From assembly GCA_021108395.1 (NCBI GenBank), contig JAIOQZ010000027.1, positions 62,001-126,000 of the forward strand: a stretch of DNA of 64,000 nt. The letters run 5' to 3'. The notes beneath the pieces are model-generated. The model ran no database searches, was not told the origin of the DNA, and worked only from the letters and a program-made list of their open reading frames with translations. This document shows positions 1 to 64,000 of the stretch, in pieces. This DNA comes from Candidatus Cloacimonadota bacterium (GTDB lineage Bacteria > Cloacimonadota > Cloacimonadia > Cloacimonadales > JAIOQZ01). The translations under genes and the position numbers were made by a program. The stretch's first letter is position 1, and every line of letters begins with the position of its first letter.

Positions 1-157
1 TACATACTCCCAGTGGATCCTTTGCCTTATCCTTTGTACAATTGGGCACCCCATTGTTAAATGGGCAAAGACGCTGATTTCGAAACCGAACAGCCCTCTC
101 TGTCTGATCAGATATCAAATGTCCAAATACTTCTGCAAGAGGTTGCTCATCTTTCAT
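1..157 (-). CDS. NotI-like restriction endonuclease, N-terminal part (runs off left edge)
   Basis: The minus strand opens with ATG at 157, preceded by a good AAGGA ribosome site, and stays open for 52 codons to the window edge. The peptide starts MKDEQPLAEVFGH and contains CPFNNGVPNC and DPLGVC, a Cys-rich pattern (Cys at about residues 31, 40 and 52) that I associate from memory with the NotI family of type II restriction endonucleases, whose N-terminal cysteines bind metal. It would cut DNA in the cytoplasm. It lies downstream of the phosphohexomutase on the same strand, in visibly AT-richer DNA, which suggests acquisition. No partner methyltransferase is in view. The catalytic region is outside the window, so integrity cannot be judged. 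Confidence 0.6.
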   Translation of the reverse strand, partial: MKDEQPLAEVFGHLISDQTERAVRFRNQRLCPFNNGVPNCTKDKAKDPLGVC

Positions 158-275
158 GACGCTTTCCTTTCAGCTTCCGATAACAGTCGAAGCATGTATT
201 ATTTCTATGACATCTTCGTATTTTGTGCCTACAAAACTCAATCGATTCTTTCAAGTCAAGCTATTAGAATAACCA

Positions 276-1622
276 CTACTTCCCCGTCAGCATCGTCTTG
301 GCTTTGAGGCAGAGCTGCTGCGCCAGTTCCGGGGTGGCCGCCTCGACATACACCCGCACAATAGGCTCGGTGCCCGACTTGCGCAGGTGAACCCACCAGC
401 CCTCGCCCAGCAGCTTGATGCCGTCTGTGCGGTCGGTGCGGTGGCCGACAGCGAACTTTTCGGCGCGTTTCATCACCTCGTCGAGCTGCTCCGGCGGTGC
501 CACCACCTTGTCCTTGGCGAAGTGATAGTGCGGGATGGCCGCGACAAGCTCCGAGAGCGGCTTGCCGCTGGTGGCCATGTGCGCCAGGACGAGCGCTATG
601 CCCACCGGCGCGTCACGGGTGGCGTGCACTGCCGGGCAGATGACCCCGCCGTTGCCTTCGCCCCCGATGGGCGCGTTCACCTCGAGCATCTTCTTGCCCA
701 CGTTTATCTCGCCCACAGCCACGCGATGCACCTTCACGCCATAGCGGGCGGCAATGTCCTCGCCGGCCATGCTGGATGACAGGTTGGTGACGGTGTCGCC
801 GGGCTGCTGCGACAGCACATAGTCCTCGGCCAGCAGCAGGGTGAACTCCTCGCCCACCGCGACGCCATGCTCGTCCACCAGCGCCAGGCGGTCAACGTCG
901 GGGTCGGTGGCAAAGCCTACGTCGGCGCCGTACATACGAGCGGCGTCTTCGAGCTGGCTCAAGTTCTTGTTCAGCGGTTCCGGTTCGTGGGCGAAATGAC
1001 CGGTCGCCGCCTCGTTGATGGCGAGAATTTCGCAGTCGAACGCTTCGAGCAATCGCCGTACGATGGGGCCACCGGCGCCGTTGACGGTATCGAAGGCCAC
1101 CTTGAAACGGCGGGCGCGGATTTGCTCTACAGGCACAAGTGGCAACGTCAGGATGCGCTCGATATGCCTGCTCACAGCGTCGTCGTCGTGCGTGAGCGTT
1201 CCCGCATACTGCCATTCAGCCCAGTCCGGCTCGTTGTCAACCAGCGAGAGAAACTCGCGGGCACGCTCTGGAAAGAGGAACATGCCGTTCTTGTCGATAA
1301 ACTTCATCGCGTTCCACTGCGCCGGGTTGTGCGACGCGGTGATGGCGATGCCGCCGGCCGCCAGCAGGTCTTCGACCGCCAGCAAAACCGTCGGGGTACT
1401 TACCACGCCGAGATCAACAACCTCGCAGCCCACCGACAGCAGTCCCGACACAACCGCGTGAAACATGGCTGGGCCAGTGGTGCGGCTGTCGCGGCCCACC
1501 ACGATGCGGCCACGATCCTGGAACACGCCAAACGTGGCGGCGAAACGCAGGGCCACCTCGGGTGTGATACTGTCGCCAAAAATGCCTCGCACACCTGATA
1601 TGGACGCCATCAGCTTGCTCAT
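276..1622 (-). CDS. glmM: Phosphohexomutase (phosphoglucosamine mutase / phosphomannomutase)
   Basis: A 448-aa alpha-D-phosphohexomutase that moves phosphate between C6 and C1 of a hexose, probably glucosamine phosphate for cell-wall precursors. All four family signatures are present: the phosphoserine loop TASHNP (Ser97), the magnesium loop DPDVDR (240-245), the sugar-recognition loop GEGNGG (321-326) and the phosphate clamp RKSGTEP (414-420). The EGNGG form is the one I associate with the archaeal/FCB-type phosphoglucosamine mutases rather than the E. coli GlmM type, so substrate choice between GlmM and ManB stays open. Its ATG overlaps the urocanate hydratase stop by 4 nt (ATGA), which implies coupled translation although the pathways are unrelated. 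Confidence 0.85.
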   Translation of the reverse strand: MSKLMASISGVRGIFGDSITPEVALRFAATFGVFQDRGRIVVGRDSRTTGPAMFHAVVSGLLSVGCEVVDLGVVSTPTVLLAVEDLLAAGGIAITASHNPAQWNAMKFIDKNGMFLFPERAREFLSLVDNEPDWAEWQYAGTLTHDDDAVSRHIERILTLPLVPVEQIRARRFKVAFDTVNGAGGPIVRRLLEAFDCEILAINEAATGHFAHEPEPLNKNLSQLEDAARMYGADVGFATDPDVDRLALVDEHGVAVGEEFTLLLAEDYVLSQQPGDTVTNLSSSMAGEDIAARYGVKVHRVAVGEINVGKKMLEVNAPIGGEGNGGVICPAVHATRDAPVGIALVLAHMATSGKPLSELVAAIPHYHFAKDKVVAPPEQLDEVMKRAEKFAVGHRTDRTDGIKLLGEGWWVHLRKSGTEPIVRVYVEAATPELAQQLCLKAKTMLTGK

Positions 1623-3640
1623 ATGGTCTCCTTCGCCATTTCGTCAACCAGGCTCTCTACAAAGTTTTCTTTGGCCAGGTGCGGCTGCGTGATGTGCCCG
1701 CGACCCTCGTTGCGCACGTTCCAGTCGGTCACGGTGTCGATGGCGGGCTGGTTGCGCGCCCAGTTGCGCCGCGCAACGCCACCCATCACGTCCCACGACA
1801 GCGCGCTGAGAACGGCGTCTTCGGCGCGTTTCGAGCCGTCGAGCACCATGCCGTTGCCGCCGTTGCTGGCGCGGCCAATGCCCACGCCGCCGCCGTTGGA
1901 CAGCACCACAAGCGTCATGCCGCGAGCAATGTTGCCGCCAAAGCACTGCACCGACATGTCGGCGGTAACGTTGCTGCCGTCGTAAATGTTGGCTGTCTCG
2001 CGGAAGGGCGAGTCGGTACCGGAGGTGTCGTGGTGGTCGCGGCCAAGCAAGACCGGCCCCACTTCGCCGCGACGGACCATCTCGTTGAATCGCAGCGCAA
2101 TGCGCATCCGCCCCACCTCGTCGGCGTAGAGGATGCGCGCCTTCGTGCCCACCACAAGCTTGTTTTGCTCGGCGGTGGCTATCCAGTGGTGGTTGTCGCG
2201 GTCGAGCGAGCTGCGCTCGGGGTCGATGCAGGCCATAGCCGCCTGGTCGGTGGCGTGCAGGTCGGCGTCGCTGCCGCTGAGACAGACCCAGCGGAACGGC
2301 CCATAGCCGCGATCAAAGCAGATTGGCCCCATGATGTCCTCGACATACGACGGCCAGATGAAGCCCTCGCTGGTGTCGGCGCCGTTGGCGGCAATCGTTG
2401 TGCCCCCCGCCTCGAACACCGAGGCCATGAAGCTGTTGCCATAGTCCCAGAAGTGAGTGCCCCCTGCGGTGAGCCGCTTGAGCGCCTCGTAGTGCCGCAG
2501 CAGGCTGGCGTCAACGAGCCGGCGGAAGCGCGCCGGGTCGCTTTCGAGAATGGCGCGGGCTTCGGAGAAGCTCACGCCCACGGGCGTGTAGCCGCCCTCA
2601 TACACGGCGTGGCAGGAGGTCTGGTCGGACACCAGAGGTATGTCGATATTGTGCTGGTCGATGTATTCGAGCATATCAACGATGTTGCCGTGATAGGCGA
2701 TGGAAAGCGCTTTGCCGGCCTTTCTGGCCTCGTCTGCCCAGGCGAACACCTCGTCCAAGTTGGATGATGTACGCCCGACCCAGCCCTGCTCGAAGCGGGT
2801 GCGAATGCGGCTCTCGTCCACCTCGGCAATGACGCCCACGCCGCCGGCAATCTCGATGGCTTTGGGCTGTGCGCCCGACATGCCGCCAAGTCCGCTGGTG
2901 ACAAACACGATCCCGCGCAGGTCGGCGTCGTCTGGCTGTCCCAGATACTTACGGGCAGCGTTGAGCAAAGTGATGTAGGTGCCGTGCACGATACCCTGCG
3001 GCCCGATGTACATCCAGCCGCCGGCGGTCATCTGGCCATAGTTGGTCACGCCCAGGGCGATCAGGCGCTGGAACTGCTCCGGCGTGTCCCACTGACCCAC
3101 CAGCAGTCCGTTGGTGCTGATAACACGCGGCGCTTCGGGGCGTGACGGGAACAGACCCAGCGGATGCCCACTGCTCATCACCAGTGTCTGGTCTTCGGTC
3201 ATCACCTCGAGGTAAGCTTTGATGAGCCGGTACTGCATCCAGTTCTGGCACACCTGGCCTGTTTCGCCGTATGTGACCAGTTCGTATGGATACAGAGCGA
3301 TGTCGAAGTCGAGATTGTTGTCAATCATCACCTGCATGGCGCGGGCGGACAATATGCCCTTGTACTCGTCCACCGGACGACCCTTGATGTCGCCCTGTGG
3401 GCGATAGCGATAGCCATAGATGCGCCCCATCGTGCGTAGCTCGTTCAGGAACTCCGGCGCCAGTTTCTCGTGTAGATGCTCGGGGATGTAGCGTAGCGCG
3501 TTCTTGAGCGCCACGATTGTTTGCTTGCGGTTGAGGTGATAACCTCGGCTGGGGGCGCGCCGAATGCCTGGCTCGAATGCAGGAGCAGGCGGCAGTTCAT
3601 TCGGCAGACAGATGTGTTGTACGTCTCGATTATTGAGCAT
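1619..3640 (-). CDS. hutU: Urocanate hydratase
   Basis: Converts urocanate to imidazolonepropionate in histidine degradation, using tightly bound NAD+. The 673-aa protein shows clear urocanase blocks: TSGLGGMSGAQPKA, YHGNIVDMLEY, DQTSCHAVYEGGYTPVG and a C-terminal DHHDTSGTDSPFRET stretch. It is longer than the roughly 555-aa Pseudomonas enzyme and fits the longer urocanase form. An in-frame TTG/GTG extension exists upstream, but ATG 3640 is preceded by GGAGA at a good distance and gives the expected MLNNRDVQ start. No hutH, hutI or ftcD is adjacent, so the rest of the pathway must be elsewhere. It follows the unrecognised 3655-4476 gene by 14 nt. Confidence 0.93.
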   Translation of the reverse strand: MLNNRDVQHICLPNELPPAPAFEPGIRRAPSRGYHLNRKQTIVALKNALRYIPEHLHEKLAPEFLNELRTMGRIYGYRYRPQGDIKGRPVDEYKGILSARAMQVMIDNNLDFDIALYPYELVTYGETGQVCQNWMQYRLIKAYLEVMTEDQTLVMSSGHPLGLFPSRPEAPRVISTNGLLVGQWDTPEQFQRLIALGVTNYGQMTAGGWMYIGPQGIVHGTYITLLNAARKYLGQPDDADLRGIVFVTSGLGGMSGAQPKAIEIAGGVGVIAEVDESRIRTRFEQGWVGRTSSNLDEVFAWADEARKAGKALSIAYHGNIVDMLEYIDQHNIDIPLVSDQTSCHAVYEGGYTPVGVSFSEARAILESDPARFRRLVDASLLRHYEALKRLTAGGTHFWDYGNSFMASVFEAGGTTIAANGADTSEGFIWPSYVEDIMGPICFDRGYGPFRWVCLSGSDADLHATDQAAMACIDPERSSLDRDNHHWIATAEQNKLVVGTKARILYADEVGRMRIALRFNEMVRRGEVGPVLLGRDHHDTSGTDSPFRETANIYDGSNVTADMSVQCFGGNIARGMTLVVLSNGGGVGIGRASNGGNGMVLDGSKRAEDAVLSALSWDVMGGVARRNWARNQPAIDTVTDWNVRNEGRGHITQPHLAKENFVESLVDEMAKETI

Positions 3641-3654
3641 AGGTGTGTCTCCGG

Positions 3655-4476
3655 TTAGTCGGCAAAGCCACATCTGAGGATGTCGCGGGGATTGGATTCC
3701 TTTTCGAGAAGCATGTCACGAATCTTGCGGTCGAGCCGCTTCACAACTTCGGTCGATAGCCCGTGCTGCTGGGATTTCTTGTCAGCTTTGCGCAGGACGA
3801 ACACCCCGTCAACGCTCGAACCGCCGATGTCTGGGTAATAGCTGCCCGCCAGGGTTTCCGTCACCACCAGCGTCTTACTCATCGCAAATATCTGTTTGGC
3901 GAGGTGAGCATAATGATTCACGCGGATGAAGTCGTTCTCGTCGAAGCTGTGAAAGGTGTGAAACACAAGGATGGGCAGGTTGATCTGGTATTTGGTGAAG
4001 TTGCGGCGACCGGCCAGGCGAAACTGGAGGTCTATCTGCTGTCCCAGCATGAGAAGCCTGGGGCTTTCGCCGGACTGGATGAAAGGCTGGCGATTGTCGA
4101 GCAGCAGGCGCTTCTGAGCAAACTCGAAGCCTGTGCTGTACACCTGATAGCCCCAGTGCACACCCGATTGCGGCAGCTTGTATTGCCCCACGAGAACCTG
4201 TAGCAGGTCGTCTATGTAGCTGCCACTGAACAGCTCGGCGTCGCTGCAAAAGCCGCCCTTGTCTTTGGCGCTCTGGCGATACTTGGGGTTCTGTAAATCA
4301 TGCGCGAACTCGTCGAGAGCGTCGATGAGCGCATCAAGCTTGTCTGCGCTGGCGCGGAAGTCTCCGGCGGCCTGCTCCACTTTGCGCCACTTGATGTTTA
4401 TCTGGTTGAGATACATGCGATTGATTGCATTCTTCTCGCCCTTCATGGCTCGTTGAAGTATGTCGGTGAAATACAT
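3655..4476 (-). CDS. Unrecognised protein, 273 aa
   Basis: I do not recognise this family. ATG 4476 has an AAAGGA ribosome site 5 nt upstream and is preferred over GTG 4509. The protein is soluble with no signal peptide: a charged helical N-terminus, then a middle rich in aromatic residues, then GSYYPDIGGSSVDGVFVLRK near residues 215-235 and a charged helical end. The VDGVFVLRK ending recalls strand-rich cores of some type II restriction endonucleases, but I see no PD-(D/E)xK motif, so this is only a hint. It sits between a broken rubrerythrin-like start and hutU and seems to be an insertion into that transcription unit. A second nuclease-like fragment lies at the left edge of the window. Confidence 0.6.
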   Translation of the reverse strand: MYFTDILQRAMKGEKNAINRMYLNQINIKWRKVEQAAGDFRASADKLDALIDALDEFAHDLQNPKYRQSAKDKGGFCSDAELFSGSYIDDLLQVLVGQYKLPQSGVHWGYQVYSTGFEFAQKRLLLDNRQPFIQSGESPRLLMLGQQIDLQFRLAGRRNFTKYQINLPILVFHTFHSFDENDFIRVNHYAHLAKQIFAMSKTLVVTETLAGSYYPDIGGSSVDGVFVLRKADKKSQQHGLSTEVVKRLDRKIRDMLLEKESNPRDILRCGFAD

Positions 4477-4523
4477 TGTAGTCCTTTGGTTGTGTTGATT
4501 GCGGCTCACATGAGCTGCGCCTT

Positions 4524-4607
4524 CTAGCCAAGAGCCGCGCGGATGCAGCCGCTCTTCTCTATCTGCACGACCATCTCGATTACTTCGTTGAGAGAAAAGG
4601 TCTGCAT
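4524..4607 (-). pseudogene. Rubrerythrin/ferritin-like gene remnant (first 27 codons)
   Basis: A strong GGAGGA ribosome site precedes ATG 4607. The 27-codon frame begins MQTFSLNEVIEMVVQIEKSG, which matches the usual start of rubrerythrin/ferritin-family proteins, where the EMAVQIEKxGxxFY helix supplies the first iron-binding glutamate. After KSG the match breaks and a TAG follows at 4524-4526. No later part of a ferritin-like domain is visible in other frames. The likeliest reading is a gene whose body was replaced by the insertion carrying the 3655-4476 gene, leaving promoter, ribosome site and first codons. A functional 27-aa peptide is less likely. Confidence 0.6.
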
Positions 4608-4755
4608 GGCTCCTCCGTTCATATATGTTTCTGATGAAATCTCAGGTTGTGAGGTTTTCACATTTTTGGAAGCGGTGGACATAGGGTATTCCGCTGGGGG
4701 TTGACGGTCAAGTGATTTTTCGCACGAAACTCCTGAGATGCACGGTGGAAGTCCT

Positions 4756-4885
4756 CACCCCCCTGTCAAGGGAGGCAGCCGCAAAGCGGCAGGGGGGTAT
4801 CGTCTTTTCCTTTTTTCTCTTCTCGTGAATCTTTTCTTATCCCCCCTGACCCGAATACGGGTCTTCCCCCCTTGACAGGGGGGTG
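4756..4885. repeat. MITE-like element with 17-bp terminal inverted repeats
   Basis: The 323 bp between the remnant gene and the ABC permease hold no gene but do hold an about 130-bp palindromic element. Its ends are perfect 17-bp inverted repeats, CACCCCCCTGTCAAGGG at 4756-4772 and the reverse complement at 4869-4885. Inside are two smaller hairpins: GCCGC-AAA-GCGGC at 4778-4790 and GACCCG-AATA-CGGGTC at 4848-4863. The middle is pyrimidine-rich. This looks like a small non-autonomous mobile element or REP-type repeat; it could also fold as a terminator for the ABC operon that ends at 4931. No target-site duplication was obvious. Confidence 0.6.
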
Positions 4886-4930
4886 CAATCCCTTCACGTT
4901 GTATGATGTGCGCAGGCGTGTTCTGCCGCG

Positions 4931-6118
4931 CTACAGCCCCTTCAAGAGTGATTCGTCTTTGCGGAACAACCGCGCACAGATGAACAATCCCAGAAGGGCG
5001 TAGGCAATCATCGAGACATAGACGAGAGTGACGGGCAACAGATCGATATTGCCCGACATGATGGCTTTGCACGCCAGCGTCACGTTTATGATGGGAATCA
5101 TCGCCGTTGTCATGCTCAACTCGACACCCGGCAGCAGCCCGATGTAGGCCGGCACGATGACCACCGGCATGAGTGGCCCCATCATGCTTTGAGCTTCCTT
5201 ATAGCTTTTGGCGCCCACACTGAGAGCCAGCAGCACCGCCGCGAAGAACACAACCAGCGGAATAATCAGCGACAGCACCATCAGCACCGTGCCGGGCTCC
5301 AGCACCATTGCGACTGCGTCTTTCAGCTCCTGCGGGATTTCTTTTATCTGCGTCATGGCAATGATAAGGCCAAGCAGCGAGATGCCCACCGCAGTGAGCG
5401 CCACCAGCACCACCACCATGAACTTGCCGGTGAGAATCTGTAGCTTGCCGGCCGGTGAGGAGAGCAATGTCTCAAAGGTGCCACGCTCCTTTTCGCCGGC
5501 CACGAGGTCGATGGCGGGGTGCATGCAGCCCATGAGCGCAAAAATGATGAACATATATGGCAACAGGCCACCAATGACCAGTCCCATGCGCTCTTTGATC
5601 GTAGCCAGGTTTGTGGTGCACACCTCGAACGGGTCTGCGGCTGTTTCGGGCAACTCCAGCAGAGTGAACCGGCGACGCATCAGCTCGTTCTCGAACTCGT
5701 CTATCACGCTCATCACGCGGCCCCAGGTCGCATTGGTGTCGTCCAGGCGTTTGTAATGGAACTGAATAGTGGCTGTATCGAGTTGATCGAAGCCGACAAG
5801 GAAGTCATCGGGGATGATGACAAGCGCGTCAAGCTCTTCGGCGACAATCATGCTGTCGGCCACCTCGGCGCTGAGATCGTAGCGCCAAGTGATGTCATCG
5901 GGTGAATAGGCTTCCGGGATCATGGCGCCTGCGGGTTGAATCAGCGCGATTTCCAGAATCTTGGCCTCGGATTCCTGGCGTTTGCTGGAGATAACCTTTG
6001 AGACAATGCCGATGAGCAGCGGGAACATGATGATGGGAATCAGCATGGAGATGAGGGTACGCTTGTCGCGCAGCATCTCGATCATTTCCTTGCGGAAGAT
6101 TGTCAGGGTCGTGTTCAT
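4931..6118 (-). CDS. ABC-2 type transporter permease, NatB-like
   Basis: A 395-aa integral inner-membrane subunit of an ABC exporter. It has one N-terminal membrane helix (about residues 22-42, in the run TLISMLIPIIMFPLLIGIV), a large extracytoplasmic domain of about 130-150 residues, then several helices in the C-terminal half, including PAIDLVAGEKERGTFETLLSSP, a signature of the NatB/ABC-2 Na+-efflux-like permeases. Start ATG 6118 overlaps the ATPase stop by 4 nt, so the two are coupled. Substrate is not evident; NatB homologues export sodium, peptides or unknown compounds. Confidence 0.87.
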   Translation of the reverse strand: MNTTLTIFRKEMIEMLRDKRTLISMLIPIIMFPLLIGIVSKVISSKRQESEAKILEIALIQPAGAMIPEAYSPDDITWRYDLSAEVADSMIVAEELDALVIIPDDFLVGFDQLDTATIQFHYKRLDDTNATWGRVMSVIDEFENELMRRRFTLLELPETAADPFEVCTTNLATIKERMGLVIGGLLPYMFIIFALMGCMHPAIDLVAGEKERGTFETLLSSPAGKLQILTGKFMVVVLVALTAVGISLLGLIIAMTQIKEIPQELKDAVAMVLEPGTVLMVLSLIIPLVVFFAAVLLALSVGAKSYKEAQSMMGPLMPVVIVPAYIGLLPGVELSMTTAMIPIINVTLACKAIMSGNIDLLPVTLVYVSMIAYALLGLFICARLFRKDESLLKGL

Positions 6119-6894
6119 GAAACCACCTCCTGCGCATTCTCGCCGTGCACAACCCGAATGAACTCCCGTTCGAGCGAGTCGCTCTGCATGCTGGCGCGAA
6201 AGGCTTCCCAGGTGTCGTTGAACACCAGCCGCCCATTGGCGATAATAGCCAGATCGTCGGCCAGCAAGCTCACCTCGCCCATGATATGAGTGGAAAATAT
6301 GACCGTCTTGCCCTGATCACGCAGCATGCGCACCATTGCGATGATAGCCTCTGCGGCAATGACATCGAGGCCGACGGTGGCCTCGTCGAGAATGACGACA
6401 TCGGGATCGTGAATAATCGTGCGTACAACGGACACCTTTTGCTTCATGCCGCCAGACAGCTTGCCGATGCGCCGGTGCGCGAAGCTCTGCATGTCCAGCA
6501 AGTCGAAGTATTCCTTCACCCGCACCTCGAACCTGGCGCGGGGCATCTTGTGAAGATCGGCGAAGTAGCGCACCATTTCGTATGGCGTGAGGCGGTCGTA
6601 TAGCTTGGTGGAGCCGGTGAAAAACCCGATACAGCGATGCACTTCCTCGCGCTGGGAAATATCGTGGCCGCACACCTTGACCGTGCCGCCGCTGGGTTGC
6701 AACAGCGCAGAGATGATGCGTAGCGTGGTCGTCTTGCCCGCCCCATTGGGTCCCAGCAACGCAAACACGCGCCCTGGATGCGAGGTGAAACTTATGTCAT
6801 CCACCGCCTTGAGCGTTTTGGCGTCGTCCAGGCGCTCCTTGCGTTGTTTCTTTGTCAGCTTGAAGGTTCTGCTCAATCCACGAACTTCAATCAT
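6115..6894 (-). CDS. ABC transporter ATP-binding protein, NatA-like
   Basis: A 259-aa nucleotide-binding subunit partnering the downstream permease. Visible motifs in order: Walker A GPNGAGKTTTLRI (about residues 44-56), Q-loop region, signature LSGGMKQKVSVVR, Walker B DVVILDEATVGLD and the switch His in FSTH. ATG 6894 gives MIEVRGLSRTF and follows a GGGGGA ribosome site; a longer upstream in-frame extension reads through low-complexity non-homologous sequence and is rejected. Promoter DNA shared with the divergent lysS lies in 6895-7083. Confidence 0.9.
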   Translation of the reverse strand: MIEVRGLSRTFKLTKKQRKERLDDAKTLKAVDDISFTSHPGRVFALLGPNGAGKTTTLRIISALLQPSGGTVKVCGHDISQREEVHRCIGFFTGSTKLYDRLTPYEMVRYFADLHKMPRARFEVRVKEYFDLLDMQSFAHRRIGKLSGGMKQKVSVVRTIIHDPDVVILDEATVGLDVIAAEAIIAMVRMLRDQGKTVIFSTHIMGEVSLLADDLAIIANGRLVFNDTWEAFRASMQSDSLEREFIRVVHGENAQEVVS

Positions 6895-7083
6895 TCTTCC
6901 CCCAAAGTGGTTAATTGTCGCAATAGCAATGCCAGAGCAATTGATTTCAGCGCATTCTGTCAAGGAATACGGTTGCTCTGCCAGTAGATTACGACAGCGC
7001 GGTGGCGTTCCAACAAGGGAATGCTTGACAAAACAGCCACTCCGACCGACAGCGTTAACCGTATCGAACGCAAGGAGACATAC

Positions 7084-8583
7084 ATGCACAGCGACAACGA
7101 AATGCTGCGAATGCGCCGCGAGAAACTCGACACACTGGCCGACATGAACATCTCGGCCTACCCGGCGCGCTCTGCCCGCACACACACTATCGACAACCTG
7201 CTCGCCAACGAAGACGCCTACATCGCCGGCGAAGAACGTGTTATCATTGCCGGTCGGCTGAACAGCAAGCGCCGCATGGGCAAAGCCGGGTTCGCCAACC
7301 TGCGCGACGCCGGCGGTGTCATTCAGTTATTCATCCGCAAGAACGACGTGGGCAACGACGCCTACGAGCTGTTCAAGCTGCTCGACCTGGGCGATTTCGT
7401 TCAGGCGGAGGGCACATGCTTTCATACGCGGACTGGCGAGTACTCGGTGAAGGTGGAAAAACTCGTGCTGTTGAGCAAGTCGCTGCGCATGTTGCCAACG
7501 GTTAAGGAACAGGTGCTCGAAGACGGCACGGTGAAACGCTTCGACGAGTTCGCCGACATCGAACTGCGCTATCGCAAGCGTTACCTCGACCTGCTGCTGA
7601 ACCCTGAGCGGCGGCGCACGTTCGAGGTGCGCGCGCAGTTTATCTCAGCCATTCGCCGCTTCCTCGACGAGCGCGGTTTCCTCGAAGTCGAGACGCCCGT
7701 GCTGCAGTCGCTGTACGGCGGCGCCAACGCCAGGCCGTTCGTCACCCACCACCACACGCTCGACACCGACTTCTTTCTGCGCATCGCCACCGAGTTATAC
7801 CTGAAACGGCTCGTCATCGGCGGCATCGAGCGCGTCTATGAGATGGGCAAAAACTTCCGCAACGAGGGCATGGATCGCACCCACAACCCCGAGTTCACCC
7901 TGCTCGAGGTTTACCAGGCGTATGCCGACTACAACGACATCATGGAGTTGACCGAGGAGATGATTCGCATGGCGGCGCAGGCCATCTTTGGCGAGGAACG
8001 CCTCACCTTCCAGGGAGAGGTCATCGAGCTGGCCGGGCCGTGGCGGCGCGCCTCGATGCTCGAGCTTATCCAGGAGCACGCCGGTTACGACGCATCGCAC
8101 TTCGACGCCGACCGCCTGCGCGCATTCTACAAGCAGCACGAACTCGAACCGCCCGCGCACGCCGGCCCCGGCAAGCTCATCGAGGAGCTGTTCGCGCACT
8201 TCTGCGAGCCGAAGCTGGTGCAGCCCACGTTCGTCACCGACTTCCCCCGCGAGGTCTCGCCGCTGGCCAAGCGCCGCGAGGACGACGACCGCTTTGTCGA
8301 GCGCTTCGAGCTGTACATCGCCGGATACGAATGCGCCAACGCCTTCTCCGAGCTGAACGATCCCATCGACCAGCGCACCAGGCTCGAAGCACAGGCCGCC
8401 CTGCGCGACCTCGGCGACCTCGAAGCCAACGTCGTGGACGAGGATTTCCTCGAAGCGATGGAGTACGGTATGCCACCCACCGGCGGACTCGGCATCGGCA
8501 TCGACCGCATGGTTATGCTGTTCACCGACAATGTGTCGATCAAAGAGGTTATCCTCTTCCCGCAGATGAAGAGGGAGGGGTGA
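7084..8583 (+). CDS. lysS: Lysyl-tRNA synthetase, class II
   Basis: Charges tRNA-Lys with lysine. The 499-aa protein has an OB-fold anticodon-binding N-terminus (about residues 50-170), then the class II catalytic core with motif 2 [15 protein letters not shown] (from about residue 257) and motif 3 [13 protein letters not shown] (near 468). ATG 7084 is preceded by AAGGAGA at ideal spacing; an earlier in-frame ATG at 7021 lacks one. It is transcribed alone and followed by palindromic repeat copy A, which may end the transcript. Confidence 0.95.
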
Positions 8584-8590
8584 AGACAAG

Positions 8591-8739
8591 CTCACTTTTT
8601 GTAAAAAGTGAGATCAAAAACTTGTGCGGATGCTGCGCATCCTTGTGTCATAAGAAATGGACTACCGTGTAATATGATTATAGTACATAGGAAACGAAGT
8701 TTCCGCAAGAATTTTTGATCAAACTTTTTGCAAAAGTTT
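8591..8739. repeat. Dispersed palindromic repeat, copy A
   Basis: An intergenic element bounded by two A/T-cored hairpins: CTCACTTTTTGTAAAAAGTGAG at 8591-8612 (22 nt, described here as an 8- to 9-bp stem) and AAACTTTTTGCAAAAGTTT at 8721-8739. Between them are smaller palindromes GGATGCTGCGCATCC and GGAAACGAAGTTTCC. The same architecture recurs at 23923-24061 and 53195-53338. Another hairpin, CAGGGGC-AGC-GCCCCTG, follows at 8748-8764. It sits just after lysS, so it may act as a transcription terminator as well as being a mobile or REP-like repeat. Confidence 0.75.
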
Positions 8740-8778
8740 GCGGGATTCAGGGGCAGCGCCCCTGTCTGAGGAGTTCAC

Positions 8779-8979
8779 ATGACAGGTATGATGAAGGTGA
8801 AGGACACGCAGGGGCACACGCTCTACATAGTGCCGGCCAAGATACGCGAGGTGTTCATCGCGATGGGCAACGTGGTTATCGTCTGGGACAACGGCAATAA
8901 GAGAACAATCGAAACGTCCAACGCGAAAGCGCTTATCGAGGAGATTATCGCCGCAGTTGAAGACTTCTACCACCGGTAA
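8779..8979 (+). CDS. Small FlbD-like protein, 66 aa
   Basis: A short cytoplasmic protein with GAGGAG upstream of ATG 8779. The pattern of an initial beta strand (MMKVKDTQGHTLYIV), PAKIREV, a strand ending in a GNKRTIET turn and a C-terminal helix resembles the FlbD/YlzI family of about 60-70 aa, often found near flagellar genes but also elsewhere. No flagellar gene is in this window, so no function is assigned. It lies between repeat copy A and the restriction island, transcribed toward the convergent vsr gene. Confidence 0.6.
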   Translation: MTGMMKVKDTQGHTLYIVPAKIREVFIAMGNVVIVWDNGNKRTIETSNAKALIEEIIAAVEDFYHR

Positions 8980-8990
8980 GTCAAACTCTT

Positions 8991-9413
8991 TCACTTACAA
9001 CGTGGTTGACCAAGGAATTCATGGATTCGCTTGATAACGCCATCAAAATCATTCATTTGACATTCCCATATCGCCAGTGCTTTCCAGCCCATTTCATCGA
9101 GTTTTCGTAAGTTGTCTTTGTCTCGCACTACATTTGCTTTGATTTTCTTCTTCCAATACTGTGTGTTGGTTTTTGGAACTCGCGCCCCCCTTTTGCAGTT
9201 ATGACCATGCCAGAAACAACCATGCAATAATATCACCTTTTTCTTGGCGACGAACACAATATCTGGGCTACCTGGAAGGTCTTTGCAATGTATCCTGTAA
9301 CGATAGCCCATTCCATGCAACTTTGAACGAATTTTCAATTCAAAAGCTGTGTTTTTACTTTTCACCCTCCGCATTATCCATTGTCTTTTCTTTTGATCAA
9401 AGACATCAGTCAT
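8991..9413 (-). CDS. vsr: Very short patch repair endonuclease
   Basis: A 140-aa Vsr nicking endonuclease that corrects T:G mismatches formed when 5-methylcytosine deaminates. The family core is intact: SKNTAFELKIRSKLHGMGYRYR, the catalytic Asp in GSPDIVF, and the zinc/catalytic segment HGCFWHGHNC. It is the last gene of the restriction-modification island and overlaps the DUF4928 gene by 8 nt. Its presence agrees with a cytosine-5 methyltransferase two genes upstream. The DNA here is AT-rich compared with both flanks, a sign of transfer. Confidence 0.93.
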   Translation of the reverse strand: MTDVFDQKKRQWIMRRVKSKNTAFELKIRSKLHGMGYRYRIHCKDLPGSPDIVFVAKKKVILLHGCFWHGHNCKRGARVPKTNTQYWKKKIKANVVRDKDNLRKLDEMGWKALAIWECQMNDFDGVIKRIHEFLGQPRCK

Positions 9414-10326
9414 TGTACTTGATGCACAAACTTAAATCTGTCTCACATTGACGAACAATTCTATTGTATTCTTCAATAATATTCTTAACTGTGAGCGCCC
9501 TACCAGAATAGCTGAATTTACCTAGCTCATATACATTGCCAGCGATGAATTGTTCAGCGTTGAATATCTCAATCCTGTCGGCAACACCAAGTTGTTCAGC
9601 AAGGGATTTTGCATGAGGTACACTATCAACCAGGGTGATTATCAACGGTTTTTGAGAGGCTTCAATATTCCTTATGCACTTTTCAATTAATTTCTCAGTT
9701 GGTGAAGTAGTAACGTGTATTGCAACATCTTCAATTAAGAAATCACTACTACGATTGGTTGAAGCGTCAGCTACCGCTGCCCCATGATATGCAATTTCCG
9801 AATCAACGATTAATTGAAGCTTAGCCCCAACTAAGTGTTGAAGCATACTTCCAAGAACTGTTAATCCCTTATTCTCTGATTGGCGTGCCTTAGCTTGTTT
9901 AAACAAATCAATCACTACTGTGAACACAGATTTTGATGGATCATATCTTAATGAAAAGGGGTTTCTGGTTAGATACTGCTTTATTTGTTCAATCCACCAC
10001 AACTCTATGTTATGAATACTAAAATCTCTTCTTCCTGAAATGCTATTCAACAATGTGATATAAGCTTCTGCTTTCCCCATGTTTCCGCGAGATGTTCTTC
10101 CACCTTCTTTTGCTAATTCTTTTACAATGCCATACTCGTTTAGTATTTTACTTACCTTTTTACCACTTAATCCCTTTACCTGTCCCTTTTTCGGTGTTCT
10201 AAAATCTTCCATTACTAATGGATAATCCATGCTCTTTATACTCCGCGTCAATTGAAGAACCATACTGAGTGAACCTTTTTCGTTGATTTTGTGCTTTTCT
10301 TTAAAGACAGATAGCTCTTTGTACAT
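9406..10326 (-). CDS. DUF4928 protein, putative type II restriction endonuclease
   Basis: A 306-aa protein I recognise as DUF4928, a family found next to cytosine-5 DNA methyltransferases and presumed to be the cognate endonuclease. Family features: an N-terminal FKEKHKINEKGSLSMVLQLTR segment, QVKGLSGKKVSKILNEYG, GGRTSRGNMG, and a C-terminal part with IVDSEIAYHGAAVADASTN and DFLIEDVAIHVT that could supply a D/E...D/E-type metal site. ATG 10326 follows GAGGA at 5 nt; TTG 10338 is a weaker alternative. It overlaps the methyltransferase by 26 nt and vsr by 8 nt, so the three form one transcript. Endonuclease activity is inferred from context. Confidence 0.8.
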   Translation of the reverse strand: MYKELSVFKEKHKINEKGSLSMVLQLTRSIKSMDYPLVMEDFRTPKKGQVKGLSGKKVSKILNEYGIVKELAKEGGRTSRGNMGKAEAYITLLNSISGRRDFSIHNIELWWIEQIKQYLTRNPFSLRYDPSKSVFTVVIDLFKQAKARQSENKGLTVLGSMLQHLVGAKLQLIVDSEIAYHGAAVADASTNRSSDFLIEDVAIHVTTSPTEKLIEKCIRNIEASQKPLIITLVDSVPHAKSLAEQLGVADRIEIFNAEQFIAGNVYELGKFSYSGRALTVKNIIEEYNRIVRQCETDLSLCIKYND

Positions 10327-11398
10327 GTGTTTCCTCAATTTCTCTGCTAATTGGGTACAACAAGTTTTCTGCTATGTACTTTGTTACCGGTACTACAACA
10401 GCATCGCCCATCGCTCTGTAAGCGTCATTGTATGATCCTGGCAACTTATATTCCCTGCCAGCCCCCATCAATTGTGAAGCCTCATCTATTGTTAACAGAC
10501 GAATACAGAGTTGATTATCCTTAAATAACACTATATATTGCCTGCTACTACCGCCACTAGGAGTCCTCAAACATCCTGCTAAGCCATCAAATCGCAGTTC
10601 AAGCACTTGGTTTCCATGACGAATTCGTCTGTATCCTGGGAATGCCCATCTGCCATTCTGAATAGCTTTTTCTACACGTTTTATATGTGAATCAGGTATC
10701 AATTTCAATAGATGCATTGCTTTCTCGTTCGATAAGCATGATGCATTCTTCTCAACAATATCTTCTATACTATTCATTCTAGCTGATGGCTTAGGCATAT
10801 ACCACCACGTCCAATCATGTATGTTATTCGCAATTTCAACGATTTTCCGCGTATGGCACCAAATTGGTCCATCAGTTATATTTCTAGAAATATCTACGTT
10901 TTTTTTAACAGCAATAACAAATACTCTTTTTCTTGATTGAGGTACCCATGACGATGCATCCAATATAACTGCTCCGACATTGTACCCTCTATTTACTAGT
11001 GATGCGTGAATATCTTTGTAATCGTGGCCGTTATTTGATGAAAGCAAACCAACAACATTTTCAGCAACAATGATTGGTGGATGAGACTTCATCTCATCCA
11101 TTACACGTAACCATTCCCAAACTAAACCACTTCTTGCACTGGCCAACCCATTCTGTTTTCCAGCAAGAGAAATATCCTGACACGGAAAACTGCCCCAAGA
11201 CAACATAGCTTCAGGAACAACACTGCCATGAATATTCCTGATTGACCCTAAAATGAATATATCTGTATCATGATTAGACAGGTATATATCTACCTTTTTT
11301 CGTGATATATCATTAGCCCAAATTGGTCTAAAATAGTCTCGTAACCCTTCGCTAACTAAGCCGCTTCCAGCAAAAAAATCTAAAAAAGTATTTTCCAT
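10301..11398 (-). CDS. DNA cytosine-5 methyltransferase
   Basis: A 365-aa m5C methyltransferase protecting host DNA from the companion endonuclease. Motif I FLDFFAGSGLVSEGL binds S-adenosylmethionine, motif IV GSFPCQDIS carries the catalytic Cys, motif VI is AENVVG and motif VIII QSRKRVFVIAV. A target-recognition region of moderate length follows, with a conserved end LRTPSGGSSRQ and LLTIDEASQLMG. ATG 11398 follows a GGAG site and is preferred over GTG 11410. Recognition sequence is unknown. Low GC relative to neighbours and the tight cassette order methyltransferase-DUF4928-vsr mark it as acquired. Confidence 0.93.
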   Translation of the reverse strand: MENTFLDFFAGSGLVSEGLRDYFRPIWANDISRKKVDIYLSNHDTDIFILGSIRNIHGSVVPEAMLSWGSFPCQDISLAGKQNGLASARSGLVWEWLRVMDEMKSHPPIIVAENVVGLLSSNNGHDYKDIHASLVNRGYNVGAVILDASSWVPQSRKRVFVIAVKKNVDISRNITDGPIWCHTRKIVEIANNIHDWTWWYMPKPSARMNSIEDIVEKNASCLSNEKAMHLLKLIPDSHIKRVEKAIQNGRWAFPGYRRIRHGNQVLELRFDGLAGCLRTPSGGSSRQYIVLFKDNQLCIRLLTIDEASQLMGAGREYKLPGSYNDAYRAMGDAVVVPVTKYIAENLLYPISREIEETHVQRAICL

Positions 11399-11417
11399 GT
11401 CAATCTCCACTACTACT

Positions 11418-11444
11418 TGTATACATGAAACAAAAACAGGTCAA
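11418..11444 (-). promoter_or_regulatory. Possible promoter of the restriction-modification island
   Basis: On the minus strand TTGACC (11439-11444) and TATACA (11418-11423) lie 15 nt apart, about 20 nt upstream of the methyltransferase start. The spacing is short for a sigma-70 promoter, so the call is tentative. The surrounding 105 bp between this gene and the epimerase gene contain no other gene and no obvious controller-protein box. Confidence 0.3.
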
Positions 11445-11516
11445 GTGAAAACTTGAATTCCATTGACAATTATACCGTAGCAAATCGTGCAACTGGTATA
11501 TCACAAAGAATAGCCG

Positions 11517-12488
11517 CTACCGCTTGTGCCGCAGATACCAGGCGCAGGTGCGGGCGAGTTCATCGGCGGTGGCGTGACGCTGCACATAGCCGCTGGCAGC
11601 GAGTTTCTCCGCTTTGTAGTCAGTGGAGGTGGCGAATTTCTTCATGCGGTCGCTGTTGATGGGCAAGTCCTTCCGCAGCAGCTTCCCCAGCACATCAAAC
11701 AGCCTGCCGATGCCGATGGCCAGTCCCAGCGGGATGCACACCCGCGGCATACGAAACCCCTGCTGCGCCGCGATGTGCTCCATCAACCCGCGCACTGTGA
11801 TGTATGGCGTGTCGATGCAGTTATAGGCCTCGATGCCCGGCTTCAGCAGCCCGATGGCGTGGTCGGTCATATCTACCAGGTTGGCCAGCGACACCATGCT
11901 CTTGATGTGCTCGCCCTTTCCCACCGTGACCCAGGGGCGGCGATGCAGCATGTCGATGAGGTTGTACATGTTGGCGTAGTTGTGCGGACCGAAGATGATG
12001 GTGGGACGCAGAAACACCACCTGGCGACTGGCGTCTTGCTGCTGCCATTGCTCGATGACCACTTCCCCAGCCAGTTTTGAGGAACCGTAAACCGTATTCG
12101 GCTCGAAGGGCGCTGTTTCGTCGCAGGGCGCACTTTGGTGACCGTACACCGACACCGTGCTGTAATAGATTACCCGCGAAATGGACGCGCCTGCCCAGCG
12201 CATAAGTTGCCGCGTACCTTCTTCATTGTCGCGATAGTATTCCGCGTCACCGATGCCGAAGTCGTGCTTGGCGGCGGCGCAGTGAATGAGCAGGTCGAAC
12301 TTTCTGTGCTCGAACGGGGCGTAGTCGGCCAGGTTGCAGATGTCGCCCTGCACAGTATTTGGGTGCGGCTCTATCATGCAATCGGGGCTGCGGTCGATGC
12401 CGTGCACCTCGTGCCCCTGTTCTCCATAATGCCACATGAGCCGTGAGCCGACAAATCCGTTCGAGCCGGTGATTAGTATGCGCATCAT
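11517..12488 (-). CDS. NAD(P)-dependent nucleotide-sugar epimerase/dehydratase
   Basis: A 323-aa extended short-chain dehydrogenase. The Rossmann motif GSNGFVG lies near residue 8, the catalytic Ser region is YYSTVSVYG (about 147-155), and the YxxxK pair is in VYGSSKLAGE (about 171). It probably modifies a nucleotide sugar or lipid-linked sugar for the surface polysaccharide made by this operon. Two adjacent ATGs (12488, 12485) overlap the upstream glycosyltransferase stop. It is the last gene of the polysaccharide operon. Confidence 0.85.
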   Translation of the reverse strand: MMRILITGSNGFVGSRLMWHYGEQGHEVHGIDRSPDCMIEPHPNTVQGDICNLADYAPFEHRKFDLLIHCAAAKHDFGIGDAEYYRDNEEGTRQLMRWAGASISRVIYYSTVSVYGHQSAPCDETAPFEPNTVYGSSKLAGEVVIEQWQQQDASRQVVFLRPTIIFGPHNYANMYNLIDMLHRRPWVTVGKGEHIKSMVSLANLVDMTDHAIGLLKPGIEAYNCIDTPYITVRGLMEHIAAQQGFRMPRVCIPLGLAIGIGRLFDVLGKLLRKDLPINSDRMKKFATSTDYKAEKLAASGYVQRHATADELARTCAWYLRHKR

Positions 12489-13699
12489 TCTCCCAATGTC
12501 TCTCGGCTGACAACGCCTTGCCGCCAGCAGTCAACCAGATTTCCCACGTTATTTTCCCACGAGTACTTTGACCAGGCATAACGCTGGCCACTTTCTCCGA
12601 TTTTCTTCCGTAGAGCCTCATCCTTCGCCAGGCGCACCATAGCCTCACCGAATGCCTGCGCTGTATCCCGTTCCAGCGCCTCATCGCCTTCGCGGTCAGG
12701 AAACCCCTGCATCGCTCGGGAGGTAGCCACCAGCGGAATCCCCACAGACATCGATTCGAGGACTTTGTTCAGCATGCCAGTGCCGGCCAGCAGGGGATAT
12801 GCCCCGATGCGACATCCGCACAGTGTTTCGGTGATGTCGGGCACGAACCCGGTCACTTCGATGTTGCTGCGCCCATGCAGGCGGCGAATCTCAGGTGAGG
12901 GGTTATTGCCGACGATGAGCAGCCGCCAGTCTGGAAGCACTCGGTGAACCGCCGGCCATATCTCATTCGCCAGAAACAACGCCGCCTGCACGTTCGGAAA
13001 GTAGCTCATCCCGCCGTGAAACACAAACGCGTTCTTCCGCTCGACGTTACTGTATCGGGCGAGGTATTCCGGCGTGATGAACGTGCCGTTGGGGTTCACC
13101 ACCACATCCGGCTTCCCCCAGGCGATTTTATCCTTCTCGCTCACCAGCATGGTCACCCCTGCCCGCTTGTACATGGTTTCTTCGTAGCGCCGCAGCAAGG
13201 CGGCTTCGAGAGAAAATATCTGTCGCCGCGGAAACCGCTCGCCCTCGGCGCGCCTGCGCATGTTGAGCGACAGCAAATCGAGCATGTCGAGAGTCAGAGG
13301 AATTTCCGGCGGGATGTACAGTCCGGTGCGCACGGTCTGCGTGTGAATCATGTCCGGCACCAACCGTGCCAGGGTTCTTCGTATTTCGCGGCGGTTCTTC
13401 TCGCTGGTATAATAGTTCACCTGCATGGGCGCCTTGTTGAACGGTGTACGAAGAAGGCCGGCCCAGTGAGCGAGCTTGCTCATCTTGAACCAGTGCATCG
13501 AGGTAAAGCAGTGCCCCAGGTTCTGCTCTACGGCAACACGCTCCGCTTCTGTGCGATGCAGCGACAGCAGATGCAATTCGATTTCATCGCTGTAAATATC
13601 GGCCAAGCGGCGTATCTGCTCCGTAGTGACCCGCTGGTCGCCCTTGAGTGGCGGAAAAGGCGGGCGGTAGCTCAGCCACGCAATGCGTAAGCGGCTCAT
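12485..13699 (-). CDS. Glycosyltransferase, GT4-like (PEP-CTERM/XrtA-associated type)
   Basis: A 404-aa glycosyltransferase with a GT-B fold. The N-terminus (IAWLSYRPPFPPLKGDQRVTTEQIRRLA) resembles the TIGR03087-type transferases of exosortase-linked exopolysaccharide loci. The C-terminal nucleotide-binding half shows VFHGGMSYFPNVQAALFLANEIWP, LIVGNNPSPEIRRL and a GTGMLNKVLESMSVGIPLVATS loop with the acidic residue typical of GT4. Likely adds a sugar at the cytoplasmic membrane face. Start overlaps the stop of the upstream transferase by 4 nt. Donor and acceptor unknown. Confidence 0.82.
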   Translation of the reverse strand: MSRLRIAWLSYRPPFPPLKGDQRVTTEQIRRLADIYSDEIELHLLSLHRTEAERVAVEQNLGHCFTSMHWFKMSKLAHWAGLLRTPFNKAPMQVNYYTSEKNRREIRRTLARLVPDMIHTQTVRTGLYIPPEIPLTLDMLDLLSLNMRRRAEGERFPRRQIFSLEAALLRRYEETMYKRAGVTMLVSEKDKIAWGKPDVVVNPNGTFITPEYLARYSNVERKNAFVFHGGMSYFPNVQAALFLANEIWPAVHRVLPDWRLLIVGNNPSPEIRRLHGRSNIEVTGFVPDITETLCGCRIGAYPLLAGTGMLNKVLESMSVGIPLVATSRAMQGFPDREGDEALERDTAQAFGEAMVRLAKDEALRKKIGESGQRYAWSKYSWENNVGNLVDCWRQGVVSRETLGE

Positions 13700-14820
13700 G
13701 AAGTGTCTCCCAGAAGCCTGGCGTACAGAGCGAGCAATTTAGCTTCTTCGCGCGACCAGTTGTAGGTTTCCAACGCGAGTTTTCTGCCTTTCTCGCTCAT
13801 TCGCCTGGCAGACTGAGGATCATCGAATATTCTGGTAATTCCGGCGGCAATGGATTCTGGAGAGAGAGGATCGACCATGACGCCGCAGTCGTTGTCTGCG
13901 ATGAGCTGCCGCCACAGCGGAAAATTGGAAGCGACGATGGGCAACCCTGCCGCCATGTACTCGAATAGCTTGTTTGGATACGACTGGAGATTATTCTGCG
14001 TTGGTGGCAATACATTGACGCCCGTCTGACAGTCAGCCATCAGTTTTCGGACTCGCTCACGATCAAGATAACCATGCTCTATTACTTTTTCCCATCCAGG
14101 TGTCTGGCGCAGAATCTGACGGTAAGATTCATCTTCATAGTCGCCAACGAGATGCAAACGCCCATCCACAAAACTCATAGCATGTACAAGATTGTGCAGC
14201 GTACGCTCTTTGCAAACACGACCGACATAGATTATATCGCGGGAATCTGAGTTGAACTGCCGCTTGACCGCATCCCACTTGTCTGTTCGCGGAAAGTTGT
14301 TGACGGTGATGATGGTACGATTTGCAGGGTATTTGGCAGTCAGTTCTTTCTCGACAGGAGGGCATGCTGCCACAATGGCGGCAAACCTGGAGAAAGACAA
14401 ACGCTCAAGACAACCGTACACTCTCTGAGCAAGATGTGCAGCGAACGGCCTCAGGTATTCTTTGCTGAAAAAGAACCGCTCGACGTGTTCATGCACGTCG
14501 TAGATGACAGGCTTTCTTCTCAGTATGCTCAATAGCGCCATCCAGGGCAGCAGCTCTGGATCGTGAAAGTGATAAATGTCAGCCGGTGTTCGCCATGCGG
14601 CGATAAACGCTCGCAGTGCACCCCATGTCATGCGAATGGGACGCCTGCGATAACGACGCAACGGTTTGATGGTCACACCGGCCATCTGCTCCTGCCGGTC
14701 ATGCGGCGCTATCAGCACGACATGATACTTCATGGCGGCGCTGGCGCATTCTCGCCAGAGAATGCGAGTATCTGTAACCATATGCACGGTAGTGATATGA
14801 CAGATGCATCGTTTCTTCAT
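13696..14820 (-). CDS. Glycosyltransferase family 4 protein
   Basis: A 374-aa GT-B transferase. The N-terminal half has YHFHDPELLPWM and the DVHE motif; the C-terminal half has IIYVGRVCKERTLHNLVHAMSF, HLVGDYEDESY and the YPNKLFEYMAAGLPIVAS signature with the conserved Glu. It should extend the repeat-unit sugar chain on the cytoplasmic side. ATG 14820 follows AAAGGG and lies 2 nt after the stop of a short transferase remnant (14823-14966), which suggests translational coupling. TTG 14826 is a weaker start. Confidence 0.88.
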   Translation of the reverse strand: MKKRCICHITTVHMVTDTRILWRECASAAMKYHVVLIAPHDRQEQMAGVTIKPLRRYRRRPIRMTWGALRAFIAAWRTPADIYHFHDPELLPWMALLSILRRKPVIYDVHEHVERFFFSKEYLRPFAAHLAQRVYGCLERLSFSRFAAIVAACPPVEKELTAKYPANRTIITVNNFPRTDKWDAVKRQFNSDSRDIIYVGRVCKERTLHNLVHAMSFVDGRLHLVGDYEDESYRQILRQTPGWEKVIEHGYLDRERVRKLMADCQTGVNVLPPTQNNLQSYPNKLFEYMAAGLPIVASNFPLWRQLIADNDCGVMVDPLSPESIAAGITRIFDDPQSARRMSEKGRKLALETYNWSREEAKLLALYARLLGDTS

Positions 14821-14822
14821 AC

Positions 14823-14966
14823 TCAACCCTTTCTGATGGGAAAAGCGATGTCGCTGACTTGCAGGTATGCCAATCTGACATCATGTACTTCGCTCAGGAC
14901 TGCAAACGTGCGCCTTACGCGATTATCGTATTGGATATCACCGAGCAACAGCACAATTATTTTCAT
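14823..14966 (-). pseudogene. N-terminal remnant of a GT4-type glycosyltransferase (47 aa)
   Basis: A 47-codon frame with ATG 14966 and a GGAG ribosome site 5 nt upstream encodes MKIIVLLLGDIQYDNRVRRT and continues to AFPIRKG before TGA. The first strand plus the GD...DNRVRRT turn is the standard start of GT4 glycosyltransferases. The adjacent full-length gene has its own complete N-terminus, so this is not its missing start. Most likely it is what remains of a deleted transferase, kept because it lies in the operon; a leader-peptide role through coupling with the gene 2 nt downstream is possible. Confidence 0.6.
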
Positions 14967-14981
14967 GGTATCTCCATGCGA

Positions 14982-16277
14982 TTATACCTTCAAATCTGTA
15001 TCGACAATATCTTTACAAAGTTTCATCATACCAAAATGGAGCCAATACACAGCAAACATAATCCCGAAATATTCAAAAATAGAACTTATCGAAACATGAC
15101 TGGCATTGAGTAACCAATAAGCCATAAAGCCAATCGTCAAAGGATTCTTCGGCAGGCGCAGAAGAAACAACTGGAACAACTGCAACAAGGTGGAGACAAG
15201 AAACATGCTGGCAATCATCGCGCCATAGCCGAAATTGCAATAGAACTCGGTATAATACACCGTCGGAGCCGTCCCAACCACTTCTTTCACTCCGAAAGTG
15301 TATGCAAATACCTGATAGCCAAGAAAGAACCGCTTATAGGGGAAAATGCCGGCGGGATTGGGAATCGTAGCGCCCAGCAGGTAATCGAACCTCTCGGGAT
15401 AAATGCGGAACGCGGTGTACATCCCCTTTGTCTGGGCCAGAAACAAACGCTCGCAGATGGTGAGAATGATTTTCCCGATTTCCTGGCCAAACATGCCCAT
15501 GATGAACTGATACATCACCACGAGAATCACGATAACGATTATTGTGAGCCAGAGCACCTTTTTCCACTCGAAGCGGCCTTTAAAGATGAAGTAGGCAAGC
15601 AGCGTCATGCCCAGAAAGTTTATCAGTGGCATCTTTTGCACATCATTTACATGCATGAAGGCAGTGAAAACAAACGTGAGTAAAAATGCGATATTCCAGA
15701 ACTGGTTCTTCCAGTTCATGCGGGCAGCGAAAGTCATCAGAGCAAGGGTGGGCAGAATGTTTCGAAAATAGAAACTGAATCGGTGATACTTGCCGGCGAA
15801 AGACGAAGTGGCCAGGTCACGACTTATTGCCAGAGAATGCGCCACAGAGGTTTTGAACATATCAAAAAAGGGAATAGACGGCAACAGTGAAAGATAATAC
15901 ACTGAAATGGCTATAGACGCGCCAGCCAGCAACATGAAACTCACCCGAAAGCCTGTGGTGTCGTTCAAGCCACTCATCGGGGCAACGAGAAAGTTGTCGA
16001 GTTCGTAGCGCAGGTTGCGGTGCAAGATTGTATCGGCGATGACAGGCGCAAGCGTATGAACCACCACCCCGAGCAGCAAGGCCGAAAGATATTTCACCTC
16101 GGCGGGCCCAAGCCCGTTAACCACATACACACCGCCAATCACATTGAAAACAATGTGATAGAGCAGAAACAGGCCGGGCAGCGTGAGGAACCAGTTGCGA
16201 CCATAGCGCTTGAGCAGAAACCACTGCGAGCCGACGATGGTTGCGGCTGTCAGCACAACCCAGCCAAAGATGTTCAC
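14982..16277 (-). CDS. O-antigen/exopolysaccharide polymerase, Wzy-like
   Basis: A 431-aa polytopic inner-membrane protein with about 10-12 hydrophobic helices and a larger loop in the C-terminal half (about residues 255-330, containing LFLAQTKGMYTAFRIYPERFDYLLG). The topology and its place between wzx and glycosyltransferases fit a Wzy polymerase, which joins lipid-linked repeat units on the periplasmic side. Wzy proteins vary greatly in sequence, so the call rests on topology and context. ATG 16277 overlaps the Wzx stop by 4 nt. Confidence 0.75.
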   Translation of the reverse strand: MNIFGWVVLTAATIVGSQWFLLKRYGRNWFLTLPGLFLLYHIVFNVIGGVYVVNGLGPAEVKYLSALLLGVVVHTLAPVIADTILHRNLRYELDNFLVAPMSGLNDTTGFRVSFMLLAGASIAISVYYLSLLPSIPFFDMFKTSVAHSLAISRDLATSSFAGKYHRFSFYFRNILPTLALMTFAARMNWKNQFWNIAFLLTFVFTAFMHVNDVQKMPLINFLGMTLLAYFIFKGRFEWKKVLWLTIIVIVILVVMYQFIMGMFGQEIGKIILTICERLFLAQTKGMYTAFRIYPERFDYLLGATIPNPAGIFPYKRFFLGYQVFAYTFGVKEVVGTAPTVYYTEFYCNFGYGAMIASMFLVSTLLQLFQLFLLRLPKNPLTIGFMAYWLLNASHVSISSIFEYFGIMFAVYWLHFGMMKLCKDIVDTDLKV

Positions 16278-17545
16278 TCTGCCGCCTCAGCCGCAGAACT
16301 CGACATGGGCACCATCCATCGATAGCTGACCCAGGTATTCAACACGGAATTGAAAATTCGTGTCACAAGCACCGCCAATGCCATGCCCCATGTTGACCAA
16401 AACCAGCACATGGGAATGGATACCGCCAGAAACACGATGAATGACACCAGCGATACAATCGAGTTGAGCCGGACATTACCTATGGCAAGCCAATATCCGC
16501 CGTTGATGCTGCTGATATGCTGAAACAGCGCTGCGATGAGCATGACGCGAAACAGCGGCACAACAGCGGAATACGCCGAACCATGCAGCAGGTCGATGAG
16601 AACTGGAGCCAGTAACCACAGTCCCGCCAGAACAATGATAAACGCGCCGGTCGTCAACGCCAGCACCTTGCGCATGTGCCGCAGCAATCCATCACGATCT
16701 TTGTGTTTGCGGGCTACATCGGCGTACAGGGCTGTGGTTATCGAGGGTGCGAGGAGGCTGAGACTGGTCAGATAGAGCAGAGCTATCTTGATGAAAGCCA
16801 CCTCACTGCTGCTCTGCACAAACCACAACACCAGGAACGGCTGAAGCTGCATCTGGATCTGCGCAAGTCCGCCGCCCAGGAAACTCCAGCCATAGTAGCC
16901 GACATATCGCTTCAGCAGCGGGCGTTCCAAGCGCAGCGTCTGTCCTGCAAAGTCTTTGCGAAATACAGCAATCATCATCAAAAAAAGAACGATGTATGCC
17001 AGCGCCTCACCGCTTATGCGCCCCCACATCCATCCGCTGAAACCCGACAGATAGATGAACAGCGCCACCAATCCCGCTTTCAAAGTGCCCTGGATAGCCT
17101 CCATTATTGTGAGCAGCCCGACACGGCCGCTGCCCAGAAGCGTACCCTTGAACAACTCGGTGAGTAGAAAGAACAGGAGAAATGGCATGTATATCAGCGC
17201 AATCCGTTGTATCGCAGCGTCCTCGATGGGCCGTACAATCAACATGAAAGAGTAAAACGCGAGCATTGTCACGAGGTAACAGGCAAGCATGAAGCCCAAG
17301 CCGTGCCAGTAGTGCATCCGCTTTCGCTCCGGTTCCTGAGCGGAATAGGTGGCTACGGCGCGAGAAAGCTGATTGCCGCCCAAGATGAGGAACACCGAGT
17401 ACATCGACAGGATAATGGAGAGGTAGCCAAAGCTTTCGGGGCCAACGACACGCGACACATATGCCGTGGCAAAGAACACGATTCCTCTGCCATAGAATGT
17501 ACCGAAAATTCGGTAGGAAATCTTTCTGAGAGTCCGTCTGTTCAT
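16274..17545 (-). CDS. Polysaccharide flippase, Wzx-like (MATE/MOP superfamily)
   Basis: A 423-aa membrane protein with about 12 helices. The N-terminal KISYRIFGTFYGRGIVFFATAYVSRVVGPESFGYLSI segment is typical of Wzx flippases, with the conserved polar RVVGPESFG loop between helices 1 and 2. It would move lipid-linked repeat units across the inner membrane for polymerisation by the next gene product. Its start and stop overlap both neighbours by 4 nt, so wzz-wzx-wzy are tightly coupled. Confidence 0.85.
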   Translation of the reverse strand: MNRRTLRKISYRIFGTFYGRGIVFFATAYVSRVVGPESFGYLSIILSMYSVFLILGGNQLSRAVATYSAQEPERKRMHYWHGLGFMLACYLVTMLAFYSFMLIVRPIEDAAIQRIALIYMPFLLFFLLTELFKGTLLGSGRVGLLTIMEAIQGTLKAGLVALFIYLSGFSGWMWGRISGEALAYIVLFLMMIAVFRKDFAGQTLRLERPLLKRYVGYYGWSFLGGGLAQIQMQLQPFLVLWFVQSSSEVAFIKIALLYLTSLSLLAPSITTALYADVARKHKDRDGLLRHMRKVLALTTGAFIIVLAGLWLLAPVLIDLLHGSAYSAVVPLFRVMLIAALFQHISSINGGYWLAIGNVRLNSIVSLVSFIVFLAVSIPMCWFWSTWGMALAVLVTRIFNSVLNTWVSYRWMVPMSSSAAEAAE

Positions 17546-18717
17546 CTATGCCTGCGCCACAGCAGACGCCAGAAAAGCACGGCCTTTTCCCTGTTCAGTT
17601 GCACATACTCGACAACGAAAGCCAGGAAGATGCTGGCGATGAGCGCCACCACGAAATTCGTGATGCACAGACGGGCGCGTCTGGGTTTCGAGCGACGCCC
17701 GGCCAGGCGCGCTTCGTCAATCAGCTCGATGGTTGGCGTGTCCTTGAGTTCATCGATGCGGGCCTGCTCGAACTGCGGATAGAGAAACTCGTATATCTTC
17801 TTCTGCACCTCGAATTCCAGCATCAGCTTGCCATACTTGTACTGTAGTTCCGGAAAGCGATCGAGGGCCAGGATATACTTGGGATGCTCGCTCTCCCGTT
17901 GCCCCTCCATATCGCGGATCTGCTCGGAAAGAATCCGCTGTTTTTCCAGCAACCGCGACATATCCATCGATTCGTCACTCAAGAACTGGCGAGCGTATTC
18001 CAGTTCGAGATCGACTTCCACCTTCGAGGTGACCAGTTCGGCATATATCCCAATAATCTGGCGAGTTTGCTCCTCCAGTTGAATGGTGTTATTCTCTTCG
18101 AGAAACGACTGCAATTGCTTCGCCAGGCTCTCGATTTCGTCCTTCACCTCGTTCAGGCGCTGCTCGATGAATATTCTGTTTTCGCGGCCCTTCGTGATCT
18201 TGTAATGACGATTGTACTGGTCGAGTTCATGCCAGTAGTAGTTGGCGATTTCCCTCGACATCTGTTTGTCTTTCGACAGGATCACGATGTGAACCGTCCC
18301 GTCCTCTTCATCAAAATAGACATCACGGAAGTTGCGGGTGAGCTTTTTCAGGGCGCGCTCCATCGCCACCAGCGAGTCGGACTCTTCAATCTCGAAATGC
18401 TCGATGAGGCTGAACTGGCGGATGACATCCTCGGAGAATGTCCGGCTGCGCATGATGGTCAGAAAATCTTCGCCGCGATAGCTCATTCCACCGCCCAGCA
18501 AAGCGCTGCCAAGCCCGAGAAACGACGCCCCCATCCCCATGAGATTGCCACCGTCGTCAACTGGACGCAACACGGCGTGCGATGTCCAGTACTGGGTTAC
18601 GAAAAGTGCGTATGCGACCGATGCCACACTGACAATGGCCAATATGATCAGTATCATCGTGCGATGCTTGGCGACGATGGTCAGTACGTCGAAAATATCC
18701 GCTTGCTTGTTGCTCAT
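17542..18717 (-). CDS. Polysaccharide chain-length determinant, Wzz family
   Basis: A 391-aa co-polymerase without a kinase domain. A helix near residues 18-40 and one near 362-380 flank a large periplasmic domain rich in coiled coil (about 160-320), the standard Wzz layout. It sets the length of the polymer made by the adjacent Wzy. It is the first gene of the polysaccharide operon and lies 19 nt upstream of nothing else; xth ends 19 nt before its start on the same strand, so read-through from the repair genes is possible. Confidence 0.85.
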   Translation of the reverse strand: MSNKQADIFDVLTIVAKHRTMILIILAIVSVASVAYALFVTQYWTSHAVLRPVDDGGNLMGMGASFLGLGSALLGGGMSYRGEDFLTIMRSRTFSEDVIRQFSLIEHFEIEESDSLVAMERALKKLTRNFRDVYFDEEDGTVHIVILSKDKQMSREIANYYWHELDQYNRHYKITKGRENRIFIEQRLNEVKDEIESLAKQLQSFLEENNTIQLEEQTRQIIGIYAELVTSKVEVDLELEYARQFLSDESMDMSRLLEKQRILSEQIRDMEGQRESEHPKYILALDRFPELQYKYGKLMLEFEVQKKIYEFLYPQFEQARIDELKDTPTIELIDEARLAGRRSKPRRARLCITNFVVALIASIFLAFVVEYVQLNREKAVLFWRLLWRRHR

Positions 18718-18736
18718 AGAATCCTCTTTATTTCAG

Positions 18737-19501
18737 TCAGATTTCAAGTTCTATGCCCACAGGGCAATGGTCGGAGCCAAAGATGTCGGGGCGGATGAAC
18801 GCTCGCTTGAGGCGAGGCAGCAATCCGCGATTTACGATGAAGTAGTCGAGGCGCCAGCCCACGTTCCGTTGCCGGGCCTGGCTGATATAGCTCCACCACG
18901 AGTACTGCTGGGGTCTGTCGTCGAAATGACGGAGCGTGTCGATCCAGCCGTTGTCGAAAAGCTTGTCGAGCCAGGCGCGCTCGATCGGCAGAAACCCCGA
19001 AGTTTTCTCGTTGCTCCTGGGATGGGTGAGGTCGATGGGCTTGTGCGCCGTGTTCACGTCGCCGCACAAGACAACGTCGCGCCCGGCGGCCACATCCGCC
19101 TGCATGAGCTCGAACATGCGGTCGTAGAAGTCGAGCTTGTACTGCAATCGACCCGCGTCGCGCTGGCCGTTGGGAAAGTACACGCCATACAATATGAAGC
19201 CATCGTAATCCGCTCGCAGCACTCGCCCTTCGCTGTCAAAACGTTCTTCGCCGATACTGCGGCTCACTGTTTGCGGCTGCGGTTTGCTGAACAACGCCAC
19301 GCTCGAGTAGCCTTTGCGTTGCGCATGATGCCAATAGACGCCGTAGCTGTCGGGACTGCGCAATTCCGGCGGAATTTGCTCTTCCTGCAGTTTGGTCTCC
19401 TGCAAGCAGAGGATGTCCGGCGATTCGTCGCGTAGGACATCGGCGAAGCCCTTTTTCATCACGGCGCGCAGGCCGTTCACGTTCCACGACCACAAAATCA
19501 T
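18737..19501 (-). CDS. xth: Exodeoxyribonuclease III
   Basis: A 254-aa AP endonuclease and 3'-5' exonuclease of base-excision repair. Catalytic landmarks: LWSWNVNGLRA at the N-terminus, CLQETKL (metal-binding Glu), the Tyr in GVYFPNG, GDVNTAH (Asp-Asn pair) and the final GSDHCPVGIEL with the catalytic His. Length and domain are complete. The start overlaps the nth stop by 4 nt, so AP-site incision enzymes are co-expressed. Confidence 0.94.
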   Translation of the reverse strand: MILWSWNVNGLRAVMKKGFADVLRDESPDILCLQETKLQEEQIPPELRSPDSYGVYWHHAQRKGYSSVALFSKPQPQTVSRSIGEERFDSEGRVLRADYDGFILYGVYFPNGQRDAGRLQYKLDFYDRMFELMQADVAAGRDVVLCGDVNTAHKPIDLTHPRSNEKTSGFLPIERAWLDKLFDNGWIDTLRHFDDRPQQYSWWSYISQARQRNVGWRLDYFIVNRGLLPRLKRAFIRPDIFGSDHCPVGIELEI

Positions 19502-20163
19502 TGCAAACTCTCCCGCGGATGCGTGGTTTGCACACCCACGCGCTCACACTCGCCATAGACGGGGCATCTATCGCAACGCGGATTGCGCGGGTGGCAGAGA
19601 TTCTGGCCAAAGGAGACCAGCAGCGAGTTGAACTCGAGCCAGTAACGCTGTGGCAGCTTCTGGCGTAGCGCCATCTCGGTTTCGAGCGGTGTGGTGGTGC
19701 GCACGTATCCCAGGCGATTCATAATGCGGTTCACATGCACGTCCACGCACACGGCCGGTATGCGAAAAGCGACTGCCAATACGAGATTGGCCGTTTTGCG
19801 GCCCACACCGGGCAACTGCACGAGTTCGTCGATGGTGCGGGGTATCTCGCCGCCAAACTTCCGGCGTAACACGCCAGGCAGCTCGGAGAGATGACGGGCC
19901 TTGTTGCGATAGAACCCAGCGGGATGCACCAGCTTCTCGAGCTGCTCGACGCTAAGCTTTTCGAGGTCGTCGGACGTGTGGACGTGCGCAAACAACCGCC
20001 GCACGACCTCGGTGGTCGTCTCGTCTTTGGTGCGGGCGCTGATGATGGTACCCACCAACACCTTGAACGGATCGCTGGTCTGAGCCTCGATCAGGTCGAT
20101 GACCGGCGTCCGGTGCTCCAGGTAAAACGCTTTCAGCGTTTGGAATACCTTATCGAAATCGAT
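19498..20163 (-). CDS. nth: Endonuclease III, probable AUC start
   Basis: A DNA glycosylase/AP lyase for oxidised pyrimidines. The helix-hairpin-helix LPGVGRKTANLVLA carries the catalytic Lys, the catalytic Asp is in VCVDVHVNR, and the 4Fe-4S loop is C-x6-C-x2-C-x5-C near the end. The first ordinary start is GTG 20061, but it would remove the first helix. The frame stays open upstream to a TAG at 20179-20181 with no ATG, GTG or TTG; ATC 20161-20163 follows GAGGTGGC at good spacing and gives IDFDKVFQTLKAFYLEHRTP, which fits the family. The true protein is probably 221 aa. Confidence 0.88.
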   Translation of the reverse strand: MDFDKVFQTLKAFYLEHRTPVIDLIEAQTSDPFKVLVGTIISARTKDETTTEVVRRLFAHVHTSDDLEKLSVEQLEKLVHPAGFYRNKARHLSELPGVLRRKFGGEIPRTIDELVQLPGVGRKTANLVLAVAFRIPAVCVDVHVNRIMNRLGYVRTTTPLETEMALRQKLPQRYWLEFNSLLVSFGQNLCHPRNPRCDRCPVYGECERVGVQTTHPRESLQ

Positions 20164-20236
20164 GTTGCCACCTCGCTTCTATAGTATTATGTGATGTTCT
20201 TTGCCAAAGGCTTGTTCTGTCAAGCGAAAAGCCTGC

Positions 20237-21178
20237 TCAGGGGGTATGGAGCAGATGCCACTGGTTCGGGTGTATCAATAACTCGTATTGTCCCGGCTCG
20301 ATGAGAGTGGGATCCTTCATCCAGGCTGCGAAATACGTATCGTGAAGGTATTCCAGATGCGAGAAGATGGCCGTATTGTACGAATCATACGCATATATTC
20401 CCAGTTGCAGCAGGCAGCGCTGGTCGAGCAAACGCTCGCCCCACATAACCCTCTGCATGGCCACGGGGCTGCCATGCGCCGCATAGCCAACGACATCCAG
20501 CCCGGTCTGCCGCGTCCACGAGCCGTTGTATTCCACCAGCAGCTCCGGCAGCCGTGCGTTGATGTCCGCCAGGTCGAGAACGTCTTCGCCAATCACATCG
20601 AAATCGACCCCGTCAGGGTATCTTCGTATCTGGTAATTTTCGTCGAATATCACTTGCAAATCGCTTCTGGACATTCTCTCCCAAACGGGGTGACGGTCGT
20701 GCAGATACATGTCGCAAGGTGAGATATGAGGCTGCACGTCCTCACCGCGTGCGCCGGCGAACTCGATGAATGAAAGATAGCTGCGCCGCATGGGGGCATA
20801 GTCGTCTTCAACTGTTTCGTAGGGATTATCGAGCATAACGAACCAGGTGCCTGTGCACGGGCCCAGGTGTGCGCACTGCAAGGTATAGGCGGAGTATGCT
20901 TCACGCATGTCTTCATAATGGATGTCGTAACGCAAGAGAATGAGTCGTTCCGGCAGATTGTTCACATCAGCCTGTAGCCAGTCATTGAAGTCCCATACTG
21001 TGTAGTTCTGTGCGGCGAAGTAACAGTACAGGGAGTCAAGCTCCGGCAGCTCCGCTCGTGCCTGGCCGAGACCGACTTCGCGGGGCGGAATATAGCTGGC
21101 TTCGTTGTAGATTAAATCCAGTATATCACATCCTGTCAGCAACAAGACAGGCAAAAGAAAAAGAATCAGCCGCTTCAT
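20237..21178 (-). CDS. Lipoprotein with polysaccharide-deacetylase-like features
   Basis: A 313-aa protein with a lipoprotein signal (LLLTGC, Cys16). After it, LILLRYDIHYEDM, a HISPCDMY strand and the ending QYELLIHPNQWHL resemble the hypothetical CE4/NodB-like deacetylases, where RHD-type Asp/His residues bind metal and the last motif reads IHPxxW. Here the first motif is RYDIH rather than RHDVD, so activity is uncertain. It would sit on a membrane facing the periplasm. Its ATG overlaps the stop of a 35-aa membrane peptide by 4 nt. Confidence 0.65.
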   Translation of the reverse strand: MKRLILFLLPVLLLTGCDILDLIYNEASYIPPREVGLGQARAELPELDSLYCYFAAQNYTVWDFNDWLQADVNNLPERLILLRYDIHYEDMREAYSAYTLQCAHLGPCTGTWFVMLDNPYETVEDDYAPMRRSYLSFIEFAGARGEDVQPHISPCDMYLHDRHPVWERMSRSDLQVIFDENYQIRRYPDGVDFDVIGEDVLDLADINARLPELLVEYNGSWTRQTGLDVVGYAAHGSPVAMQRVMWGERLLDQRCLLQLGIYAYDSYNTAIFSHLEYLHDTYFAAWMKDPTLIEPGQYELLIHPNQWHLLHTP

Positions 21179-21282
21179 GACTGCTGCCGCTTCTTCACGC
21201 GCACCACAAGAATAAAAACAACGAGCATGACGGCTGTAGCGAATACACCGAACATGAGTGGAATAACGACACTGACTTCCAT
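21175..21282 (-). CDS. Small single-helix membrane protein, 35 aa
   Basis: ATG 21282 follows a strong GGAGGTGA ribosome site. The peptide starts MEVSVVIPLMFGVFATAVML, continues as one hydrophobic helix (about residues 4-26) and ends with the basic tail VRVKKRQQS, which predicts an outside N-terminus and a cytoplasmic tail. Its TGA overlaps the lipoprotein ATG (ATGA), so the lipoprotein is probably translated by coupling. I do not recognise a family. The ribosome site and the overlap argue that it is real. Confidence 0.65.
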   Translation of the reverse strand: MEVSVVIPLMFGVFATAVMLVVFILVVRVKKRQQS

Positions 21283-21479
21283 GTCACCTCCATATTGCCG
21301 ACAAAACACACTTCCAATCGCTCAACCAGTATGTGGAGCGCTATCCTGTTTGTCCAGTTTTGCTTCTCGGAGCCCACTGGGCCAGGCAAACCGACACGCC
21401 TGCGGGCTGTTCTGGCCGGCCGCTCAGGTATAGCGAATATTTCCATTGACATTTTCATAATTGTCCCCAATTTGTATGT

Positions 21480-22976
21480 ATGAGAAAACGAATGCGCCCA
21501 ACTGATGTTTCCATCAAAAAACTGGCAGAAAACCTGTGCTCCGCCCGCAAGGCCGGCGACACACAGGAAACGGCAAACATCCTGAAGCAGTTGATAGCAG
21601 CCTGTCAAACAGACGCGAACACAAGTGGCTGCATCAGCTACAGTGAAGAGCTGATTGAACTGCTGCGGCAGATGAAAGATCCCCGCGAACTTGCCAGGCA
21701 ACTGATGAACCTGAGCCAGTATTATATCGCATTGCCGGACAACGACTCTGCTCTTGAGGCATTGCAAGAGGCGAAGGCGATATTCGAGACGCTCGACAAC
21801 CAACTTGACATCGCTCGTGTAAACGTCTCTACAGGTGAGTTGCTACGCGTTCTCGGCCACACGAACGAATGCCTGTCACATCTCAATACCGCCCTGCAAA
21901 TTTTCGAGAAGCATACCGCCGAACTCGAGAAGCCCGAACATGTCGATGACAAGCTGGCTTTCGTCGGCACACTCAATACTCTCGGTCTTATCTACAATCG
22001 GCTCAGTTCACCACAGAAAGCCAGGCTATATCTGGAGCGCGCGTTGGCCCTCAATCGGCAATTGAATCACACTGTCGGCACTATGCAGACGCTGATAAAT
22101 CTTGGAGTTTCATACAGCCGTGAAAGCTCTACAAAGACATTCAAGTTCTATCGTGAGGCATTGCAACTCGCGGAGAGCATCGGCAACCAACAGTACATCG
22201 CTATCCTGACCAACAACATCGGCAGTGTGCATGAGGATATCGAGGAATATGACAAAGCGCTGGAATACTACAAGTGCGCCATAGAGATTTCCGAAAAGCA
22301 CAACCTTAAACGCTATCACTCTTTCTTCAACAAGCATATCGGTGAGGTGCATCTCAAGACCGGTTTGTATGGGAAAGCCATCGAGCGCCTGCAACTGGCA
22401 TTGGATCTGGCGCGGCGTGACGGCTTGCGGGGTGAAGAAGGGGAAACGCTGGAGCTGATGTATAAGGTATGCAAACAAACCGGGGATTTCGAACGAGCGC
22501 TCGAGTATTACGAAGAGCATATTCGTATTCACAACGAGATTCAGGGCGAGAACACCCAGCAGCAGATCGAAAGGATTACCGCGGAATTCGAGGTCAAGCT
22601 GCATCGTCGAGAGACTGAAACATTGCGCCACAAAAACGCCGAGTTGGAGGAAGCAAACCTTCTGCTCAAAGAGCACAGAGACGAGCTGCTGATGCTGGAG
22701 CGCAAGAATACCGCCCTGGCCGTGGCCGTAACCGCCCACCACGAGATAAATCAACCGCTCATGGTCATCAAAGGGCACCTCGACATGCTGATATTCGAGG
22801 CCGAGAACGAAATGAACAACGAGATACAGCTTCGCCACTTCGAGCGCATCGACCAGTCTATCTCAAAGATTACAAGTCTCCTGACGCGCTATAGCAGCAG
22901 CGAACTCATCGACTTCACATATTACAGCCCGACCACGCAGATGGCGATCTTCGACACCGACGAGAACGATGAGTAG
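21480..22976 (+). CDS. TPR protein with histidine-kinase dimerisation helix but no ATPase domain
   Basis: A 498-aa cytoplasmic protein. About residues 20-350 form tandem tetratricopeptide repeats (for example the LNTLGLIYNRLSSPQKARLYLE and NNIGSVHEDIEEYDKALEYYK units), followed by a coiled coil (about 355-415) and a segment VAVTAHHEINQPLMVIKGHL (from about residue 418) that matches the H-box of histidine-kinase DHp domains. The normal HATPase domain with N, G1 and G2 boxes is absent; the protein ends 70 residues later. It could be a phosphotransfer or dimerisation partner of a kinase encoded elsewhere. No clear ribosome site precedes ATG 21480; ATG 21492 is an alternative. Confidence 0.75.
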   Translation: MRKRMRPTDVSIKKLAENLCSARKAGDTQETANILKQLIAACQTDANTSGCISYSEELIELLRQMKDPRELARQLMNLSQYYIALPDNDSALEALQEAKAIFETLDNQLDIARVNVSTGELLRVLGHTNECLSHLNTALQIFEKHTAELEKPEHVDDKLAFVGTLNTLGLIYNRLSSPQKARLYLERALALNRQLNHTVGTMQTLINLGVSYSRESSTKTFKFYREALQLAESIGNQQYIAILTNNIGSVHEDIEEYDKALEYYKCAIEISEKHNLKRYHSFFNKHIGEVHLKTGLYGKAIERLQLALDLARRDGLRGEEGETLELMYKVCKQTGDFERALEYYEEHIRIHNEIQGENTQQQIERITAEFEVKLHRRETETLRHKNAELEEANLLLKEHRDELLMLERKNTALAVAVTAHHEINQPLMVIKGHLDMLIFEAENEMNNEIQLRHFERIDQSISKITSLLTRYSSSELIDFTYYSPTTQMAIFDTDENDE

Positions 22977-23009
22977 CTGAGCAAGCTGGGCACAGCGTTT
23001 TCTGACTGC

Positions 23010-23834
23010 TTATCGTTCCGCCGAATTGCCGGCGATGCGCCACAGGAATATCGAGCCGGCGCAGGCGACATTGAGTGAATTCACCGCCCCCTGCAACGGG
23101 ATGTTCACTACGCAATCCGACAACTCTTTGAAGCGTACGCTGATGCCCTTCGCCTCGTTACCGAGAACAAGCGCTATAGGTCGTTTCAGGCAGGGGTCGG
23201 TTATCGAGGTATCGCCTGCCGAATCAGTGCCGACAATGGTCAGTCGGTATTGTCGCTTGGCCTGCGCCAACCAACACGCGAGCTCCTCGAAATGCTCGAC
23301 ATGCAGCGCCCTTGTATGAAACACGGCCCCCAGGCTCGATCTGATCACTTTGGGGTCGTAGATGTCCACGCAATGCCCTGTGGTGATTACCGCATCGACG
23401 CCGAACGAGTTCGCCGAGCGGATGACAGCGCCCAGGTTGCCGTTGTCGCTGGGGCGATCGAATATCAGGATGAAGAGGGCGCTGCTCAGTGCAATGTCGG
23501 CGAGCCGCAGTTTCTCATACTCGATTGTGATGATAAGCTCTGATGGGTCGGTTTTATCCGACAGGTCGCTGTAGAGGCCGTTCTCAAGCTGAATCAGCTC
23601 CTCATATCTCGTATGGCCGATGGTTTCCCTGGCCCAGTTCGACAACCTATCGTAGTCGGCGAACAGCACTTTCTTCACGCGAGCGCCGGCCGACAGCGCC
23701 TGCTTGATCGACTCGATGCCCTCGATGAATATCTCTCTGTGCTCGCTTCTCTTCCTGCGATTCTGTTTCAGCGACTCGATAACCTGAAACTTGTCGTTGC
23801 TCTTGCAGATTCTCTGCCTTTCGGGGGTTTTCAT
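23010..23834 (-). CDS. SpoU/TrmH-family RNA 2'-O-methyltransferase
   Basis: A 274-aa protein with an N-terminal substrate-binding region (about 15-100) and a C-terminal SPOUT domain. The knot motifs are visible: NGNLGAVIRSANSFGVDAV, LVLGNEAKGIS and IPLQGAVNSLNVACAGSIF. It would methylate a ribose in tRNA or rRNA; the exact target is not deducible. ATG 23834 has GAGGAG upstream, so the in-frame extension to 23921 is rejected. Repeat copy B lies directly upstream. Confidence 0.85.
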   Translation of the reverse strand: MKTPERQRICKSNDKFQVIESLKQNRRKRSEHREIFIEGIESIKQALSAGARVKKVLFADYDRLSNWARETIGHTRYEELIQLENGLYSDLSDKTDPSELIITIEYEKLRLADIALSSALFILIFDRPSDNGNLGAVIRSANSFGVDAVITTGHCVDIYDPKVIRSSLGAVFHTRALHVEHFEELACWLAQAKRQYRLTIVGTDSAGDTSITDPCLKRPIALVLGNEAKGISVRFKELSDCVVNIPLQGAVNSLNVACAGSIFLWRIAGNSAER

Positions 23835-23922
23835 GTTGCTCCTCGGTGATTCGAGTAGTGGAAACGTTTGCCTCCCGAATACATAAGATGCGTAAGGAAG
23901 AATCACTTCGCTACGTGACAAG

Positions 23923-24061
23923 CTTACCTTTTTCGAGAAAAAGGTAAGACCAAAAAGCTTTAGCGGATGCTACGCATCCTATGTGCAAAGCATATTCATG
24001 TGACACAAAGGATGCGTAGCATCCGCAAGAGTTTTTGATCCCACTTTTTGCAAAAAGTGGG
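23923..24061. repeat. Dispersed palindromic repeat, copy B
   Basis: Hairpin CTTACCTTTTT-CGAG-AAAAAGGTAAG (23923-23948) opens the element and CCCACTTTTTGCAAAAAGTGGG (24040-24061) closes it. Between them the left half GCGGATGCTACGCATCC is mirrored by GGATGCGTAGCATCCGC in the right half, so the whole unit is close to one long palindrome. It shares this design and long identical blocks with copies at 8591 and 53195. It separates the methyltransferase gene from the end of ugp and could serve as terminator for neither or both transcripts. Confidence 0.78.
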
Positions 24062-24092
24062 CTTGGTTAATCCCGCCGTAACGCCCCTGCTC

Positions 24093-25454
24093 CTAACCCA
24101 GCAACGTCTCGCCCTCGACGGTGGTATGCTCGACGCGCATTGGGCTGGTGGCCGTGATATGCGCTTCGCCTTTCACCACCACTCCATCGCCAAAAGTAAC
24201 ATCACCCGCAACCTCGAGACTGGTGCAATGCAGCAGCGAAGGCGGCTGGCTGGGTACGCGCTGTTCGAGCTGGCCGATGGTTTTGAAGAACCGCTCGTCG
24301 AGCGTGACCACCGGCGCCTCGGTGCGGCCGGCTGCCAACGCCACGCGCCAGTCGTCGGTGAGGACAAAGACGTCTGACCACAGGCTGAACAGGTCGTTGG
24401 TCTTCTTGACGGGCGCAAACCGCGTGCGCGGCACGATGATTGCCCTGGCGCCCTCGAACACGCCAATGGCCGCACCCATGGCCGTCTCGACCTGATAAAC
24501 CGGCACGCCCTCGACCACCTTGGCGTTGAGAATGAGCGGCAACTCCAGCACGTTGTCGTTGGCGTCCAGCCGCTGCTTCAGCGCCTTGAGATTGACCCAC
24601 AGGTTATTGGTGTTGAACCAGCTATACAGCGAAACGTCCTGAAACTCGCCGACCTCGTCGTCGGGACACTGGGCGCTCTCGCGCAGTAGCAGGCGGCCAT
24701 CGCGTGACTGGCAGAGGTGCCCGCCCTTGCTGTCCATCTCGGTACGCCGGCAAACCTCCATGAGGAATGGCAGCTTCAACCGCGCAAAGTAGGTGGCGAT
24801 GCGGTCATCGACAATCGCGCCGAGATTATCGCTGTTGGAGACGAACATGTATTCGTAGCCGCGCTCGAGCAGCAAATCGAGAACGCCCGATATGGCCAGC
24901 GCCATGTAGATGTCGCCGTGACCGGGCGGATTCCAGTTGAGCTTGTCGTCACTCGCTTCGAGCGGAGTGAGGTCGTCGCGGCGCACCTTGGGAAACTTGT
25001 TCTGCACAAAATCGAGCGGCAGGCCGTGCAGGGCAAGATTGGGATAGCGGGACAGATGCGCCAGCGTGTCGTCACGCGTGTTGAACGAGTTCATGAACAA
25101 CAGCGGTACATTCAGGCCTTGCTCGCACAGATGCAAAGCCTGGCGAGCGATGATATCGAGGAAGCTCAGCCCCTGCTTCACCGGCAGCAGCGACTTGGCG
25201 CGCGAAAGCCCCATGCCTGTGCCCAGTCCGCCGTTGAGCTTGCAGAACACCAGCTTCTTCAACACCTCGGGGTCGCCCTCGGGCAAGGCGTGGTAGTCGG
25301 CCAGGCTGTTTGCGTCTGGTGGGCCAATCTCGGCGTGGCTCATTTTGCCGGTGGCGCCTTCGATGATGTGGCGATAGTAGGCGGCGAAAGTGTCGATGAC
25401 GATGGTATCGAGCCCTTCTTGTTGCATACGGGCAACGAACTGCGGCAGATGCAT
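24093..25454 (-). CDS. UTP--glucose-1-phosphate uridylyltransferase, UGP2-like
   Basis: A 453-aa enzyme of the UDPGP family (eukaryotic UGP2/UAP type, not bacterial GalU) that makes UDP-sugar, probably UDP-glucose, for glycan synthesis. The nucleotide-binding signature LNGGLGTGMGLSRAKSLLPV lies near residues 72-91, followed by FMNSFNTRDDT, PPGHGDIY and VSNSDNLGA (metal-binding Asp). A left-handed beta-helix-like tail ends the protein. ATG 25454 follows TGGAGG; the longer frame is rejected. It supplies precursors for the polysaccharide genes in the window. Confidence 0.85.
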   Translation of the reverse strand: MHLPQFVARMQQEGLDTIVIDTFAAYYRHIIEGATGKMSHAEIGPPDANSLADYHALPEGDPEVLKKLVFCKLNGGLGTGMGLSRAKSLLPVKQGLSFLDIIARQALHLCEQGLNVPLLFMNSFNTRDDTLAHLSRYPNLALHGLPLDFVQNKFPKVRRDDLTPLEASDDKLNWNPPGHGDIYMALAISGVLDLLLERGYEYMFVSNSDNLGAIVDDRIATYFARLKLPFLMEVCRRTEMDSKGGHLCQSRDGRLLLRESAQCPDDEVGEFQDVSLYSWFNTNNLWVNLKALKQRLDANDNVLELPLILNAKVVEGVPVYQVETAMGAAIGVFEGARAIIVPRTRFAPVKKTNDLFSLWSDVFVLTDDWRVALAAGRTEAPVVTLDERFFKTIGQLEQRVPSQPPSLLHCTSLEVAGDVTFGDGVVVKGEAHITATSPMRVEHTTVEGETLLG

Positions 25455-25540
25455 GTGGCCTCCATGGACATTCAACTGCCATGAAGATAACAAGGGGCAG
25501 GTTGACGTCAATCAATTTCATGTGGAAGCGCGGAAAAGAA

Positions 25541-25566
25541 AAAGGGGAACCGAGCGGTTCCCCTTT
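25541..25566 (-). terminator. Intrinsic terminator after rplS
   Basis: A perfect 12-bp stem AAAGGGGAACCG / CGGTTCCCCTTT with a 2-nt centre (25541-25566), followed on the minus strand by a T-rich run. It ends the rpsP-rplS operon 15 nt after the rplS stop and separates it from ugp. Confidence 0.88.
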
Positions 25567-25580
25567 AATTTCGTCTGCTA

Positions 25581-25931
25581 TCAGTAACGCTTCTTCTCCT
25601 TCACACGGGCGGCCTTTCCCTTCACGCGGCGAAGGTAGAACAGCTTGGCCCTGCGAACGTGACCGAAGCGTACCACTTCGATCTTGTCAATCATCGGTGA
25701 ATGCAACGGGAGTATTCGCTCTACGGCGACCCCGTGGCTCACCTTGCGGACGGTGAACGTCTTGCCGGCGCCCATACCGCGCCGCTGAATCACGATTCCC
25801 TGAAAGACCTGGATGCGCTCTTTCGCGCCTTCCTTGATCTTGTAGTGCACCTTGATGGTATCACCTACACGAAATTCAGGCATATCGGTGCGAAGCTGCT
25901 CCTTGCCTGCCATTTGTAGAATATCCATCAT
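25581..25931 (-). CDS. rplS: 50S ribosomal protein L19
   Basis: A 116-aa large-subunit protein at the 30S-50S interface. The body [50 protein letters not shown] and the basic end [12 protein letters not shown] are typical. Two ATGs follow GGAGG; the second (25928) has the better spacing. It closes the canonical rpsP-rimM-trmD-rplS order and is followed by a strong terminator. Confidence 0.96.
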
Positions 25932-25956
25932 CCCTCCTTTTATTTCTCGGAATGGG

Positions 25957-26517
25957 TCACACGCAATGCCGACCGGCTGTCAGCCGATCGAGCACAATCG
26001 CCGCGGCGGCACGCACCGGCAGGTGGTTATACCCGTTGCCGGCGCCCTCGATGGGCTGTAGGACGAAATCCGCCCCGTCAAGCACATCGTCGCACAAGCC
26101 GTGTCCCGTGCCGAACAGAAGCAGCGCCGGTTGTTCGATGCGCTCCATCTGGTTCAGCGTGGACTGGCCTGCGTGTCGGTTCGCCGTTGTCGCGACGACC
26201 AGTGGTGTGGCCCCTTCCTGTTGCTCTATCTTTTCAATTGCATCTGCGATGCTGTCGCTCCAGCGCACCAGCTCGAGCGCTTTCGCTCGGTCGGCATTGA
26301 ACTGCACGCCGTCGCCATCCTGCCAGAAATCAAGCAGCGGCTGAAGAAGTTCGCGCTGGCTGGACAACGGATTTATCAACCACAGCGCTCTGACTCCGAA
26401 GGTGCGACAGACACGGCTCATGTCGTGCACATCGAGGTTGGTAACGGCGGTCGTCACCCTTTCCCCATGCCGGTTCTTCACCGGATGATGCACCAATGCC
26501 ACATGCAGCTTCACCAT
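25957..26517 (-). CDS. RNA methyltransferase of the PF09936 (SAM_MT_RNA) type
   Basis: A 186-aa SPOUT-like protein. The start [21 protein letters not shown] and [20 protein letters not shown] are the hallmarks of the small methyltransferase family often encoded between trmD and rplS; later LLFGTGHGL and [25 protein letters not shown] form the cofactor knot. ATG 26517 lies 4 nt after the trmD stop. It probably methylates a tRNA or rRNA base; the substrate is unknown. Confidence 0.82.
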
Positions 26518-26521
26518 CGGC

Positions 26522-27217
26522 CTACTCGTCGAGCAGGTCTGGTCGAACGCGGCGGGTAAGCTCGAGGGCACGTTCGCGCCGCCAGGCTTCGATGGCCGCG
26601 TGGTTACCGCCCAGCAGCACTTCCGGTGCCTGCCAGCCACGATATTCGGCTGGCCGCGTATAATGCGGGCAACCCAAAGCTCGCTGCTGGTGGGAATCGG
26701 ACAGCGCCGATTCGATGTCGCTGAGAACGCCTGGCTGCAAACGCGCCACAGCGTCGATGAACAACATCGCCGGCAGTTCGCCGCCAGAGAGCACATAATC
26801 GCCCACCGACAGCTCGTCATCGACCATGTGGTCGCGCACCCGCTGGTCGAGCTCTTTGTAGTGCCCGCACAGCAAAATGACATGCGGCAGACGCGCATAC
26901 TCGTTCACGATGGATTGTGTGAGCAGACGTCCCTGCGGCGTAAAGTATACCACAGGCGCAGCTTTTGCGCTCTCATCGTCCTGTCGCAACCAGTCGATGG
27001 CGTCACACACAGGTTCGGGCTTCATCACCATACCGGCGCCACCGCCAAAAGGATAGTCGTCGGCCTGGCGATGCCTGCCACCGGCGAAGTCGCGGATGTC
27101 GGTGAGCCGAACCTGCAATGCGCCCGCCTTTTGCGCCTGCGCAACGATGCTCTCGCCCAGAACCGACGTGAACATGCCCGGAAACAGGCTGAGCACGTCG
27201 ATGGCGATGCCGCTCAC
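26522..27217 (-). CDS. trmD: tRNA (guanine-N1)-methyltransferase
   Basis: Makes m1G37 next to the anticodon and prevents frameshifting. The 231-aa protein has IDVLSLFPGMF, DIRDFAGGRHRQADDYPFGGGAGMVMK, the knotted SAM-binding segment LLCGHYKELDQRV and DYVLSGGELPAM. GTG 27217 overlaps the rimM stop by 4 nt (GTGA) and gives the expected N-terminus; the longer frame adds unrelated sequence. Confidence 0.95.
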   Translation of the reverse strand: MSGIAIDVLSLFPGMFTSVLGESIVAQAQKAGALQVRLTDIRDFAGGRHRQADDYPFGGGAGMVMKPEPVCDAIDWLRQDDESAKAAPVVYFTPQGRLLTQSIVNEYARLPHVILLCGHYKELDQRVRDHMVDDELSVGDYVLSGGELPAMLFIDAVARLQPGVLSDIESALSDSHQQRALGCPHYTRPAEYRGWQAPEVLLGGNHAAIEAWRRERALELTRRVRPDLLDE

Positions 27218-27711
27218 AGCTCGGTCATCTCGCCCAGGCGCGGCACGGTGAGGGTGCGGCTCGCATCGTCGCGGCCAGACACCCACTCGTCCACCCAGGG
27301 CAGCATAATGATACGGTCGTCTGCCAGACGAACATTGAGCACCTGGTGTGCGCCGTTATAGAACATGCCGGTCACCTCGCCGCATTGCCCCGCCCCGTCA
27401 GTCACATGCCAACCGATGAGGTCGGGTGTGCTTGCCGCTTGCATTTCATCGGGGGGCAGCATCACGCGAGCCTGGCGAACCGAGCGCACCTCGCCGGACA
27501 CTTCCGGTTCCTCGAAGCGCACGAAGTCCTTGCCTCCGTACTGCTTGCGATCGCAGATAGTCACAAGAAACACTCTATGATCTGGAAAGATCAGAAAAAC
27601 TTCTGTCGCCCGCTCAATGGATTCATCGGCAATGAAGCGAATGAAACCGTCATCGCGAACGGTTGTGAGCCGTCCAACGGGCACGAGATCGTCAATCGTG
27701 TATTCTGTCAT
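27214..27711 (-). CDS. rimM: Ribosome maturation factor RimM
   Basis: A 165-aa 16S rRNA-processing factor binding S19 during 30S head assembly. The N-terminal beta barrel begins DDLVPVGRLT and the C-terminal PRC-barrel contains DLIGWHVTDG, GEVTGMFYNGAHQVLNVRL and MLPWVDEWV. ATG 27711 is preferred over the TTG three codons earlier, though its ribosome site is weak, so translation may depend on coupling within the operon. Confidence 0.93.
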   Translation of the reverse strand: MTEYTIDDLVPVGRLTTVRDDGFIRFIADESIERATEVFLIFPDHRVFLVTICDRKQYGGKDFVRFEEPEVSGEVRSVRQARVMLPPDEMQAASTPDLIGWHVTDGAGQCGEVTGMFYNGAHQVLNVRLADDRIIMLPWVDEWVSGRDDASRTLTVPRLGEMTEL

Positions 27712-27755
27712 CGAACCCAAACCAGGGCGCCCAGCCGGAATCCCGGCACATGGCG

Positions 27756-27986
27756 CTACTCGATTATCTCAAGCTCGGCGCGCTTGCCCTGCTTGGTGGA
27801 AACTGCATTGAGAATGGTGCGGACAGCGCCCGCTGTGCGACCCCGCTTCCCAATAACCTTGCCGACATCACCCTTGGCGACCCGCAACTCGTAAAGGGTC
27901 ACGCGGTCACCGGGCACTTCCTTGATCTTCACTTCAGAAGGATCATCGACAAGCGCTTTCACGATGAATTCAATCAGGTCAATCAT
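27756..27986 (-). CDS. khpA: KH-domain RNA-binding protein KhpA
   Basis: A 76-aa single KH-domain protein with the GxxG loop [11 protein letters not shown]. KhpA proteins bind small RNAs and affect division and elongation in Gram-positives; in this operon, between rpsP and rimM, they are widely conserved. Start overlaps the rpsP stop by 4 nt. Confidence 0.93.
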
Positions 27987-28498
27987 TCGCCGGCCTCATC
28001 CTTGTCCGGTTCGTCTGCGGGCGCCACAGGCGCTTCAGGTTCAGGAGCTTCTTCGGCGACAGGGGCAGCCTCGACAACCGGAGCTTCTTCAGACACCTCT
28101 TCGGTGACGGCTTCTGCTTCAATCGTTTCCACGACCGGCTCTTCCTCGACGACAGGCGCCACAGGCTCTTCCTCGACAACGGGGGCTGCCTCAGGCTTGG
28201 CTTCTACGGCCACTGGATGGGCGTGCTTGCCCCTGCCAAAGCGGGTGTCGTGGAACATCTCGAGTACGCCGGCCCGGCGCAACAGCGACCGTACAGTCTC
28301 GGAGGGCTGAGCGCCCAACTGGAGCCAGTGCAGTGCGCGCTCGGTATGTATCTTGAGTGTAAGTGGCTCTGTTTTGGGGTCATAGTAGCCAATGCTTTCA
28401 AGGTATTTTCCGTCTCGTTTCAGTCTCGAATCGACGGCCACGACGCGATAGAATGGCTTGTCCTTCGCGCCCATCCGTCTCAGTCTCAGCTTTACCAT
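27983..28498 (-). CDS. rpsP: 30S ribosomal protein S16 with acidic C-terminal tail
   Basis: The first about 95 residues are ordinary S16 ([50 protein letters not shown]). The remaining about 75 residues are a low-complexity Glu/Ala/Val/Pro tail ([16 protein letters not shown] and similar), nearly doubling the usual about 80-90 aa length. The same kind of tail is on L9 and L25 in this window. First gene of the rpsP-khpA-rimM-trmD-methyltransferase-rplS operon, with an AGAGG ribosome site. Confidence 0.95.
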
Positions 28499-28609
28499 GT
28501 TTACCTCTTATCGTTGTTTATTGTATGAAACGTAGTTTCAGTTTTCTCACGAAACGTCATTTCCCAGTTTCGCTGGTTCACCGTCAAGCTTTTTTATACG
28601 ACCACTTTA

Positions 28610-29932
28610 TCAGCCAAACGGAAGCGCCATCTTCCCTTTGCCCATCTTGCCGCTGCTGAACTGCCGCAGCATCTTTTTCATTTGGTCAAACTGCTTCAGC
28701 AAGCGATTCACAGCCTGAACGCTGGTGCCGCTGCCCTTCGCTATGCGCTGTCGCCGCTGGCCCTTGATGATTTCCGGGCGTTCCCGCTCCTCGGCGCTCA
28801 TAGAAAATATAATCGCTTCGACATGCTTTATTTCTTTCTCGTCAAGCTTGAGGCCCTTGAGCGCTTTGCCCGCGCCTGGCATCATGCCCATGAGCTGATC
28901 GAGCGGCCCCATCTTGCGCACCTGCTCGAGCTGGTCGAGAAAGTCGTTGAACGTGAACTGGTTCTTCTTCAGCCGCTTGGCGAGATCCTCGGCCTTTTCT
29001 ACGTCCATCGCCTCCTCGGCCCTCTCGATGAGCGTGAGCACATCGCCCATGCCCAGGATGCGCGAAGCCATGCGCTCGGGCGCGAATTCCTCGATGTCGC
29101 CGGGCTTTTCGCCAGTGCCCACAAACACGATGGGTCTGCCGGTGGTGGCCTTGATGGACAGCGCTGCGCCGCCACGGGCGTCGCCATCCATCTTAGTGAG
29201 GATGACCCCGTGAAAGTCGAGACGCTCGTGAAACTCTGTGGCCACGTTGACTGCGTCCTGGCCGGTCATGGCATCGGCGACGAAAAAGATGTAGTCGGGC
29301 TTGAGATAGGTGCGCAGCTCCTCGACCTCGCGCATCATGTCTGTATCGATGTGCAGACGGCCGGCGGTGTCGAAAATGAGCAGGTCGTGCATGTGTTTTT
29401 CGCCATAGGCCACAGCCTGCTGGGCGATGGCCAGCACGTCCTTGCTGCCGCTGCTCACCACTGGGATGTCGAGCTGCTTGCCCAGCACCTCGAGCTGATG
29501 CACGGCGGCGGGGCGATATACGTCGCAGGCCACGAGCGCGGGGTTGTTGCCGCGCTTGCGAAACAGCTGCGACAGCTTGGCGCAAGCGGTGGTCTTGCCG
29601 GAACCCTGCAAACCCACCAGCATAATCTTGTTCAGCCGGTTGTCGGGCAAACTGATGCGCTCGGCCTTGCCGCCCATGAGCGCGATAAGCTCCTCATGCA
29701 CGATCTTGACGACCTGGTGCCCGGGCGTGAGGCTCTTCATCACCTCCTGGCCGACGGCGCGTTCCTGCACGTCTTTCACGAACTTCTTGGCAATTTTGAA
29801 GTTTACGTCGGCTTCGAGCAACGCCCGCCGCACCTCGCGCAAGGATTCTTGAATATTCTTCTCGGAGAGCTTGCCCTGGCCGCGCAGCTTCTTGAAAACG
29901 CCCTCGAGCCGTTCCGTGAGTTCGCCGAACAT
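28610..29932 (-). CDS. ffh: Signal recognition particle protein Ffh
   Basis: A 440-aa SRP54 GTPase that binds SRP RNA and signal peptides of nascent membrane proteins. N domain (1-90), G domain with GLQGSGKTTACAKL, DTAGRLHID and TKMDGDARGGAAL, then the Met-rich M domain (from about 300) with MGPLDQLMGMMPG and RRQRIAKGSGTSVQAVNRLLKQF for RNA binding. Its partner RNA is encoded at 54646-54912. The start overlaps the rpe stop by one base (TAATG). Confidence 0.96.
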   Translation of the reverse strand: MFGELTERLEGVFKKLRGQGKLSEKNIQESLREVRRALLEADVNFKIAKKFVKDVQERAVGQEVMKSLTPGHQVVKIVHEELIALMGGKAERISLPDNRLNKIMLVGLQGSGKTTACAKLSQLFRKRGNNPALVACDVYRPAAVHQLEVLGKQLDIPVVSSGSKDVLAIAQQAVAYGEKHMHDLLIFDTAGRLHIDTDMMREVEELRTYLKPDYIFFVADAMTGQDAVNVATEFHERLDFHGVILTKMDGDARGGAALSIKATTGRPIVFVGTGEKPGDIEEFAPERMASRILGMGDVLTLIERAEEAMDVEKAEDLAKRLKKNQFTFNDFLDQLEQVRKMGPLDQLMGMMPGAGKALKGLKLDEKEIKHVEAIIFSMSAEERERPEIIKGQRRQRIAKGSGTSVQAVNRLLKQFDQMKKMLRQFSSGKMGKGKMALPFG

Positions 29933-30561
29933 TATTTCAGGCTCGCTATGGCGGCTGCGTAGTCGGCGGCGCGAAAAACGAACGAGCCTGCCACGAGGAT
30001 GGTTGCGCCAGCGTCTGCCAGCACTTTCGCGTTGGTGTCACAAACCCCGCCGTCCACCTGAATGTCGATGTCGCCGCGCAAGGCGCGAACGGCGTGAATT
30101 TTGTCATACACCAGCGGCAGAAACGCCTGGCCGGCAAACCCCGGATTGACGCTCATCAGCACGACGTAGTCAAGCTCCGGCAACACATGGCACAGAGTGT
30201 CCACTGGCGTAGCCGGATTGAGCGCCACACCGGCAAGCATACCGGCGTCTTTGATGCGATTCACTATGCGATGCAGGTGAATGACAGCTTCCTGATGAAC
30301 GCTGAACATGCGCACGCCCAGCCTGGCGAAAGGCTCGATGTAATCCTGCGGGTTGGCAACCATGAAATGGGCGTCGAGAGGAACGTCGGCAACAGCGGCG
30401 ATGGCTTTGACCACCGGTGCCCCAAACGTGAGGTTGGGCACGAAATGCCCGTCCATGATGTCGAGGTGCAGCAGGTCGGCGCCTGCCTGCTCGACTGCGT
30501 GTATTTCGGCGGCCAGTCGCCCGAAGTCGGCGGCCAGCAGCGAAGGAGATATTCTAATCAT
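29932..30561 (-). CDS. rpe: Ribulose-phosphate 3-epimerase
   Basis: A 209-aa TIM-barrel enzyme interconverting ribulose 5-phosphate and xylulose 5-phosphate in the pentose phosphate pathway. Motifs: ISPSLLAADFGRL, LHLDIMDGHFVPNLTFG, DAHFMV, LMSVNPGFAGQ and IQVDGGV, which hold the metal-binding His/Asp and phosphate-binding residues. ATG 30561 follows AAAGGT; the longer frame to 30612 is rejected. Confidence 0.94.
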   Translation of the reverse strand: MIRISPSLLAADFGRLAAEIHAVEQAGADLLHLDIMDGHFVPNLTFGAPVVKAIAAVADVPLDAHFMVANPQDYIEPFARLGVRMFSVHQEAVIHLHRIVNRIKDAGMLAGVALNPATPVDTLCHVLPELDYVVLMSVNPGFAGQAFLPLVYDKIHAVRALRGDIDIQVDGGVCDTNAKVLADAGATILVAGSFVFRAADYAAAIASLK

Positions 30562-30670
30562 ATCAGTACCTTTGTCGTCCGGCACAGCGCCGGAACGGAC
30601 GCACAGCGTCACTTACCGTAATAATGCGGCACTTTGCAAAGCAATCAACTACGAAACCCGCCAGCCCCGC

Positions 30671-30973
30671 CTATGACATCTGCCAGCCTTGCCGCAGGAA
30701 GAAACGGATGTCGCGGATGCGAACGCCCGGCAGCTTGTTCAGTCGCTGCATCAGGTCATGCTTCAGCAAAACCAGCTCCTGCATCCACACGTTGTTCTCG
30801 ACCCCCACCAGGAGGGTCTCATGGTCGAGCTGATACACATATGAACGCCGCGCCAGTGGTTCACCCACCAGTCGGCGCCAGGCCAGGGCGGCTTCGACGG
30901 CAGCCCTGTGCTCTTCACCGGCCATTTGAAACAGGACGTCCCGCGTCAGCCCACCGGCTTTACGAAGAGACAT
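30671..30973 (-). CDS. DUF721 / DciA-like protein
   Basis: A 100-aa protein of the DUF721 family, which includes DciA, the DnaB helicase loader/operator in bacteria lacking DnaC. Typical features: an N-terminal helix, ALAWRRLVGEPLARRSYVYQLDHETLLVGVENNVWMQELVLLK in which a W.xVVG-like turn and the xxWxxEL helix are conserved, and KLPGVRIRDIRFFL. It overlaps the end of the upstream membrane-protein gene by 14 nt. Confidence 0.78.
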   Translation of the reverse strand: MSLRKAGGLTRDVLFQMAGEEHRAAVEAALAWRRLVGEPLARRSYVYQLDHETLLVGVENNVWMQELVLLKHDLMQRLNKLPGVRIRDIRFFLRQGWQMS

Positions 30974-33455
30974 GCTCCTGCGCCTTCGTGGTGTACAGAG
31001 CTATGCCCCACCAACTGAGCAGCGCGATGAACACCGCGGTGTAGTAGGCCACGCCCAGCGAGCTATAGCTGCTGTCAACCCGCATCATCAGCAGAGCGGG
31101 TACGGTGGCGACAAGGAACAGCACGATGTAGCCGAGAATAGCCAGCATCAGCCTGGTTTCCCTGAAGCGGTTGATGATATACACTCCAAGGCCGCCCACA
31201 AACATGATGGCGGCCGTGATGATGAGAAGCAACAGCGCCTTGCCCACGTTGAAGCGCTCGGTAAGCGTCATCAGCGCAAGCTCTTCGACGGGAACGTCTG
31301 TGGCGTTGAGCGGCGAGTAGGTGAATGGCGCATAGACGTCCTTTTCACCCTCGGCGCGCTTCGCTTCGATGATCCAGTAGTAGTTCCAGCCGTACTGCAT
31401 ATCGCCGTTATCGATGAAAACAAGCTGATTATCGGGAACGGGAGCCACCGACGCGTCGGCGTTGATTTTGACGACGCTGTCGTCGGTCTCCACCTCGGTT
31501 CGCCAGGTACCGTCCTCGTTCTCGATGCGGATGGCCTTGAGCGCGTCGGGGGTGTGGCCGCGATGGATGTTCACGCCCGTGACGCCGAGGTCATTGGTGC
31601 GATAGTTCAGAACGATTGTGAGGCTGTCGTTGGTGATGCCGACATAGCCTGTATCATGTTGCTCGAACACATCTTCCAGGTTTTTGACTGTCGCATCGAC
31701 AGCGATGAAAGTGTAGGGGTCGCTGAAAACGGGCGCTTCGCCAACGCGCAGTTCTTCGATCCAGTAGTAATATGGCCGCTCGAACTTGGTATCGTTGTCG
31801 TCGCGGATGCTGAACACCAGGTTCTCGGGCACGATTTCATATTCGTTGAGCTTCATCGGGACATCGCCCATGCTGGGCGCTTTGCCGTCACCACGCGCGA
31901 TGTTGAACCGCTCGACGCCGGCCATGTCGTCCAGAGTCCAGGTGAGGACAACGCTCTTGTCCTCATTGGTCACCTGCACGGTTCCCTGGGGATGCTCCGT
32001 CACCCTGGCAAAGAAGCCGGGGAACAGCGTTTGCATGGAATACACGGGAATGAGCAGGCAGATGACCAGCAACACTATGCCAAACACCTTGCGCACCATG
32101 CCCGCCATGCCGGAACCAACGCCCTGGCGCTTGTGCTTCTGCCATGTGAGTACCAGCACTCCGCCAAATACCAACAGGAAGAACACGAAATACACCGGCA
32201 CCATTGTGCCCGGGCTGTCGGTGAACATGCCCAGACTGGCAAATACCGCCACGATGGCGACGCCCAGCAGGATTCTGGCCCCGATGCTCACGTTGACCCA
32301 GAAGGCGCGGAAGCCCGGAGTCTCGAACACGCTGCCGAACTTGCGGGAAAGGCTGACGAGAATGACGCCCAGCGCGAAGAAACCGGCCAGGATATAGATG
32401 AACACGCTCAGGCGCTGCATCGCCTCCACCATGCTCTCGTTGACGCCGGTGGGACCGACAACAGTGAACGAGACGATGGCGTAGAACAGAAAGAACACCG
32501 TGATGAGCTGCGCAAGCGCGTTCACCAGCGGGTTGGACGCAAACTCCTTGCGACCGGTGAAAGCCATCACCAGGAACACAACCTGCACCAACAGGCGCAA
32601 GCCCAGCAGCAGCAGCGCGACGCCCAGGAACGGGGTTTCGCCGGCGCCGCCGGTGATGATGAACAGCACCACCAGCACAGCCGCCCAGATGATGGTGTGA
32701 ACCACTTCGCGGCGAACCAGGCTGAGGCCTTTTCCATCATGTGCTCGGCCACGAACGTACATCACCGCCATACCCAGCAGATAAATGATAAACAGCGGGA
32801 ACAGCAGGCCGATGAGCCGAACGATATTCACATAGCCACTGATTGCGCTCAGATGCCTGCTCACGATTTTGTTGCCTGCGAAGAAGTCTCGCATCAGCGC
32901 CTGTTTCTGTTCGAGCGTCGGGTAATCTTTGGTGTCGATACTGCCGATGCGACTGAGATAGTCACCCGCCGCCGGTTCGAGAATATCGGTGCGCACGCTC
33001 GACAGGAACTCTTTGTCGATGGGCTCGAACAGCGTGTAGTCGTAGTCGTCGATCCGCAGACTGAGAATCGGGTTGGGGTCGGTTTCCATGTTCTGCAGGT
33101 TGCGGTCGATCATGTTGCCCTCAATCTCGGCAACCTTGGCCAGCATGGATGTGGCGTTCAGAATCATGTCGCGCTCGATAGGCGAGCTATCGAGGATGTC
33201 CTTACGGGTCTCCGCGGGAACGGCAGAGAAACCGAGAACATAGGCGAGCATGAGCAGGAGAACAAGCCCGAACACGGCAGCGCCACCGCGCACCATCGGG
33301 TCGTCGCCCAGCGGATGCTTGCTGAACTTGAAATAGAGAAAGGCTCCGACCAGGATGATGTTCAGTGCGACCAGGACTCCTGGTGCGATGAAAGCCAGAA
33401 AGTATTCGAGAATTACCAACAATACGATCAGACCGCCTGTGACATATTTTCTCAC
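30960..33455 (-). CDS. Large polytopic membrane protein with extracytoplasmic beta domains, unknown
   Basis: I do not recognise this 831-aa protein. The N-terminal part has hydrophobic helices at about 5-50 and 58-80, then an extracytoplasmic region (about 85-200), about 8-9 further helices (205-500), a soluble region (about 500-745) and four more helices at the end (about 755-825). The soluble region seems to hold two fibronectin-III/Ig-like units: SVVLTWTLDDMAGVERFNIARG with YYYWIEEL, then IVLNYRTNDLGVTGVNIHRG with WNYYWIIEA, which resemble the strand pairs of fibronectin domains. GTG 33455 follows GAGGAGG. It sits between rplI and the dciA-like gene. A cell-surface or stress-sensing role is conceivable but not shown. 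Confidence 0.72.
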   Translation of the reverse strand: MRKYVTGGLIVLLVILEYFLAFIAPGVLVALNIILVGAFLYFKFSKHPLGDDPMVRGGAAVFGLVLLLMLAYVLGFSAVPAETRKDILDSSPIERDMILNATSMLAKVAEIEGNMIDRNLQNMETDPNPILSLRIDDYDYTLFEPIDKEFLSSVRTDILEPAAGDYLSRIGSIDTKDYPTLEQKQALMRDFFAGNKIVSRHLSAISGYVNIVRLIGLLFPLFIIYLLGMAVMYVRGRAHDGKGLSLVRREVVHTIIWAAVLVVLFIITGGAGETPFLGVALLLLGLRLLVQVVFLVMAFTGRKEFASNPLVNALAQLITVFFLFYAIVSFTVVGPTGVNESMVEAMQRLSVFIYILAGFFALGVILVSLSRKFGSVFETPGFRAFWVNVSIGARILLGVAIVAVFASLGMFTDSPGTMVPVYFVFFLLVFGGVLVLTWQKHKRQGVGSGMAGMVRKVFGIVLLVICLLIPVYSMQTLFPGFFARVTEHPQGTVQVTNEDKSVVLTWTLDDMAGVERFNIARGDGKAPSMGDVPMKLNEYEIVPENLVFSIRDDNDTKFERPYYYWIEELRVGEAPVFSDPYTFIAVDATVKNLEDVFEQHDTGYVGITNDSLTIVLNYRTNDLGVTGVNIHRGHTPDALKAIRIENEDGTWRTEVETDDSVVKINADASVAPVPDNQLVFIDNGDMQYGWNYYWIIEAKRAEGEKDVYAPFTYSPLNATDVPVEELALMTLTERFNVGKALLLLIITAAIMFVGGLGVYIINRFRETRLMLAILGYIVLFLVATVPALLMMRVDSSYSSLGVAYYTAVFIALLSWWGIALYTTKAQEHVSS

Positions 33456-33491
33456 CGGAACCTCCTCAAGATTTTATGCTATCCAGTTATT

Positions 33492-34097
33492 TCACTCTTC
33501 TTCGGATACTGGTTCTTCCACCGCTGTTTCTTCAGCGGCTTCGGGTTCTTCAGTTTCCAGCGTCACTGCAATCTCGGACTCGACAGTTTCGACGGCCACT
33601 TCAACCTCGACGGCCTCGGCCGGCTCTTCCTCAACCGCCATCTCCCAATTGCCTTCCTCGTCGAAGACCTTGACCTTGATGAAAGTGTCCACTTCGCGGG
33701 CGAGGTGAATCGAGACTTCGATTTCACCGATTTGCTTGATATGCTTGTCGAGCACCACGGTGGTCTTGTTAATCTCGATGTCTTGCTCTGCGAGCGCGGT
33801 TACGATGTCGATCTCAGAGACCGAGCCATAGAGGTGGCCGTTTTCGTCGGCTTTACGGGTGAATTCGAGCATAACGCCGCGCAGTTTTGCGGCCTGGGCG
33901 CGAAGTTCGCTCAGTTGAGCCTGTCGTTGGGCCTCTGCTTCGGTGCGAATGCCCTCGATTTTCTTCAGGTTGCCCGGCGTGGCCATGATGGCAATGTTCT
34001 GCGGCAACAGATAATTGCGCGCATAACCGTCGGCCACCTTCACCACGTCGCCAGGGTGCCCGAGTTTATAGATTTCCTGTGTGAGAATTATCTCCAC
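33492..34097 (-). CDS. rplI: 50S ribosomal protein L9 with acidic C-terminal tail
   Basis: The first about 148 residues are L9: EIILTQEIYKLGHPGDVVKVADGYARNYLLPQNIA, the long connecting helix and the C-terminal RNA-binding domain. A tail of about 50 residues dominated by Glu, Val and Ala follows (for example VEVEVAVETVESEIAVTLE). GTG 34097 lies after GGAGGA, which is inside the end of the DUF2232 gene; the two overlap by 32 nt. Last gene of the rpsF-ssb-rpsR-DUF2232-rplI run. Confidence 0.95.
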   Translation of the reverse strand: MEIILTQEIYKLGHPGDVVKVADGYARNYLLPQNIAIMATPGNLKKIEGIRTEAEAQRQAQLSELRAQAAKLRGVMLEFTRKADENGHLYGSVSEIDIVTALAEQDIEINKTTVVLDKHIKQIGEIEVSIHLAREVDTFIKVKVFDEEGNWEMAVEEEPAEAVEVEVAVETVESEIAVTLETEEPEAAEETAVEEPVSEEE

Positions 34098-34971
34098 GTT
34101 CTTCCTCCATATCAGGTAATTTACGGAAATTGAACCAGGTGTCCAGCAAGCCCATCACCATGATAAGCCCCAGAACAAAGTAGTTCAGCATTATCGCCAG
34201 TACGAGAATCACGGTCAACACCCGCGAACGCGCGAAGTGCTTGCCCCAGTAGAAATCGATTATCATCATGCCCTGGATGAAATACACCCAGGCGAATATC
34301 GCGATGACGTTCCAGCCTGCTGTGCGCATCGGGGCCACCAGCACCATCGCCATTCCGGCGATGAGCGGATAGACCAGCGCATGCGGCAGTCGCGCAGTGC
34401 GATGGTTCCAACGGAACGCCACCCGCTTTGACAGCAGCAGCGTCCCCACATAGAAACCCATGAGCATGGGTACAACCCAGAAGGCTTCTTGGAACTGCAG
34501 CAGATACTCGGCTATCTGGTCAATCATGTCTATCATCGCTTGGGCGCGGTCTGGATCGAGCTGCGTCGTTGACTGCCCCAGCGCCTGGTGCATCAGCTCG
34601 CGGGTGGTGTTCACCATCCGCAAGTACTGCTCTGCGAAAAGCCAGCGTCGCAACAGGGCATATGCAACCTGAACGGCTGTGCCGCCCAATATCGCGTGAA
34701 GCCACGAGCCTGTGCGCCGAAGCGCCCACGCAAAGACCAGCAACGAAAGAGCCAGCCCCGAAACGATGTCGACAACATCGAGCAGCGGCAACACGTTCAG
34801 CAGGTACATCCCTGCCGCCAGAATCACGAAACCAGTGACCCAGATACGTTGCTGCCGCGGGTCTGCGACCAATGTTCTCCCACTAATGGCTATGGTAAAG
34901 ATCAACCCCAGCATGGGGTGCAGCAGCGCCAGCAACATGGCCGGCAGGAGCTGCAACAGTATTGTGCCCAC
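34066..34971 (-). CDS. DUF2232 membrane protein
   Basis: A roughly 300-aa protein with about 8 membrane helices, of the DUF2232/YybS type commonly encoded between rpsR and rplI. Helices are clear at the N-terminus (TILLQLLPAMLLALLHPMLG) and in the C-terminal GMAMVLVAPMRTAGWNVIAIFAWVYFIQGMMIIDFY part, which is the conserved core. The start is uncertain: GTG 34971 is the first likely codon after the rpsR stop, with a poor ribosome site; coupling to rpsR is likely. Function unknown. Confidence 0.78.
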   Translation of the reverse strand: MGTILLQLLPAMLLALLHPMLGLIFTIAISGRTLVADPRQQRIWVTGFVILAAGMYLLNVLPLLDVVDIVSGLALSLLVFAWALRRTGSWLHAILGGTAVQVAYALLRRWLFAEQYLRMVNTTRELMHQALGQSTTQLDPDRAQAMIDMIDQIAEYLLQFQEAFWVVPMLMGFYVGTLLLSKRVAFRWNHRTARLPHALVYPLIAGMAMVLVAPMRTAGWNVIAIFAWVYFIQGMMIIDFYWGKHFARSRVLTVILVLAIMLNYFVLGLIMVMGLLDTWFNFRKLPDMEEERGDNSHTGNL

Positions 34972-34984
34972 TATTTGGCCCGGC

Positions 34985-35224
34985 TTAATCCACCTTAAAC
35001 GGCAGAAGCGCCATCTGGCGGGCTTTCTTAATCTCACGAACCAGCGCGCGCTGATGCTTGGCGCAGGTTCCGGTGATACGCCTCGGCTCTATCTTGCCCG
35101 ATTCGGCGATACTTCTCGCTATGACGTCAATGTTTTTGTAATCGAGAATGATTTCTTTGTTCGCGCAGAACCTGCAGTACTTGCGACGAAAGAACCGCCG
35201 CTTACGACCAGTGAATCGTGCCAT
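34985..35224 (-). CDS. rpsR: 30S ribosomal protein S18
   Basis: A 79-aa small-subunit protein partnering S6. Signatures: [53 protein letters not shown]. The N-terminus is basic with CRFC, the cysteine-containing form of S18. Located after ssb in the usual S6-SSB-S18 order. Confidence 0.96.
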
Positions 35225-35243
35225 GTATTTCTCCTTGTGTATG

Positions 35244-35708
35244 TTAGAACGGTACGTCGTCGTCGGTGACGTCGGGTTTTACATCGCGGTTATCCTGGCT
35301 GCCGCGCTCGTCGCGTTGCTCGCCACGGTTGCCATAGTCATCGCCACGGTTGCTTTCGTCCCACTCCAGAAAATGTACCTTGGAGGCGTTGATCTCGACG
35401 ATTTTCACGTTGCGGCCCTCCTTGTTTTCGTAGGAACGGGTCTCAATAGTTCCCTCTACAACGACCGGGCTGCCTTTTCTGAGTTGGGCTTCACACTTCT
35501 CAGCCAGATACCTCCAAACGACAGCATCGATGTAGCCGGGGATCTTGACGAACTCACCAGAATTTTTGTCCTTGTAAGCACGATCAAACGCCAATGGCAG
35601 ATTCATGACAGCATCCCCATTGGGTGTACGACGCAGTTCGGGGTCTCTGGTAAGACGGGCTGAGAGGGTTACGCTGTTGATGCGGGGAAACCTGAGGTTA
35701 CCTGCCAT
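35244..35708 (-). CDS. ssb: Single-stranded DNA-binding protein
   Basis: A 154-aa SSB. The OB fold ([26 protein letters not shown], to about residue 110) binds single-stranded DNA; a Gly/Asp/Arg-rich linker follows; the protein ends in DDDVPF, the acidic tip that recruits replication and repair partners. Between rpsF and rpsR, so regulated with ribosomal protein genes. Confidence 0.96.
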
Positions 35709-35709
35709 A

Positions 35710-36003
35710 TCACGCCTCCTGCTCCTTGAGCAGTATGTTGTAACGGATGATCTCTGTCTGGAGACGATAGTGACGTTCGAGTTCGGGCAGGTTCTTGGGG
35801 TCGAAACGGAAGGTATAGACTATATAGTAGCCCTCATTCACCTTCTGGATGGGGTAGGCCAGGCGGCGCTTGCCCCACTGGTCGGCGTCCAACAGTTCGC
35901 CTTCCAGTTGTTTGACGAGGGCGAGGATGCCCTCATGTTCCCGGTTTACGTCTTCCGGGGTCAGGTCGCCATGAAAAACGACCATGCTCTCATACTTGTT
36001 CAT
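35710..36003 (-). CDS. rpsF: 30S ribosomal protein S6
   Basis: A 97-aa S6 with YESMVVFHGDLTPEDV, the KRRLAYPIQKVNEGYYIVYTF core and LERHYRLQTEIIRYNIL. First of the S6-SSB-S18-DUF2232-L9 run; its ATG overlaps the pth stop by 4 nt, linking it to the upstream rplY-pth pair. Confidence 0.96.
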   Translation of the reverse strand: MNKYESMVVFHGDLTPEDVNREHEGILALVKQLEGELLDADQWGKRRLAYPIQKVNEGYYIVYTFRFDPKNLPELERHYRLQTEIIRYNILLKEQEA

Positions 36004-36614
36004 TCTTCCTCCTTTGGACTATGTTGCCCGGCTTTCTCGCCGGACGATCGATCCTGAGGCGTTGCCTCAGAATAGGATTTCTGTGAATATGCGTCGAGCA
36101 TTGCGGCAAAGCCGTGCTGGATGTAGATGTCCAGCCAGTCTGCGGCCAGTTCCACTGCCTGCTCCACGAGTTCGCGTTCGGCCTTTTTGAAGTCGGCCAG
36201 CACATGGTCACGCATGTCTTTGCGTTCCGGCCGGCCCACGCCGAGGCGCAGTCGCAGGAACTCCTGCGTTTGCAGCGAAGCGATGATGTCGGCGAGACCG
36301 TTATGCCCGCCGGCGCCACCCTTCTGGCGCAGCCTGAGCTGCCCGGTGGGCAACCATACGTCGTCCACCACCACCAGCAGTTGCTCGATATTGCGGCTTT
36401 TATAAAGACCTTTGATGGCCTGTCCACTGCGGTTCATATACAGCAGCGGCTTGACCAGCAGGCAACCTCGATGCTCCAACATCTCAACGTCAAACACTCG
36501 CTTGAAGCGAAGCCCCTGGCGCTGCGCCCATCGTTCGAGAACAACGAAGCCAGCGTTGTGACGGCTGTCGCGGTAGCGATCGCCTGGGTTGCCCAATCCG
36601 GCGATGAGCCTCAT
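36000..36614 (-). CDS. pth: Peptidyl-tRNA hydrolase
   Basis: A 204-aa enzyme recycling peptidyl-tRNA released by stalled ribosomes. Conserved parts: GLGNPGDRYRDSRHNAGFVVLE with the catalytic His and Asn, KPLLYMNRSGQAI, VVVDDVWLPTGQLRLRQKGGAGGHNGL and FLRLRLGVGRPE. A short charged tail (SSGEKAGQHSPKEEE) extends the usual end. Six nt after rplY, as in many bacteria. Confidence 0.95.
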   Translation of the reverse strand: MRLIAGLGNPGDRYRDSRHNAGFVVLERWAQRQGLRFKRVFDVEMLEHRGCLLVKPLLYMNRSGQAIKGLYKSRNIEQLLVVVDDVWLPTGQLRLRQKGGAGGHNGLADIIASLQTQEFLRLRLGVGRPERKDMRDHVLADFKKAERELVEQAVELAADWLDIYIQHGFAAMLDAYSQKSYSEATPQDRSSGEKAGQHSPKEEE

Positions 36615-36620
36615 ATCACA

Positions 36621-37274
36621 TTATTCTTCGGTTGACTCCGCTGCGGCCTCGGCGCCTTCTTCTCCTTCGGCTGCCTCGGCTGCTTCGGCTGCTTCGGCTT
36701 CGGCTGCTTCTTCCTCTGCCAGGCCAACGCGTGACATCTGCACTGAGGCAACCGGCAGTTCGAGGGCGACTCTGGTGTTCATGGCGCCAAGATCAAGGTC
36801 TCGCACGTGAATCGTGTCGCCAACCTCGAGCTTGCTGATATCAACGGTGATGTCTTTTTTGATGTTCTTTGGCAGGCTATAGCACAGCAGGGTGCGCATC
36901 GAGACATCGACAAGGCCACCGGCGCTGGTGCCAGGCGCTTCGCCTTCGATTGTCAGCGGAATTTCGACCGAGATTTCCTTGCCCGCGTGAAGTTCCTGGA
37001 AATCGATATGCAGCACCTCACGGGTCACGGGGTGAATCTGCTTTTCTTTGATGATCGTGCGAAAGACCTTATCGTCTAATGACACGTCGAACAAGGCCAC
37101 ATGGCCAAAGCTCCGGCGAAATACCTGCATGAAATCCCTCATAGGCACCGAGACAGGTATCCCAACTTTGCCTTCGCCATAAACGATGGCAGGGATTAAG
37201 CCCTTTCGGCGCAGGCTCTTGGTATCGGACTTCTTGCCGGGTTCGCGCCTTTGCACTTCGAGTTTCAAATTCAT
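36621..37274 (-). CDS. rplY: 50S ribosomal protein L25/Ctc with acidic C-terminal tail
   Basis: A 217-aa Ctc-form L25 that binds 5S rRNA. The L25 domain (KLEVQRREPGKKSDTKSLRRKGLIPAIVYG) is followed by the TL5-like beta domain (GGLVDVSMRTLLCYSLPKNI, VGDTIHVRDLDLG). The last about 33 residues are almost only Ala, Glu and Gly. ATG 37274 follows GGAGGA; the frame to 37358 is rejected. Confidence 0.94.
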   Translation of the reverse strand: MNLKLEVQRREPGKKSDTKSLRRKGLIPAIVYGEGKVGIPVSVPMRDFMQVFRRSFGHVALFDVSLDDKVFRTIIKEKQIHPVTREVLHIDFQELHAGKEISVEIPLTIEGEAPGTSAGGLVDVSMRTLLCYSLPKNIKKDITVDISKLEVGDTIHVRDLDLGAMNTRVALELPVASVQMSRVGLAEEEAAEAEAAEAAEAAEGEEGAEAAAESTEE

Positions 37275-37323
37275 TGGTTCCTCCGTATATCTGCAACCGG
37301 CCTCTGATGCCGGCAGGCTTGTG

Positions 37324-38271
37324 TTAGCGGAACAGAATGCTGATCGATTCCTCGACATGCACCTTCTTGATGGCGATTGCCAGCAATTCGGCGATGGAAA
37401 GCTGCACGATTTTGCTACACTGTTTCTTGTCCTGGCTCAAACTTACCGTGTTGGTAATAAACACCTTCTCTATGGGCGACGCCTCCAGCTTCTCGATGGC
37501 GTTGCCCGAAAGGACGCCGTGGGCGCAGGCGGCATAGATGCCGGTGGCCCCCTGATCCATAAGCACCGTAGCGATACGACAAAGGCTTCCGCCCGTGTCA
37601 ATCATATCATCAAACAAAATGGCGGTCTTGCCCTTCACATCACCGATGATATTCAGTATTTCAGCGTTGTCGTCATTGCCCACACGCCGCTTGTCGCCGA
37701 TGGCCAGCGCACAGTTGAGCCGTTTGGCAAAAGCGCGGGCACGATTGGCGCCGCCCGAATCGGGGGAGACAATCACCGCGTTGCCCAGGTCGAAGTTCGC
37801 CTTGAAATAGCGGGCGAATATCGGCATGGACACCAGATGGTCCACCGGAATATCGAAAAATCCCTGTATCTGGTCGGCGTGCAAATCGACGGCGATGACC
37901 CGATCGGTACCGGCCACCGAGATGAGATCGGCAACCAGCTTGGCGGTGATAGGCACTCGCGGCTGGTCTTTCTTATCCGAGCGTGCATAGCCGTAATATG
38001 GTATCACGCAGGTGATGCGCCTGGCTGACGCCCGCTTGAGGGCATCGACCATGATGAGCAGTTCCATCAGGTTATCGTTCACCGGATAGCAGGTGGGCTG
38101 GATGACGAAAACATCGGCGCCACGCACATTCTCGTTGATCTTGACGAAGCTGTCATCGTTGGAGAACTTGAATACTTCGGCGTCACCCAGGGGAATGCCG
38201 GCAAACTTGGACACCTCACGGGCCAAATCAACGTTCGCGTTGCCTGTAAAAATTTTCATCCTGGAAAACAT
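37324..38271 (-). CDS. prs: Ribose-phosphate pyrophosphokinase
   Basis: A 315-aa PRPP synthetase feeding purine, pyrimidine, histidine and NAD synthesis. ATP-binding residues lie in the FSNDDSFVKINENVRGADVFVIQPT region, the metal-binding loop is DLHADQIQGFFDIPVDHL, the flexible catalytic loop is around KRR in IGDKRRVGN, and the PRPP loop is FDDMIDTGGSL. ATG 38271 follows GGAG; ATG 38259 is possible. A 7-bp hairpin lies 27 nt upstream. Confidence 0.94.
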   Translation of the reverse strand: MFSRMKIFTGNANVDLAREVSKFAGIPLGDAEVFKFSNDDSFVKINENVRGADVFVIQPTCYPVNDNLMELLIMVDALKRASARRITCVIPYYGYARSDKKDQPRVPITAKLVADLISVAGTDRVIAVDLHADQIQGFFDIPVDHLVSMPIFARYFKANFDLGNAVIVSPDSGGANRARAFAKRLNCALAIGDKRRVGNDDNAEILNIIGDVKGKTAILFDDMIDTGGSLCRIATVLMDQGATGIYAACAHGVLSGNAIEKLEASPIEKVFITNTVSLSQDKKQCSKIVQLSIAELLAIAIKKVHVEESISILFR

Positions 38272-38297
38272 TCGTTTCTCCTGCTCTTTCACTTCCC

Positions 38298-38316
38298 GTT
38301 CGCTTGCCGAGCGAAC
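38298..38316 (-). other. Hairpin in the ispE-prs spacer
   Basis: GTTCGCT-TGCCG-AGCGAAC forms a perfect 7-bp stem with a 5-nt loop in the 70 bp between the ispE stop and the prs start. It lacks a following T-run, so it is not a standard terminator; an RNA processing or regulatory hairpin is possible. Confidence 0.35.
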
Positions 38317-38341
38317 GCCATCACTATATTCCACACTGCGG

Positions 38342-39175
38342 TCACATCACTTCGCTCGTCTCGCCGCGTCCCCTGGCTCGCGTCACTATGCTCCACATGC
38401 CGCGCCGAGCGAACCGGCCGCACAATGCGGTTGCCGTTTCCGCGTCGGGGCAAAAACCGATTACCGTTGGCCCGCTGCCGGAAAGCAACGGCCTTGCGCC
38501 TGCTTCGGCGATGTCGTTGAGCAAGGCCTGTATGGCGGGAAACCGACGACAGACACCGGCCTGCAGGGCATTGTGAGCCAGGCGCACATCGCCGGAAGCC
38601 AAGTACTTGTCCCACGCATCGCTGCCATCATATCGCTCGACCGCCGAGTATGCCTCGGCGCTGCTCACGCCAAATCCGGGGTTGGCCAGCACGATATTCT
38701 CGATACCGCTGTCTGCCAGCGGCTCGATGCGCTCTCCTCTGCCAAAACCGGCAGCCCTGCCACCAACGAGAAAGAAGTTGATGTCACTGCCGAATTCGGC
38801 GGCGATGTCGTGCATCTGTTCATCGCTCAGATGCAGGCTCCACAGCTCGCTGAGAGCGCGAATGGTGGTAGCGGCGTCGCTGCTGCCACCGCCCAATCCT
38901 GCGGCAACGGGGATCGACTTGTGAAGATCGATGGCCGCGCCGGCCTGAACACTGAAAGTCTTTTGAATAAAGCGCGAAATCCTGCAGACCAGGTTTTCCC
39001 GATTCTGCAGGGATTTCACATTGGTAAAAAACTTTATGCGCTTGTTTTCGGTCAAGGTAAATCTGATTGTGTCGCACAAGTCTATCTCGTGAAACACAGT
39101 CCGTATCTCATGGTACCCGTCCTCGCGTCTGGCCAGTACCTCAAGATAACTGTTTATCTTTGCGCTTGCGCGCAT
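38342..39175 (-). CDS. ispE: 4-diphosphocytidyl-2-C-methyl-D-erythritol kinase
   Basis: A 277-aa GHMP kinase of the MEP isoprenoid pathway. AKINSYLEVLARREDGYHEIRTVF opens the protein (catalytic Lys), PVAAGLGGGSSDAATTIRAL is the ATP-binding glycine loop and LLSGSGPTVIGF is motif 3. ATG 39175 gives the standard length; it lies within the end of the Wzc gene, which it overlaps by 35 nt. Earlier in-frame ATGs read low-complexity codons opposite the Tyr tract and lack a ribosome site. Confidence 0.92.
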   Translation of the reverse strand: MRASAKINSYLEVLARREDGYHEIRTVFHEIDLCDTIRFTLTENKRIKFFTNVKSLQNRENLVCRISRFIQKTFSVQAGAAIDLHKSIPVAAGLGGGSSDAATTIRALSELWSLHLSDEQMHDIAAEFGSDINFFLVGGRAAGFGRGERIEPLADSGIENIVLANPGFGVSSAEAYSAVERYDGSDAWDKYLASGDVRLAHNALQAGVCRRFPAIQALLNDIAEAGARPLLSGSGPTVIGFCPDAETATALCGRFARRGMWSIVTRARGRGETSEVM

Positions 39176-41444
39176 TTGCAACTCGCTTGTCCTTGCCTTG
39201 TTGGTCGCCATAGTAGTAGTAGTAATAATAGTAGTAGTAATAGTAGCCGTAACCACTATAGTATTTCTGCACCTCGATGCCGTTGACGATGATGCCGGAG
39301 ATGGTGACGCCAACGTTGCTCAGAATGTCTTTGGTGCGCTTGATAATCTGACGGTCGGTGACGCCGATGCGAACCACCAGCAGCAGCATGTCAACCATCT
39401 TGCTGATGATGACTGCATCGGTAACGGCGATTATGGGTGGCGAGTCGATGAGGATGTAGTCGTAGCGCTCGCGTAAAGCCGCCAGCATCTCCTGCATCCG
39501 CTTGGACGAGATTATCTCGGCGGGGTTGGGCGGCACATATCCGCTTGTAATGATGTCGAGGTTGGGAATCGTCGTCTTGGTGACGATGTCCTCTATCTTG
39601 GTAGTTTTGGTGATGAGATAATCGCTGACGCCACGTTCTTTCTCGCGGTTGAAGAGATTGTGCACCATAGGCCTGCGAAGGTCGAGATCGACCAACACTG
39701 CTTTGGCGTCCATTTGCGCCAGGGCGATGGCCAGGTTGGCGTTCGATGTCGATTTACCTTCCTTGGGGCCGGAGCTGGTGATGAGAATTGTGAGCGGGCC
39801 CGGCTTGGGGCGCTTGGCGATGAAGTTCGTACGCAGGGTACGGTATGCTTCCGCCACGGGCGACTTGGGCGCGTACTGCGTAATGAGGCGCGATATCATG
39901 TTGTACTGTGACGCCTGGAGTTGTTTCTTCTCTTCACCCTCCGCCCGCTGGATCATCTTGTCGAGTTCTTCGATATCGCCATCGGCGACATGAATAAACG
40001 GAATCGTGCCCACGATGGGAAGACGAACGAATTTTTCCATATCATCAAGCGTGCGCAGCTTTGTATCGAGAGAATAGATGAGGAAAGCGCTTGCCGAGCC
40101 GAACCCCAATCCCAGCAGGATGCCGACGAGCATGTTGAGCGCCTTACGCGGCTTGATGGGTGCGCCAGGCAAATTGGCTCGCTCGACCATGCGAATGTTT
40201 CCAAGCTTGGATTGCTCGCTGATCTTGGCTTCTTCGTATGTTTCCACGAGCATGCTGTGAATCTTGTCGTTCATGCGGTAGGCGCGTTCGAGACGGGCCA
40301 GTTCCAGTTCGGTATCTGGCAGGATATTCATTTCGATGCGATATTGCTCGGCGCTCGCTCGCAAGCTACTCACCTTGGACTCCGCCACGTTGCTATCCAT
40401 TCGAGCCTTGGCGATGTCTTCGATTAGACGTGAGCGATATTGCAAAGGATCCGATGAACCCACACGTACCGAGACAATTCGTTCAATCTCAGAGTCGAGT
40501 TTCAGCTTGGCGCTTTCGATTTCTTGTAACAACTGTTGCAACTCTGGATGATCCTCGTTGTAATTGGGTTTCGAGAGCAAACTGGCGTAGCGCGTCTGTT
40601 TAGCAACTATCTCATCTCGGAGCTGGTCGATGAGCGGTGAGGTGAGGATGGAGTTGACATCGCTCAACAGGACGTCTTGCCTGCCCAGTTCTTCTTCGAG
40701 ATAGCTCAGATTGCTCCTGGCGATATCAAGCTCTGTCTGAGCCGCCTGTAGCAACGCCTCCAGCTCGGACGACTGCTCGATGAGCTGCATGGTCTCTTCC
40801 GAAAGCATCGAGATTCCCTGGTCGCGCTTGAAGCGGCGCAGGTCTTCTTCGGAATTGCGCAGAATGCGCGTTTTCTGTTCGATTTGTTCTTCGAGAAAGT
40901 AGCGGAGGTTTGTCAGTTCGCGCCTCGATGTCATGGTGTTTTCTTCGATGAGCGCTTCAGCAGCGGCGTTGGACATCACCATCGTCTCTTCGGGATGCTC
41001 CGATTCGAAGCTGATGGTTAGAATGTCGGTCTCACGCTTCCAGTCGATGCTCAATCGCCCTTTCAAATAGCCGATGGGCGAGCTTCTTTTGGCGATGGGA
41101 AATGTGTCGAAATTGGGGTGTCGCCTGATGGACTGGTAGGCTCTTTCCATAACGTCTGTGCTGCGCAGAATCTCTATCTGGTTGTTCAACGCCCACTTGG
41201 AATTGCCGCCGGAAACGAGAAAGAGCTCCTGACTTTGCTCTTCCAGCATAATGCGACTGCTGGCTCGGTATATGTTTGGCGAACGCACAGTATAAACGAA
41301 AGTGACAATGACAAACAGAAGAAACACGAGAATGACCACCCACTTGAACAGCAGAAGGACACGCAGGTAGTCGGAAATGGTGAATTCGGGATCGATGCCC
41401 TGTATCTGTTGATTTTCTTGGGGTTTCAGGTTGGTGGTTTCCAC
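39141..41444 (-). CDS. Polysaccharide co-polymerase tyrosine autokinase, Wzc-like
   Basis: A 767-aa inner-membrane protein. Wzz domain with membrane helices at about residues 32-52 and 430-450 around a long periplasmic coiled coil, then a cytoplasmic BY-kinase with Walker A SSGPKEGKSTSNANLAIAL (about residue 550), A' VLVDLDLRRP and Walker B YDYILIDSPP. The C-terminus has the Tyr cluster normal for these kinases, here extreme: 12 consecutive Tyr plus four more nearby (about 728-748), then a basic tail. It controls export chain length by autophosphorylation. GTG 41444 follows TAGGAG. Pairs with the SLBB protein 11 nt upstream. Confidence 0.9.
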   Translation of the reverse strand: METTNLKPQENQQIQGIDPEFTISDYLRVLLLFKWVVILVFLLFVIVTFVYTVRSPNIYRASSRIMLEEQSQELFLVSGGNSKWALNNQIEILRSTDVMERAYQSIRRHPNFDTFPIAKRSSPIGYLKGRLSIDWKRETDILTISFESEHPEETMVMSNAAAEALIEENTMTSRRELTNLRYFLEEQIEQKTRILRNSEEDLRRFKRDQGISMLSEETMQLIEQSSELEALLQAAQTELDIARSNLSYLEEELGRQDVLLSDVNSILTSPLIDQLRDEIVAKQTRYASLLSKPNYNEDHPELQQLLQEIESAKLKLDSEIERIVSVRVGSSDPLQYRSRLIEDIAKARMDSNVAESKVSSLRASAEQYRIEMNILPDTELELARLERAYRMNDKIHSMLVETYEEAKISEQSKLGNIRMVERANLPGAPIKPRKALNMLVGILLGLGFGSASAFLIYSLDTKLRTLDDMEKFVRLPIVGTIPFIHVADGDIEELDKMIQRAEGEEKKQLQASQYNMISRLITQYAPKSPVAEAYRTLRTNFIAKRPKPGPLTILITSSGPKEGKSTSNANLAIALAQMDAKAVLVDLDLRRPMVHNLFNREKERGVSDYLITKTTKIEDIVTKTTIPNLDIITSGYVPPNPAEIISSKRMQEMLAALRERYDYILIDSPPIIAVTDAVIISKMVDMLLLVVRIGVTDRQIIKRTKDILSNVGVTISGIIVNGIEVQKYYSGYGYYYYYYYYYYYYGDQQGKDKRVANARKRKDKQLS
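39210..39245 (-). repeat. Coding triplet tract: 12 tyrosine codons in Wzc
   Basis: Twelve successive TAT/TAC codons near the 3' end of the kinase gene. The two codons are mixed irregularly, so this is not a pure microsatellite, but in-frame slippage could still change the number of Tyr phosphorylation sites without frameshift. Confidence 0.9.
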
Positions 41445-41455
41445 AGAAGAGGCTC

Positions 41456-41941
41456 CTATAGTGCGTTTAACATCGTAGCCACGCTTATCACGATGGCAAT
41501 TTTTGAAAGGAAATCGGTGAATCTGAAGAATGCGTAATAAATCGTTCCCGAAACGATGATCGTATCTCCCGGCTGAAGCTGCGGAATCAGATTATCATCA
41601 CCGGTTTCAAGGTATTCCTTGATGTTGACGAAAATAACCCTGTCATCGTCGGCAACGGGGCGCACGATGCGAATCTTGGCCAGCTTGGCATTCTCGGTGG
41701 GGCCGCCGGCAAGAGACATCAACGTCAGCAGGTCGGTGTTGTCGGGGACTATATACAGACCGGGTTTCATCACCTGACCCCATATATATGTGTATATTTT
41801 AAGTTGCTCGGATCCGGCGATTGTGCCGGAATAGAAATATGCGGATGTATTCGTTGTTGTCTGATAAGCTGGCTGGTCTTGCGCAATAAGCGACAAGCCA
41901 AGCAAGGAAAAACTAAGAGCCAGTAAGATCAAGCGTTTCAC
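41456..41941 (-). CDS. SLBB-domain exopolysaccharide export protein
   Basis: A 161-aa secreted protein with an N-terminal signal sequence (KRLILLALSFSLLGLSLIAQ) and one SLBB beta-grasp domain (YIWGQVMKPGLYIVPDNTDLLTLMSLAGGPTENAKLAKIRIVR), ending in a possible C-terminal hydrophobic helix after FFRFTDFLSKIAIVISVATMLN. It lacks the full Wza export motif, so it is more like a periplasmic adaptor of a Wza-type channel. GTG 41941 has GGGG six nt upstream and is preferred over GTG 41947. Upstream of wzc. Confidence 0.8.
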   Translation of the reverse strand: MKRLILLALSFSLLGLSLIAQDQPAYQTTTNTSAYFYSGTIAGSEQLKIYTYIWGQVMKPGLYIVPDNTDLLTLMSLAGGPTENAKLAKIRIVRPVADDDRVIFVNIKEYLETGDDNLIPQLQPGDTIIVSGTIYYAFFRFTDFLSKIAIVISVATMLNAL

Positions 41942-41969
41942 ACGCACCCCTTTTCATACAATTTTGTCC

Positions 41970-41998
41970 ATATCATTTCGACACCGTCCTGACGTCAA
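41970..41998 (-). promoter_or_regulatory. Possible promoter of the SLBB-wzc-ispE-prs unit
   Basis: TTGACG (41993-41998) and TGATAT (41970-41975) on the minus strand with 17-nt spacing, 28 nt before the SLBB start. Sigma-70-like; promoter preferences in this phylum are not well known. Confidence 0.4.
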
Positions 41999-42008
41999 GG
42001 AAATTGTC

Positions 42009-42815
42009 TCACTCAACCTGGAACTGGAAAAACATCGATTCCGAACCAGAGTCGATCAACACTTCGCTTCCCATGGCATCCACGCGCCAATAGTAATTCC
42101 CCGGCGCCAGCACAGAGCCGTCATATGACTTGGTCAGATAGGTTTCCTGCGGATCGGTATCGGTCTCGTCGAAGAACCAGATCATGGCGATATTGCCGCC
42201 TGTGTCTTCGGAAAAGAGCAGCAGGCGATAAAGCGACACGGCGCTGGAAGGCAATATTTGCCAGACGAAAGTGATGTTATCTGATGAACTGAACACGCTG
42301 TAATCCGCCGGTTCATGCAAGCCGGTTTTTTCTAACATCATATAGCTGACGGTGTCAGAAACAGCGTAATTCCCTGAACGGTCGAAGATGTCGATGAAGT
42401 AATTCCATTCGCTGCCAAGAGCGCTTTGCGAAAGGCTATGATCGACATAGAACTCCTGGCCCTCATGCCGGACGGAGTCCACCAGTATGGGTTCGGGTTC
42501 GCCCTGCATGCTTCGATAGCGATAGATTTTCATGAATTCGACATCGTTGTCAATGATCGGCGCCCATTGGATTTTAATCCAGTTACCGTCCGGCACGGCG
42601 TCGATGCCGTTGTTCTCGTCGTTCAGCTCGATCTGATTGAGAACCATGCCGCCTGGAGTAGAGATATAGTACTCTTTGAAGCCATCGCCGGTATCGCCCA
42701 GGTGCTCCAGCAAGTCGGGCTTCCAGGGCGGCGTGGTGTCGGTTTCGGTTGGTTCTTCGCCGGTGCAGGCCATCAGCAGGATAAGCAGCGGCAGCAGCAG
42801 GTTCAAGGTTCTCAT
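42009..42815 (-). CDS. Lipoprotein with fibronectin-like domains
   Basis: A 268-aa lipoprotein (lipobox LLMAC, Cys17). The mature part begins with an acidic Thr/Glu spacer and contains two beta-sandwich-like units: IKIQWAPIIDNDVEFMKIYR with EWNYFIDIFDRSGNY, and ITFVWQILPSSAVSLYRLLLF with GNYYWRVDAM, which look like FN3-type pairs. Function unknown. It is the last gene in the group after the PorV-like and PorU-like proteins, 10 nt downstream, so a role in cell-surface assembly is plausible. Confidence 0.72.
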   Translation of the reverse strand: MRTLNLLLPLLILLMACTGEEPTETDTTPPWKPDLLEHLGDTGDGFKEYYISTPGGMVLNQIELNDENNGIDAVPDGNWIKIQWAPIIDNDVEFMKIYRYRSMQGEPEPILVDSVRHEGQEFYVDHSLSQSALGSEWNYFIDIFDRSGNYAVSDTVSYMMLEKTGLHEPADYSVFSSSDNITFVWQILPSSAVSLYRLLLFSEDTGGNIAMIWFFDETDTDPQETYLTKSYDGSVLAPGNYYWRVDAMGSEVLIDSGSESMFFQFQVE

Positions 42816-42825
42816 GGCTCCCCCT

Positions 42826-43851
42826 TTACCAGTAACGAAAGCGCAGCCCGACTCGGTTCGTGCTGCCCAGGGTGTTGGTTACGAAAGCGTATTCCAGGAT
42901 GAAGTTGTAGAGGTTCAGGCTCAGGCCGGCGCTGTAATTGTCGTCACAATAGCCGGTGCGAAGCGCTCCAAGTCTTTTGTATTGCCATTCCAGGCCATAG
43001 TGGTTGATCGTGTCGTATTCGTAGTCGATGTCAAAGGCGGCCACGAAGGTAGAGTGCCACTTGGGAACTGGTTGATTGAGGGCCACGCCCAGCTTGGTGG
43101 TGAACAGAACCTCGTCCTCATGTTCCGCTTCGGTGTTCCAGGTGATGGTGGTTCCGCCCAGATCACGGAAATTCAGGCCATAGCTGATGTGCCCCAGCCA
43201 TTCGTAGTCGAAAAGAACGGCCAGATCGGTACGAACCAGCATAGCGAGATCGAAGCCGGTGCCCGTGCCCAAAAAGCCGTACATCTCACGCTTGATGTAC
43301 TTGATGGTTCCGCCGAAGTTGAGATCGATCGGCAGTTCGAAGAAGTACCATCCCAGGTTGAGGTCGTGGTGCACCTGCTTGGAGAACGAGAACTGGTAGA
43401 GGTCGTCCGTGCTTCTGAAATAGCTGTCTGGAGAACCAGAGAGATGCAGGTCGGGGAAGCTCGAGCGCAGATCTACGTTGGTGCCCACCAGATGCTCTTC
43501 GCCGAAGTGCGGGATGTCGTCTATCGTAAGGCGGGTCCAGTTCAGCGCAATAGTCACGTTGTTGGGCAGCGGAACGGCCAGGGTGGCATTGTCGTAGGTG
43601 GCGAGGCCGTCGTACAGAAAGGCATGCATCAGGCTGACTTCCAGCTCATCGAGCGAGGCCAGGCCGGCTGGATTCCAATAGACGGCGTCGGCGTTATCGG
43701 CAATGGCTGCAAAAGCGCCACCCATGCCCAGAGGTTTAACCCCGGCGCCGATGGCCATGAAGTCGCCGGCATATCGTCCGGCGTGCAGCGAAGAAACGCA
43801 AATCAGCGCCATAAGCAGTATGAACCATTGTGTTGTGTTTTGCATAATCAC
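42826..43851 (-). CDS. PorV/PorQ-family outer membrane protein
   Basis: A 341-aa beta barrel with signal peptide (FILLMALICVSSLHA). The mature start GDFMAIGAGVKPLGMGGAFAAIADNADAVYWNPAGLASL is the hallmark of the PorV/PorQ (OMP1/FadL-like) family. In Bacteroidota PorV shuttles type IX secretion substrates to the sortase PorU. Here it lies 1 nt downstream of a PorU-like C25 peptidase gene, the same pairing as porU-porV of Porphyromonas. It ends FRYW, an aromatic end typical of outer-membrane barrels. Confidence 0.85.
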   Translation of the reverse strand: MIMQNTTQWFILLMALICVSSLHAGRYAGDFMAIGAGVKPLGMGGAFAAIADNADAVYWNPAGLASLDELEVSLMHAFLYDGLATYDNATLAVPLPNNVTIALNWTRLTIDDIPHFGEEHLVGTNVDLRSSFPDLHLSGSPDSYFRSTDDLYQFSFSKQVHHDLNLGWYFFELPIDLNFGGTIKYIKREMYGFLGTGTGFDLAMLVRTDLAVLFDYEWLGHISYGLNFRDLGGTTITWNTEAEHEDEVLFTTKLGVALNQPVPKWHSTFVAAFDIDYEYDTINHYGLEWQYKRLGALRTGYCDDNYSAGLSLNLYNFILEYAFVTNTLGSTNRVGLRFRYW

Positions 43852-43852
43852 C

Positions 43853-46800
43853 CTATCTCAAAATGGCCAGTTTCTGGATCTCTTCCACTGTCTTACCGCC
43901 CCGTTTGGCGGTAAGCTTGTAGAAATAGACCCCGTTCGCCAGATATTGTCCCTCATCGTCACGGCAATCCCAGCCATATACGGTGCGGGGGAATTCATGA
44001 TAACCCACAGAGGTGGGAAGATTGTTGAAGGTTTTCACCAGTCGCCCGGAAACGGTATAGATTTTCAGATCGACTTTGTCGGCGTCGTCGGTGAGAACAT
44101 ATGTGAAACGTGTGCGGCCTTCATTGATCGGTTCGATGGTGATGCCGCGCACGGGATTGGGGTAATTGGCCAGGTTGATGATTCCAAATTCCGTGTTCAC
44201 GGCGAAGGGGATGTGTCTCTCACTAAAGTTGCCGTTAACGTCCGAACATGAAATGATGAGTGTATAGTCGCCTTTATCGAGATCGAGCTGATACTTGATC
44301 GGCACATTGATGAGCTGGCCCAGCGATGCGGATATGTGCAACTCCTCGAGGGGCACTTCCCGCCCCTCGAGGAAGATGGCCGGAGGGTTATCGACCACGT
44401 CGATTCCGTTTTCGTCGGCAAGGATGAACGAGATGGTGCCAGTGCCCGATACATATCCGCCGTAGGAGAACTCCTGCTCTTCGACGTTGGCGTCGATTGT
44501 AGGAATCACGTCGTCGAGATTGCGAAACACCGCATAGACTCCACATTGCCGCACATCCTTCACGATCATCCTCTCATCGCGCGAAACCTGCCCCCCCTTG
44601 TAAATCCATTTCTGATAGGGTTCGCTCCAGCGATAGACACCGAAGCTCTCCTCGTCACCCCAGTCTGAGCCAAGTGAATCGGCTGCCAGATAGTGAAAGG
44701 CGAGCCGTAGCGTGGAATTGCCGGGGAGCAAGCCATTGGCGCCGACGTAGATGGTGGTGTCGAGCAGGCCTACTTCGTAAGACACCGACTGCCCGCCGAA
44801 CTCCAGCGCTATTGGCTCGATGCCTGGCTGGTGCACCGGGTCGCGGCTGCCTGTCTGGTCAAGAAAGGCGACAGTGCCCTGGGGAATGGATTCGACAGGA
44901 AACCTGCAATCCACATTGCCATCGATCGACGACAGCTCATCCTGCCCGGGCCCGAGCACAATGAAGTTGAGAGTGAAGGAGCCGTTCCAGGTGTTATTGA
45001 GATATGAGGATTCGGTGAACTCCCGGTTTCGATTGAGCACGAGACGCAGACTGAGATGACCTGCTCTGACCGGAAGCGGCAGGCTGTACCATGTCTGCAC
45101 CATTGGCGGCAAGGCCGGCTGTGTTCTCCTTTCAAGCAACACAGGCCGCTGGTCATTGCCGATTATCTCGAACAATTCCATCTCATATGGCGGGCTGGAG
45201 GTGACGCCAACGTTTTCGACCAGGATTTCGAGCACCGGGTCCAGGCCGTCCTGTGCCCGCCTGACTGTCAGAATTTTCAAGTCGGGGCCGGCGACATAGT
45301 AGCTGAAATACGGAGAGACGTACTCGTTATCGGCCAGGTCGAGGATGCGGAAACGATAGGACACGAGTGTGCCTGTCGGGAACGCGGGCACGTAATCGAC
45401 GGTCAGATATGTGTCCAGCGAGGTGTTGTAAACCATAAACGTGCTGTCCGCAATATCTGTCGAACTTTCCCAGGAACAGAGTATGTTCTGGATGCCGTCT
45501 TCGTCGTGAAAAGAACCCCTGATGCGAACGGAATCGTTTTCAGCGGGATGTTCAGGCAATGTGCCCACATCCATGACGGCCGTCCGGCCTACGGTGAACC
45601 GTGACAGGCCGGCCGCCGTCAGGCCATCGCCGACCCCGATAATCTTGATGCGTCGCTCATAGACATCATCCTGCTGCGCGGGCACAATGTAGTCCATTTG
45701 CCAAATGCCGTTACTGACCGGATGGGGAATTGGTGTATTGTGCACCACGTCATCCTCGTCAACGATGTACATCTTCGCAGTGTTCACGCCGGACGGGAAG
45801 GTGGCTGTGATGTGCAGGGTATCCCTCTCCTGCACGTTATACAAATCGAGGGAAACCTCGACCTCTGCATTCAGCCTGTACATACTCACACCAGGATCTC
45901 CAATGTACACGCATCCTTCAAGCAACGCGAGACGCGCCGCGCCGAACAGGTTTGCATACACTCTGGCCTTGGTGTAGGTAATTGTTTCGCCAATGGTGGT
46001 GAGTTTCAGCTTGAAGAGGCCTTCGTTCATATATATGCCGAACGAAAGGTCTTGCTCGAGGTATCCCAATCCCGAAAAGCCAACGTGGCCGATTGCGCCC
46101 TTTTCCTCGGCAAGCACAAGCGCCTCACCGATACTGGAAGCGCCACCACCCACAAATGAGGAGCAGTAACAAGCCAGGCTCGAGAAAATGGGGTATTTGT
46201 CGTTTGTCAGAAGATCGATGTTGTCATAATCGAACAGGTTGTTGTCAGCCCATATCTGACCGCCGCCGTGCCCCATAAACTGGACAAAGATGGTGCCGCT
46301 GCTGATGAAGTCGAGCAAGGTGAAGGTGTTGCCATTGAAATAGGGCGAGACGGTCTGTGTTGTAGTATAGACGCGATTGACAATATACTCTTCGGGAACG
46401 GCGTATTGACGTATAATCTCGCTCTGCTGCGCAAATATGTCCGTCGCGTCACTCGGTTTGCCTCCGGCGGCGAAAGTGATCGAGCTGTGCCAGAAGTCTT
46501 CATACGCCGGATTCTCGATGTAATGCTGAAGCTTTTGCGCTACAACCAGAATCTGCTCTTCTTCCCACAAACAGATGCGCCCGATGTGCAAGTCGCCTAC
46601 AGGGTCGGCGCCGACAACAGCCGTGTACCAGTTGTCGGTGGGTGTGGCGCCATACTTGTAAGTCCATACATGTTTGACCGGAATCAGGTTGTTCGCTCTC
46701 CAGTACGAGTCATCTCTTTCATCGTTCAGGCCGTCTCCCAGAAGAAGAACGAACTCCACGCGGCCAGTGCTGCCACCGTAATTCCAGTTGTTATAGGCGA

Positions 46801-48817
46801 ATTCGAGGAAATCGCGGATTGCCTGTGCATCGCGGATGCCGTCTGAAAATTCATCGAAGATGTCTTCAACGGCCACAACCTCGACATCGATGTTCTTGCC
46901 AATGAAATCCAAGCCGCTGGTTTCCCATATTTGCTCGATGAGTTGAGTACCCTCGCTGTACACGAATTTTTGTGCGGTGATGATGATGTAGTTGGCCTGG
47001 TGGTCAACTGTGCGCAGCTCGGAGGGGATGTTCATGCGCATGGCCCTGGGCTGCTTCTTTTCCGATTCTGTAACGGCGTAGTATGTTACATCGCTGGAGT
47101 TTATATAGTCCTGAAATATCACCTTCCAGGGGGCGCCGCCCAGCTCGCTGAAGGGTTCTACCTGAAGGTTTTCCAGTATGCTGGCGCCAATCTTGTAGAT
47201 TGAAACATCCGGTTGCGAGAAATTATCAAGCTCAAACTGAAACAGGCCGTTGGGCTGTGTAGCGGGTTTGGTGAACCGGATGAAATCTTCATCGGTTTTG
47301 TATGCACGCCAGTAGGTGAGATTGAAATAATCGAGCAGCACCTGCTCGAAACCGCCGGGGATGTCACCCGGAAGACTGATGTAAAGAATATTCTCGCCAT
47401 GATTCAGAAAGCTGTTGGAAATGAACCCGTCGTTCTCGAAGAGCTGTTCCCGCTGACGGAACCAGACGTGATTGTCGATGATGGCCGAGTTGAGCCTCAC
47501 TTCTGCATGATGGTCCGCTACACCGGGAAGCGAATCGATATGTGTCGAGCCCATCAACATCACACTTGCAGTGAAACCACGGATGGTGGACTGATATGGA
47601 TATTGCAGGTCTATCTCCACAATCTCCATGCTGGGTGAGGTGATGGTGCTCCAGAACCAGAGGTCTTCTCTGGGAGCGCTCGGAAAGAAACCCAGACTGG
47701 CAAAGTGATTCTGCTGTTCAAAGTGTACCGTCTGTTCAAAGGCGCGAGGCACGGTGTACAGTGAGGGGTCATTGACCTCGAGTCCACCGTTCTCTACGGC
47801 CATTCGTGCACCGGGGTTGGAGGTGAGACGCAACCGATAGATATTCTCACTGGTGTATTTGTCATAATAACTCTCGTCACCGACGTGACGCTGGCCGTAG
47901 AACTCGAAGTAATCCGCTGAATCGAAAGAGCCGTCAGACTCGCCCACGCAGTGAATCGGAATCTCGCCGTTTCTGTCGTAAAGCTCGAAATAGCGGGGGT
48001 CGAGCTGGTTCAGATCCCAGACCATCGCGTAGCCCAGCGAGTCTTCCCAGGAGGCAATCGAGTCGGCCAGCATGGCATATGTTATCTTGTAGATACCATC
48101 CTCATCGATAACGAGCTGTATCTCCTCGACCAGGTTGCTGCGAGTTTGGGTGGCGGTGGTGGTGGGCTCAAGTGGCTTGCGCCACTTGCGGGCAAAGACG
48201 TCGTTGAGAAACATGCCCTCGGATTCGTGCAGCATGGCCACCGTGGTTTCCCATCCCGGCGTGAAGCGTGTATCGCCCTGGATGAAGATGCGCAGGGTGG
48301 CCTGCGTGGTGACGACAAGCTGCCGCTGGGCGGCGTTGTATTGAAAAGGAAAGAACTGCAACCCTGCAAAATGGCGGTCGCCCATGAAAGCGGGCTGGCT
48401 CTGCCCAACCAGTCCGGCGGGATAGAGCGCGTCGGTACGATAGGCGCGCTGATCGCGGCGTACGACTGCCTCGCGGCCTTCGGCTGTGGGCTGCATGGTG
48501 AGAGACGGACGCAGATTAACGCCACGCAGGGTCTGCTGGCGCAAACCGCTGACCTGCACAGTAAAGCTGCCGTTAACCGGCAAACCGATGACTTCGGCGA
48601 AGTAGGGCACTATCGGCTTGCCCTCTTCGGCCAGCGGCAACCCGCCAGGCACACGTATCTCTTGGCCATCCGCTTCGGCGGCGTCGGCGAACTCCCACTC
48701 GGGCAGATCGAATCGCAACACGATTTCCGTCTCGCTCATCTGCTCAACAACAAAGGGTGATTGCGCCGCCAATACGACGGCCAGGCTCAGTATTCCAAGT
48801 ATCAGATTACGTTTCAT
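43853..48817 (-). CDS. Very large C25-family peptidase, PorU-like, with type IX sorting-type C-terminus
   Basis: A 1654-aa secreted protein, signal peptide at 1-20. Residues 20-200 hold a gingipain-type propeptide region; the C25 caspase-fold domain lies at about 610-990, with catalytic His about 850 in FMGHGGGQIW and Cys about 883 in SLACYCSSF. Several beta-sandwich repeats follow (about 1000-1560), then a FlgD-like/T9SS type A domain with YPNPV, DLKIYTVSGRLVKTF and GVYFYKL. The neighbouring PorV-like gene suggests a PorU-type sortase; but PorU is usually about 1100-1300 aa, so a surface protease is the alternative. Followed by the porV-like gene 1 nt away. Confidence 0.85.
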   Translation of the reverse strand: MKRNLILGILSLAVVLAAQSPFVVEQMSETEIVLRFDLPEWEFADAAEADGQEIRVPGGLPLAEEGKPIVPYFAEVIGLPVNGSFTVQVSGLRQQTLRGVNLRPSLTMQPTAEGREAVVRRDQRAYRTDALYPAGLVGQSQPAFMGDRHFAGLQFFPFQYNAAQRQLVVTTQATLRIFIQGDTRFTPGWETTVAMLHESEGMFLNDVFARKWRKPLEPTTTATQTRSNLVEEIQLVIDEDGIYKITYAMLADSIASWEDSLGYAMVWDLNQLDPRYFELYDRNGEIPIHCVGESDGSFDSADYFEFYGQRHVGDESYYDKYTSENIYRLRLTSNPGARMAVENGGLEVNDPSLYTVPRAFEQTVHFEQQNHFASLGFFPSAPREDLWFWSTITSPSMEIVEIDLQYPYQSTIRGFTASVMLMGSTHIDSLPGVADHHAEVRLNSAIIDNHVWFRQREQLFENDGFISNSFLNHGENILYISLPGDIPGGFEQVLLDYFNLTYWRAYKTDEDFIRFTKPATQPNGLFQFELDNFSQPDVSIYKIGASILENLQVEPFSELGGAPWKVIFQDYINSSDVTYYAVTESEKKQPRAMRMNIPSELRTVDHQANYIIITAQKFVYSEGTQLIEQIWETSGLDFIGKNIDVEVVAVEDIFDEFSDGIRDAQAIRDFLEFAYNNWNYGGSTGRVEFVLLLGDGLNDERDDSYWRANNLIPVKHVWTYKYGATPTDNWYTAVVGADPVGDLHIGRICLWEEEQILVVAQKLQHYIENPAYEDFWHSSITFAAGGKPSDATDIFAQQSEIIRQYAVPEEYIVNRVYTTTQTVSPYFNGNTFTLLDFISSGTIFVQFMGHGGGQIWADNNLFDYDNIDLLTNDKYPIFSSLACYCSSFVGGGASSIGEALVLAEEKGAIGHVGFSGLGYLEQDLSFGIYMNEGLFKLKLTTIGETITYTKARVYANLFGAARLALLEGCVYIGDPGVSMYRLNAEVEVSLDLYNVQERDTLHITATFPSGVNTAKMYIVDEDDVVHNTPIPHPVSNGIWQMDYIVPAQQDDVYERRIKIIGVGDGLTAAGLSRFTVGRTAVMDVGTLPEHPAENDSVRIRGSFHDEDGIQNILCSWESSTDIADSTFMVYNTSLDTYLTVDYVPAFPTGTLVSYRFRILDLADNEYVSPYFSYYVAGPDLKILTVRRAQDGLDPVLEILVENVGVTSSPPYEMELFEIIGNDQRPVLLERRTQPALPPMVQTWYSLPLPVRAGHLSLRLVLNRNREFTESSYLNNTWNGSFTLNFIVLGPGQDELSSIDGNVDCRFPVESIPQGTVAFLDQTGSRDPVHQPGIEPIALEFGGQSVSYEVGLLDTTIYVGANGLLPGNSTLRLAFHYLAADSLGSDWGDEESFGVYRWSEPYQKWIYKGGQVSRDERMIVKDVRQCGVYAVFRNLDDVIPTIDANVEEQEFSYGGYVSGTGTISFILADENGIDVVDNPPAIFLEGREVPLEELHISASLGQLINVPIKYQLDLDKGDYTLIISCSDVNGNFSERHIPFAVNTEFGIINLANYPNPVRGITIEPINEGRTRFTYVLTDDADKVDLKIYTVSGRLVKTFNNLPTSVGYHEFPRTVYGWDCRDDEGQYLANGVYFYKLTAKRGGKTVEEIQKLAILR

Positions 48818-48826
48818 GCAAGTTCC

Positions 48827-50068
48827 TTAGTATCCTTTAGCGCCGATATCCGTTCGGTATATTATGTCGTCAAACGAAATTTTGTTCATATGCCGATAAG
48901 CTTCATCACAAGCGGCGGACAGCGTATCTGCCACAGCGGCGACAAGCAGAACCCGTCCACCGGACGTGGCCAGCCCGTCTTCCGCCTGTTTCACGCCGGC
49001 GTAGTAAACCCGCGCCTCGTCACTTTGCCAGGGTTCTATGTTTATGGCAAGGCCTTTGCGGTAGCTTCCAGGGTAGCCCCCCGAAGCCGCCACCACCGCA
49101 ACCGCGAACCGGTCGTTCCACTTCAACTGCAGGTTCTGCACCTCGCCGCCATCGATAGCCTCGCAGATGCTGACCATATCGGTGAGCAGCAGCGGCAGCA
49201 CCACCTCGGTTTCGGGGTCGCCAAAGCGACAGTTGAACTCGACCACCCTGGGGCCGTCAGCGGTCATCATCAGTCCGGCGTAGAGTATGCCGCTGAAGGG
49301 GCAGCCCTCGGCGCGAAGCCCGGCCAGCGCCCGACCAAACACTTTTTCGTTCACCTCGTCGCGCCAGCGTTCGGCGCTCTTGACGGGAGCGTAGGCGCCC
49401 ATGCCGCCGGTGTTGGGGCCTTTGTCGCCGTTCAGGAGGGGCTTGTGATCCTGCGAAAAGATGGTGCTGACGAACTGTTCGCCGTCGGTAAAGGCGAAGA
49501 TGGAGGTTTCCCAGCCAACGAGGAACTCTTCGATAACCACGTCGGTTTGGCCAAACCGCTGGTCGATGAAGATGCCGCGCAAGGCTTCGTCGGCTTCCTC
49601 GAAGCTGTGCGCCACCGTCACGCCTTTGCCCGCCGCCAACCCGTCGGCCTTGATGACCAGCGGGAACGCAGCGGTGCGCAGAAAGGCGCAGGCCGGTTCG
49701 TAGTCGCCGAACACTTCGTATGCGGCGGTGGGGACGTCGTAACGGCGCATGATGTCCTTGGCGAAGGCTTTGCTGCTCTCGATGCGCGCCGCTGCCTGCG
49801 ATGGCCCGATGACCCGTACGCCGTCGGCGCGCAGAGTGTCTGCCAGTCCGTTTGCCAGCGGCTGCTCGGGGCCGATGAACACAAAGCCGACATCGTTGCC
49901 GCGAGCGAACGCGGCAATGGCCGCATCGTCGAGCGACACCAGTGTGGCCACGTCGGTCATGCCCGGGTTGCCCGGGCTGACGAAAACCGTATGCACTCGC
50001 GGTGAGCGGGAGAAGGCATGCGCGATGGCGTGTTCACGGCCGCCGCCGCCGATAACCAGTATGTTCAC
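48827..50068 (-). CDS. purD: Phosphoribosylamine--glycine ligase
   Basis: A 413-aa ATP-grasp enzyme making GAR in purine synthesis. It starts MNILVIGGGGREHAIAHAFSRSP, has the PFVIKADGLAAGKGV-type loop (here FPLVIKADGLAAGKGVTVAH) and ends with the FNCRFGDPETEVVLPLL metal-binding block. Upstream cinA overlaps by 4 nt. No other pur genes are nearby. Confidence 0.95.
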   Translation of the reverse strand: MNILVIGGGGREHAIAHAFSRSPRVHTVFVSPGNPGMTDVATLVSLDDAAIAAFARGNDVGFVFIGPEQPLANGLADTLRADGVRVIGPSQAAARIESSKAFAKDIMRRYDVPTAAYEVFGDYEPACAFLRTAAFPLVIKADGLAAGKGVTVAHSFEEADEALRGIFIDQRFGQTDVVIEEFLVGWETSIFAFTDGEQFVSTIFSQDHKPLLNGDKGPNTGGMGAYAPVKSAERWRDEVNEKVFGRALAGLRAEGCPFSGILYAGLMMTADGPRVVEFNCRFGDPETEVVLPLLLTDMVSICEAIDGGEVQNLQLKWNDRFAVAVVAASGGYPGSYRKGLAINIEPWQSDEARVYYAGVKQAEDGLATSGGRVLLVAAVADTLSAACDEAYRHMNKISFDDIIYRTDIGAKGY

Positions 50069-51294
50069 TGTGACTCCTTCAGTTCTTTCAACACACGCAG
50101 GGCCAACAGCATTAATCTGTCAGCCGCTTTCGCCTGCACAGCCTGACGATTGCCGGACAAATGCAGCAACTCATGGCTTGCGCCCTGCGACGTGGCCACG
50201 GCTATGTGCACCGTGCCCACAGGCTTGTCGTCACTGCCGCCCGCAGGCCCGGCAATGCCGGTAACAGCAAGCCCCACGTTTGCGCCCAGCCGGGCACGAG
50301 TGCCCTCGGCCATTGCGCGGGCGGTGGCTTCGCTCACAGCGCCGTGCTGTTCCAAGGTCTCTTGTGATACACCCAGCAGCGCTGTCTTCACCGCGTTGCT
50401 GTAGGCGGTCACGCCGCCCAGCAGATAGTCGGACGCGCCGGGGTGCGCCGTCAGCCGTGCGCAGACGAGGCCACCGGTGCAGCTTTCGGCCACAGCCAGC
50501 GTCAGTTCGCGCCGACGCAGCAGGTCGTGCAGGCGCAACGACGGCGATTGCTCGTCCGTGCCCCAGACGTCGTCGCCCAGTCGACGCAGCAGTTCGTCGA
50601 ACAATTTCTCGCAAGCCGCGTGGTCGGGGCCATACACCCGCAATGAAATCTGCCCGGGTTGCGGCAGCCAGGCCAGTTGCACCTCGTCCGGCGGGTCGAT
50701 GTCGTTCAGGCGCTCGGCCAGGGTCGATTCCGGTATGCCGCTGGTGTGCAGCATTCGCATCCACAGCGGGGCGCGGTTCTCGATTCGGCGCAGGCGCGGC
50801 AGGATGCGCGCTTCGAGCAAGTGCTCCATCTCGGCGGGCACGCCCGGCAGCGCGAAGAACAGCCTGCCGTCAGCCTCGAAAGCCAGTCCCGGCGCAGTGC
50901 CGCGGTCGTTGTCCAACACCTCGAACCCATCCGGCACGAGCGCTTGACCGCGATTGATGTCGGGGGCATCGATGTGCCGTTGGGCGAAGCGCTGCTTCAC
51001 GCGCTCCCATGTATGCTCGTCGTGCTTCAGCTCGCGACCGAAGAACGCGGCAATCGTCTGTTTGGTTACATCGTCTTTTGTCGGCCCCAGCCCGCCGGTG
51101 GTGATGACCAGCCGGTGATGTGGCCACAGCTCTGCCAGAGCGCGGGTTATCTCGTCCGGCTCGTCGCGCACGGTGCGGCTTTCGGTGAGCGGTAGGCCCA
51201 CTTCTGCCAGCATTGCGCCGATATGCGCCAGGTTGCTGTTGAGCGTTCGCCCCAGCAATATCTCGTTGCCGATGGTGATGAGCGCGGCGCTCAC
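50065..51294 (-). CDS. cinA: CinA-like protein, NMN amidohydrolase
   Basis: A 409-aa two-domain protein. The N-terminal MoaB-like domain (about 1-170; ITIGNEILLGRTLNSN, TTGGLGPTKDDVT, LPGVPAEM) is an ADP-ribose pyrophosphatase type, and the C-terminal CinA domain (about 250-405; LAVAESCTGGLVCARLTAHPGAS, AVTGIAGPAGG) deamidates nicotinamide mononucleotide in NAD recycling. GTG 51294 overlaps the S4 gene stop by 4 nt. Confidence 0.93.
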   Translation of the reverse strand: MSAALITIGNEILLGRTLNSNLAHIGAMLAEVGLPLTESRTVRDEPDEITRALAELWPHHRLVITTGGLGPTKDDVTKQTIAAFFGRELKHDEHTWERVKQRFAQRHIDAPDINRGQALVPDGFEVLDNDRGTAPGLAFEADGRLFFALPGVPAEMEHLLEARILPRLRRIENRAPLWMRMLHTSGIPESTLAERLNDIDPPDEVQLAWLPQPGQISLRVYGPDHAACEKLFDELLRRLGDDVWGTDEQSPSLRLHDLLRRRELTLAVAESCTGGLVCARLTAHPGASDYLLGGVTAYSNAVKTALLGVSQETLEQHGAVSEATARAMAEGTRARLGANVGLAVTGIAGPAGGSDDKPVGTVHIAVATSQGASHELLHLSGNRQAVQAKAADRLMLLALRVLKELKESQ

Positions 51295-51617
51295 TTGTGC
51301 TTCTCCGTCGGCTTAATCGGCTTTTCCGTCCAGGTGATAGCTCCGCGATTGTGAACCTGGTGGCCCTCGTCGCGGGCTTGCAAAGCTTCTTCACGAACCA
51401 TGCGGGCGCCGGCGATGATGATGTGCTTGCCGTGCCATTGCACGATGTCGCCCTCTTTGAGCTGCGTTCGCCGGTTGAGCGCCGCCGAGTCGTTCACCTT
51501 CACCTCGGCGCGCTCGATGTGACGCCGGATGTCCTGATAGTCTTCGCTCCAGCCCAGCGCCTTGAAAAGCTGGTCGAGGAAGATGTACTCATGACCGTAC
51601 TTGAGCCAGAATTTCAT
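51291..51617 (-). CDS. S4-domain RNA-binding protein, YbcJ-like
   Basis: A 108-aa protein with an S4-like fold: YIFLDQLFKALGWSEDYQDIRRHIERAEVKVNDSAALNRRTQLKEGDIVQWHGKHIII. Such small S4 proteins bind structured RNA. ATG 51617 overlaps the proS stop (TGATG) and the gene overlaps cinA, so proS-S4-cinA-purD act as one operon. The C-terminal 40 residues are basic and of no known family. Confidence 0.8.
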   Translation of the reverse strand: MKFWLKYGHEYIFLDQLFKALGWSEDYQDIRRHIERAEVKVNDSAALNRRTQLKEGDIVQWHGKHIIIAGARMVREEALQARDEGHQVHNRGAITWTEKPIKPTEKHK

Positions 51618-53140
51618 CAATAGGCCTTGGCGAACAGCGCCCTTTTTCGGCTGGGTTTGCCGCACACGATGCAGACGCCGTCTTCTTCTTCGGCGTCCAG
51701 CGGAATGCAGCGGATGGTGACCTTCAGGTCGTCCTTCACGCGCTCCTCGCAAGCGGTGTCCTCGCACCAGTGGGCGAAGACAAAACCGCCGTGAATCACG
51801 GGCTTGCCGGTGTTGGCCGACGTGAAAAAGCGATAGAACTCGTCGTGGTCGTCGATGCGATGTGTATGTTGGGCGCGGAAAGCCAGCGCACGATCATAGA
51901 TATTCTGTTGAATCTCGTCGAGCAGCGCGGGCAGCCCGGCCACAAACTCATCCACAGCCACGCCGGTTTTCTCGCGGGGTTCTTTGTCGCGACGACCCAT
52001 GAACACGGAGCCTGCGGCCACGTCGCGGGGGCCGACCTCGATGCGTACGGGGATGCCCTTCTTTATCCAGTGCCACGAGCGGTCGCTGCCGGTGAGGTCG
52101 CGGTCGTCCACCTCGACGCGCACAGGGCGGTCGTGATAGCGCATGCCTTTCAGCTTGCCGGTGATGTCGTCTATGAAGGCCAGCACCTGCTTGCGCTCGT
52201 CGTCGTTGCGATATATGGGAATGACGGCCACATGGCTGGGCGCCACGCGGGGTGGGATGATCATGCCGTTGTCGTCGCTGTGCGCCATTACCAGCGCACC
52301 GATGAGCCGCGTGGTCACGCCCCAGGAGGTTGTCCAGGCCAGCTCCTCGATGCCCTGCTCGTTCTGGAACTTGATGCCGCTGGCCTTGGCGAAGTTCTGA
52401 CCCAGGAAGTGCGACGTGCCCGCCTGCAAAGCTTTGCGGTCCTGCATCATCGCTTCGAATGTGTAGGTGCTCACAGCGCCGGGGAAACGCTCGCTCTCGG
52501 TTTTCTCGCCCTTGATGACCGGCAGCGCCAGGAAGGTCTCGGCGAACTCGACGTAAACATCGAGCATGAGACGGGTCTCCTGCATGGCTTCCTCGCTGGT
52601 GGCATGGACGGTGTGGCCTTCCTGCCAGAGGAACTCGGTGGTGCGCAGAAACATCCGCGTGCGCATCTCCCAGCGAACCACGTTGGCCCACTGGTTGATG
52701 AGCAGTGGCAGGTCGCGGTAGCTGTTCACCCAGCGGGCAAAGCTGGCGCCGATGATGGTCTCGCTGGTGGGGCGCACGATGTAGGGTTCGGCAAGCTCGC
52801 CGGCCACCTTCAGCCCGCCCTCGCCGTCGTCCTCGAGACGACTGTGGGTAACAATCGCGCATTCCTTCGCAAAGCCCTTGACGTGCTCCGCTTCCTTCTC
52901 GAAGTAGCTCTTGGGTATGAAGATGGGGAAATAAGCGTTCACATGCCCCGTCTCCTTGAACATGTCGTCCAGCGTGCGCTGGATGTTCTCCCAGATGGTG
53001 TAGCCCCAGGGCTTGATGACCATGCAGCCGCGCACCTCACTGTTCTCGGCGAGGTCGGCGGCTTTGATTACCTGTAGGTACCACTGGGGATAGTTGTCTG
53101 CCCGTGTGGGCTCGATGGCGGTTCGTTGTTTCTTGGCCAT
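51617..53140 (-). CDS. proS: Prolyl-tRNA synthetase, eukaryote/archaeal type
   Basis: A 507-aa class II enzyme charging tRNA-Pro. Motif 1 region GYTIWENIQRTLDDMF, motif 2 VVRWEMRTRMFLRTTEFLWQEGHTVHA, RPTSETIIGASF, and a C-terminal zinc-like domain with HWCEDTACE and CIVCGKPSRKRALFAKAY. The absence of the bacterial insertion domain and the presence of the terminal Cys domain and Tyr end mark the ProRS type shared with archaea and eukaryotes. Copy C of the repeat lies upstream. Confidence 0.95.
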   Translation of the reverse strand: MAKKQRTAIEPTRADNYPQWYLQVIKAADLAENSEVRGCMVIKPWGYTIWENIQRTLDDMFKETGHVNAYFPIFIPKSYFEKEAEHVKGFAKECAIVTHSRLEDDGEGGLKVAGELAEPYIVRPTSETIIGASFARWVNSYRDLPLLINQWANVVRWEMRTRMFLRTTEFLWQEGHTVHATSEEAMQETRLMLDVYVEFAETFLALPVIKGEKTESERFPGAVSTYTFEAMMQDRKALQAGTSHFLGQNFAKASGIKFQNEQGIEELAWTTSWGVTTRLIGALVMAHSDDNGMIIPPRVAPSHVAVIPIYRNDDERKQVLAFIDDITGKLKGMRYHDRPVRVEVDDRDLTGSDRSWHWIKKGIPVRIEVGPRDVAAGSVFMGRRDKEPREKTGVAVDEFVAGLPALLDEIQQNIYDRALAFRAQHTHRIDDHDEFYRFFTSANTGKPVIHGGFVFAHWCEDTACEERVKDDLKVTIRCIPLDAEEEDGVCIVCGKPSRKRALFAKAY

Positions 53141-53194
53141 TTATCTTTCCTTATTTTGTTGATAAGATGACAGGGGGTTCACCCCTGAACCCCA

Positions 53195-53338
53195 TTTACC
53201 TTTTTCGAGAAAAAGGTAAAACCAAAAAGCTTTAGCGGATGCTACGCATCCTTTGTGTCATAAGAATAACTACATGCACAAACATAGGAAACAAAGTTTC
53301 CGCAAAAGTTTTTGATCCCACTTTTTACAAAAAGTGGG
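53195..53338. repeat. Dispersed palindromic repeat, copy C
   Basis: Opens with TTTACCTTTTT-CGAG-AAAAAGGTAAA (53195-53220) and closes with CCCACTTTTT-AC-AAAAAGTGGG (53317-53338), with GCGGATGCTACGCATCC and GGAAACAAAGTTTCCGC between. Its left half matches copy B and its right half matches copy A and copy B, so it links both. An extra hairpin CAGGGG-GTTCA-CCCCTG (53171-53187) lies just outside, like the one beside copy A. Between the hisS end and the proS start, where it may end hisS transcription. Confidence 0.78.
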
Positions 53339-53346
53339 TTACTCTT

Positions 53347-54615
53347 TCATCTTTTGTATGTTTTCAGCCGGGCAATAATGTCCGCCTCGGCCAGGTTTTG
53401 CTGCTCGCCGGTGGCGAGGTCTCGCAGAGCAACCACGCCCCGCGCCAGCTCGTCGTCGCCCACGATGAGCGCGACATGCGCGGCGCACTTGTCGGCGGCT
53501 TTCATCTGCGCCTTCATGCTCGTTTTGTCAGGGTCAAATTCGACGGAGATGCCCGCCGTGCGCAGGCGGTGCGCCAGCGACGGGGTAACGGCGGCGGCCT
53601 GCTCACCCAGGGCTACGATGTAACCCACAGGGCGCAGAGGCTCACCTGCCGCGATTCCCTCCTCGTCCAGCGCCAGCAACAGGCGCTCGAATCCGCCTGC
53701 CCAGCCAACGCCTGGGCGGTCTTTGCCGCCCAGTTGGCCAACCAGGCCGTTATAGCGTCCGCCGCCGATGAGCGTGCTCTGCGCGCCCAGGCGGTCGTCG
53801 ATAATCTCGAAGGCAGTGCCGGTGTAGTAGTCCAGCCCGCGAACGATGCGCGGATTCACCACAAACGGCACGCTCATGCGGGTGAGGTGCTCCTGCACCT
53901 GCGCAAAATGCGCCCTGTCGTCGTCGTCCAGGTAATTCAGCATCACCGGCGCGTCCACAGCCAAATCGCGGCAGCCCTGCACCTTGCAGTCGAGCAGGCG
54001 GCGCGGGTTTTTGACGAGGCGGTTGCGGCAATCGGCGCAAAGCTGGGCTTCGTGGGGCGAAAAGTAGTCGAGCAGGGCCTGCTCGTAGGCGTCGCCGGTA
54101 GCGGGTGAGCCGACAGAGTTGATTTCGAGCCGCCAGCCTGTCAACCCCAGCTCTTGCAACAGCAGCGTCGCCACGCCAATCACCTCGGCGTCGATGGCGG
54201 GGTGGTCGGAGCCGATTACCTCGATTCCATATTGGTAGAATTGGCGGTAACGGCCTTTCTGGGGACGGTCATAGCGAAACATGGGACCAGAATAACAGAG
54301 ACGTGCGGTTCCCTGGGAGAGGTGGAGGTTGTTCTCGACATAGGCGCGCACCACAGGCGCGGTGCCCTCGGGACGCAACGCGAAGCGGCGGCCCTTGCGG
54401 TCGGAAAAAACATACATCTCCTTCTCGACGATGTCGCTGGTATCGCCCACGCTGCGCTCGAAGAGGTCGGCGCGCTCGAAGATGGGGGTGACGATGCGCC
54501 GCAAGCCGAAGCGGGCGGCTACATCGATGAAACACTCTTCGACATAACGCCACCTGTGGCTTTGCTCAGGCAGAATGTCGAAGGTTCCCCGAGGTCTTGC
54601 ATACCTGGAAGACAA
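53347..54615 (-). CDS. hisS: Histidyl-tRNA synthetase
   Basis: A 422-aa class II enzyme charging tRNA-His. GTFDILPEQSHRWRYVE, motif 2 GPMFRYDRPQKGRYRQFYQYGIEVIG and the HisA motif RGLDYYTGTAFEI, followed by a C-terminal anticodon domain (PVGYIVALGEQA, IVGDDELARGVV). The best start is TTG 54615, with AAGGAG six nt upstream; the longer frame runs through the SRP RNA gene and is rejected. It starts 31 nt after the SRP RNA 3' end. Confidence 0.94.
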   Translation of the reverse strand: MSSRYARPRGTFDILPEQSHRWRYVEECFIDVAARFGLRRIVTPIFERADLFERSVGDTSDIVEKEMYVFSDRKGRRFALRPEGTAPVVRAYVENNLHLSQGTARLCYSGPMFRYDRPQKGRYRQFYQYGIEVIGSDHPAIDAEVIGVATLLLQELGLTGWRLEINSVGSPATGDAYEQALLDYFSPHEAQLCADCRNRLVKNPRRLLDCKVQGCRDLAVDAPVMLNYLDDDDRAHFAQVQEHLTRMSVPFVVNPRIVRGLDYYTGTAFEIIDDRLGAQSTLIGGGRYNGLVGQLGGKDRPGVGWAGGFERLLLALDEEGIAAGEPLRPVGYIVALGEQAAAVTPSLAHRLRTAGISVEFDPDKTSMKAQMKAADKCAAHVALIVGDDELARGVVALRDLATGEQQNLAEADIIARLKTYKR

Positions 54616-54645
54616 ACAACGCTCCTTGTCGCGGCAACAGAAAAA

Positions 54646-54912
54646 TGTGTGTGCACCCACCGTTGATACGTAGCTCGAAAGAAAGACGGCAGCCGGCTCA
54701 AGCCAAGGAGACCGGCGGCACATCGCGTCAACCGCTTAATGCTGCTTCCTTCCGGATCTGACATGGTTCACGGCCTGCGATTGCGCCGGGCTTGGCTATC
54801 AACACCACTTACCGCCAATCAGGCGGGCATCGGCATTCGCGGGCGGGAATTCGGCCCCGCTATAGCGGATTGCGGGTACAGGGCACCGCTGGCTCCCCGC
54901 TTAGCACACACA
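54646..54912 (-). ncRNA. ffs: Signal recognition particle RNA, large bacterial type with Alu domain
   Basis: The minus-strand RNA ends pair exactly: GTGTGTGC (54904-54911) with GCACACAC (54647-54654). The S domain contains the universal GAACCATGTCAG...CCGGAAGGAAGCAGCATTAAG core (54732-54769), where Ffh binds. The 5' half shows the Alu-domain series GCTAAGCGGGGAG, GGTGCCCTGTACCCGC and GCGGGGCCGAA, matching the Bacillus scRNA from memory, with compensating changes in the CCxGC/GCxGG stem. Length about 267 nt fits the B. subtilis RNA. A T-run follows 54646. The 54616-55028 gap is otherwise without a gene; a TTGACA at 54997-54992 could belong to a promoter. Confidence 0.93.
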
Positions 54913-55028
54913 AAATATCGTTTCAATCATACTGCCGGCCATGTTGGCCGAGCCGCGTCTGTTTTCTCACGAAAAGTTATGAAATCAGATATTGGCGTTC
55001 TTTGTCAACCCCTTCTTGGCGTAAATTG

Positions 55029-55349
55029 TTATTTCGTAGGTTTCACATCGATGTATTTGCGCAACGAGGCCGCGTCGAGAGGCTCGTCGTCGTCGTCGAG
55101 ATCGTCGCCATCGTCGTCGCCGCGAATCCAGTCCGGGCAGAACAATATGTCCTCTGTGTAATCCCAGCCGTCCACGTTTTCGAGACCGAACCGGTTCAGC
55201 AGGTCTTCTTCCCACAACGAGTAATAGACCTTTTCGTCGTCAACCTTGAACACCAGCGCCGGATGGCTGAACTTGCGCAGCTCATAGTGCTCGCACTCGA
55301 TCAGGTCAAAAAACTCACGGATGCGTTCGCGCTTCTTCTCGACGTTCAT
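55029..55349 (-). CDS. Small acidic cytoplasmic protein, unknown
   Basis: A 106-aa protein starting at ATG 55349 after GAGGG. An N-terminal helix (NVEKKRERIREFFDLIECEHYELRKFSH) and a strand-rich middle (LVFKVDDEKVYYSLWEEDLLNRFGL) precede a run of Asp (about 81-91) and a short end. I do not recognise it. The longer frame upstream lies within the barrel gene and is not homologous-looking. Eleven nt downstream of the barrel gene, so co-transcribed. Confidence 0.7.
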   Translation of the reverse strand: MNVEKKRERIREFFDLIECEHYELRKFSHPALVFKVDDEKVYYSLWEEDLLNRFGLENVDGWDYTEDILFCPDWIRGDDDGDDLDDDDEPLDAASLRKYIDVKPTK

Positions 55350-55360
55350 TGCTTTATCCC

Positions 55361-56392
55361 TCACAGTGAAAATGTGTAGCTGATACCCAGCGAAAACTGG
55401 TTGGTGATGTAGTCTTTGTAGGTGCCGATGTCGGGCTTCACGCTCGATGACACCTTGCGGTAAACATGGTCGTATTCGGCGGTAAGCTCGATGTCTGGCC
55501 ACAGGTAGAACGCCGTGCCGAAGGTGACGTTGTATTTGCTGTCCTCGCGCCCGGCATGGTATTTGTCCTCGGCGTTGACGGTCTGGTAGCCGCGCTTCTC
55601 GTACTTGAAGTCGATGAACGGCCGGATGTAGCGGTTGCGGGCAATCTCCACCTTCTTGTTGCGAAAGCTCATCTCGATGATGTCCGCCTCGTAGCCGGCG
55701 ACGCTGAACTCGTCAGCGTCGATGGCGCCGGTGGGGGGCGGGTCGCCGCATTCATAGTTGCGGAAGTAGTAGAACATTTTGAAATAGAAGGTCTGGAACG
55801 AGTGCCGCCAGCCAATGCCCAGGGTGACGGCGTCGGCGTCGTATTCGGTGAAATGCTCGTTGTGATAATACTGCTCGAACTTGCCGTAAAGATACACCCA
55901 ATCCCGCCGGAAGATACGGTAGTTGGCATCGAGCTTGAACATATTCTTGTCATACGAGAACTTGACAATAGCATCAGTCGCGCTACACACGTCGATGTAG
56001 TTACGCAGCCAGGTGTCGGGATAGTAGCCATAATAGACGTTCACCGCCAGCTTGCGCCAGTCGAGCTCGAGACCCGTGAGCAAACTCGTGGTCGATTTAT
56101 CGGTGTTGCTGGCGTAGTAGTCGTAACCGCCCTTGACCATTGGCGAGATGCGCCAGTCACCTACCTGCGCCCTCATGCGGCCCCGCAACCAGGCATTGAC
56201 CAGGAAATCGTCGGTCGTCTCGGCCCAATCGAAGTAATCCTCGCCTGCGTCGAACCGATTGATATCCTTGTCGGACAAGTTGAAAACGTTGTCGGTGTAG
56301 GCAAACCCGGCGCCTGTGTCAATCTCCCATACGGCGTGCAACGTCGCCGCCAGCAACACAGCCAGTATCGTCATAATCGCGTAGCGAGTCAT
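55361..56392 (-). CDS. Outer membrane beta-barrel protein
   Basis: A 343-aa protein with a clear signal peptide (MTRYAIMTILAVLLAATLHA) and alternating aromatic/polar strands: WEIDTGAGFAYTDNVFNLS, KGGYDYYASNTDK, VYLYGKFEQYYHNEH, ISYTFSL at the end with a terminal aromatic-hydrophobic pattern. This fits an outer-membrane barrel of about 16 strands. Its substrate is unknown. Transcribed as first gene of a pair with the small acidic protein; separated from the pgs operon by a terminator. Confidence 0.78.
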   Translation of the reverse strand: MTRYAIMTILAVLLAATLHAVWEIDTGAGFAYTDNVFNLSDKDINRFDAGEDYFDWAETTDDFLVNAWLRGRMRAQVGDWRISPMVKGGYDYYASNTDKSTTSLLTGLELDWRKLAVNVYYGYYPDTWLRNYIDVCSATDAIVKFSYDKNMFKLDANYRIFRRDWVYLYGKFEQYYHNEHFTEYDADAVTLGIGWRHSFQTFYFKMFYYFRNYECGDPPPTGAIDADEFSVAGYEADIIEMSFRNKKVEIARNRYIRPFIDFKYEKRGYQTVNAEDKYHAGREDSKYNVTFGTAFYLWPDIELTAEYDHVYRKVSSSVKPDIGTYKDYITNQFSLGISYTFSL

Positions 56393-56484
56393 AGTTTTTT
56401 ACTCCTCTCCGCACGTTGCGAAGCTTCGAGAAACAAAGCAAGTCGAGTTGCGCGGGATTGTCAAAGGATTTCGCGCATAAACGC

Positions 56485-56517
56485 AAAAAACCCGATGCTG
56501 CCTGTGCCGCGTCGGGT
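56485..56517 (-). terminator. Intrinsic terminator after the poly-gamma-glutamate operon
   Basis: A hairpin ACCCGA / TCGGGT (56490-56495 and 56512-56517) with inner GC-rich pairing, followed on the minus strand by a run of six T. Located 17 nt downstream of the pgsW stop. Confidence 0.8.
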
Positions 56518-56533
56518 CATTATGCTAATTGCA

Positions 56534-57643
56534 CTATAGCTCTTTATCGGGGTCGATTACATTCTCGAGGAAGTGGCGATCCTTGCGGTCAAAGATGACC
56601 ACCACGGTGATGGCAAGGAGGATAATCGCCAGACAGATGATGGCTACGGTAACGTTGAGCGCCCGTGACTCGAACACAGCGCCCTCGCCCACTTCGGGCA
56701 ACTGGCGTGCCGCCACCGGCATGCCGAAACGATCTGCCAGCGTGCGGATATGATAGATGTGCAGCACGGGCATGGTCTTGGCGAACTCCATCATCACGCC
56801 GGGGGTTTCAAACTCCTGCTCGGCCAACCGCGTATTGAGGCCTGTGCGGATTGCCTTGGCGTTTTCAAAGTCGCCCACGTTGGCGGCGCCGGCGCCGATG
56901 TTCACAAACAGAGCATATTGACGCCCCTGGGCCAGGGCTTCGTCGTAGATTTCGCGGCGCAGAAGAACATTGTCGGAGAGAAAACGACCGCGGATGAGCG
57001 GCACTTTATTGCGTTTCATCGCTTCGAGCAGGTTGGCAACGCCAAGCGAGTCAAGATCGTGGCCCAAATCGCGGAACCCGCCGAGGCTCGCACGCACAGA
57101 GCCAAAACCGATGAGCTCGCGCTGATACAGAACGCGTTCCATGTCCAGCCAGGTGAAATCTTCGCGGTTGGCGCCGAATTCGGCTGCGCCCACAGCGGTG
57201 ATGATGACCGGGTTCACATCGATTGTCTGCATTGCGCAATAGAGGGCGAGATTGGCCCCCGGCTCGGCGCCGGTGAGGCCGACAGCTATCCAGTCTCCTG
57301 AGTGTACGCCGGCCTGGCGCAACAGATCGACGTAAACAGCGGCGAAGTTAGGGTTGAGCGTAGTAATCTTGTTGGAAAGGATGCCGGCGCTGGTGGTGAT
57401 GCTGGAGTTGCGGGGGCCAACGAGGCCGGTCTGGGCCGGGTCGATGCGCTCGTTGATGTGATAGCCGCTGGCGACCACCTCGTCCTTGAGCGCCTCCATG
57501 CAGCGGCTCATCAGCTCGGCCGCTTCGAGTTTTTCTTTGTCCTTCGCTTCCACATACTGGCTTTGGGCGATGTAGTAAAGCGCTACCGCCAGCGCCGCCA
57601 GAGCCAGAAGCGACCAGATGGACCTGAGTGAGGGCTTAAACAT
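56534..57643 (-). CDS. pgsW: Poly-gamma-glutamate system protein PgsW
   Basis: A 369-aa membrane-anchored protein: one N-terminal helix (about 10-28), a large extracytoplasmic domain, and a C-terminal helix (about 335-355). The body (VAAFGAN-type AVGAAEFGANREDFTWLDMERVLY, GGFRDLGHDLDSLG) matches the PgsW family linked to pgsB and pgsC, required for poly-gamma-glutamate in some non-Bacillus species. It overlaps pgsC by 8 nt. Confidence 0.82.
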   Translation of the reverse strand: MFKPSLRSIWSLLALAALAVALYYIAQSQYVEAKDKEKLEAAELMSRCMEALKDEVVASGYHINERIDPAQTGLVGPRNSSITTSAGILSNKITTLNPNFAAVYVDLLRQAGVHSGDWIAVGLTGAEPGANLALYCAMQTIDVNPVIITAVGAAEFGANREDFTWLDMERVLYQRELIGFGSVRASLGGFRDLGHDLDSLGVANLLEAMKRNKVPLIRGRFLSDNVLLRREIYDEALAQGRQYALFVNIGAGAANVGDFENAKAIRTGLNTRLAEQEFETPGVMMEFAKTMPVLHIYHIRTLADRFGMPVAARQLPEVGEGAVFESRALNVTVAIICLAIILLAITVVVIFDRKDRHFLENVIDPDKEL

Positions 57644-58091
57644 GGAACGCCACCTCCCCGCCGAAAATAATTATGAGCGTAAGTCGCACCACGACGGCGG
57701 CAATCATCATCACGCAGATGGTCTTGACGATTCCCTGGCGCTCGAACCAGTTGGCGATGAGGCCAGGCACGATGTAGCCAATCGACTGTAGTTCGAGGTC
57801 GTAGATGGTGATGTTGGCGAAGACGGCGTTGCGCGTGAGCCAACCGAGGATAAAACCGACCAGGATGGAAAGCACCATACGGCGTTTGCCATACAGCAGG
57901 GTGAACCGCGAGACCAGCTTGATGACCACGAGCGTGGCCAGGCTCACCATCAGGGTGCCTATTATCTGCATGGGGCGGTCGAGATACATTGCGATGTACC
58001 CGGGCACGACGATACCGCCGGCCGAAGCCCCCAAAAGTTCAGTAAAGATCAAGCTGACAAGAACACCCAGCCCGACTACAGCTTCAACCAC
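57636..58091 (-). CDS. pgsC: Poly-gamma-glutamate synthesis membrane protein PgsC/CapC
   Basis: A 151-aa integral protein with four to five helices: VGLGVLVSLIFTELLGASAGGIVVPGYIA is the conserved CapC start. GTG 58091 follows GGAGG and overlaps the pgsB stop by 8 nt. With PgsB it forms the polymerising complex that joins glutamate through gamma-carboxyl bonds and exports it. Confidence 0.87.
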   Translation of the reverse strand: MVEAVVGLGVLVSLIFTELLGASAGGIVVPGYIAMYLDRPMQIIGTLMVSLATLVVIKLVSRFTLLYGKRRMVLSILVGFILGWLTRNAVFANITIYDLELQSIGYIVPGLIANWFERQGIVKTICVMMIAAVVVRLTLIIIFGGEVAFHV

Positions 58092-59265
58092 TCGTGCCTC
58101 CTTCCGACATCTTGTTGAAATAATTGGCGATCTGTCCGCCATACTTGCGTGTGCCAGCCATGTTGCCGATGCCAACCACATGCGACTCGCCCCTGGTCAG
58201 TTCCCATATTCTCGCATACACTTCCGATGGCTCGATCTCTGAAAGGATGATCAGCTTATCGGGCGGACAGCCGGCTTCTTTGGCGGCGGCGGCGAGCTGT
58301 ACGGTACGTTCACCGGTAAGCACCAGATAGTCGAGACTGAGCTTGCTGCAAACCTCGAGCAACTGTAGCGAGCGAAAATAACGGTCGGCGCGGGAGTTAA
58401 GCATGATCATGCGCTGCTGGCCGTCCAACATCGAGGTAATCTTGTCCCAGATGAACCTGGTCGAGCCGGGATCGTTGGCGGCGAACACGTTGTAGAACAC
58501 AATCACTTTATCGCGGTCGAGCACACGGTGCTTGCGCAGAGCGCCAGGGTCTGGCGTGGCCGCCTGCATGCCCTTCAGCGCGTCGCGCCGACTGACACCG
58601 AGATATTCGCACACGGCCAGAGCCAAACTGACGTTGTCGTGGTGCTCGATGTAGGAAAAGTTGCGGATTTCGTCGTCGCTCACCTTATCGCCGAATGTCT
58701 CGAAAACCTTTGTGCCGCGCTTGGTGGCCACGTCACGCAGAATGGGAAGCTGCTCATGCTCGGCGGTGAACAATATGCCGTCACGCGGAATCGAGTTGGA
58801 CAGCGAGTGCGCTATCTGGTCGATGGTGTTGCCCATCTGGTCGAGGTGATCCATACGCACGTTTGTCATCACCGAAATGGTTGACTTGACGAACATGCGC
58901 TCTGTGACCCACTGGTAGATGGGATTGACAGCCATGCACTCGATAACGATGGCGCGTGGCCGACGAGAAGCGCAAAACCGAAAGACATATTTCTGCTCGA
59001 TAATGTTGGCGTGCTGTAGCCGTTCGATAGAGGCTTCGGCGCCATCCTCGAAAATTATGCGGGGCAGGGTGCCGGTGGTCTTGCCGATGGAGCTAACGCC
59101 GCCGGCGCGCAGACCAGACGCGATGAGCCGCGTGACGCTGGACTTCCCGCGCGTTCCATTCACATGAATGCGCACCGGAATCATCGCAACGTTGCGGCAG
59201 TGACGCAAGTACTCGATAGTCCAGAAGACAATCAGAGCGACAGTGGCCAAGACAAGAATAATCAT
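58084..59265 (-). CDS. pgsB: Poly-gamma-glutamate synthase PgsB/CapB
   Basis: A 393-aa ATP-dependent ligase of the Mur ligase fold. One N-terminal membrane helix (about 1-18), then the ATP loop VNGTRGKSSVTRLIASGL, central NVRMDHLDQMG and VIVFYNVFAANDPGSTRFIW. It activates glutamate to gamma-glutamyl phosphate and polymerises it. ATG 59265 follows GAGG; GTG 59271 is possible. First gene of pgsB-pgsC-pgsW. The polymer would form a capsule or protect against salt stress. Confidence 0.88.
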   Translation of the reverse strand: MIILVLATVALIVFWTIEYLRHCRNVAMIPVRIHVNGTRGKSSVTRLIASGLRAGGVSSIGKTTGTLPRIIFEDGAEASIERLQHANIIEQKYVFRFCASRRPRAIVIECMAVNPIYQWVTERMFVKSTISVMTNVRMDHLDQMGNTIDQIAHSLSNSIPRDGILFTAEHEQLPILRDVATKRGTKVFETFGDKVSDDEIRNFSYIEHHDNVSLALAVCEYLGVSRRDALKGMQAATPDPGALRKHRVLDRDKVIVFYNVFAANDPGSTRFIWDKITSMLDGQQRMIMLNSRADRYFRSLQLLEVCSKLSLDYLVLTGERTVQLAAAAKEAGCPPDKLIILSEIEPSEVYARIWELTRGESHVVGIGNMAGTRKYGGQIANYFNKMSEGGTSG

Positions 59266-59428
59266 CCACACCTCGTTGAAGCCATGATACTGTGAACGTA
59301 TATAGATGCAAATTCCATTCCATCAGATTTGATGCAGAAAACTGACGCAAGAGATTTCGTCAACTGATTTCCTGTCGCGCTTATCCGAAAAACGTTGACC
59401 GCTCTATCCGACAGTGAAAACTGGCGGT

Positions 59429-60889
59429 ATGAGATTAGTTATTCCTGCTGTTTTCCTGGCGATATTGACGGTGACGCCGCTGGCGGCATTTCAGCCTGCT
59501 GCGCAGCACTTCGCTTCGCCAGGACTGTGGCATCTGTACCAAGCATGGCTCGAAAACGGCGGTATGTACACCACAGAGCCAGCCTCGCTCACCTCGAGCA
59601 CCATCGATATGCAATGGAAAAGCCGCTATCTGCGTCGCGTCGATGTGCGCTTCGAGGTGGTGGACGGCAGCATTCTGCGTTTGCGCGAGAAGCTGCCGCC
59701 GCAGGCCGCGCAGATGCCGGAATCTGTGATGGTTGTGGCCGAACAAGCATGGTTCGCCTTGCAGGCGCGCAGTCCCAGGGCACTCGAGCCTTTGCTCGAA
59801 GCCGGGTTGAGCGTCAAGTTCGCCGACCTTGACGGCGGCGCAGCGGCGGACTCGCTGCTGAGGCGTTTCCCAGACGGCAGGCTGCTGCTGTTGCGGCTTG
59901 ATGCCACAATCGGCGTGGCCGCGCTCGAACTTCGCTTCGTGCTGCCCGGCGATGAACCGCTGCTGCTCACCATCCCCGCCGACGCGGTTGCAATCGAACG
60001 CTTCCGCCACGTTGCGCCCATGCAGGCAACCAGGCCGGCAAACACGCCCCCGGCGCAACGCCCCGTTGACGCGACACCGGCACGAGGAACAACACAGCAA
60101 GCCGTGAGGCCGGATATGCCCATGCGCCCAGCGCCGCAAGCGCCGCCATACAGGCCTCTGGACACCGATGTGCGCCAGATTGTGCGCACAAGCGCAGACC
60201 TGGAAGTGTTTGTCGAGCGCACCTGGGATCGCGCTCTGTCACGTGAGCTGCTGCAAAACAAGGTGAAGGACGTCGGTGCTTTTCTGTCGGCAGAGTTCCC
60301 AGAGCACGACCTGTGCCGTGATGGCGAAGTGTTGGCGCTGCAACGCGAGCCCGGCCCCGACAGCCTGCGCGCCTCGTTGCGCCTGCGCCGTCTCGCCCTG
60401 CCTGACGGCATCGATATTGTGCCTGACGACGCCTGCGCGCTCGAGGGCGGCTTCCTGACGCTGCCCGACGGCGAACGCATCGACCTGTCGGCGCTCTCGG
60501 CAAGCGAAGCAGCCCTGCTGGCGCCGCACTTCGTGCAGTTGCTCTACCTGCATCGCTCGCTGGGAACGCGGCTCCTGGATTTTCTGCTGCTGCCGGACGT
60601 GGTGGCCACGACGCTGGTGGTGAAGGGCGAGGAACGCAGAATCTACGAGCCGCGCAATTATTTTCAGTCGCTGCTGCTGCTGGGACGCTGGTGGCAGGGA
60701 CGGACTGTCTATTTCAGTATCAGGGATGTGAAGAAAGTAAACAGTCATGTCGAGTTTCGCGGCTATCTGCTGGCGCAGAGTAAGGATGGCCGCACCGACT
60801 ACTCGGAAATACGCTTTCACCTGAACGACGACTATCGCCTCGATCTGGCGATGATGTTCCTCTATCCAGACATCGAGCCGCAAGAATAG
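59429..60889 (+). CDS. Secreted protein of unknown family, Pro/Ala-rich linker
   Basis: About 486 aa with a signal peptide (MRLVIPAVFLAILTVTPLAAF). Two soluble regions (about 22-195 and 245-486) are joined by a Pro/Ala/Arg-rich linker of about 45 residues (TRPANTPPAQRPVDATPARG and later PMRPAPQAPPYRPLD). The C-terminal part has strands such as VYFSIRDVKKVNSHVEFRGYLL. I do not recognise a family. Start is uncertain: ATG 59429 suits the signal peptide; GTG 59414 is the alternative and neither has a strong ribosome site. Followed by tatD after 10 nt. Confidence 0.72.
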   Translation: MRLVIPAVFLAILTVTPLAAFQPAAQHFASPGLWHLYQAWLENGGMYTTEPASLTSSTIDMQWKSRYLRRVDVRFEVVDGSILRLREKLPPQAAQMPESVMVVAEQAWFALQARSPRALEPLLEAGLSVKFADLDGGAAADSLLRRFPDGRLLLLRLDATIGVAALELRFVLPGDEPLLLTIPADAVAIERFRHVAPMQATRPANTPPAQRPVDATPARGTTQQAVRPDMPMRPAPQAPPYRPLDTDVRQIVRTSADLEVFVERTWDRALSRELLQNKVKDVGAFLSAEFPEHDLCRDGEVLALQREPGPDSLRASLRLRRLALPDGIDIVPDDACALEGGFLTLPDGERIDLSALSASEAALLAPHFVQLLYLHRSLGTRLLDFLLLPDVVATTLVVKGEERRIYEPRNYFQSLLLLGRWWQGRTVYFSIRDVKKVNSHVEFRGYLLAQSKDGRTDYSEIRFHLNDDYRLDLAMMFLYPDIEPQE

Positions 60890-60899
60890 GGAGTAGCCC

Positions 60900-61670
60900 A
60901 TGAAAATATTCGAGACCCATGCCCACCTCGATTCCGACGCCTTTGACAAAGACCGCGACCAGGTTATCCGCCGCAGCCTCGAATCCGGCGTGAAGGCAAT
61001 CGTCAACGTGGGGATAAACGCCGACGGCAGCCGCGCCTCGATAGCTCTCGCCGAGCGCTGGGATCACATCTGGGCAACTGTGGGATTTCATCCAGCCGAC
61101 GCCGACACATATGACGCCAGCCTGGTGAAAGACCTGTTGCAGCATCCGCAAGTGGTGGCTCTGGGCGAGATTGGCCTGGACTACTACCGCGACTACACCC
61201 CGCGAGACCTTCAGCGGCAAGTGTTCGAGCAGCAGATCGGTATCGCCGTCGAGCGAGAAATGCCCATCGTCGTTCACTGCCGCGAGGCGCACGATGACTG
61301 CTGGGACATCCTGGCCGCCAGCGACGCACCGGCTGTGGTGTTTCACTGCTACTCGGGCGACGAAGCGTTTGCCGAGCGCGCCTTCGAGCGCGGCTGGCAC
61401 ATCTCGTTCACCGGCACCGTCACCTATAAGAACAGCGCCCAGGGCAACCTGGTGCGCTCTGTCCCCCGCGACCGCTTCTTCGTGGAAACCGACTGCCCCT
61501 ACCTGTCGCCACATCCGCATCGCGGCAAGCGTAACGCTCCCTTCCGGCTGCCGCTGGTGGTGCAGCGCATCGCCGAGCTGAAGAGCCTGCCGCCAAAAGC
61601 TATCGCCGAGCAGACATGGGAAAACGCCGCGCGCTTCTTCCGGCTTGACAAGCTTCTGTCCAGGGTGTAA
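60900..61670 (+). CDS. tatD: TatD-family metal-dependent DNase
   Basis: A 256-aa TIM-barrel hydrolase. Metal ligands: THAHLD at the start, the Glu in GEIGLDYYRD, PIVVHCREAHDD, VFHCYSG and ETDCPYLSPHP. These enzymes act as 3'-5' exonucleases, often in oxidative DNA damage. ATG 60900 follows GGGAG. Ends 12 nt before the next gene. Confidence 0.92.
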   Translation: MKIFETHAHLDSDAFDKDRDQVIRRSLESGVKAIVNVGINADGSRASIALAERWDHIWATVGFHPADADTYDASLVKDLLQHPQVVALGEIGLDYYRDYTPRDLQRQVFEQQIGIAVEREMPIVVHCREAHDDCWDILAASDAPAVVFHCYSGDEAFAERAFERGWHISFTGTVTYKNSAQGNLVRSVPRDRFFVETDCPYLSPHPHRGKRNAPFRLPLVVQRIAELKSLPPKAIAEQTWENAARFFRLDKLLSRV

Positions 61671-61682
61671 TCGGTATAATCT

Positions 61683-62159
61683 ATGCCACGTGAAAAACGC
61701 TTCCTCGTCGCCGACCACCTGGGTGGACTGGCCAAATGGCTGCGCCTGCTGGGTTATGACGCCGCTATGTATCCGCGTGCCGGGTTTCATCGCCTGGTGG
61801 CGCGAGCTATGCGCGAAAAACGGATATATCTCACCCGCAATGCGCAGGAAGCCGCCGACAAGCGCTCCTTTCCCCGCCGATTGATAACCGCCGACCACCC
61901 CACCGAGCAACTGGGAGAGCTGCGCGATCTGCTTTCGCTCGACCCGCAGCGGCTGTTCTGCCGCTGTAACCGCTGCAACACCCCCCTGCGTGAACTGCCG
62001 GCGGAACGTGCGGCACAACTCGCTCCGCCATATATTGTTGCCACTCACAAGCACATCCACTACTGCCCCGACTGCGGCCGACTCTACTGGCCTGGCACCC
62101 ACGAAAAGGCCATCCGGCGCACGCTGCAAAAAATTTTCTGCCCCGCAAGTTCCGCCTGA
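61683..62159 (+). CDS. Mut7-C RNase-domain protein (COG1656)
   Basis: A 158-aa protein with the Mut7-C PIN-like RNase domain: FLVADHLGGLAKWLRLLGYDA, YLTRNAQEAA-like Asp region LITADHPTEQLGELRDLL, then a zinc ribbon CRCNRCNTPL...CPDCGRLYWPGTHEKAI. Expected to be an RNA nuclease in the cytoplasm. It is adjacent to tatD, hinting at joint nucleic-acid processing. Confidence 0.82.
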   Translation: MPREKRFLVADHLGGLAKWLRLLGYDAAMYPRAGFHRLVARAMREKRIYLTRNAQEAADKRSFPRRLITADHPTEQLGELRDLLSLDPQRLFCRCNRCNTPLRELPAERAAQLAPPYIVATHKHIHYCPDCGRLYWPGTHEKAIRRTLQKIFCPASSA

Positions 62160-62389
62160 CAAACGCTTCGCGCCTTTTGGCCCACCGAGGCCACGAGAAA
62201 CCCTTTGACAGAATCGGGCATGGCGAGCAGGTTACGGACACATGAAGTGAGCTTCCCAAGTGCGTGTGCTGCTGGCAGATAAGCAGTCACAGCACTGTAT
62301 TCGACCAAGTGATTGAGCACACTAATTCATGACAGGACAACAGATTGTGAGTGCCCAACGTTGCGCTCGCAACAACAGAGGGGTAATCA

Positions 62390-64000
62390 GTGGCATTCGT
62401 CCACCTGCACAACCACACGCAATACAGCCTCCTGGATGGCGCCTGCCGCACCGACAAGATGGTGCAGCTCGCGGCGGAACTGGGCATGCCCGCCGTTGCC
62501 ATGACCGACCACGGCAACATGTTCGGCGCCATCGACTTCTGCAACGCCGCCCAGCGCGCCGGCATCAAGCCCATCGTCGGCCTGGAGGCCTATGTCATCG
62601 ACGGCGAACTCGACTCGCCAGAGCATAAACGCCAGCCCCGCTATCACCTCGTGCTGCTGGTGCAAAACCTCACCGGCTACCGCAACCTGATGAAGCTGTC
62701 GTCCCTCGCCTTCACGCAGGGGTTTTACTATAAACCACGCATAAGCAAGAGCCTTCTGGCGCGCTATTCGGAGGGGATCATCGCGCTGTCGGCCTGCATC
62801 CAGGGCGAGATTCCCCGCCTGCTGCTGAACAAGCAGCCCGACGAAGCCCGCGCCGCCCTCGCGGAATATAAGCGCATTTTCCCCGGCCGCTTCTACATCG
62901 AGCTGATGAACCACGGCTTTGAAGACGAGAAGGCCGTGCTGCCGCTGCTCATCGAGCTGGCGCGAGAAACCGACACCCCGCTGGTGGTCACCAACGACTG
63001 CCATTACCTGCAAAAAGAGGACTCCGAATCGCACGACGTCTTGCTGTGCATCCAGACGGGCAAGATGTTGGACGACACAGGCCGCTTTCGCTTTGACTCC
63101 GACCAGCTCTACTTCAAGACCGAGGCGGAAATGCGGGCGCTGTTCCCCGACCTCGACGACGCCTTCGACAACACGGCGCTCATCGCCGAGTCGATAGACT
63201 TCGAGCTGCCCTACAAAGATTTTCTCTTCCCCAAGATCGACCTGCCGGACGGCTATAGCGAGCCATATGGCTATCTGCGCGCCCTGTGCGAGGCGGGCCT
63301 CGAACGCAAGTATCCGCAGGAGACCACCGAAATCCGCGAGCGGCTCGAGTTCGAGTTGGACGTCATTCACCAGATGGGCTATGTGAGCTACTTCCTCGTG
63401 GTGCATGACTTCATTGCCTATGCCCGCAACGAGGACATCCCTGTCGGCCCGGGCCGTGGCTCGGCAGCCGGTTCCATCGTCAGCTACCTGCTCGACATCA
63501 CCCAGCTCGACCCGCTGAAGTATGGCCTGCTGTTCGAGCGTTTCCTCGACCTCAAGCGCGTGGGCATGCCCGACATCGACATCGACTTCTGCGCCCAGGG
63601 ACGTGGCCGCGTCATCGACTATGTGGTCGAGAAGTATGGCCGTCAGAACGTGTCGCAGATTATTACCTTTGGTACGCTGGGCGCCAGGAGCGTCATCAAG
63701 GACGTCGCCAGGGTGCTCAATATGCCGCCCATCGAAGCCAACGCGATTACCAAGCTCATTCCCGGCGGGCCGAAAGTGACGCTGGCGAAAGCGCTCAAGG
63801 AAGCCCCTGAGTTTGCCGACCTGATGAACAAAGACCAGCTCTACCGCGACATCCTGCGTCACGGACTGGTGCTCGAGGGCCTGGTGCGACAGATTGGCGT
63901 ACACGCGGCCGGCGTGGTGATTGGCCCCGGCGGCGAAGGCAGCGAGCTCAGCGACTACGTTCCGCTGGCGACAAATTCGCAGAAAGACGGCGCTCAGGTG
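62390..64000 (+). CDS. dnaE: DNA polymerase III alpha subunit, 5' part (runs off right edge)
   Basis: 537 codons visible of an about 1100-1200-aa replicative polymerase. PHP domain at 1-about 250 (FVHLHNHTQYSLLDGACR, MTDHGNMFGAIDF). The polymerase core begins with GRGSAAGSIVSYLLDIT, the catalytic PDIDIDFC (Asp pair) and later GVHAAGVVIGPGG. GTG 62390 is preferred: GAGGGG lies six nt upstream and the PHP start is standard. The 230 bp before it (62160-62389) contain no gene; no strong promoter is seen. Confidence 0.96.
   Translation, partial: MAFVHLHNHTQYSLLDGACRTDKMVQLAAELGMPAVAMTDHGNMFGAIDFCNAAQRAGIKPIVGLEAYVIDGELDSPEHKRQPRYHLVLLVQNLTGYRNLMKLSSLAFTQGFYYKPRISKSLLARYSEGIIALSACIQGEIPRLLLNKQPDEARAALAEYKRIFPGRFYIELMNHGFEDEKAVLPLLIELARETDTPLVVTNDCHYLQKEDSESHDVLLCIQTGKMLDDTGRFRFDSDQLYFKTEAEMRALFPDLDDAFDNTALIAESIDFELPYKDFLFPKIDLPDGYSEPYGYLRALCEAGLERKYPQETTEIRERLEFELDVIHQMGYVSYFLVVHDFIAYARNEDIPVGPGRGSAAGSIVSYLLDITQLDPLKYGLLFERFLDLKRVGMPDIDIDFCAQGRGRVIDYVVEKYGRQNVSQIITFGTLGARSVIKDVARVLNMPPIEANAITKLIPGGPKVTLAKALKEAPEFADLMNKDQLYRDILRHGLVLEGLVRQIGVHAAGVVIGPGGEGSELSDYVPLATNSQKDGAQV

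Follow-up and report, generated by a model that had tools for sequence, protein, structure and literature searches.

The analyzed stretch of DNA, hereafter the window, is 64 kb long (C2:62001-126000 of genome G000) and carries on its minus strand an SRP RNA gene, which is preceded by genes for an outer-membrane β-barrel protein and a small acidic protein and is followed by hisS (Table 1). The cmscan of positions 54400-55200 revealed that the Rfam model RF01854 (Bacteria_large_SRP) covers 54909-54649 over its whole length (model positions 1-256 of 256) with 185.2 bits and an E-value of 1.1e-32, the gathering threshold of the model being 60 bits. In clan competition, in which lower-scoring overlapping matches of the same clan were suppressed, RF01854 outscored the small-SRP model RF00169 and spanned all 261 nt, rather than a small SRP RNA alone being returned in 54702-54796. 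This is the sole Rfam match above threshold within the window and the sole large-SRP match across the 2.9-Mb genome. Three extra terminal pairs (UGU/ACA), read from the sequence outside the Rfam match, extend the RNA to predicted ends at 54912 and 54646 (267 nt), and a T run (54645-54641) follows directly. The preliminary description, which had proposed a 267-nt large SRP RNA with an Alu domain and paired ends in a possible member of the Cloacimonadota, is thus borne out in RNA type, extent, and source. The assignment to Cloacimonadota follows from genome G082, which belongs to the order of the window and shares an identical 6720-nt rpoB locus with the named Cloacimonadota record L054 (isolate Tobar13.5m-G51). 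According to the Rfam match and the alignment, the S domain is present with its Ffh-binding GGAA tetraloop and internal loops, and ffh lies in the same genome. On its sequence, the RNA is an ordinary member of the known family RF01854.

Table 1. Features of the SRP RNA gene and related genes in the window (positions are those of the window).
Feature	Positions	Strand	Evidence or remark
SRP RNA gene, large Alu-type, including extended terminal helix	54646..54912	-	RF01854 match, three terminal pairs, T run
Alu domain: 5' strand of terminal helix, hairpins 3 and 4	54855..54909	-	Rfam alignment; compensatory changes in all three helices
Terminal helix, closing strand (Alu domain)	54654-54649	-	Rfam alignment
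AGCGG loop of Alu hairpin 3	54901-54897	-	First AGCGG in the 267-nt extraction
CCGCU Alu loop, complementary to AGCGG of hairpin 3 (candidate loop-loop pseudoknot)	54864..54868	-	Invariant in 32/32
S domain (Ffh-binding hairpin), part kept in small-SRP relatives	54702..54796	-	RF01854 match; aligned to f6 and f7 small RNAs
GUCAGAUCCGGAAGGAAGCAGC: S-domain GGAA tetraloop and asymmetric loop	54741..54762	-	Core columns invariant or nearly so
hisS, downstream neighbor, probable TTG start at 54615-54613	53347..54615	-	PF13393, 3.4e-46; start read from sequence
Small acidic protein, upstream neighbor	55029..55349	-	No Pfam match; ORF with shortened start; cluster C12, common to f1, f3, and f7
Outer-membrane β-barrel protein, second upstream neighbor	55361..56392	-	PF13505; cluster C13, common to f1, f3, and f7
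ffh (SRP54), protein partner of the SRP RNA	28664..29926	-	TIGR00959, 579 bits; ~25 kb from the SRP RNA

The hisS gene probably starts ~31 nt downstream of the SRP RNA at a TTG codon preceded by AAGGAG; with the mechanical start at 54723, the ORF would overlap the RNA. The ffh gene corresponds to G000:C2:90664-91926. The location given earlier, directly upstream of hisS and away from ffh, agrees with this arrangement.

Single-sequence thermodynamic folding of the RNA was unremarkable (z -1.5); therefore, the evidence for the SRP RNA lies in the covariance match and in covariation, not in stability. We aligned 32 large SRP RNAs from eight Cloacimonadota families and scored them against the Rfam-type Alu helices. 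Both sides had changed in 8 of the 20 Alu pairs, and all three Alu helices showed compensatory changes; a single pair of hairpin 4, for instance, occurs as G-C, A-U, U-A, and C-G. The number of compensated cells in the Alu helices was 30, compared with 6.1 in shuffles (none of 500 shuffles was as high), and control structures in which the partner strand was slid gave only 0 to 3 pairs with both-side changes. Across the whole RNA, RNAalifold analysis of the 32 sequences found compensatory changes in 46 of 79 pairs. The AGCGG and CCGCU loops are complementary and invariant in all 32 sequences, and so give no covariation signal for a contact between them; this invariance would suit a candidate loop-loop contact. 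These patterns indicate that the Alu helices are kept by purifying selection and are not decaying. Such selection bears on the alternative that the S domain alone is functional, the Alu part being either a relic or a processed-off leader. Relatives do live with the S domain alone (see below), and a simple promoter and terminator scan found no consensus promoter and no terminator, but compensatory helix changes together with invariant loops in 32 genomes of eight families are the mark of purifying selection and make this alternative extremely unlikely.

The phylum scan comprised 125 Cloacimonadota genomes, mostly metagenome bins with between 10 and 700 contigs, and 104 of them had an SRP RNA match. 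The large form was found in 51 of the 104 (50 genomes at ≥135 bits, plus G084 with two partial matches at contig ends), and the other 53 had the S domain only. The form follows the family without exception among these 104 genomes: the large form occurs in families f1 (that of the window), f3, f5, f8, f9, f10, f12, and f13; in the same order, f2, f4, f6, f7, and f11 have the S-domain-only form. The RNAs of the latter are ~90-100 nt long, compared with ~261-267 nt for the large RNA of the window, and RF00169 was the best match at all 15 of the small-RNA loci tested. A search for the Alu-loop pattern found it in 49 genomes, every one of which belongs to a large-RNA family. The 59 genomes of the small-RNA families had no occurrence; by this exact pattern, which a strongly diverged piece would escape, no separate Alu piece was found elsewhere in them.

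The mixture of large and small RNAs might in principle be a binning artefact, with SRP contigs placed in the wrong genomes, given how many members are fragmented bins and that the partial matches in G084 lie at contig ends. However, no family is mixed, nearly all genomes have one match each, and G001, a single-contig genome of 2.2 Mb, has a small RNA. An artefact of this kind is accordingly highly improbable.

Several loci differ from that of the window. In f13, the large SRP RNA gene follows yidC in the same orientation, often within 4-55 nt. The yidC gene at the f13 locus L233 (1497-3301) matched PF02096 and PF14849 of Pfam, and its ORF cluster also occurs at the f13 loci L006, L020, L021, L026, L029, L231, L232, and L234; that is to say, the f13 arrangement links the targeting RNA to a membrane insertase gene. 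Two f13 genomes, G116 and G117, have large SRP RNAs of ~290 nt (L231 1520-1811 and L232 1589-1877), with an extra ~25 nt, apparently forming a hairpin, in the hinge region. Genome G089 contains two full-length large SRP RNA genes that differ from each other, on C67 (L009) and C19 (L242). A hisS-like ORF follows each of them, and their upstream genes differ; the second gene may be a duplicate or reflect a strain mixture in the bin.

The history of the two forms was examined in an rpoB tree and in a tree of rpoB plus Ffh under a mixture model; several deep branches of these trees were weakly supported. The early-branching families have the large form (f12 and f13 in the rpoB tree, f13 in the rpoB plus Ffh tree), and every f12 and f13 genome with an SRP RNA match has it. 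The small RNAs occupy two places: (i) f2, f4, and f11, which group together with a support of 89 in the rpoB plus Ffh tree and are unresolved in the rpoB tree; and (ii) f6 and f7, which share a clade with the large-RNA families f1 and f3 with a support of 98-99. Constraining all small rows to one clade was rejected by the AU test (p-AU 0.0078). Outside the phylum, the outgroup Latescibacterota had full-length large-SRP matches in 48 of 64 genomes. Because the early-branching f12 and f13 are all large and the outgroup is mostly large, retention of the large form in the lineage of the window is favored over gain. Because the large form would be ancestral and the small rows do not form one clade, the Alu domain would have been lost at least twice; given the weak deep branches, the number of losses ranges from two to four. 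The earlier suggestion had left the matter at retention or gain, and retention is the part that stands.

The f7 locus shows how one loss may have occurred. The gene order of β-barrel protein, small acidic protein, SRP RNA, and hisS is the same in f1 and f3 (large) and in f7 (small). The f7 small RNA can be aligned to the f1 S domain; its end is a short closing stem, after which a T run follows. Reading and folding of ~213 nt on its upstream side and ~175 nt on its downstream side revealed no recognizable Alu hairpins. This fits trimming of an orthologous gene at the same locus. Since the f7 RNA lies on its own contig between the same neighbors as in f1 and f3, it was apparently trimmed in place, and a misbinned contig is an unlikely source of it. 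The same locus bears on the opposite direction of change, that is, a gain of the large form in the lineage, whether the RNA was extended there or was acquired from Bacillota or Chloroflexota by transfer. The patchy occurrence of the large form within the order, and the very similar Alu loop sequences in those two phyla, would be expected from such a gain; but it would sit poorly with the uniformly large matches of f12 and f13 and the mostly large Latescibacterota, and with S domains and neighbors being alike in f1, f3, and f7, for which deletion at one locus fits better than import. We regard a gain as very unlikely. The reading that we prefer, with a probability of roughly 0.93, is that the window contains the bacterium's single SRP RNA gene, in the long Alu form that it inherited from the phylum's ancestor, and that two or more lineages of the order have deleted the Alu domain. 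It is also likely that this ancestral domain was repeatedly deleted in place within one diderm order, which would provide natural pairs with and without it, and that its loss is tolerated or compensated somehow.

The large form is not confined to this phylum and Latescibacterota. The Alu-loop pattern was found, among the matches listed, in Bacillota, Chloroflexota, Actinomycetota, Dormiibacterota, Armatimonadota, Rokuibacteriota, Coatesiibacteriota, and others. Since Latescibacterota are mostly large and matches to the pattern occur in so many phyla, the Alu domain is widespread among bacteria; to find it in a diderm phylum is no surprise by itself. The rarity implied by the preliminary description was therefore overstated, with the large form in about half of the Cloacimonadota that have a match and also in other phyla outside Bacillota. 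In the open-access literature, we found neither a paper on SRP RNA in Cloacimonadota nor one that surveys the large form phylum by phylum; its broad distribution may already be evident from the Rfam species lists or from the Rosenblad 2009 survey, which PMC8230904 cites.

Targeting by Ffh and the S domain is standard for the SRP family. By analogy with this role elsewhere, the S domain of the RNA in the window would bind Ffh and direct ribosomes engaged in membrane-protein synthesis to FtsY and the translocon. The Alu domain, judging from B. subtilis, from eukaryotes, and from its conserved anatomy, may slow elongation, and its deletion in at least two lineages would leave an RNA of 90-100 nt, once at the same locus. 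Slowing of elongation by the Alu domain has been shown in eukaryotes and was proposed for B. subtilis from ribosome profiling (PMC4359368, PMC8230904).

Among Ffh, HU, and YlxM, we found no protein partner that tracks the Alu domain. All 71 good genomes have both Ffh and HU. In B. subtilis, HU is the proposed partner of the Alu domain; in the phylum, it was found in 122 of the 125 genomes, those with large and those with small RNAs alike, and does not discriminate between the two RNA types as a marker of the Alu domain. YlxM (PF04297), considered as an Alu-linked partner, gave weak matches only, which were scattered over both groups.

Bacteria have been described as split into Gram-positives with the Alu domain and Gram-negatives typically without it (PMC4359368, citing Regalia 2002), which has raised the question of how Gram-negatives cope; Shine-Dalgarno-like pauses have been proposed as their substitute for the domain (PMC4359368). 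The Cloacimonadota contain close lineages that differ in the Alu domain, with at least two independent losses, one of them a clear loss at the same locus. Because such close lineages with and without the domain exist, the idea of compensation can be put to the test: pause signals or ribosome profiles could be compared between neighbors. The lasting point is that repeated loss of the Alu domain inside one order provides natural pairs for asking how bacteria manage without it.

Comparison with known systems places the RNA of the window closest in anatomy to the B. subtilis scRNA type (RF01854), with which it shares the full length, the end helix, the two Alu hairpins, the long hinge helix, and the S hairpin with GGAA. 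The differences are that (i) it belongs to a diderm phylum outside Bacillota; (ii) the Cloacimonadota are without a credible YlxM, in contrast to the control genomes of B. subtilis and Lactococcus, which have a YlxM-family protein; and (iii) the SRP RNA is linked here to hisS and, in f13, to yidC. The E. coli 4.5S type (RF00169) has the S domain in common with the RNA of the window, but it is ~90-100 nt long and has neither the Alu hairpins nor the Alu end helix. To our knowledge, bacteria are without SRP9/14. The Alu domains of the eukaryotic and archaeal 7SL and 7S RNAs have a comparable 5' pair of hairpins, the loops of which are able to pair, and in eukaryotes, the domain has a role in elongation arrest (PMC8137916, PMC8230904).
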